DNA from: a virus
Reading direction: 5' to 3' (one strand)
Virus record (IMG/VR): IMGVR_UViG_3300050121_000301
Coordinates: 1-21,551 of that record
DNA: 21,551 nt
The translations under genes were made by a program, and so were the position numbers. A model generated the notes under the pieces. That model did not search any database. It was not told the origin of the DNA and saw only the letters and a list, made by a program, of their open reading frames with translations. How positions within the stretch are numbered: the first letter of the stretch is position 1; the number at the start of each line of letters is the position of its first letter. This document shows, in pieces, positions 1-21,551 of the stretch.

Positions 1-894
1 GTGGACGAACCTCGCACCATGCCTACAGCCTCCGCTTCCGAAGTGGAGACTTTTTTTGCATCTGGCACGCCAGCCTATCCGGTTGAAACTTCACAATTTT
101 TCCCTTCAGCCGATTTCGCAACCAGGCGCGGGACACCGTATGTTGCCAGCGCAGGCTGCTGCGCCCCGGTCGATTTGCCCGGGGTTGGGCGTTCGCACGC
201 CTGCGATTGCCCCAACGCCTCGGCCAAACACGGCCGCTCCACCTTGCCTGGCTTCGATGGGGAGCCGGGGCAGGTGTCCCGGACGCTCCGCGACCTGGTC
301 GACGGGGTCGACCTAGGGAGTCCGGAATACCGCCGCCACTGCCTGCTCTCAAGGCTGTTGTTCAGAGCCCGCAACCTGGCCGAGAACAACATTCTCTGCA
401 GCGCGCGCGTCACCGACCCGCGCTGGCCGCGCGTGCCGGTCAGCTGCCGGGAGTGCGGCGCCTCGATCGCGCCCGATGGACAGCTCACCCATCGCACCAC
501 CTGCAACAGCGGAGCAACCCTGCGCCTGCTCGCCGAGCTGGGCGCGCTTCCGGCTTCAGACCAAATTTCAGAAAAGGAGACTGCGCCAGCCGTTGGGATG
601 GCTCGGGCCGGCGTCGGGATACGCGCGGCCGGAGAGTTTCACGAACCGTGGAAGCTTGATGCGACCACCAACTGCCAGCTGTGGAACCAGTACGGGGACA
701 TCGTGCACTCCGGCGATGGAACTGTGCCCGAAGAAGATGAGCCGCGCTATGCGCGCCGCATCGCCGCCTGCGTGAACTTTCTGGCCGGGATTCCGACCGC
801 GCGCCTGGAGACCTCGCGCCCGTTGAGCAAGATGGGCTTCAACCTGATCCGCGACGTCAGTGCCCTGTTCGGCCCGGAAGGTGGCGCGCAATGA
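1..894 (+). CDS. Cys-rich hypothetical protein, possibly 5'-truncated
   Basis: Reads 297 residues from a GTG at the very first base of the window, so the true start may lie outside; an ATG at codon 7 is an alternative. I do not recognise a named family. A zinc-ribbon-like cluster is visible around residues 149-168 (CRECG, then H164 and C168), and an earlier Cys group (CCAP, CDC) lies at 53-70. The C-terminal part around residues 215-270 (EPWKLD, then RIAACVNFLAGI) resembles a motif I recall from small hypothetical phage proteins. The stop overlaps the start of the ParB-like gene (ATGA), so the two are probably translated together. Zinc binding is inferred from Cys/His spacing only; function unknown. 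The first ~100 residues look low in structure and are the least certain part. Confidence 0.6.
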   Translation: MDEPRTMPTASASEVETFFASGTPAYPVETSQFFPSADFATRRGTPYVASAGCCAPVDLPGVGRSHACDCPNASAKHGRSTLPGFDGEPGQVSRTLRDLVDGVDLGSPEYRRHCLLSRLLFRARNLAENNILCSARVTDPRWPRVPVSCRECGASIAPDGQLTHRTTCNSGATLRLLAELGALPASDQISEKETAPAVGMARAGVGIRAAGEFHEPWKLDATTNCQLWNQYGDIVHSGDGTVPEEDEPRYARRIAACVNFLAGIPTARLETSRPLSKMGFNLIRDVSALFGPEGGAQ

Positions 895-2819
895 CCGCCA
901 GTGTCAGTTCTCAGTTGTCAGATGTCAGTGGTCAGCCCGGTGTCGCCGTCCAGGTACGGCAGATTTCGCTCGCCCTGCTCGACGCCAATCCTTTGAACCC
1001 GCGTCGCACTATGGACTTCGACGCGCTTGAAGAACTCGGCCAGTCGATCCGCCAAAGTGGTATCACGCAGCCGCTGCTGGTCAGACCTTCACCGGCGTCG
1101 ACCAACAGAAGAATCCCTGAGTTGGGAATCGCTATCCGTTGGGAGATCGTCTGCGGGCACCGGCGTTTGGAAGCCGCGACGCAGGCCGGCCTGATCACGG
1201 TCCCATGTATTGTGCGCGAGATGACTGATGCCCAGGCGGCCGAGATCGCCTTGGTTGACAACCTGCAGCGCGTGGACGTCGCGGCTCTCGAAGAGGCCGA
1301 GGCCTTCAGCGCTCTGCTGGCATTGCACGGGAGCGTCGAGGCCGTGGCCTCGCGGGTGGGTAAGGATGTCTCGCACGTCGCACGCAGGCTCAAGCTATGC
1401 ACGCTGGGCGTCTGGCAGCGGGATGCGTTGCGCGAAAAGCTGATCACCGTCGATCATGCGCTGCTGTTGGCGCGCCTCGGCATCGACGAGCAGGACGCCG
1501 GACTCAAGTGGGCTCTCGATCGCAACGCGGGAGTGAAGACTCCCGTGGATAAGGTGATTGCGGCCTCAATCAAAAGTCTTGCCGAGGGGAACGCTAACCG
1601 GTATTACGGAGCGTATTGGGAACCGCAATCGGTTTTGCATCTCAAGCAGCACATCGAAGAGACTTCCGGCCGCAAGCTGGCTCGCGCGCCCTGGAATCTT
1701 GACGCAATCAATCTCAATGAAGAGGGGATGGACTGCTCGACGTGCCCGTCGAATACCAAAGCCAACACGGCGCTGTTCTCCGACCTCGACATCGAGGAGG
1801 CGACCTGCGCCGATGGCGGCTGCTTTGAACGCAAGCGGGCGGCATTCGTCCAGATCCAGTTATGCGCGGCCGGCGAGGATACGCATGTCAAGCCGCCCAG
1901 GTACGTCGCGCGGCTCTCGTGGAAACAGTCGAGTGTCGAGCCCGGGAAGTGCTTCAACGATGTGATCGCAAAAGGCGCGATGTCCATGACCGCCAACCCG
2001 GCCAAAGTGCTCCGCCAGGGCCAGTGGATCGAGGCCAAGAAAGGCGGCTGCCCCAACGCGCGGGTGGGCGTCACGGTGGATTGGAGTGATGACGCCAACC
2101 GTGGCTACATGGGCAGCGGCAAGAAGTTGCGCAAGCCGGGCGAGCTGCTGCTGGTCTGCATCGCTGTGGGTTGCAAGGTGCACCGCAAAGAGTATGAGAA
2201 GCCGAAGGGTGAGAACACAAACTCGCGGCAAGATCCGGCGGCGAAAAAGGCTGCTGCGGCAAAGCACACGGCCCTGGTTGTCGAGGAGAGTAAGCTGCGC
2301 CTGGCGGTTGCATCGCAGGTGCTTGAAGCCGTTGCTGCGATGCCGAATGAAGCTCTACGCAAGATTGTGATTGCTGCCGTGCGTGGTTGGGGCGATGACC
2401 TCAAGGTCGCCGAGGCCCTGATGCCCGGGTATAAGAAGACGCTGCAGACGGCCAAGATCGATAGCGTCGAGTTTGCCAGGGCGGTCGCGGTGGTCTCTCT
2501 CGATGAACTCTCCGCCAGCGGGTACATCGGTCCGGAATCAGGCAGGGAGAAGTTTCTCCTCTCGGCGAAGCGACTCGGTTGGAAAGGTCCGGATCCGTGG
2601 CAGAAGCCCGCAGCGCCGAAGCCGCTCAAGAACAAAGTGGCTGACAAGGCTCTGCGCGAAAAGGTCGCTGCCATGGCGAAAGAGGCCACGGCGAAGCCTG
2701 CTGCGAAGAAGAAGTTCGTTCTCAGCGCTGGGACTAAGAAGCGGGTTGCGGACGCGCAGAAGAAGCGCTGGGCTGTACAGGCGAAGGCCCGGGTAGCGAA
2801 GAAGAGCGCATCGTCATGA
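891..2819 (+). CDS. Large ParB/RepB/Spo0J-like protein with Cys-rich insert and basic tail
   Basis: 642 residues, about twice the size of a chromosomal ParB. Residues ~21-180 hold the ParB N-terminal domain: NPRR near 36-39, the CTP-binding-type motif GHRR at 89-92, VDNLQR at 122-127 (the ENLQR position) and an HTH around 146-170 (VEAVASRVGKDVSHVARRL). A four-Cys patch follows (CSTC at 282-285, CADGGC at 306-311), as in large plasmid/phage ParB-like proteins with a CxxCP...CxDxxC region; it may bind zinc. The last ~70 residues are Lys/Ala-rich and include KRVADAQKKRWA, a basic motif typical of DNA-binding tails. Overlaps the upstream stop by ATGA and couples to the next gene the same way. Roles could be partition, regulation of phage genes or DNA coating; no ParA is seen here, so classical partition is not shown. 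Confidence 0.88.
   Translation: MTASVSSQLSDVSGQPGVAVQVRQISLALLDANPLNPRRTMDFDALEELGQSIRQSGITQPLLVRPSPASTNRRIPELGIAIRWEIVCGHRRLEAATQAGLITVPCIVREMTDAQAAEIALVDNLQRVDVAALEEAEAFSALLALHGSVEAVASRVGKDVSHVARRLKLCTLGVWQRDALREKLITVDHALLLARLGIDEQDAGLKWALDRNAGVKTPVDKVIAASIKSLAEGNANRYYGAYWEPQSVLHLKQHIEETSGRKLARAPWNLDAINLNEEGMDCSTCPSNTKANTALFSDLDIEEATCADGGCFERKRAAFVQIQLCAAGEDTHVKPPRYVARLSWKQSSVEPGKCFNDVIAKGAMSMTANPAKVLRQGQWIEAKKGGCPNARVGVTVDWSDDANRGYMGSGKKLRKPGELLLVCIAVGCKVHRKEYEKPKGENTNSRQDPAAKKAAAAKHTALVVEESKLRLAVASQVLEAVAAMPNEALRKIVIAAVRGWGDDLKVAEALMPGYKKTLQTAKIDSVEFARAVAVVSLDELSASGYIGPESGREKFLLSAKRLGWKGPDPWQKPAAPKPLKNKVADKALREKVAAMAKEATAKPAAKKKFVLSAGTKKRVADAQKKRWAVQAKARVAKKSASS
904..938 (+). repeat. TCAG-led heptanucleotide tandem repeat inside the ParB-like gene start
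   Basis: Five consecutive 7-bp units begin with TCAG: tcagttc, tcagttg, tcagatg, tcagtgg, tcagccc. They encode part of the Ser/Gln-rich N-terminus just before the ParB domain. The period is not a multiple of three, so the repeat does not come from protein-level periodicity. A related run lies at 5124-5151. Confidence 0.75.
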
Positions 2820-3109
2820 GCGCAATCACCCCAGGCAAATGCCGGTTCTGCGGATGCACTGAGCACACGCCGTGCAAGGTGCCTCCGTACTGCGACGACG
2901 ATACGTGCGGTTGGCTCTCGGGAACGATGAGCACGGTCTGCACGGCGCCTGGCTGCATACGGCAATGGGGTGCGCTGCAGAAAGCGGCAGCGCGCAGCGC
3001 GGCCAGGCCGAGGCGTATGGGATGGGTGGAAATCGAAGAGGAGCGGCGCCAGAAGAGATTGGGGCGGCGACAGGCCGCGCGGTTGCGGCGGAAAGAGAGC
3101 GGGCGATGA
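2816..3109 (+). CDS. Small Cys-rich, putative zinc-binding protein
   Basis: 97 residues with eight Cys in the first half (C9, C12, C14, C20, C26, C31, C42, C47), arranged as CxxCxC and other pairs, followed by a highly basic Arg/Lys-rich C-terminus (residues ~65-97). The start overlaps the stop of the ParB-like gene and its own stop overlaps the next start (both ATGA), which supports this frame over the longer reading of the +1 frame that runs through the same DNA. A metal-binding fold with a nucleic-acid-binding tail is a reasonable inference; no family is recognised. Confidence 0.75.
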   Translation: MSAITPGKCRFCGCTEHTPCKVPPYCDDDTCGWLSGTMSTVCTAPGCIRQWGALQKAAARSAARPRRMGWVEIEEERRQKRLGRRQAARLRRKESGR

Positions 3110-3441
3110 GAATCAGAGTGCGGAGATTGGAACCTGCGCCGCGGATTGTGGAGAGCCGGGAGTGCTGGGGATGTGGCGAGCCGAGCGGCGAAGCAAACTA
3201 CTGCCGGAAGTGCGCACCCGAAGTACGAGCCATGGAGATTGAAAACCTGGAGCAGCTCTATTGCGCCTCGGGCGGCGCGCGGGCAACGAAGGCCAACCTG
3301 GCGGTGTTCCGGGCGCGGATCTTTTTGCACAAGTGGCTGTGGGTTCCGAACCTGCTCTTCATTGGTGGAGTGGTTGTCTACCTGGCGGCCGTCTACGGTT
3401 ACGCGTTTATCGAATGGCTCAACATGGGAGGGTGGCAATGA
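3106..3441 (+). CDS. Zinc-ribbon protein with one C-terminal membrane segment
   Basis: 111 residues from the ATG that overlaps the upstream TGA. The open frame extends farther upstream, but that part is only the antiphase reading of the preceding Cys-rich gene. Residues 20-36 form a CxxC-x9-CxxC zinc-ribbon pattern (C20, C23, C33, C36). Residues ~80-102 are a hydrophobic stretch (WVPNLLFIGGVVVYLAAVYGYAFI) that should span the inner membrane, leaving a very short tail. A zinc-ribbon plus membrane anchor suggests a small membrane-associated phage protein; its function is unknown. Coupled by ATGA to the following gene. Confidence 0.72.
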   Translation: MRIRVRRLEPAPRIVESRECWGCGEPSGEANYCRKCAPEVRAMEIENLEQLYCASGGARATKANLAVFRARIFLHKWLWVPNLLFIGGVVVYLAAVYGYAFIEWLNMGGWQ

Positions 3442-3866
3442 GCGCACCTGTCATCACGCTGGATCCGGTTCGCCTGGCTTGTGTCGACCTGCAGCCGGCG
3501 CATCTCTGCCAGGACTGCAACGGGATCACCGCGGCACCGAACGGTCGCTGCGCGCGTTGCGGATCGCAATCGCTGCTCTCACTCGCCGGCGTACTTAACC
3601 GCGTGAGCGATCCGGCACCGGTTCATCCGGTCGAGTGCCGGATCTCGATCGGCGGCGAAGAGTGGAGCTACGTGCAGGAGATGATGCGCAAACTCGCGCA
3701 GGAAGCGCAGGAGCGGGATCCGGCAACGTTTCAGATGTTCGGGGCTTGCGGCTTCGGCGGCTCTTACGCGGTGACCACTAAGAAGTGCGACGTGAGTCCG
3801 GAGCAGTATCGCGCCGAGCTGCAGGCCTGGCGCGAGCGGCAACTGCCAGAACGGAAGGCGGTTTAG
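3438..3866 (+). CDS. Zinc-ribbon hypothetical protein
   Basis: 142 residues from the ATG that overlaps the upstream stop. The N-terminal region carries CQDC at 24-27 and CARC at 38-41, a rubredoxin-like/zinc-ribbon knuckle pair. The rest is mainly helical (EEWSYVQEMMRKLAQEAQE around 75-93), with a glycine-rich turn (GACGFGGSY) near residue 101. It is the third consecutive small Cys-rich gene in the cluster. No named family is recognised. Metal binding is inferred from Cys spacing; the partner is unknown. Confidence 0.72.
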   Translation: MSAPVITLDPVRLACVDLQPAHLCQDCNGITAAPNGRCARCGSQSLLSLAGVLNRVSDPAPVHPVECRISIGGEEWSYVQEMMRKLAQEAQERDPATFQMFGACGFGGSYAVTTKKCDVSPEQYRAELQAWRERQLPERKAV

Positions 3867-3868
3867 CG

Positions 3869-4516
3869 ATGAGGTTCTTTGAGAAGCAGCGGCCGCAGGT
3901 GTACATCCACACGGCCAGGCTGAAGCGGGACAAGAAAACCGGCCGGCGTCTGTGGCAATTCACTCTCATCGTGACGATGACGGTTGAGCTAGTCGAGAAG
4001 TGTGACGTGCCGATTGCGAAGGCCTGGGAGTACATCACGGATCGCGACAGCGCGGGCGTCGACGTTTTCCTGGCGAGCGAGGTTGAGGGCTGCGCGATTG
4101 ACTTCTTCGCGGAAGTCGACGATGTGAATCCTGTTCTGCACCTGGAGGGCGTCGACCTGGCCGGGTTGCGCTTCACGCGGGATAAGAACACGGTCGAGTT
4201 CTGGTTTAGCGGTGAACACGTAAACGAAGGCGGCATTCATGACTTTATGAAGCCGTACGCGTACACGCGGGTCTGGGCAGCGTTCAAGCCGAGCCAGGGC
4301 GAGCTGCAGATCCCGGAGGGGAAGAAGGAAGAGCTGAAGGCCGCAGTACTACCTGCGCTCGACCAGATGACGGCGGCGATCCGCGAAGGCGGGGTGACAA
4401 GCATGTCGATCCAGATCCCGGGTGAAGAGCCGGTGGTTATCGATCGCGCCGGCGCTGAGCGTATCCACGAAGCCGCGAAGGAAGTGCGGCGGAAGAAGCC
4501 GAAGGATCCAGGCTAA
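3869..4516 (+). CDS. Hypothetical early-region protein, 215 aa
   Basis: I take the ATG two bases after the upstream TAG, where the protein begins MRFFEKQRPQVYIH. The open frame reaches back further, but that would run antiphase through the zinc-ribbon gene. The sequence alternates beta-like stretches (LWQFTLIVTMTVELVEK near 28-44; TVEFWFSGEHV near 108-118) with an acidic middle, and ends in a Lys/Arg-rich helix (HEAAKEVRRKKPKD). No catalytic motif or family is recognised. Codon use looks like the neighbouring genes, and placement in the dense + strand array supports expression. Confidence 0.72.
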   Translation: MRFFEKQRPQVYIHTARLKRDKKTGRRLWQFTLIVTMTVELVEKCDVPIAKAWEYITDRDSAGVDVFLASEVEGCAIDFFAEVDDVNPVLHLEGVDLAGLRFTRDKNTVEFWFSGEHVNEGGIHDFMKPYAYTRVWAAFKPSQGELQIPEGKKEELKAAVLPALDQMTAAIREGGVTSMSIQIPGEEPVVIDRAGAERIHEAAKEVRRKKPKDPG

Positions 4517-4657
4517 AGTTTCGCGCCGTGAGCTTGGGGGCGAGCGGCGTGAACAGTGCGGCGGTGATACCGTCCGGGATTATGCCCGAGTTAGTGTTCT
4601 TCCCGCCGCACTTAATAAGTGGTTGTAAGTGGAAGTTAGTTGAGTCAGGAGATAGTT
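4517..4657 (+). other. 141-bp gap with a short palindrome
   Basis: This stretch lies between two gene groups and has no convincing gene; weak open frames cross it without a good start or recognisable protein. It contains the near-perfect palindrome cacttaataagtg at 4609-4621 (6-bp arms, 1-bp spacer), followed by another taagtgg. A ribosome-binding site (caggag, 4646-4651) ends it, serving the ATG at 4658. It may hold a promoter or operator, but no clear -35/-10 pair was found. Confidence 0.4.
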
Positions 4658-4852
4658 ATGCGCGAAACGGAAAACGAGAGGCGATTCAAGCGCGGCATGA
4701 TACTCGCCCGGGTTAACTTGCATCTGGCTCAGCAGCGGGATATGGCGCTGCCGAGGTGGGTATTCCAAGGAATAAGTGAAGCGCACACGCTTGTCTTCAA
4801 TTTGCAAATTTCCATCCTCGAAGAAGAATTGAAGGAGCTGGAACTGAAGTGA
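4658..4852 (+). CDS. Small hypothetical protein, 64 aa
   Basis: The start is the ATG at 4658, six bases after a clear caggag site; an upstream TTG at 4640 is less likely. The product begins MRETENERRFKRGM, has a basic first half, and ends in an acidic, Leu-rich helix (ILEEELKELELK) that could form a coiled coil. Its stop overlaps the GTG start of the next gene (GTGA). Family and function are not recognised. Confidence 0.65.
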   Translation: MRETENERRFKRGMILARVNLHLAQQRDMALPRWVFQGISEAHTLVFNLQISILEEELKELELK

Positions 4853-5112
4853 GTAACAGCAAGGGACCGGATTGGACTAGGACGGGGACGATCGTTGCGT
4901 ATGCGGAATGGCTGCGCAGCAAAAGCGATGCGTTCGCGGTGGTTTTGATACGGCGGGACGATTCAGCGCTGGCGGTGGATGGGCAGCTCGCGCCGGCGGA
5001 TGCCGAGTGTCTGATCAACACATATCTGCCAAAGCTGTTTCGCGACCTTGAGGTTGCGCGTCGCGAGAAGCGTAAAGGGGCACGGCTGGAGCTGGGGACG
5101 ATTCAGGAATAG
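4849..5112 (+). CDS. Small hypothetical protein, 87 aa
   Basis: Starts at a GTG overlapping the previous stop. The 87 residues show a mixed alpha/beta pattern: DAFAVVLIRRDDSALAVDG around 27-45 looks like two strands with a turn, followed by a helix (APADAECLINTYLPKLFRDLEVARREK) and a basic segment. No conserved motif is recognised. Translational coupling and codon use support it as a real gene. Confidence 0.62.
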   Translation: MSNSKGPDWTRTGTIVAYAEWLRSKSDAFAVVLIRRDDSALAVDGQLAPADAECLINTYLPKLFRDLEVARREKRKGARLELGTIQE

Positions 5113-5123
5113 CACGGCAGGGA

Positions 5124-5151
5124 TCAGTGGTCAGAGATCAGTGATCAGAAA
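5124..5151 (+). repeat. TCAG-led heptanucleotide tandem repeat (intergenic)
   Basis: Four 7-bp units, tcagtgg, tcagaga, tcagtga and tcagaaa, occupy the short gap between two small genes. Phase and leading tetranucleotide match the run at 904-938, including an identical tcagtgg unit, so both belong to one repeat type. Confidence 0.72.
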
Positions 5152-5162
5152 GACGGCGAGTG

Positions 5163-5366
5163 ATGGGAATGACGAGGGACTTGAAAGCAAAGCTTGAAGA
5201 CAACTTCTCAGCCGAGTTGCGGTTGGGGCGGGCATTGCAGCACCTGAGGAACCAAGTCGATTCCTCGACGCCGCGCAACGTCTTCCTGACAAACTCCGAT
5301 GCGCAGATCGTTCTTGTTCTGCTACTTCAAGATGTGCGTATAGAAGGAATCAGGTTGCGGGCATGA
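5163..5366 (+). CDS. Small hypothetical protein, 67 aa
   Basis: Begins at ATG 5163; GTG 5160 and ATG 5169 are alternatives, and no strong ribosome-binding site decides between them. The product (MGMTRDLKAKLEDNF...) is predicted mostly helical, with a hydrophobic patch (QIVLVLLLQDV) too short and charged at its edges to be a secure membrane span. Its stop overlaps the start of the DUF4326 gene (ATGA). Function unknown. Confidence 0.55.
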   Translation: MGMTRDLKAKLEDNFSAELRLGRALQHLRNQVDSSTPRNVFLTNSDAQIVLVLLLQDVRIEGIRLRA

Positions 5367-5725
5367 CGCCAAAGAGAATTCAGCGCAAGCGCACGAAGGG
5401 TTGGCGGACGCCGCCAGGCGCGGTCTACGTGGGAAGGCCAACGAAGTACGGCAACCCATATCGCGTTGAAGCGTGCGGCGGCGGCCGGCGCGAAGCGGTC
5501 GATCTGTTCGAGCAGCTCGTGAGGGCAACGGACCGTGGGATTTGGAAGCGGCTCGCGTCTATCGAGGAAATCCAGCGCGAACTGCGTGGTAAGGACCTGA
5601 TGTGCTTCTGCCCGCTCGATCAACCCTGCCATGCGGATTTGTTGCTGAAGATCGCCAACGCACCGGAGACATACTTCATCGGCGTTGACCTGGCCGCAAA
5701 GGTAGACGTGGGGGTGCAGGCATGA
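5363..5725 (+). CDS. DUF4326 domain protein
   Basis: 120 residues. Two hallmark segments of DUF4326 are present: VYVGRPTKYGNP at ~22-32, and LRGKDLMCFCPLDQPCHADLL at ~74-94, which carries the CxCPLxxPCHAD Cys/His pattern. This domain is common in phages and some bacterial genomes, and I know of no established activity; the Cys/His group suggests metal binding or a catalytic site. Length is normal for a stand-alone copy. The start overlaps the upstream stop and the stop overlaps a 29-codon ORF that leads into an ASCH-domain gene, so the three may be co-translated. Confidence 0.85.
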   Translation: MTPKRIQRKRTKGWRTPPGAVYVGRPTKYGNPYRVEACGGGRREAVDLFEQLVRATDRGIWKRLASIEEIQRELRGKDLMCFCPLDQPCHADLLLKIANAPETYFIGVDLAAKVDVGVQA

Positions 5726-5811
5726 CGCCGGCGGCGCAGAGTCCGGAGCCAAGCCGCGAGTGGCTTGCACAGCAGTGGGCAATCTATCACGCGAACGGGG
5801 GCCGGGCATGA
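5722..5811 (+). CDS. Possible 29-aa mini-protein bridging DUF4326 and ASCH genes
   Basis: A short ORF begins at the ATG overlapping the DUF4326 stop and ends with a TGA overlapping the ASCH gene start, so it is coupled by ATGA at both ends. The product begins MTPAAQSPEPSREW and contains an aromatic helix-like segment (EWLAQQWAIYHANGG). It could be a real microprotein or only a translational bridge delivering ribosomes to the next gene. Length alone gives little statistical support. Confidence 0.45.
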   Translation: MTPAAQSPEPSREWLAQQWAIYHANGGRA

Positions 5812-6329
5812 AGGCGCTGAGTCTGTGGCAGCCGCACCCACTGGCAATCGCATTGGGATGGAAGCCGTGGGAGACGCGGGACTGGTCGACAAAGTATCGC
5901 GGACCATTGGCGATTCATGCTGCGCAGCGCTCGTGGACAGACTTCAGCCCGTGGGATAGCGAGGCGCGGCGGAGGCTACTGGCTTATGGGATGGCGCACG
6001 GGCTCGTCAGCTGGTCGTTTGGCGCGGTGATCTGCACGGTGGACCTGGTCGATTGCGTGCGTACCAGCGAGCTGCGCGGGCGCATCTCGGAAGATCACGA
6101 ATTCTGGGGTGATTTCAGCGATGGTAAAGAGGGCAAGGGGCGCTATGCGTTCAAGCTGGAGAACGTGCGCGTGTTGCCGAAGCCTCTGCCCTGGCGCGGT
6201 CTTCAGGGGTTCTTTGAAGTTGATCTGGGAGGCGAAGAACCGAAGCCTGCGCCGGCACCCCAGCTCGAAGTGCAGGGGTCTCTTTTTGGGACTTATATCG
6301 TTGACTCCCGTGGAGGAATGAATGGCTGA
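5808..6329 (+). CDS. ASCH domain protein
   Basis: 173 residues from the ATG overlapping the upstream TGA. The start MKALSLWQPHPLAIALGWKP, then WETRDW and YRGPLAIHAA (20-39), is the classic N-terminus of ASCH-fold (PUA-like) proteins. GRYAFKLENVRVL (111-123) and the GLQGFFEVDL strand (131-140) complete the fold. ASCH domains are thought to bind RNA or modified nucleosides; one family, YqfB, hydrolyses N4-acetylcytidine. Which activity applies here cannot be read from the sequence. The Pro-rich C-terminus (EEPKPAPAPQ) looks like a flexible tail. A tggagga site near its end serves the next gene, which starts eight bases before this stop. Confidence 0.85.
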   Translation: MKALSLWQPHPLAIALGWKPWETRDWSTKYRGPLAIHAAQRSWTDFSPWDSEARRRLLAYGMAHGLVSWSFGAVICTVDLVDCVRTSELRGRISEDHEFWGDFSDGKEGKGRYAFKLENVRVLPKPLPWRGLQGFFEVDLGGEEPKPAPAPQLEVQGSLFGTYIVDSRGGMNG

Positions 6330-6648
6330 AATCGTGCTGGATAAAAGGTCGGTTGCTATACGGCCTTTACGAATTCTTCCCAAGACAGATGAATTGATTC
6401 TGTACTGGGCGATCACGTTTCCGAAGAACCCTTATCAGGGTGTCGAGACGTACTTGCGGCGTCTTAGGGCGTTCGGTTTTAGCTCCTGTGTGGAGAATGC
6501 GGAGCCGTTAGGCGATCTTGGCTTGGACATACTCGACGAAGACGGTGACATTCTCCACACGTTTGATGTGACGCGGAGAGGATTTGAATATCTCAGGAAA
6601 AAGTTGAAATTCCGTGTGGACCGCGATGAAAGGGAGCCAAGTGTATAA
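6322..6648 (+). CDS. Hypothetical protein, 108 aa
   Basis: Starts at ATG 6322, preceded by a good tggagga site (6311-6317) inside the ASCH gene. The protein alternates strands and helices (LILYWAITF near 25-33; YLRRLRAFGF near 44-53) and has an acidic segment, LGLDILDEDGDILHTFDV. Such a pattern fits a small alpha/beta fold, but no family is recognised. DNA here is slightly more AT-rich than in flanking genes. Confidence 0.65.
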   Translation: MAEIVLDKRSVAIRPLRILPKTDELILYWAITFPKNPYQGVETYLRRLRAFGFSSCVENAEPLGDLGLDILDEDGDILHTFDVTRRGFEYLRKKLKFRVDRDEREPSV

Positions 6649-6727
6649 ATCCCAATGGATTGCCATCGCGGTCTGGGCCAAGAAACTGATCGAGGAGCGG
6701 CAAGGGAAAGTGACATGGGCAAACTGA
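6626..6727 (+). CDS. Possible 33-aa mini-protein overlapping the HNH start
   Basis: A short ORF from ATG 6626 begins MKGSQVYKSQWIAIAVWAKK and continues as an amphipathic basic helix (LIEERQGKVTW). It overlaps the end of the 108-aa gene and the first codons of the HNH gene, filling the 66-bp gap between them. The composition looks protein-like, but there is no clear ribosome-binding site. It may be a real microprotein or a chance frame. Confidence 0.35.
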   Translation: MKGSQVYKSQWIAIAVWAKKLIEERQGKVTWAN

Positions 6728-7422
6728 GACCGGAACAAAGCGCAAAGCGCATGAGCAGAAAACCGTGGACAGCGAAGGAACTGAAGATTGTGCGGCAGTT
6801 CTATGCCGAGATTCCGACGCGGGAGATCGCGGAGCTGCTCGGCCGGTCCTTGACAATGGTTTACCAAGCAGCCCACGGGATGGGATTGACGAAGAGTGCG
6901 GAATATCTCGCCGGCGCAGATGCCTGCAGGCTGCGCCGTGGCGACAATGTGGGCGCGGCGTTTCGATACAAGCCTGGTCACGCTCCGGCGAACAAGGGAC
7001 TGCGCAGGCCTGGCTGGTCTCCTGGGCGCATGCGTGAGACACAGTTCAAGCTCGGGCATATGCCGCATACATGGCTGCCGCTGTGGTCTGAGCGGGAGAG
7101 CAAAGACGGGTACCTGGAGATCAAGTTTCGCGAGCGGGAAGGCCGCTACGGAAATTGGGCGGGCGCGCACGTCCTGCTGTGGGAAGACAAGCACGGGCCG
7201 GTACCAGCGGGCCATGCCCTGGTCTTCAAGGATGGCAACAAGGCGCATGTCGCGCTCACGAATCTGGAGTTGATTTCACGCGCCGATCTGATGCGGCGCA
7301 ATACGATTCATAACCTGCCGCCGGAGCTCGTGAAGACGATCATACTGCTGGGCGCGGTGAAACGAAAGGTGAGGGAGAAGAGTGAAAAACGGGATCACGG
7401 ATCTGCGCAACCATCTGTTTGA
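6715..7422 (+). CDS. HNH endonuclease with Myb/SANT-like N-terminus
   Basis: I use ATG 6715, preceded by gggaaag; upstream codons of the same frame look unrelated. Residues ~16-60 (PWTAKELKIVRQFYAEIPTR, then a second helix) form a Myb/SANT-like DNA-binding domain. Repeated KPGHAPANKGLRRPG and TQFKLGHMPHTW segments (86-120) resemble motifs of phage HNH proteins. The catalytic region is AHVLLWEDKHG (150-161) plus GHALVFKDGN (166-175) and NLELISR (183-189), giving H152, H167 and N175/N183 as likely active-site residues. These enzymes are typically free-standing homing-type endonucleases. The 3' end overlaps the start of the next gene by 41 bases. Confidence 0.88.
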   Translation: MGKLRPEQSAKRMSRKPWTAKELKIVRQFYAEIPTREIAELLGRSLTMVYQAAHGMGLTKSAEYLAGADACRLRRGDNVGAAFRYKPGHAPANKGLRRPGWSPGRMRETQFKLGHMPHTWLPLWSERESKDGYLEIKFREREGRYGNWAGAHVLLWEDKHGPVPAGHALVFKDGNKAHVALTNLELISRADLMRRNTIHNLPPELVKTIILLGAVKRKVREKSEKRDHGSAQPSV

Positions 7423-7654
7423 AGTCATGGAAGCCTTGAAGGACGACGAGAAGCCGATGGATCTGGATCGTGCGCGCGTTGTGTGCCAGGTCGCCGGCCA
7501 GCTTATCGATTCAGCAAAAGTTGAAGTCGATTTTCTGAAGGCGATCGATTCGAGCGAAGCAACCAGCTTCTTTGACATGCAGCGTATCGAGGAGCGGCGC
7601 GGTCTCGGGCCCTCCACGCTGCCGGAACCGCGTATGCGGCGGATCGCCAGCTAA
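7382..7654 (+). CDS. Small phage protein, 90 aa (ITDLRNHLFE family)
   Basis: Starts at GTG 7382 after an agggag site, within the last codons of the HNH gene. The N-terminus (MKNGITDLRNHLFEVMEALK) and the segment DSAKVEVDFLKA match a conserved small prophage protein that I recall from many phages, usually next to replication or regulatory genes and of unknown function. It is predicted to be largely helical. The C-terminus is Pro/Arg-rich. No enzymatic motif is visible. Confidence 0.75.
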   Translation: MKNGITDLRNHLFEVMEALKDDEKPMDLDRARVVCQVAGQLIDSAKVEVDFLKAIDSSEATSFFDMQRIEERRGLGPSTLPEPRMRRIAS

Positions 7655-7672
7655 GGCCAGGGAAAAAGAACA

Positions 7673-7738
7673 ATGGGACAGGCAAAGGAAAGCAGACGCC
7701 GCGAACGGCAAGAAGCGGCACACGGGAGAGCACTGTGA
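7673..7738 (+). CDS. Possible 21-aa mini-ORF coupled to the replication gene
   Basis: A 22-codon frame starts at ATG 7673 and stops at a TGA overlapping the GTG start of the winged-helix gene. Its product (MGQAKESRRRERQEAAHG, then RAL) is very basic. A purine-rich stretch (agggaaaaag) sits upstream. It may act as a leader that couples translation of the GTG-started gene rather than making a functional peptide. Confidence 0.35.
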   Translation: MGQAKESRRRERQEAAHGRAL

Positions 7739-8730
7739 GCGCGAAAGCAAGCGGATACATGAAGGCGCTCGTCGAGTGCCCGAACGGGGAGCGAATCACG
7801 CCCAGGGAAAAGCTGGTCGGGATGGTTCTGGCCGATTCACACCAAGATAGGGCGAAGAGGTATACCTATCCGTCTGTAGATACCATCGCCGAGGACTCAC
7901 TGAGCGACCGGCGCACCTGCCAGAGGTACCTGGCGGCGCTCGAACGCAAGGGCGTGATTCTGCGCATGAGGCCGCCGAACCAGGGGCGCGGAGCGCAGAT
8001 TTTTTACTTCTTTTCGGCCCTTGACGAGATTCCAGAAGGGTGGCAGGACGCCGCCCTTTTGGGCGCTGGACTTTTTGCCCAAAAGGGCGGCGGAAGGGCG
8101 GCGGAAGGGCGGCGGAAGGGCGGCAATTTGCCTGCCCGCCCTATAGAACGCGCGCAGGAACGGGAACAAGAGCAACAGAAGCAACAAGAACAAGTACTAA
8201 CCCCCCTACCCCCTTCGCAAGCGAATGGGGAGTGCGAAATCGACAAGGAGCTCGAAGATGCGGACAAGACGAAAAGCAGCCCCACGAGTGTGGCCACCAA
8301 CTACGTCTCAATTGCCTCAGGTGTTACTTTGCAGGATAGAGTGGTATCGGGCGCACAAAGTAGCGATGGGAATACAGGATATCCGCAAGGCGCGATTCTC
8401 GTTGGCGGTGCGTCGGAAAATCAACGTCTTTGCGAAGCCGCGGTTGACCAGGTGATGAGTGGACTGGCGATCACCAAGCGAAGGATGCGGGCGAAGCTCA
8501 GGGCGGTGATTGCCCTGGAGGCCGACAAAGGCGCGTCGCCGCCGACAACTGCGCTGGCGATGATGGCGGCCTGGCGCAATCAATGCGAACGGCACGCAGA
8601 GGGGCAGCTCAGCCGCAAGTTCGGGATCGTGAATTTCTTCGAGCTTGGCATCTGGAAAGACGCGAACCGGTGGATGTGGGACACGGCTGAATGCAAACTG
8701 CAGGCCGGTGCGCGAGTGGGAAGCATGTAA
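7735..8730 (+). CDS. Winged-helix replication-type protein (HTH_36-like)
   Basis: 331 residues from GTG 7735; ATG at codon 9 is an alternative. Residues ~20-80 form a helix-turn-helix/winged domain (YPSVDTIAEDSLSDRRTCQR, then YLAALERKGVI) like HTH_36 and phage replication-O-type proteins, which bind origin DNA. Then come a low-complexity Gly/Arg linker (117-130) encoded by DNA repeats, a Gln/Glu-rich stretch (139-153), and a helical C-terminal region (~240-331, ITKRRMRAKLRAVIALEAD) that may contact a helicase or loader. Position before the DnaA-IV-like gene supports a replication role. No ATPase or primase motif is seen. Replication is inferred from the domain and neighbours. Confidence 0.75.
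   Translation: MSAKASGYMKALVECPNGERITPREKLVGMVLADSHQDRAKRYTYPSVDTIAEDSLSDRRTCQRYLAALERKGVILRMRPPNQGRGAQIFYFFSALDEIPEGWQDAALLGAGLFAQKGGGRAAEGRRKGGNLPARPIERAQEREQEQQKQQEQVLTPLPPSQANGECEIDKELEDADKTKSSPTSVATNYVSIASGVTLQDRVVSGAQSSDGNTGYPQGAILVGGASENQRLCEAAVDQVMSGLAITKRRMRAKLRAVIALEADKGASPPTTALAMMAAWRNQCERHAEGQLSRKFGIVNFFELGIWKDANRWMWDTAECKLQAGARVGSM
8051..8090 (+). repeat. Perfect 14-bp inverted repeat within the winged-helix gene
   Basis: ccgcccttttgggc (8051-8064) and gcccaaaagggcgg (8077-8090) are exact reverse complements separated by 12 bases. The RNA could form a stable hairpin inside the coding region, at the boundary between the DNA-binding domain and the linker. Confidence 0.85.
8085..8124 (+). 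repeat. 11-bp tandem repeat, 3.6 copies
   Basis: The unit gggcggcggaa is repeated exactly three times (8085-8095, 8096-8106, 8107-8117), followed by a partial copy. It overlaps the right arm of the inverted repeat. Because 11 is not divisible by three, successive units are read in different frames, giving the KGGGRAAEGRRKGG linker. Confidence 0.88.
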
Positions 8731-8731
8731 G

Positions 8732-8755
8732 TGTTTCACGTTCCACGTGACACGT
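8732..8755 (+). promoter_or_regulatory. parS-like / imperfect palindromic protein-binding site candidate
   Basis: The gap between the two replication genes contains tgtttcacg (8732-8740) directly followed by a palindrome centred on cacgtg (acgttccacgtgacacgt, 8738-8755, 14 of 18 positions symmetric). The 16-mer at 8739-8754 agrees with the canonical parS form TGTTCCACGTGAAACA at 13 of 16 positions, by hand count. Since the genome encodes a ParB-like protein, this may be its site; an operator for another regulator is equally possible. Confidence 0.45.
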
Positions 8756-8798
8756 TCGAGCAGGCAGGATAGCGGCTGCAAAAGCAAGGAGACGGAAA

Positions 8799-9626
8799 GT
8801 GAGTGCAATGGCGGGGTTGACGGGGGTGGAGTGCGTGGAATGCAGGGCGGCCGGGCATCGCTGCCAGGCGCAGATCTGGATTGAGAACGAGCCGCTGTGC
8901 ATGCGCTGCGCCGATCACGAGCGGTGCTGCTTTGATACGGCAAAGGATATGGGGACGCCGGATGGCGCGGACGAGGAAGTCGATCTGTGCGTTGTGCCAG
9001 CACCGGATCGGCCAGTCGAGCGTCTGCGCCATCGGGTCGTCGTGACGCCGCCGCGTTTTGAGTACGAGGAGCGGGCTATGATTCGCTGTGAACTCACGAA
9101 GTACAGCCTGGCAGACGTGGCGCGACGCCATTCGCTCGATGCGTGGATGATTGCTGATTTGCAACCCGATGAGGCTGCGCGCGAAACAAGCAGGCAGGAA
9201 GCACAGGCGAAGCTCGTGAGAGTTGAGGTCGAACGTCGCCAGAAGCTGGTTATCGACGGCGAGATGGTGATGATGGCTCCGGGCGTAACGATGGGCGCGG
9301 AGATGATCGAGTGCCACAAAAAGCCAGTGACAATTGCATTGGTACAGACGGCCGTGTGTGACTATTTTGCAATCGGACGCGACAGGTTGGAAAAGCATTT
9401 TTGCGGGCATAAGATGGCCAGGCGCAGACAGATCGCGATGTTTATCTCCTATCGCATTTGCGACAAAACTCTCACAGAGATCGGAATTGCATTCGGTGGC
9501 TTCCACCACACGACGGTGGCGCACGCGCTGCGCACAATCGAGAAAAACATTCCCCGGGATGCGGAGCTAAATAAATATGTGGAAACCATAGAAGCCGCGC
9601 TGGACGCGGGGAACGTAGCTGCTTGA
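8799..9626 (+). CDS. Cys-rich protein with a DnaA domain IV-like C-terminus
   Basis: 275 residues from GTG 8799, seven bases after an aaggag site. Residues 12-45 are Cys-rich (CVEC, then CMRCADHERCC), likely zinc-binding. Residues ~102-130 may be a second HTH. Residues ~180-250 match DnaA domain IV, the origin-box-binding domain: VQTAVCDYF, ARRRQIAMF, TLTEIGIAFGG and HHTTVAHAL follow the order and spacing of host DnaA. No Walker A/B AAA+ module is present. Several positions that contact the box in E. coli DnaA differ: GGRDHTTV reads GGFHHTTV, and the Arg-rich KRRSR stretch is replaced. It may be the phage origin-binding protein, a host DnaA competitor, or a transcription regulator. The domain assignment is strong; function is inferred. 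Confidence 0.85.
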   Translation: MSAMAGLTGVECVECRAAGHRCQAQIWIENEPLCMRCADHERCCFDTAKDMGTPDGADEEVDLCVVPAPDRPVERLRHRVVVTPPRFEYEERAMIRCELTKYSLADVARRHSLDAWMIADLQPDEAARETSRQEAQAKLVRVEVERRQKLVIDGEMVMMAPGVTMGAEMIECHKKPVTIALVQTAVCDYFAIGRDRLEKHFCGHKMARRRQIAMFISYRICDKTLTEIGIAFGGFHHTTVAHALRTIEKNIPRDAELNKYVETIEAALDAGNVAA

Positions 9627-9867
9627 CGGGAGTTTCCCGAGGTTTGCACAAAGATTCCGTGCGCGCGTTTCCGCAAAGTGGCCTATTGTATTTATGGAAC
9701 GGAATTCATCCCGGACCCGAGGACGGTAAGACCGTTCAGCACTGCGACAGTGGGCAGTTTCACGGGTAACTCGAACTATCTTCAAAACTCACTCGGTTCT
9801 TATCCCGCACCGGCCCTGCCGGTGACAGAGCTCAGTGTGTTCCTCCCAAGGCTGGCGCTCATGACTT
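9627..9867 (+). other. 241-bp gap between replication and lysis regions
   Basis: No convincing gene is seen here; a weak GTG-started frame crosses it but has no recognisable product. It contains a hairpin at 9808-9824 (caccgg / ccggtg, 5-base loop) without a T-run, a DnaA-box-like GTTTGCACA at 9642-9650 (8 of 9 to TTWTNCACA), and a TTATCC at 9800-9805. It is a plausible place for a promoter or origin elements, but no good -35/-10 pair was found. Confidence 0.4.
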
Positions 9868-10359
9868 ATGAGCATATCCAGAATGCAAAGGCGCACCTCC
9901 GATGGCGCGTTGAATCTTTATCCAGCCGATGATTCACGCGGCTGGCGTGTCATCCGTGTGGTTTCATTCTCCGACGGCCTCGAAAAGGTGGCCTCGGGAG
10001 ATTGGATGCTCGTGGATGACGTGAACGGCAACCCGTGGTATTTCCAGCTTAAAGCCAACTTCACAACTGACCAGGACCTTCCCAGCGGCGCCAGCTCAAG
10101 CTCGATTACGGAGAGCGAATGTAAGTTGAATGCCGGTTGTGGCGGAAAGTCCCGCACTATGGGCATGTCGGAGGATCGGCGTCTCTGCCGGCGCGACATT
10201 GTCTCTCACGCGCTTCCGCCTGAAGATGCAGTCGAGCGCGCCATCAACAAAGTCAAAATGTGGCCACACCCGGCATCGCGTATCGATGACGGCACGGGCA
10301 TTGCCGTGTACGGCGACCGGGCCGTGCGCGTTTATCCGAGACTTTATCCGAGACCATGA
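9868..10359 (+). CDS. Hypothetical protein, 163 aa
   Basis: An in-frame TGA lies one codon upstream, so ATG 9868 is the earliest possible start; ATG at codon 6 is an alternative, and neither has a strong ribosome-binding site. The middle (GWRVIRVVSFSDGLEKVASG, DWMLVDDVNGNPWYFQL) looks like a beta-rich domain. A C-terminal segment (KSRTMGMSEDRRLCRRD) resembles one I recall from unnamed phage proteins. The last residues, VYPRLYPRP, come from a 12-bp tandem duplication. Codon use looks coding. Function unknown. Confidence 0.62.
   Translation: MSISRMQRRTSDGALNLYPADDSRGWRVIRVVSFSDGLEKVASGDWMLVDDVNGNPWYFQLKANFTTDQDLPSGASSSSITESECKLNAGCGGKSRTMGMSEDRRLCRRDIVSHALPPEDAVERAINKVKMWPHPASRIDDGTGIAVYGDRAVRVYPRLYPRP
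10331..10354 (+). repeat. Perfect 12-bp tandem duplication
   Basis: tttatccgagac occurs twice back to back (10331-10342 and 10343-10354), just before the stop of the 163-aa gene. It adds four residues in frame (YPR L repeated as YPR P). Confidence 0.9.
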
Positions 10360-10370
10360 ATTGAGGCGCC

Positions 10371-10760
10371 ATGTCGGTAGTGATTGAGACTCTCAAAGCC
10401 GCACCGAAAGTATCAACACCCGTTTGGATGCTGTGGGCTATCCCTCTCGCGTCTGCGGCGTCGGGCGCATTGTTGGCCGGGGCGGTGGCATGGGCGGCGT
10501 TTCAGTCGAACTCCGGCTACGACACTCACGCGACGATTGCGGGCAACCAGGCGCAAATCGTGTCCCTCCAGGAGCAGCAGCGATCCATCGATGCTCAACT
10601 CGCGAATCTGGGAGTGCAGTACGTTTCGCAGAATGCGTTTCTGGAGTTCAAGTCCCGGTACGACAAGGACCAGGCCGAAGAGCATGATTTTCGCGTGCGC
10701 ATCGACAGTAAGATGGACATCCTGCTTTCGGAGCATGCGACCCACCTAAAGACTCAATAG
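10371..10760 (+). CDS. Membrane-anchored coiled-coil protein (lysis cassette)
   Basis: 129 residues from ATG 10371, after a gagg site. One hydrophobic segment spans about residues 18-44 (WMLWAIPLASAASGALLAGA and following), preceded by a short cytoplasmic-type N-terminus. The remainder is a charged, Gln-rich helix (NQAQIVSLQEQQRSIDAQLA) likely to form a coiled coil. The position just before the candidate endolysin suggests a role in lysis, for example as a holin regulator or spanin-like partner. There is no lipobox or catalytic motif. The lysis role comes from context. Confidence 0.7.
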   Translation: MSVVIETLKAAPKVSTPVWMLWAIPLASAASGALLAGAVAWAAFQSNSGYDTHATIAGNQAQIVSLQEQQRSIDAQLANLGVQYVSQNAFLEFKSRYDKDQAEEHDFRVRIDSKMDILLSEHATHLKTQ

Positions 10761-10771
10761 GAGAAAACGCC

Positions 10772-11140
10772 GTGTGGAAGTACAAGCAAAAGAGCGGGCA
10801 GCTCACCAACTCAACAGGCAGCGGCGTGTGCATCGGCTACTCGGGGCATGGTGAAGGGCTGGATAATCCCGCGATGCAGAGAGTTCCCGACATCGGACCG
10901 ATTCCGACCGGCAAGTACAGCATCGGGACATTCTTTGACGACGCCGGCGGCAAGGGTCCGATTGTTGCGCATCTGACGCCGCTGGCCGAGACGGACACCT
11001 TCGGGCGTACCGGATTTATGGTCCACGGCGACAACTCAGGCGGAAACCATTCGGCTTCACACGGCTGCATTATCCTGCCTCATCTCATCCGCGAGGCGAT
11101 CATGGCGAGCAGCGATCGAACTCTTGAGGTGCTGGCGTGA
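10772..11140 (+). CDS. L,D-transpeptidase-fold (Tlde1/DUF2778-like) peptidoglycan enzyme, candidate endolysin
   Basis: 122 residues from GTG 10772, seven bases after aggaga. The C-terminal half carries HGDN at 85-88 and SHGC at 96-99, the YkuD/L,D-transpeptidase catalytic signature with C99 as nucleophile. The N-terminal WKYKQKSGQL and GPIPTGKYSIG (42-52) fit the Tlde1/DUF2778 family, members of which are T6SS effectors acting on peptidoglycan tetrapeptides. There is no signal peptide, so export would rely on a holin. Genes for membrane proteins on both sides make it the best endolysin candidate, and no muramidase, amidase or glucosaminidase motif is seen in the window. Its stop overlaps the next GTG start. 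Cleavage specificity cannot be read from sequence. Confidence 0.82.
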   Translation: MWKYKQKSGQLTNSTGSGVCIGYSGHGEGLDNPAMQRVPDIGPIPTGKYSIGTFFDDAGGKGPIVAHLTPLAETDTFGRTGFMVHGDNSGGNHSASHGCIILPHLIREAIMASSDRTLEVLA

Positions 11141-11769
11141 CACTTTCAAAAGCATGGGCCATTGGCATTGGGGTTGTGATAGCCCTGGCCATTGTCATGG
11201 GCGGATACGAGCTACTTCAAGAGCATGATGCGCGGCTCAAAGCAGAGAGCGCGCAAACAGTTCAGGAGGGGGTGATCCAGTCTAATCGGGTGGCGATGGA
11301 CAAAGCCAAACAAGATCAGGCGCAAACGGCAAACGACCTGAAGACGCAACTGGCAGCGATTGCAAATCAAAGGACCATCATTGTAACGCCGCAACAGGCC
11401 GCCATCGCTATGCCGAGTATTGTGCCGAACCTACCCCAACCGGTACAGGTCCAGACCATACCAGCCACAGCTACAGCCCCGGCATCGCAGCAGCTTGTGA
11501 TTCCTCAAGCCGACATCCCGGCCTTTCAGGCGTACAAGCTCAGCTGTGACGAATCAAACGTCCGGCTGATGGCGTGCAGCAAGGACGCGATCAGCGCGGA
11601 GACGATTCAAGAGGGCACCGCAAGCGACCTCAAGGTCATGACCAAAGAGCGCGATGAGTGGGAGGCGACGGCAAAGGGCGGCACATTCTGGACGCGGCTC
11701 AAGCATGATGCGGTCCAGATCGTGATCACGGCTGGCGTTGCGTATGCAGCGGGAAGGTTGAGCAAATGA
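11137..11769 (+). CDS. Spanin/Rz-like membrane protein
   Basis: 210 residues from a GTG overlapping the endolysin stop. A single N-terminal membrane segment (residues ~5-26, WAIGIGVVIALAIVMGGYEL) precedes a long Gln/Ala-rich helix (35-80), a Pro-rich linker (84-125) and a second helix with two Cys (C137, C147). The C-terminus has a weaker hydrophobic stretch (AVQIVITAGVAYAAG, 192-206). The topology resembles an inner-membrane spanin. I did not find a lipobox-bearing Rz1 partner in the overlapping frames I read. The role is inferred from topology and position. Confidence 0.65.
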   Translation: MTLSKAWAIGIGVVIALAIVMGGYELLQEHDARLKAESAQTVQEGVIQSNRVAMDKAKQDQAQTANDLKTQLAAIANQRTIIVTPQQAAIAMPSIVPNLPQPVQVQTIPATATAPASQQLVIPQADIPAFQAYKLSCDESNVRLMACSKDAISAETIQEGTASDLKVMTKERDEWEATAKGGTFWTRLKHDAVQIVITAGVAYAAGRLSK

Positions 11770-12077
11770 GCGGCAATTGGGCAGCGGGATTCTTGCGGTC
11801 GCAACTAAGCGACAAGGACGGCACGGTCAGCAATACGCGCGTGTGTGTGCTGATGATTGTGATCGCTGTTATTTCGTGGGTGACATGCCTGATGTGGAAG
11901 CTGCACACGCCGGTTACAGTAACTGACCTTGTGACGTTTCTCGGGTCGGCGGGCACGTTTGTAATGCTGGTTTGCGGAACACTGACGGGCTTGAAGTATA
12001 CCGCCGATGCAGTGAACAACAGGGCGGCGACTGCAAGCGCGCAAGTGCAGCCTCCTGATAAAGAGCCAGCAAAGTAA
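11766..12077 (+). CDS. Two-TM holin-like protein
   Basis: 103 residues, start overlapping the upstream stop (ATGA). Two hydrophobic segments are visible: VCVLMIVIAVISWVTCLMW (~27-45) and LVTFLGSAGTFVMLVCGTLT (~55-74), separated by a short turn, with a charged soluble tail rich in Ala, Gln and Pro. Size, topology and location in the lysis cassette fit a holin, or a related membrane protein that lets the endolysin reach the wall. No sequence family is recognised with confidence. Confidence 0.65.
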   Translation: MSGNWAAGFLRSQLSDKDGTVSNTRVCVLMIVIAVISWVTCLMWKLHTPVTVTDLVTFLGSAGTFVMLVCGTLTGLKYTADAVNNRAATASAQVQPPDKEPAK

Positions 12078-12119
12078 GGGCAACAGTAAGGCGGGAGACC
12101 GCAAGCGAGGAGCAGGGCA

Positions 12120-12278
12120 ATGATGAATGTGGCGTTGGGAGTATTGGTTGGGTTGGCGATCGGCGTGATCGCGGGCGTGTTGTTCAATATGCCGATCAAG
12201 AATGAACTCAAGCAGATGCGTGCGGATATCGCGACGCACACGAAGGCGACGCTTGAGGCGATCGCTAAGAAGGTCTAG
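12120..12278 (+). CDS. 52-aa single-TM small protein of the lysis cassette
   Basis: Starts at ATG 12120 with gaggag seven bases upstream (12107-12112). The N-terminus is a glycine-rich membrane segment (VALGVLVGLAIGVIAGVLF, ~4-22), followed by a charged amphipathic helix (IKNELKQMRADIATHTKATL). Good ribosome-binding site, protein-like composition and position after the holin-like gene support a real gene. It could be an antiholin, pinholin-like or small accessory lysis protein. Confidence 0.65.
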   Translation: MMNVALGVLVGLAIGVIAGVLFNMPIKNELKQMRADIATHTKATLEAIAKKV

Positions 12279-12316
12279 AAGGCTGGTCGCATCAAGCGGC
12301 CATCGGTGAGAAGAGA

Positions 12317-12679
12317 ATGCCAAGTAAAAGTGCGCATCCATGTGGGCATCCAGGATGCGGATCGCTCGTGTTGGATGCGCGCTATTGTAAGCGGCATCAG
12401 ACAGTCGCGTGCGACTCAAAGAAACAGTATGAACGCTTTCGGGGAAGCGCAGCGAGCCGTGGATATGATCGCACCTGGCAGCGCTTTCGCGTTTGGTTTC
12501 TGGAGAGGCATCCGCTCTGTGAGGACTGCCTTGAGGCACGGCCACAGCGGTTCGAGGCTGCAACCGAACCGCACCATTTGAAGAAGGTCGCGGAGTATCC
12601 AGAGCTTCGGTTGGTCGAGGATAACCTGCGCGCGCTGTGCCATGACGATCACAGCACACGGACGGCGAGAGGCGAGTGA
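12317..12679 (+). CDS. HNH nuclease next to terminase
   Basis: 120 residues from ATG 12317. An N-terminal Cys/His group (CGHPGC, CKRH at 9-27) may bind zinc. The HNH core comprises C68/C71 (LCEDC), EPHHLKK with H86/H87, and NLRALCHDDHS (103-113) with N103, C108 and H112. The last zinc knuckle appears changed, with D and H where a second Cys is more usual. In HK97-like and many cos phages a small HNH protein beside terminase is needed for cos cleavage and packaging; the same role is likely here. The gene is followed by a 213-bp stretch before the small terminase that is a natural place for cos. Confidence 0.88.
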   Translation: MPSKSAHPCGHPGCGSLVLDARYCKRHQTVACDSKKQYERFRGSAASRGYDRTWQRFRVWFLERHPLCEDCLEARPQRFEAATEPHHLKKVAEYPELRLVEDNLRALCHDDHSTRTARGE

Positions 12680-12892
12680 AGCCGAGGGGGTGGGGGGTCA
12701 AAATCCCTACAACCATTCGGTCTGTAGACCGACAGGTAAACGTCTTCACGCGTCCACAAAATGGAGCTTTTCCACAAAATCTACAAATCAACGAAGGGTA
12801 GTAGCAGGTGGGTTATGCGATGCCCGCCAATCAAGCGGGGAGGCGCCCACAAGGCGCAGAGAGGATCCTGGCTCCGCGAAAAGGTGACGCAA
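12680..12892 (+). other. Candidate cos / packaging region
   Basis: No convincing gene lies between the HNH nuclease and small terminase. The stretch starts with a G-rich run (gaggggg tggggggtcaaaatc, ~12684-12705), contains the palindrome tcggtctgtagaccga (12717-12732, 7-bp arms), a direct repeat tccacaaaat (12753-12762, 12771-12780) and a small hairpin (cccgc/gcggg, 12823-12839). Location beside the terminase genes and this density of small repeats fit a cos or small-terminase binding region. Not proven. Confidence 0.45.
12753..12780 (+). repeat. Direct repeat TCCACAAAAT, 18 bp apart
   Basis: tccacaaaat occurs at 12753-12762 and 12771-12780, start to start 18 bases, on nearly the same helix face spacing as two turns. 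The second copy is inside TTTTCCACA (12768-12776), which also fits the DnaA-box consensus TTWTNCACA. Could be terminase- or initiator-binding sites. Confidence 0.6.
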
Positions 12893-13441
12893 ATGGCTGG
12901 AAGGCCGCCCAACCCGACAAACCTGCAGGCAATCAACGGGGCATTCAAAAAGAACCCCAAGAGGGCCAGAGCGCGCGAAGGAGAACCTCGTCCAACTGGC
13001 CCTTTGGGGCCAGCTCCCCAGCGCTGGGAGCCGCATCCGCAAGCCTTTCACGCGTCGGCGCTGTTTGCCGATGGCAAAAGCACAAGCGATGTCGCCGTCA
13101 TACTGCAGATCGACTGGGGGACGGCAAAGACTCTACGGGATCAGACGTCGGCATCAGACAACGCGCAGCTTGTCCGGCTTTGGGATGAGGTTGCAATCAT
13201 GGCGCCCTGGCTTACGTTCGCCGATCGCTGGACGGTCGAAAGCGTTTGTGAGTTGAAGCTTCGCGAGAGAAAGGGGCCGATCCTCATCGGCGAGCGCGCC
13301 GAGCTCGGCCGCCTCTGCGGAAAGTGCGGCATGAATCCGTCAGACCGTACCCGCGTCAACACGTTTCCATCGGCGCCGAGAAAAAGCGAGGAGGCGGATC
13401 CGCGCGACGCGTACATGCGGAGGAAGTCCAAGGCTGGGTAA
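12893..13441 (+). CDS. terS: Terminase small subunit, P27-like
   Basis: 182 residues from ATG 12893, six bases after aaggtg; a longer upstream reading is open but its extra residues do not look like a terminase. MAGRPPNPTNLQAI at the start is the usual P27-family N-terminus. The C-terminal half (WLTFADRWTVESVCELKLRE, then ERAELGRLCGKCGMNPSDR and TRV) matches the family's helical core. Between them lies a segment, FADGKSTSDVAVILQIDWGT and AKTLRDQ (~61-87), that reads like a helix-turn-helix not normally expected in P27 proteins. The protein would recognise phage DNA and recruit the large subunit. The next gene starts three bases downstream. Confidence 0.8.
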   Translation: MAGRPPNPTNLQAINGAFKKNPKRARAREGEPRPTGPLGPAPQRWEPHPQAFHASALFADGKSTSDVAVILQIDWGTAKTLRDQTSASDNAQLVRLWDEVAIMAPWLTFADRWTVESVCELKLRERKGPILIGERAELGRLCGKCGMNPSDRTRVNTFPSAPRKSEEADPRDAYMRRKSKAG

Positions 13442-13444
13442 GTT

Positions 13445-15136
13445 ATGGCAAAGCGCAGGAGCGTCGCCGAAAAGTACATCGCCGACGTCCTGGCGGGCAA
13501 GATCGTCACTTCAAAGTTGGTCCGTCTTCAGATTGAGCGCCATGAGCACGATCTTGTCGAGGGCGCAGCGCGTGGGCTGATCTTCGATCGCAAGGCGGCT
13601 GAAGATGTCATCAAGTTCTTTCCGCTTTTCCTCACCCATCACGAGGGAGCGTGGGCCGGCAAGCCATTTGTACTCAGGCCCGATCAGCAGGCCATACTCT
13701 GGATCCTGTATGGATGGAAGTGGGAGGAGACAGGATTCCGGCGGTTCAAGTACGGATACGTCGAACAGGCGCGCGGTACCGGGAAGAGCCCGTTAGCCGC
13801 GGGGCTCTGTGTCTATGAATTATTTGCCTTTGGTGAGCCAGGCGCGCAGGTTTATAGCGCCGCCACCGACAAGGGCACCGCCAAGGTTGTTTTCAATAAC
13901 GCGAAACAGATGGTCGAGGACTCCGACTATCTCCGTTCTCGGATCCAGTGCGCCGTCAACAATCTCTGTGTTCCGGCAACTGCATCCTTCTTCGAACCGG
14001 TTTCTTCGGAAGACAAAAATCTGCTGGGCAAGCGGCCGTCGTTCACCGTGCTCGACGAACTGCATGCCCACTCGTCCTCGGGCGTTTGGGAAGTGTTCGA
14101 CTCGGCATCCGGCAAGCGTCCGAATTCACTCATATTTGCCATCACCAACAGCGGCTTCGATCGCCATTCGGTGTGCTGGCTCAAGCGTGAATACATCATC
14201 AAGGTGTTGCAGGGAATTATCCCTGACGACACCTGGTTCGGTTGGATCTGCGGCCTCGATGAAGAGGACATCAAGGATCCGAACGGCTGGATGGATGAGC
14301 GCAACTGGATCAAGGCGGCGCCAGCGCTTGGGACCATCATCCGCATTGAAGAGATGCGGCGCCAGGCGCACAACGCCGCAAACGACCCGTCGGCGCTCAA
14401 CATATTTTTGCGCTATCAACTATCCGTGTGGACCTCGGGGCATAGCACCTGGATGCCCATGGACAAATGGGACCTCTGCAAGCAGCAAATCGCTCTTGAA
14501 CTTCTACGTGGACGGCGTTGCCTTGCCGGACTTGACCTTTCGACAACAACCGATATAGCCGCGCTTGCGTTGCTTTTTCCACCGACCGAAGAGGATCCAC
14601 TCTGGAGAGTCCTGGTCTTCTTTTTTCTGCCCAAAGAAGCCATTGAAAAGCGAAGCAAAAAAGACCGCGTCCCGTACGACGTCTGGGAGCGGCAAGGTCT
14701 CTTCATTCTGACCGAGGGAAGCGTAATTGATTACGACTTCATCCGGGCCAAAGTGAATGAACTCGCCGCCGAGTACGAGATTCAAGAGATCGCCTACGAT
14801 CCCTACAACGCGCAACAGATCGTCACCCAGCTTACCGGGGACGGTTTCACAATGGTTCCTATCCGCCAGGGCTTTCTCAGCCTCAACGCGCCGACCAAGC
14901 GGCTTCTCGAACTGGTGTTGACAGACAAGCTTGCCCACGGCGGCAACCCGGTCCTGCGCTGGATGGCGTCGAACGTCATCATTTCGACCGATGCCGCGGG
15001 TTGCATCAAGCCCGATAAAGGTATCAGCCGCGAAAAGATCGACGGAATCGCGGCCACCATCAACGCACTGGCCCGGGCAATCGTCACGCCCGAAGAATCA
15101 GAAGAGTTTATTTCTCCCGTAGTCAGGAGCGTTTAA
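13445..15136 (+). CDS. terL: Terminase large subunit
   Basis: 563 residues from ATG 13445, the usual length for HK97-type (Terminase_1) large subunits. The N-terminal ATPase has a Walker A-type ARGTGKS at 109-115 and a Walker B TVLDE at 201-205. The C-terminal RNase H-like nuclease shows GLDLSTTTD (362-370, D364), IAYDPYNA (449-456, D452) and KIDGIAA (531-537, D533) as likely metal-binding acidic residues. The motor pumps DNA into the procapsid and cuts the concatemer. Stop and portal start overlap by one base (TAATG). All expected motifs are present, so it should be functional. Confidence 0.95.
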   Translation: MAKRRSVAEKYIADVLAGKIVTSKLVRLQIERHEHDLVEGAARGLIFDRKAAEDVIKFFPLFLTHHEGAWAGKPFVLRPDQQAILWILYGWKWEETGFRRFKYGYVEQARGTGKSPLAAGLCVYELFAFGEPGAQVYSAATDKGTAKVVFNNAKQMVEDSDYLRSRIQCAVNNLCVPATASFFEPVSSEDKNLLGKRPSFTVLDELHAHSSSGVWEVFDSASGKRPNSLIFAITNSGFDRHSVCWLKREYIIKVLQGIIPDDTWFGWICGLDEEDIKDPNGWMDERNWIKAAPALGTIIRIEEMRRQAHNAANDPSALNIFLRYQLSVWTSGHSTWMPMDKWDLCKQQIALELLRGRRCLAGLDLSTTTDIAALALLFPPTEEDPLWRVLVFFFLPKEAIEKRSKKDRVPYDVWERQGLFILTEGSVIDYDFIRAKVNELAAEYEIQEIAYDPYNAQQIVTQLTGDGFTMVPIRQGFLSLNAPTKRLLELVLTDKLAHGGNPVLRWMASNVIISTDAAGCIKPDKGISREKIDGIAATINALARAIVTPEESEEFISPVVRSV

Positions 15137-16437
15137 TGTTCAGAACAATCAAAAGCGTCGGCCGGTTCATGACAAAGGCCGCGTCATTGGCGTTTGACAC
15201 GATCAGCGCCGGCTGGTACGCGCGCAATGGCTATTACGGCATTTACTCCGCGCTTTCAGGAGGCCTTCCCGCCTGGTCTGGTGAGCCAGTATCTACTGAG
15301 ACGGCGATGGGTATCAGCGCTGTCTGGGCCTGCAATAAAGTCATTTCTGAGTCCATCGGCTTTCTGCCGGTTAACATGATGCAGGAATCGGGATCCACTA
15401 AGAAACTAGCTGTCGGACATCCTGCGTACTCGGCGCTCAAATATGCTCCGAACTGCGAAATTACCACGCAGAGCTTCACCGAGCTGCTCACGTCGCATTC
15501 AGTTTTGCAAGGTAACGGGTTTGCAAAGATCGCGCGGCGCTCTGGAACGGGAACCGCGGTTGAGTTCTATCCGATCCAGCCGCAGATGGTGTATCCCGAT
15601 CGGGAAAAGACTGGGCAAAGGCGTCTGGTCTATGTTGTTCGAGAGGAACACCAACCTGATAAGACGTACACCGTCGAGCGTGGCAAGCCGCAGGATATCC
15701 TGCACATTCGCGGCCTCGGCTGGGATGGCATACGCGGCTACAGCGTCATCACCATGGCGCGCCAGTCCATCGGCACCGCGATCGCCCAGGAGCGCAATGT
15801 CGCCAACTTCTACGCGAAGGGCGGCCGCGTCCCGTACGTTCTGAAGCACCCGGCGAAGTTTAAGGATGATCAGGCTGCGGATCAGTTCCGCGCTAATTGG
15901 GAAAAGACCTACGCAGATCCGCACAAGGCGCCGATCCTCGAGGGCGGCCTGGTGTACGAGAGTATTGGACTCTCAGCGGCTGATGCGCAGCTTATTGAAA
16001 GCCGCATGTTTACGATTCCCGAGATCTGCCGATGGTTCTCTGTCTTCCCAACCATAGTCGGAGATCTCTCCAAGGCGACGTTCTCCAATATCGAAGCGCT
16101 GTCTGAGCAATTTGTGCGCTTCACGCTCATGACTCACCTTACGCGGTGGGAGCAAGAGCTCTGGCGTTGCGTGCTCACGCCGGACGAGAAGGAGCAAGGC
16201 TACTTCTTTCGCCACGATCTAAGTGTTCTACTCCGCGCGGACTTCCAGGCCCGCACCGTGGGTTACGCGGCGATGCTGCAGAGCGGCAAGAATTCCATCA
16301 ATGAAGTGCGCGCGATGGAAGGCGAAAACCCCATCGATGGCGGCGACGATCACTTCGTCCAGGTCAACATGGCGCCCGTGCAGAACATGCAGGGTGCAAC
16401 CCCGGCGGCCCGCGTCAAGGTTGGCGGCGACAAGTAG
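15136..16437 (+). CDS. Portal protein, HK97 family
   Basis: 433 residues from the ATG that shares one base with the TerL stop. The sequence has family landmarks in order: TAMGISAVWACNKVISESIG (~55-75), LTSHSVLQGNGFAKIARR (~118-136), FYPIQPQMV (~144-152), DILHIRGLGWDGIRGYSV (~185-203) and the conserved wing/crown region TFSNIEALSEQFVRFTL (~315-331). The portal is the dodecameric channel at one capsid vertex through which DNA enters, and contacts terminase and the head-tail connector. Length is usual for the family. It precedes the protease, as in HK97. Confidence 0.95.
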   Translation: MFRTIKSVGRFMTKAASLAFDTISAGWYARNGYYGIYSALSGGLPAWSGEPVSTETAMGISAVWACNKVISESIGFLPVNMMQESGSTKKLAVGHPAYSALKYAPNCEITTQSFTELLTSHSVLQGNGFAKIARRSGTGTAVEFYPIQPQMVYPDREKTGQRRLVYVVREEHQPDKTYTVERGKPQDILHIRGLGWDGIRGYSVITMARQSIGTAIAQERNVANFYAKGGRVPYVLKHPAKFKDDQAADQFRANWEKTYADPHKAPILEGGLVYESIGLSAADAQLIESRMFTIPEICRWFSVFPTIVGDLSKATFSNIEALSEQFVRFTLMTHLTRWEQELWRCVLTPDEKEQGYFFRHDLSVLLRADFQARTVGYAAMLQSGKNSINEVRAMEGENPIDGGDDHFVQVNMAPVQNMQGATPAARVKVGGDK

Positions 16438-16451
16438 TTTCAGGAGCGACA

Positions 16452-17414
16452 ATGAAAAACAAGCAGCGTCAGTTTCGGATGGCAGTCAAGAGCCTCAGCG
16501 AAGACGGCTCGTTCGAGGGGTGTCTCTCCCCGTATAACAACGTCGACGAGGGTGCGGACGTCGTCGAGCCAGGCGCATTTACCAAGACGATCCAGGAGAA
16601 CGGCAACATCATTCCTTTGTTGTCGCAGCACAAGGCTGATTGTCCGATTGGTCAGCTTGCTCTTGAGGATCGTCCCGACGGGCTCTACTGCAAGGGACAA
16701 ATACTGCTGGAGCTCCCTGAGGCGAAGAACAATTATATTTTGCTCAAAGCGAAGGTCATAAAGGGCCTCTCGATCGGCTATGACGCGGTGAAGGCCCAGA
16801 TAATTGACGGCGTTCGCCATCTCAAAGAGATTCGCCTCTATGAAGGCTCCGTCGTAACATTCCCCATGAATAACCTTGCGATGGTGACCTCAGTCAAGTC
16901 GCGCGGGGAAGTCAAGGGCGACTTCAACGAAGAACTTAACGAGCGGCAGCTCTTCGACGCCAGCTATCAGATGATCTGTGCACTTCAAGACGCCTTGGGC
17001 CAGATTCCCTGGTGCCCCGATCTGACGCGCGCGGAGATGGTCTCCGCGACTGAGATTGTCATCCAGCAATTTCACGACGTGTACATGGAATACCTGCCGG
17101 CGTATCTCGACGTGCTTGCCGAGATGTACGGCCTCGATACCAAGTCCTGGGCGGGAAAGCGTGAGCGCAAGGCGGGCCGCACGCTGAGCGCGGCTACCAA
17201 GGGCACCCTGGACGACTGCCACGGGCACATCAAGTCTGCAATGGACATTTTGGCCGCACTGCTGGCCGAGGAAGCCGGTGAGGATTCAGGCGATGACCCT
17301 GAAGATGCCACTTCCAAGGCTGCAGCAGCCGCGCGCGAACACAAGTCCGAGCCGGATACTCTCCACTCGGCGGCTGAGTCCCTCAAGGCAATGAGGGCGT
17401 TGCTGCAGGCGTAA
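16452..17414 (+). CDS. Prohead protease (S78) with long C-terminal extension
   Basis: 320 residues from ATG 16452 after caggag. The N-terminal ~145 residues form the HK97-type protease: SLSEDGSFEGCLSPYNNVD (14-32), then SQHK with H60, GLSIGY with S107, and LYEGSVVTFPMN with E131 as putative catalytic residues. Residues ~150-320 are unusual: a long helical region (LFDASYQMICALQDALGQ; EYLPAYLDVLAEMYG) ends in an acidic and Ala-rich tail. HK97 gp4 is about 225 residues, so this is roughly 100 longer. No separate scaffold gene is seen, and the extension may act as scaffold. The enzyme would mature the capsid by cleaving the delta domain of the major capsid protein. Confidence 0.92.
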   Translation: MKNKQRQFRMAVKSLSEDGSFEGCLSPYNNVDEGADVVEPGAFTKTIQENGNIIPLLSQHKADCPIGQLALEDRPDGLYCKGQILLELPEAKNNYILLKAKVIKGLSIGYDAVKAQIIDGVRHLKEIRLYEGSVVTFPMNNLAMVTSVKSRGEVKGDFNEELNERQLFDASYQMICALQDALGQIPWCPDLTRAEMVSATEIVIQQFHDVYMEYLPAYLDVLAEMYGLDTKSWAGKRERKAGRTLSAATKGTLDDCHGHIKSAMDILAALLAEEAGEDSGDDPEDATSKAAAAAREHKSEPDTLHSAAESLKAMRALLQA

Positions 17415-17457
17415 ACTGCGGGTTCACCGATAACTAAATCTCACAAAGGAGAGTTCA

Positions 17458-18609
17458 ATGGAACTCGATAAGGAATTGTCTGCCCTTCAGGACAGCCTGA
17501 AAGGCTACGTTGCCAAAGCCGCCGAAGAGAAAACCCAGTTCGGCACGATGCTCACCGAAACCAAGACGGCCGTCGAAAAGCTGCAAAAGCAGATCGACGG
17601 TATCGACGTCAAAATGACCGAAAAACACAACGGCGGCGCGCCTGCCCCGTCGCTTGAGGAAGAGCTGAAGTCGAACGAGGAAGTCGCCCGCCTGCTGAAG
17701 AACCGGACCGGCCGCGCTTCGTTCACGATCAAGTCCAACCGCTTTGAGCAGAAGACCACCATCACCGGCGCGGCTGTGGGCGCGTCGACCTCGGGCGTCC
17801 TCACCATCGACCGCATCGCCGGCATCACCGAGGAGGCACGTCAGACCCTGCGTGTGCGCGACATGCTGGTCGCACGGCCCACGCAGCTTGCGCTCGTGGA
17901 CTTCGTCAAGGTGGTCACAGTCCCCGCCGCCGGCACCATGACTGCCGAAGGCAACGCGATCACGGAAAACACGGTCACCTTCGCCACCGCTTCGGAGAAG
18001 GTTCGCACCATCGCCACCTTCATCCCGGCAACCAAGCAGATCCTCGATGACTTCACCGAACTCGCCGGCTACATCAACACGTCTCTTCCTTATTATTGCA
18101 ACCTCGAAGAAGAGCTTCAGTTTATCTCCGGTGACGGCACCGGAGAAAACCTGCACGGCCTTGCCACGCAGGCGCTCGCGTATGACACCACGTTGAATGT
18201 GGTGGCCGATAACTACATCGATCAACTTGGCCATGCCATCACCCAGATCGCCAAGATCAAGGAAATCAATCCCACGTTCATCGTTCTGAACGTCGCCGAC
18301 TGGTGGAAGATCCGCCTGACCAAGGACGGCTACGGCCGCTACATCCTGGGCGATCCGCAGAGCCCGGTACAGCCATCGCTGTGGGGTCTGGTAGTGGTTC
18401 CTTCGACCTCCATGACCGCCGGGAACTTCCTGGTCGGCTCCGGTGCGGCTCCCGCGGCTGAAATCCGCGATCGCATGGAGATGCAGGTCGAGATCTCCAC
18501 CGAGCACGCGGACTTCTTCCAGAAGAACCTGGTCGCCATCCGTGCGGAAAAGCGTGTCGCCTTGATCGTCAAGCGCCCCAACGCCTTCGTGACTGGAGTG
18601 TTTGTCTAA
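17458..18609 (+). CDS. Major capsid protein, HK97 fold
   Basis: 383 residues from ATG 17458 with a strong aaaggagag site. Residues ~1-80 are a charged coiled-coil region typical of an HK97 delta (scaffold-like) domain. A basic stretch at 81-91 (KNRTGRASFTI) is a possible maturation cleavage area, though the exact bond cannot be read off. E-loop-like residues ~150-175 and the SGDGTGENLHGL motif (224-235) are typical of the family, followed by the P/A-domain region (LVVVPSTSMTAGNFLVGSG, ~383 minus 60 to 40). The product assembles the icosahedral shell with the preceding protease. A strong hairpin follows immediately. Confidence 0.95.
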   Translation: MELDKELSALQDSLKGYVAKAAEEKTQFGTMLTETKTAVEKLQKQIDGIDVKMTEKHNGGAPAPSLEEELKSNEEVARLLKNRTGRASFTIKSNRFEQKTTITGAAVGASTSGVLTIDRIAGITEEARQTLRVRDMLVARPTQLALVDFVKVVTVPAAGTMTAEGNAITENTVTFATASEKVRTIATFIPATKQILDDFTELAGYINTSLPYYCNLEEELQFISGDGTGENLHGLATQALAYDTTLNVVADNYIDQLGHAITQIAKIKEINPTFIVLNVADWWKIRLTKDGYGRYILGDPQSPVQPSLWGLVVVPSTSMTAGNFLVGSGAAPAAEIRDRMEMQVEISTEHADFFQKNLVAIRAEKRVALIVKRPNAFVTGVFV

Positions 18610-18620
18610 ACCTCAACCCG

Positions 18621-18644
18621 GTGGGGCCCTTCACGGGGCCCCAC
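18621..18644 (+). terminator. Strong hairpin after the major capsid gene (no T-run)
   Basis: gtggggccc (18621-18629) and gggccccac (18636-18644) are a perfect 9-bp inverted repeat with a 6-base loop, 11 bases after the capsid stop. Without a downstream T-run it is not a typical intrinsic terminator; it may slow transcription or protect the capsid mRNA 3' end. Confidence 0.7.
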
Positions 18645-18674
18645 TCAGCCATCAATCCAGATCAGGAGAATCCA

Positions 18675-18872
18675 ATGAAGGTTATCGCTCTTCGCCAGCT
18701 CCATGGAAATTATGGAACCGCCGCCACGGGTGACTCGATCAATGTGAACCCGGATCTTGCCAAGAGTCTGCTCGATCGCGGGCTCGTTTGTCTCCCGGAA
18801 AACTACGAAAAGAAGGTCATTGCGCCAGCCGAGCAAAAGCAGACCCGTGTTCGGAGATCTGAAACCAAATAG
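18675..18872 (+). CDS. Small protein after the capsid gene, 65 aa
   Basis: ATG 18675 follows aggag by six bases, inside the 333-bp span after the capsid hairpin. The product (MKVIALRQLHGNYGTAATGD, then SINVNPDLAKSLLDRGLV) resembles small phage proteins with a beta-strand, a GD turn and a helix, often found next to the capsid or connector genes. The C-terminus is basic. Function is not assigned; a minor capsid or head-tail role is possible by position. Confidence 0.7.
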   Translation: MKVIALRQLHGNYGTAATGDSINVNPDLAKSLLDRGLVCLPENYEKKVIAPAEQKQTRVRRSETK

Positions 18873-18882
18873 AAGTAGCCCA

Positions 18883-18945
18883 GTGATCTCCTTGCTGAGA
18901 CGCAAGACGACACCGCCCCGCACCGAGAATGAGGCCGCGCAATGA
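18883..18945 (+). CDS. Possible 20-aa mini-ORF before the connector gene
   Basis: A GTG-started frame of 21 codons ends at a TGA overlapping the connector's ATG. The peptide (MISLLRRKTTPPRTENEAAQ) is basic and Pro-containing. No good ribosome-binding site is visible. Its main point of interest is the start-stop overlap; it is weakly supported as a gene. Confidence 0.22.
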   Translation: MISLLRRKTTPPRTENEAAQ

Positions 18946-19613
18946 ACTTTCCGTATGGCTACCCTTATGTGTCCCCCTACGATTCGGTTTACGATTCGTA
19001 CGGAACACTGCGGCCCACTGAGACGGATACTCCACAGAGTTATGTGGAACCCTTGACGCTGGCCGCGGTGAAGAATTATCTGCGCGTCGCCGTCGAAGAT
19101 ACCTCGCAAGACATCACGATTGCGGTGATGATTGCAGCGGCTCGCGAGCAGGCGGAAATCCTGCAGGGCCGCGACCTGGTCAAGAAACAGTGGGATCTTT
19201 ATTACGACTACTGGCCTGAGTACCGCGTGCGCCTGCGAGCTCCGTGTGTGTCAGTCGACCTGGTGCGGTATACCGACCTCGCCGGCGCCGACACGCCGAT
19301 GACCAAGAATACCGATTACGTTGTTGATCTCACCAAGGAACCTGCGCTGATTACGCCCCCTTGGAACCGCTCCTGGCCGGCCTTTACTCCGCGCCCATCG
19401 TCTGCGATCCTGATCCGCTTTACGTCTGGGTATGCGCCTGACGCGGCGTTCTGGAGTGGTTCTGGAGCGCGCATCAAGATGGGCATGCAGATGCTCATCA
19501 ACTCGTGGTTTGAAAATCGGCTCCCCTTCGAAAAAGGCTCCGGAGCGATTTCAGAGTTTCCGTACGCCGTAGGGTCATGCCTCAGCTTTGGGGCCTTGGA
19601 AAGGGTGCGCTGA
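18942..19613 (+). CDS. Head-tail connector (gp6-like)
   Basis: 223 residues from ATG 18942. A Tyr/Pro-rich leader (MNFPYGYPYVSPYDSVYDSY) precedes the connector fold, which starts at PLTLAAVKNYLRV (37-49), continues through a helix with QAEILQGRDLVKKQWDLYYD (~70-89), beta strands, and AILIRFTSGY (~157-166). This order is typical of HK97 gp6/phiE125 gp8-type adaptor proteins that ring the portal after packaging. The Tyr-rich leader is longer than expected in the family. The stop overlaps the next gene (TGATG). Confidence 0.85.
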   Translation: MNFPYGYPYVSPYDSVYDSYGTLRPTETDTPQSYVEPLTLAAVKNYLRVAVEDTSQDITIAVMIAAAREQAEILQGRDLVKKQWDLYYDYWPEYRVRLRAPCVSVDLVRYTDLAGADTPMTKNTDYVVDLTKEPALITPPWNRSWPAFTPRPSSAILIRFTSGYAPDAAFWSGSGARIKMGMQMLINSWFENRLPFEKGSGAISEFPYAVGSCLSFGALERVR

Positions 19614-19981
19614 TGGACCCCTGCGTAATCAACCCCGGCGAGCTTCGCCATCCAATCACAATTCAAAAGCCATCCCGCACAGGCGACAGCCGGGGCAAGT
19701 CGGTCACACCCGCGGCCTGGGACGATGTGCTCAATACGCACGCCAAGATCGATGGCACTGGGACCCTTGCCTATCGAGCGTCTTTTGCGAACAATGCCCT
19801 GGCCTCTACATCGACCGACATGATCACGCTTCGTTTCCCAGGCGTGAGTGTGGTCATTAAGCCCAACATGCGCATTGTGTTCGGGACCAACATCTTTTTG
19901 GTTCAGGCGGTCGATAACGTCCAGCATCGCAACCGCATTCTTCGCATCGCCTGTATGCAGGTAAGCCCCGACAGCAACTAG
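19613..19981 (+). CDS. Head closure / head-tail adaptor protein
   Basis: 122 residues from the ATG overlapping the connector stop (TGATG). The N-terminal INPGELRHPITIQKPSRTGD is a hallmark of the phage head-tail adaptor (head-closure) family of SPP1 gp16/HK97 gp7 type; WDDVLNTHAKIDGTG and the closing strand IFLVQAVDNV complete the small beta-barrel. It would seal the connector after packaging. A longer upstream frame exists but overlaps the connector and lacks family character. Confidence 0.87.
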   Translation: MDPCVINPGELRHPITIQKPSRTGDSRGKSVTPAAWDDVLNTHAKIDGTGTLAYRASFANNALASTSTDMITLRFPGVSVVIKPNMRIVFGTNIFLVQAVDNVQHRNRILRIACMQVSPDSN

Positions 19982-19998
19982 CTTCCCGGAGAATTCTC

Positions 19999-20397
19999 AT
20001 GATCGATGAAGGTCTGGTTGCATTGTTCGAGGCCGATGCGGGAGTGTCGGCGATTTCGAAAGGGACGTACCAGGTGCTTGCGCCGGCGTACGACCCTGAG
20101 TTGTATCCATGTGTTGAATACAAATTTGTCGGGGGGAGCAACAAAGGGACAAGCACTACATCGGGAACCTTTCGGCAGCGCATCGAGCTCAACGCTTATT
20201 CGATGGATGCCAGCGAGTCTGCCCGGCTTCGTAATGCCGTGATCAAGGCGCTTTTCAATTGGCGTGGTGTTCTTGAGGACGGGACAAACGTACTGACAAC
20301 TGAACTTCTCAATCCTGGAACCGATTTCTGCGCGGAAGATCTGATCTTTTGCCGCATGTGCGAGTTCTATGTGCTGTACACACTTCCAACCGTATAA
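19999..20397 (+). CDS. Tail completion protein (DUF3168-like)
   Basis: 132 residues from ATG 19999 with a ggag site upstream. The pattern LVALFEADAGVSAI (6-19), AYDPELYPCVEYKFV (~30-44), TFRQRIELNAYSMD (~57-70) and ALFNWRGVL (~83-92) follows the DUF3168 fold, which caps the tail tube at the head-proximal end. Position between head closure and tail tube genes supports this. Length is close to the usual. Confidence 0.8.
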   Translation: MIDEGLVALFEADAGVSAISKGTYQVLAPAYDPELYPCVEYKFVGGSNKGTSTTSGTFRQRIELNAYSMDASESARLRNAVIKALFNWRGVLEDGTNVLTTELLNPGTDFCAEDLIFCRMCEFYVLYTLPTV

Positions 20398-20409
20398 GGA
20401 GCGACTCTC

Positions 20410-21066
20410 ATGCCAAATCAGCAATTCACGGAAGCTTTTGTGGTTCCGGCGGTAACTCCCTTTACCTACCAACTGCTGCACCCGACGGGAGCCGTGCTGG
20501 TGGCCGTCGAGGCCGCTTCCGGCGTCGCTGTGGCGGATTGCAGCGTCAACGGCACCGGTCTGCTTACCGTCCCCTCCGCACAGGCCTCCGCCGCGCTGTG
20601 GGTGGTCTACACGGCCACCGCGAGTTCGAGCTATGCGGGCAGCCAGGCGCAGGCCGCCCGTGGAACGCTGCTCAGCATTGGTTCTTCGCCAGTTATCGTC
20701 GGCGAGATTCGGAATTACGGAAAAGTGGGCGGCGACTGGGCAAACGTCAAGGTCACAAACTCGCAGAGCGGCGCGGATGACGAGTTCCTCAACACGATCC
20801 GCGACAACGGCACGCTTGAGCTCGAAGGCAACCGCGTTTCTGCCGATGCTGGCCAGGTTGCTGTTGAGGCGGCCTACCAGGACGGCCTCAAGAGGCCATT
20901 TACGCTCACTCTGCCGATGACCCCAACGCAAAGCAGCCACGGCGACAGTTACAGCTTTAACGCCCTGGTCAACAAGCGCAGCTTCGACACCGACATTACC
21001 AAGGAGATCTCCTGGACGGTGTCTCTCAAGGTTACCGGGCCCATGACTCCCCTTCCCGGCGCCTGA
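20410..21066 (+). CDS. Major tail (tube) protein with N-terminal domain
   Basis: 218 residues from ATG 20410. Residues ~86-218 form the tail-tube core: GTLLSIGSSPVIVGEIRNYG (86-104), ANVKVTNSQSGADDEFLNTI (111-130), LELEGNR (136-142), QDGLKRPFTLTLPM (157-170), and KEISWTVSLKVTGPMT (198-213), the typical end of lambda gpV-like/HK97-like tube subunits. The first ~85 residues are a beta-rich, Ala/Thr/Val-rich region with a pattern like a small Ig-like or carbohydrate-type beta domain. A tube core usually begins at the GTLLSIG position, so the N-terminal part is an added domain. Followed by a rho-independent-type terminator. Confidence 0.85.
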   Translation: MPNQQFTEAFVVPAVTPFTYQLLHPTGAVLVAVEAASGVAVADCSVNGTGLLTVPSAQASAALWVVYTATASSSYAGSQAQAARGTLLSIGSSPVIVGEIRNYGKVGGDWANVKVTNSQSGADDEFLNTIRDNGTLELEGNRVSADAGQVAVEAAYQDGLKRPFTLTLPMTPTQSSHGDSYSFNALVNKRSFDTDITKEISWTVSLKVTGPMTPLPGA

Positions 21067-21108
21067 GCATAGCTGAGAAGAACATTCGCTCCTTCAACTT
21101 TCCTCCAA

Positions 21109-21150
21109 CGAGCCGCTCTCAATTGTGAAGCGGGGGCGGCTCGCTTTTTT
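21109..21150 (+). terminator. Intrinsic-type terminator after the tail tube gene
   Basis: cgagccgc (21109-21116) pairs with gcggctcg (21136-21143) around a 19-base loop; c and tttttt (21145-21150) follow. It fits a rho-independent terminator and ends 11 bases before the next ATG, so read-through is presumably required for the chaperone and later tail genes. Confidence 0.8.
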
Positions 21151-21161
21151 GAAAGGAAGTC

Positions 21162-21551
21162 ATGAGTACGAAAGTTCGCAAGATTGCTGGGACCGTCGCC
21201 GATCCGACGCTACCCAAGACGCCGATTACGATCGACGGGAAAACTTACAACCTTTGTTTTGATCTCGGTGCGTTGGCTGAAGCTGAAATGGCTATCAACG
21301 CGGAACTGGCGAAAGCTGGAGTTATGGATCGCGTGAGTCTCTTGCTGGAGTTACCCAGTCAGACTTTGGGCAGTATGCGGAAGATATTCGCCGCCGCTGT
21401 GCGCAAGTTTCATCCCGAGCTTGGCTTTGATGAAGCGATGCGCCTAATCAAAATGCCGGATCTCTACACCGTTGCGTTGGCCGTGCAGGAGGCATGGAAA
21501 GCCGCGATGCCTGCCCGGGAATCAGCGGACCCTCTCGCGCCCAGCGAGTAG
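21162..21551 (+). CDS. Tail assembly chaperone-type protein (gpG-like)
   Basis: 129 residues from ATG 21162, eight or so bases after aaaggaag. The IDGKTYNLCFDLGALAEAEM (24-43) and EAMRLIKMPDLYTVALAVQEAW (~90-112) segments fit the tail assembly chaperone family that follows tube genes in siphoviruses, normally with a second, frameshift-made product before the tape measure gene. The stop codon is the last codon of the window, so the extension cannot be checked. No canonical slippery heptamer in the zero frame was found near the 3' end. Role inferred from position and helical pattern. Confidence 0.72.
   Translation: MSTKVRKIAGTVADPTLPKTPITIDGKTYNLCFDLGALAEAEMAINAELAKAGVMDRVSLLLELPSQTLGSMRKIFAAAVRKFHPELGFDEAMRLIKMPDLYTVALAVQEAWKAAMPARESADPLAPSE

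Follow-up and report, generated by a model that had tools for sequence, protein, structure and literature searches.

We identified, in a viral DNA stretch of 21,551 bases (an IMG/VR virus record of a soil-type phage, here called the window), a gene whose 275-aa product ends in a phage-encoded DnaA domain IV lacking the AAA+ module. This domain is an optional C-terminal module on a larger conserved protein that begins with a Cys module, and among relatives it is either replaced or fast-evolving. The gene product may be a modular phage DNA-binding regulator that acts as the phage passes from replication to late expression, with a domain IV of altered specificity and a phage-specific target. This is the reading we favour, though tentatively.

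The gene lies in the order ParB-like gene, O-like HTH_36 replication gene, the gene itself and a conserved ORF, followed by lysis-side genes, HNH, terminase, HK97-type portal, protease and capsid genes. The features discussed below are collected in Table 1.

Table 1. Positions of the gene, its domains and neighbouring elements in the window.
Feature	Position	Strand	Basis or remark
O-like/HTH_36 replication initiation gene, upstream neighbour, conserved next to the gene in relatives	7735-8730	+	
11-bp tandem repeat AAGGGCGGCGG, 3.8 copies, within the O-like gene	8083-8124	+	repeat array
AAGGAG ribosome-binding site serving the GTG start	8784-8789	+	sequence
Gene for the Cys-module, HTH-like and domain-IV protein, 275 aa	8799-9626	+	GTG start; next in-frame ATG at 8808
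N-terminal Cys module, CxxC...GH-x-CQAQ...C-x-RC-A-x2-E-x-CC	8832-8930	+	conservation in relatives; pLDDT 92-97, residues 11-50
Middle tri-helical HTH-like segment, residues 89-121	9063-9161	+	model helices 89-101, 104-110, 115-121
Conserved beta-hairpin motif GGExVxMAPxxxMGAEM, residues 153-169	9255-9305	+	alignment, model
DnaA domain IV, residues 177-270, R399C/P423T/D433H	9327-9608	+	Pfam, structure match, residue mapping
Conserved structured RNA element, leader of the next ORF	9693-9790	+	covariation; no Rfam match
Next conserved ORF, no Pfam/PHROG match; late/lysis side begins here	9868-10359	+	exact start uncertain

A DnaA domain IV with altered contact residues

The only Pfam match of the protein was Bac_DnaA_C (residues 180-247, 58.4 bits, E 7.5e-16), well above the curated cut-off of 31.5 bits. 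Pfam gave no match to AAA+ (domain III), and the TIGR00362 (DnaA) match reached 71 bits against a cut-off of 344 and covered only positions 337-436 of that model. The best solved relative by sequence search was E. coli domain IV (1j1v). The AlphaFold2 model had a mean pLDDT of 89, rising to 96-98 across most of the C-terminal domain, and Foldseek placed its C-terminus on 1j1v with a TM(target) of 0.96 and an rmsd of 0.8 A; the AlphaFold input alignment contained domain-IV sequences, and the Pfam and solved-structure sequence matches support the fold independently. The first-pass annotation had described an ATPase-less protein with a DnaA domain IV and a Cys-rich N-terminus and had suggested a structure prediction against E. 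coli DnaA. That prediction returned the domain IV fold, the missing ATPase agrees with Pfam, and the Cys-rich N-terminus is real and conserved across relatives.

Among the positions mapped from E. coli DnaA, R399 reads C, P423 reads T, D433 reads H and K415 reads Y, while R407, Q408, L422, H434, T435, T436, V437 and H439 are retained; position 399 sits in a loop, where the alignment is less certain than in the helix. R399, P423 and D433 are among the base-contact residues of E. coli DnaA (PMC7561715, PMC5043019), and in the contact set R399, P423, D433, H434, T435 and H439 the first three are changed and the last three kept. The earlier reading of these three changes was correct. Its rendering of KRRSR as KHFCG was one residue out of register (positions 397-401 are HFCGH, counted from the ARxRQ anchor), which leaves R399-to-C unaffected. 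Compared with bacterial DnaA domain IV (PF08299; E. coli 1j1v, M. tuberculosis 3pvp), the last ~95 residues share the fold and keep R407, Q408, H434, T435, T436 and H439, but R399, P423, D433 and K415 are changed, domains I-III are missing and the Cys-rich N-terminus is unrelated.

A family of phage proteins with a Cys module

With only this protein as query, viral and genome collections yielded no close match, and searches of sequenced bacterial genomes and of the annotated phage collection gave no full-length relative. Annotated phages gave domain-IV matches only, many of them full-length cellular DnaA on mislabelled faecal scaffolds. Human-faecal tblastn matches labelled 'Bacteriophage sp.' were rejected as homologues, those that were read being full-length cellular DnaA. 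Loci L002-L005, L008 and L009, which carry that label, encode full-length cellular DnaA and are therefore probably bacterial chromosome fragments.

Relatives were reached by way of the terminase: terminase relatives led to L012, a full-length relative in the same slot, and profile scans then gave about 15 further IMG/VR viral relatives. A homolog search for the combined Cys-rich and DnaA-IV layout, as the first-pass annotation had proposed, returned a family, with domain IV in 9 distinct proteins. Residues C12, C15, H20, C22, C34, C37 and C43 are invariant (n=14 members), and most relatives also have the middle HTH-like segment and the GGExVxMAPxxxMGAEM block, the final common block ahead of a variable C-terminus. 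The window protein has both the invariant residues and the slot and is a member of this Cys-module family. The module probably binds metal (zinc). It had no significant counterpart in Pfam, PHROG, NCBIfam or PDB folds, and for the scaffold Pfam, PHROGs and PDB folds gave nothing significant beyond weak matches of the middle segment in relatives to HTH_23/HTH_11 and phrog_836.

Wherever the flanks could be read, the gene comes after the O-like gene, and in all but L175 and L184 the next conserved ORF follows it, a slot between the O-like initiator gene and the lysis/terminase genes. In L170, L180, L181 and L182 there is a 4-nt overlap with the end of the O-like gene, and some close phages (L011, L015 and L032) lack the gene. 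In the window, a 68-nt spacer ahead of the gene holds a perfect palindrome (TCACGT-TCC-ACGTGA, 8736-8750). The palindrome (TCACGTTCCACGTGA) was rejected as a conserved operator, being present in the window only and absent from relatives.

Domain IV is an optional tail

Beyond the GGE block, the C-terminus consists of domain IV in 9 distinct proteins, of a finger-like tail in 2 (L175, L176) and of no tail in 5 (L171, L185, L173, L174, L177). The carriers of domain IV are the window, L170, L180/L181, L182, L183 (=L186), L184 and L204, together with L012, in which the domain is degenerate and falls under the Pfam cut-off (12.8 bits); in L204 the Cys module is joined to domain IV through a different middle. 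The boundary is sharpest between L170 and L180, which are near-identical over most of the region: their Cys modules share 90% and their GGE blocks 80% protein identity, against 27% for the domain IVs, and DNA identity is back to 95-100% soon past the stop codon. The scaffold tree has too little support to distinguish a gain of domain IV from a loss.

The changed contacts recur across the family. All nine distinct domain IVs of the family retain R407, three retain R399, and P423 and D433 are each retained by one, with His at position 433 in seven. In a comparison set of 69 distinct phage domain-IV proteins from outside the family, D433 is present in 97% (67/69), P423 in 81%, R399 in 96% and R407 in 100%; that set was fetched by motif patterns spanning position 433 with D and H both allowed, which brings some selection bias at 433, and position 399 lay outside the patterns. 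In comparison with the domain IVs of cells and of the other phage proteins, those of the family have long branches (1.5-7 changes per site, median 0.64).

Such long branches, and the sub-threshold domain of L012, would be expected if domain IV were a relic, a weakly constrained fusion decaying to an inactive HTH. We consider this very unlikely, as the ORFs are long and intact, R407 is kept in every member, the D-to-H change is consistent and the window protein has a high-confidence predicted fold.

DnaA boxes, iterons and the origin

DnaA binds TTWTNCACA boxes. Canonical boxes were not enriched in the window, where 14 with at most one mismatch were counted against 16.8 expected. The least credible of the explanations we considered is a host DnaA mimic or competitor, which would occupy host DnaA boxes (TTATCCACA) and so stop or hijack host replication. 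The domain IV fold and the retained H434, T435, T436, R407 and Q408 are in keeping with it. However, R399, P423 and D433 are all changed here, D433 is changed in 8/9 family members, and the scaffold persists in relatives that have no domain IV; the box count also speaks against it, although that count covers the window and says nothing on host boxes.

The tandem repeats at 8083-8124 are probably the origin iterons of the O-like protein. Every O-like gene examined (the window, L170, L180-L182, L184, L186, L012, L171, L173, L175-L177, L011, L015 and L032) has an origin-type array mid-gene with an 11-bp or 21/22-bp period, and several iteron families occur in one clade. Iterons are found in phages without the gene (L011, L015, L032) and in those with scaffold-only members, and one iteron is shared by L170 and L180/L181, whose domain IVs differ. 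This disfavours origin binding by domain IV, and the O-like protein is the best assignment for the iterons. Immediately 3' of them the O-like gene has a hypervariable island (L170 1922-2098 compared with L180; L180 5428-5562 compared with L181), which differs even between the near-identical phages L180 and L181 with their matching domain IVs. The two divergent L170/L180 islands had suggested that domain IV is swapped together with an origin site in the O-like gene. This was rejected because L180 and L181 share a domain IV yet differ in the island, and because the iterons of L170 and L180 are the same.

A replication accessory or co-initiator would bind the phage origin beside or inside the O-like gene and help melting or host helicase recruitment. 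Adjacency to the O-like initiator gene, including the 4-nt overlap in four loci, the DnaA ancestry of the C-terminus and the closeness of origin-type iterons all suit it. We nevertheless think it unlikely: the iterons occur without the gene and beside scaffold-only members, one iteron goes with different domain IVs, the L180 and L181 islands differ despite matching domain IVs, and the protein has no AAA+ module for DNA melting, nor do the scaffold-only relatives have a domain IV. The first-pass annotation had proposed a phage regulatory or origin-binding protein with its own site rather than a host DnaA mimic. A phage DNA-binding protein that is not host DnaA and probably has its own site agrees with the residue counts (His at 433 in 7/9, P423 kept in 1/9, R407 always) and with the unenriched boxes. 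The origin-binding part is not supported, as the probable origin iterons sit in the O-like gene even where this gene is missing and the same iteron accompanies domain IVs only 27% identical. A putative regulator role fits better than origin binding.

The 9-mer GCCAGGCGC (9 copies against 0.6 expected) was rejected as a binding site and attributed to composition or codon usage, because L011, which lacks the gene, has 7 copies and because some 9-mer reached at least 9 copies in 5/60 order-4 Markov sequences. In L175 (20,163 b) the 9-mer CGGCGCGGT occurs 34 times, which suggests a large tandem array.

A structured RNA downstream of the gene

The gene is followed, ahead of the next ORF, by a conserved RNA element of three hairpins, with copies in L170 (3251-3347), L182 (8812-8909), L012 (4077-4185) and L177 (10561-10657). 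RNAalifold and an explicit pair count showed covariation, with 83% of cells paired and 25 double-sided changes, where shuffles gave 9.3 and slid versions no more than 8; in hairpin P2 such changes fall at 5/6 pairs. A covariance model from nine sequences found L177 (E 1.5e-13), L176 and L011, none of which was used in building it, and recovered the element in 15 loci. These include L011, which has the RNA without the Cys-module gene, and this ties the element mainly to the next ORF.

An antitermination-type late regulator, in which RNA polymerase would be modified at the late leader by the scaffold, possibly with this RNA, and domain IV would serve as a DNA anchor, would account for the slot between early and lysis genes and for the covarying RNA found behind the gene in each of the 14 family loci that retain the next ORF. 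The occurrence of the RNA in L011 and the absence of any sequence or fold match to known antiterminators count against it, and we rate it as decidedly unlikely.

A putative regulator of the late switch

In the modular regulator that we favour, the conserved scaffold would comprise the Cys module, the short HTH-like segment and the GGE/MGAEM hairpin, and domain IV would be an interchangeable DNA-reading tail on it, here and in some sister phages. The tail keeps the domain IV fold and the R407 phosphate contact while its base readers have changed, recurrently to HHTT for DHTT. Because the base-reading residues have changed, a phage-specific site is expected rather than the host DnaA box (TTATNCACA). 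The most likely site of action would be a phage promoter or leader at the switch from replication to late expression, since the gene has a fixed place, with the initiator gene before it and the structured leader of the lysis/terminase side after it. Metal binding, the new specificity, the transcriptional role and the target are what we infer from these data.

Several lines of evidence point to such a regulator. On one scaffold the module is present, absent or replaced, with the sharp L170/L180 boundary; the altered base contacts with R407 kept set the family apart from the 69 other phage domain-IV proteins; synteny is conserved and DnaA boxes are not enriched. In addition, relatives that have no tail or a finger-like one show a weak match to phrog_836, 'late transcriptional activator', in their middle segment (L177 E 1.9e-5, L176 0.0037, L173 0.037). 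Against it, the search for a target site found none, the phrog_836 match covers a short generic HTH only and was not seen in the window protein, and metal binding is read from the invariant Cys and His residues only. The scaffold is also without a significant PDB fold match, the gene is missing in L011, L015 and L032 and hence not essential to the layout, and the 4-nt overlap with the O-like gene suits a replication role equally well. A wider proposal, that these proteins form a new class of phage late regulators with a metal-binding Cys module and HTH scaffold, a swapped tail (DnaA-IV HHTT reader, zinc-finger-like or none) and a downstream RNA leader, is improbable on present evidence.

Comparison with known systems

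DnaA domain IV is commonly regarded as reading a single, fixed box. In this family it appears to be a detachable module in which the base readers have changed repeatedly while the fold and the R407 phosphate contact stay, and this natural variant set could help to work out the specificity code of domain IV. It suggests that phages reuse part of an initiator for apparent regulation.

A comparable arrangement has been described for TnpA-REP (HuH) proteins of subclass 2.1, which carry a C-terminal Bac_DnaA_C, HTH_23 or HTH_28 tail, so that domain IV belongs to a set of HTH tails that can be exchanged at the C-terminus of a different protein; the authors also suggest that it may read a new site (PMC6006769). 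Unlike the present family, TnpA-REP has a HuH transposase-type scaffold and no Cys module, and no scaffold relation was seen. The phrog_836 late transcriptional activators resemble the short HTH of some relatives, but the match spans only ~30-50 residues and phrog_836 has neither Cys module nor domain IV.

ATPase-less DnaA-IV phage proteins are common and already known. Those annotated as 'Chromosomal replication initiator, DnaA C-terminal' (BFVD; phrog_16091, phrog_30669; PRK06030) likewise have a stand-alone domain IV without AAA+, but the surveyed phage domain-IV proteins mostly keep R399 (96%) and D433 (97%), and none of the loci searched for the Cys module carries it. As far as the libraries used here show, what appears to be new is the scaffold with its Cys module, the recurrence of the HHTT reader and the presence or absence of the tail in one phage locus. 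In L182, a second protein (5843-6847), encoded upstream of the O-like gene, has a divergent copy of the Cys module (E 3.5e-9).
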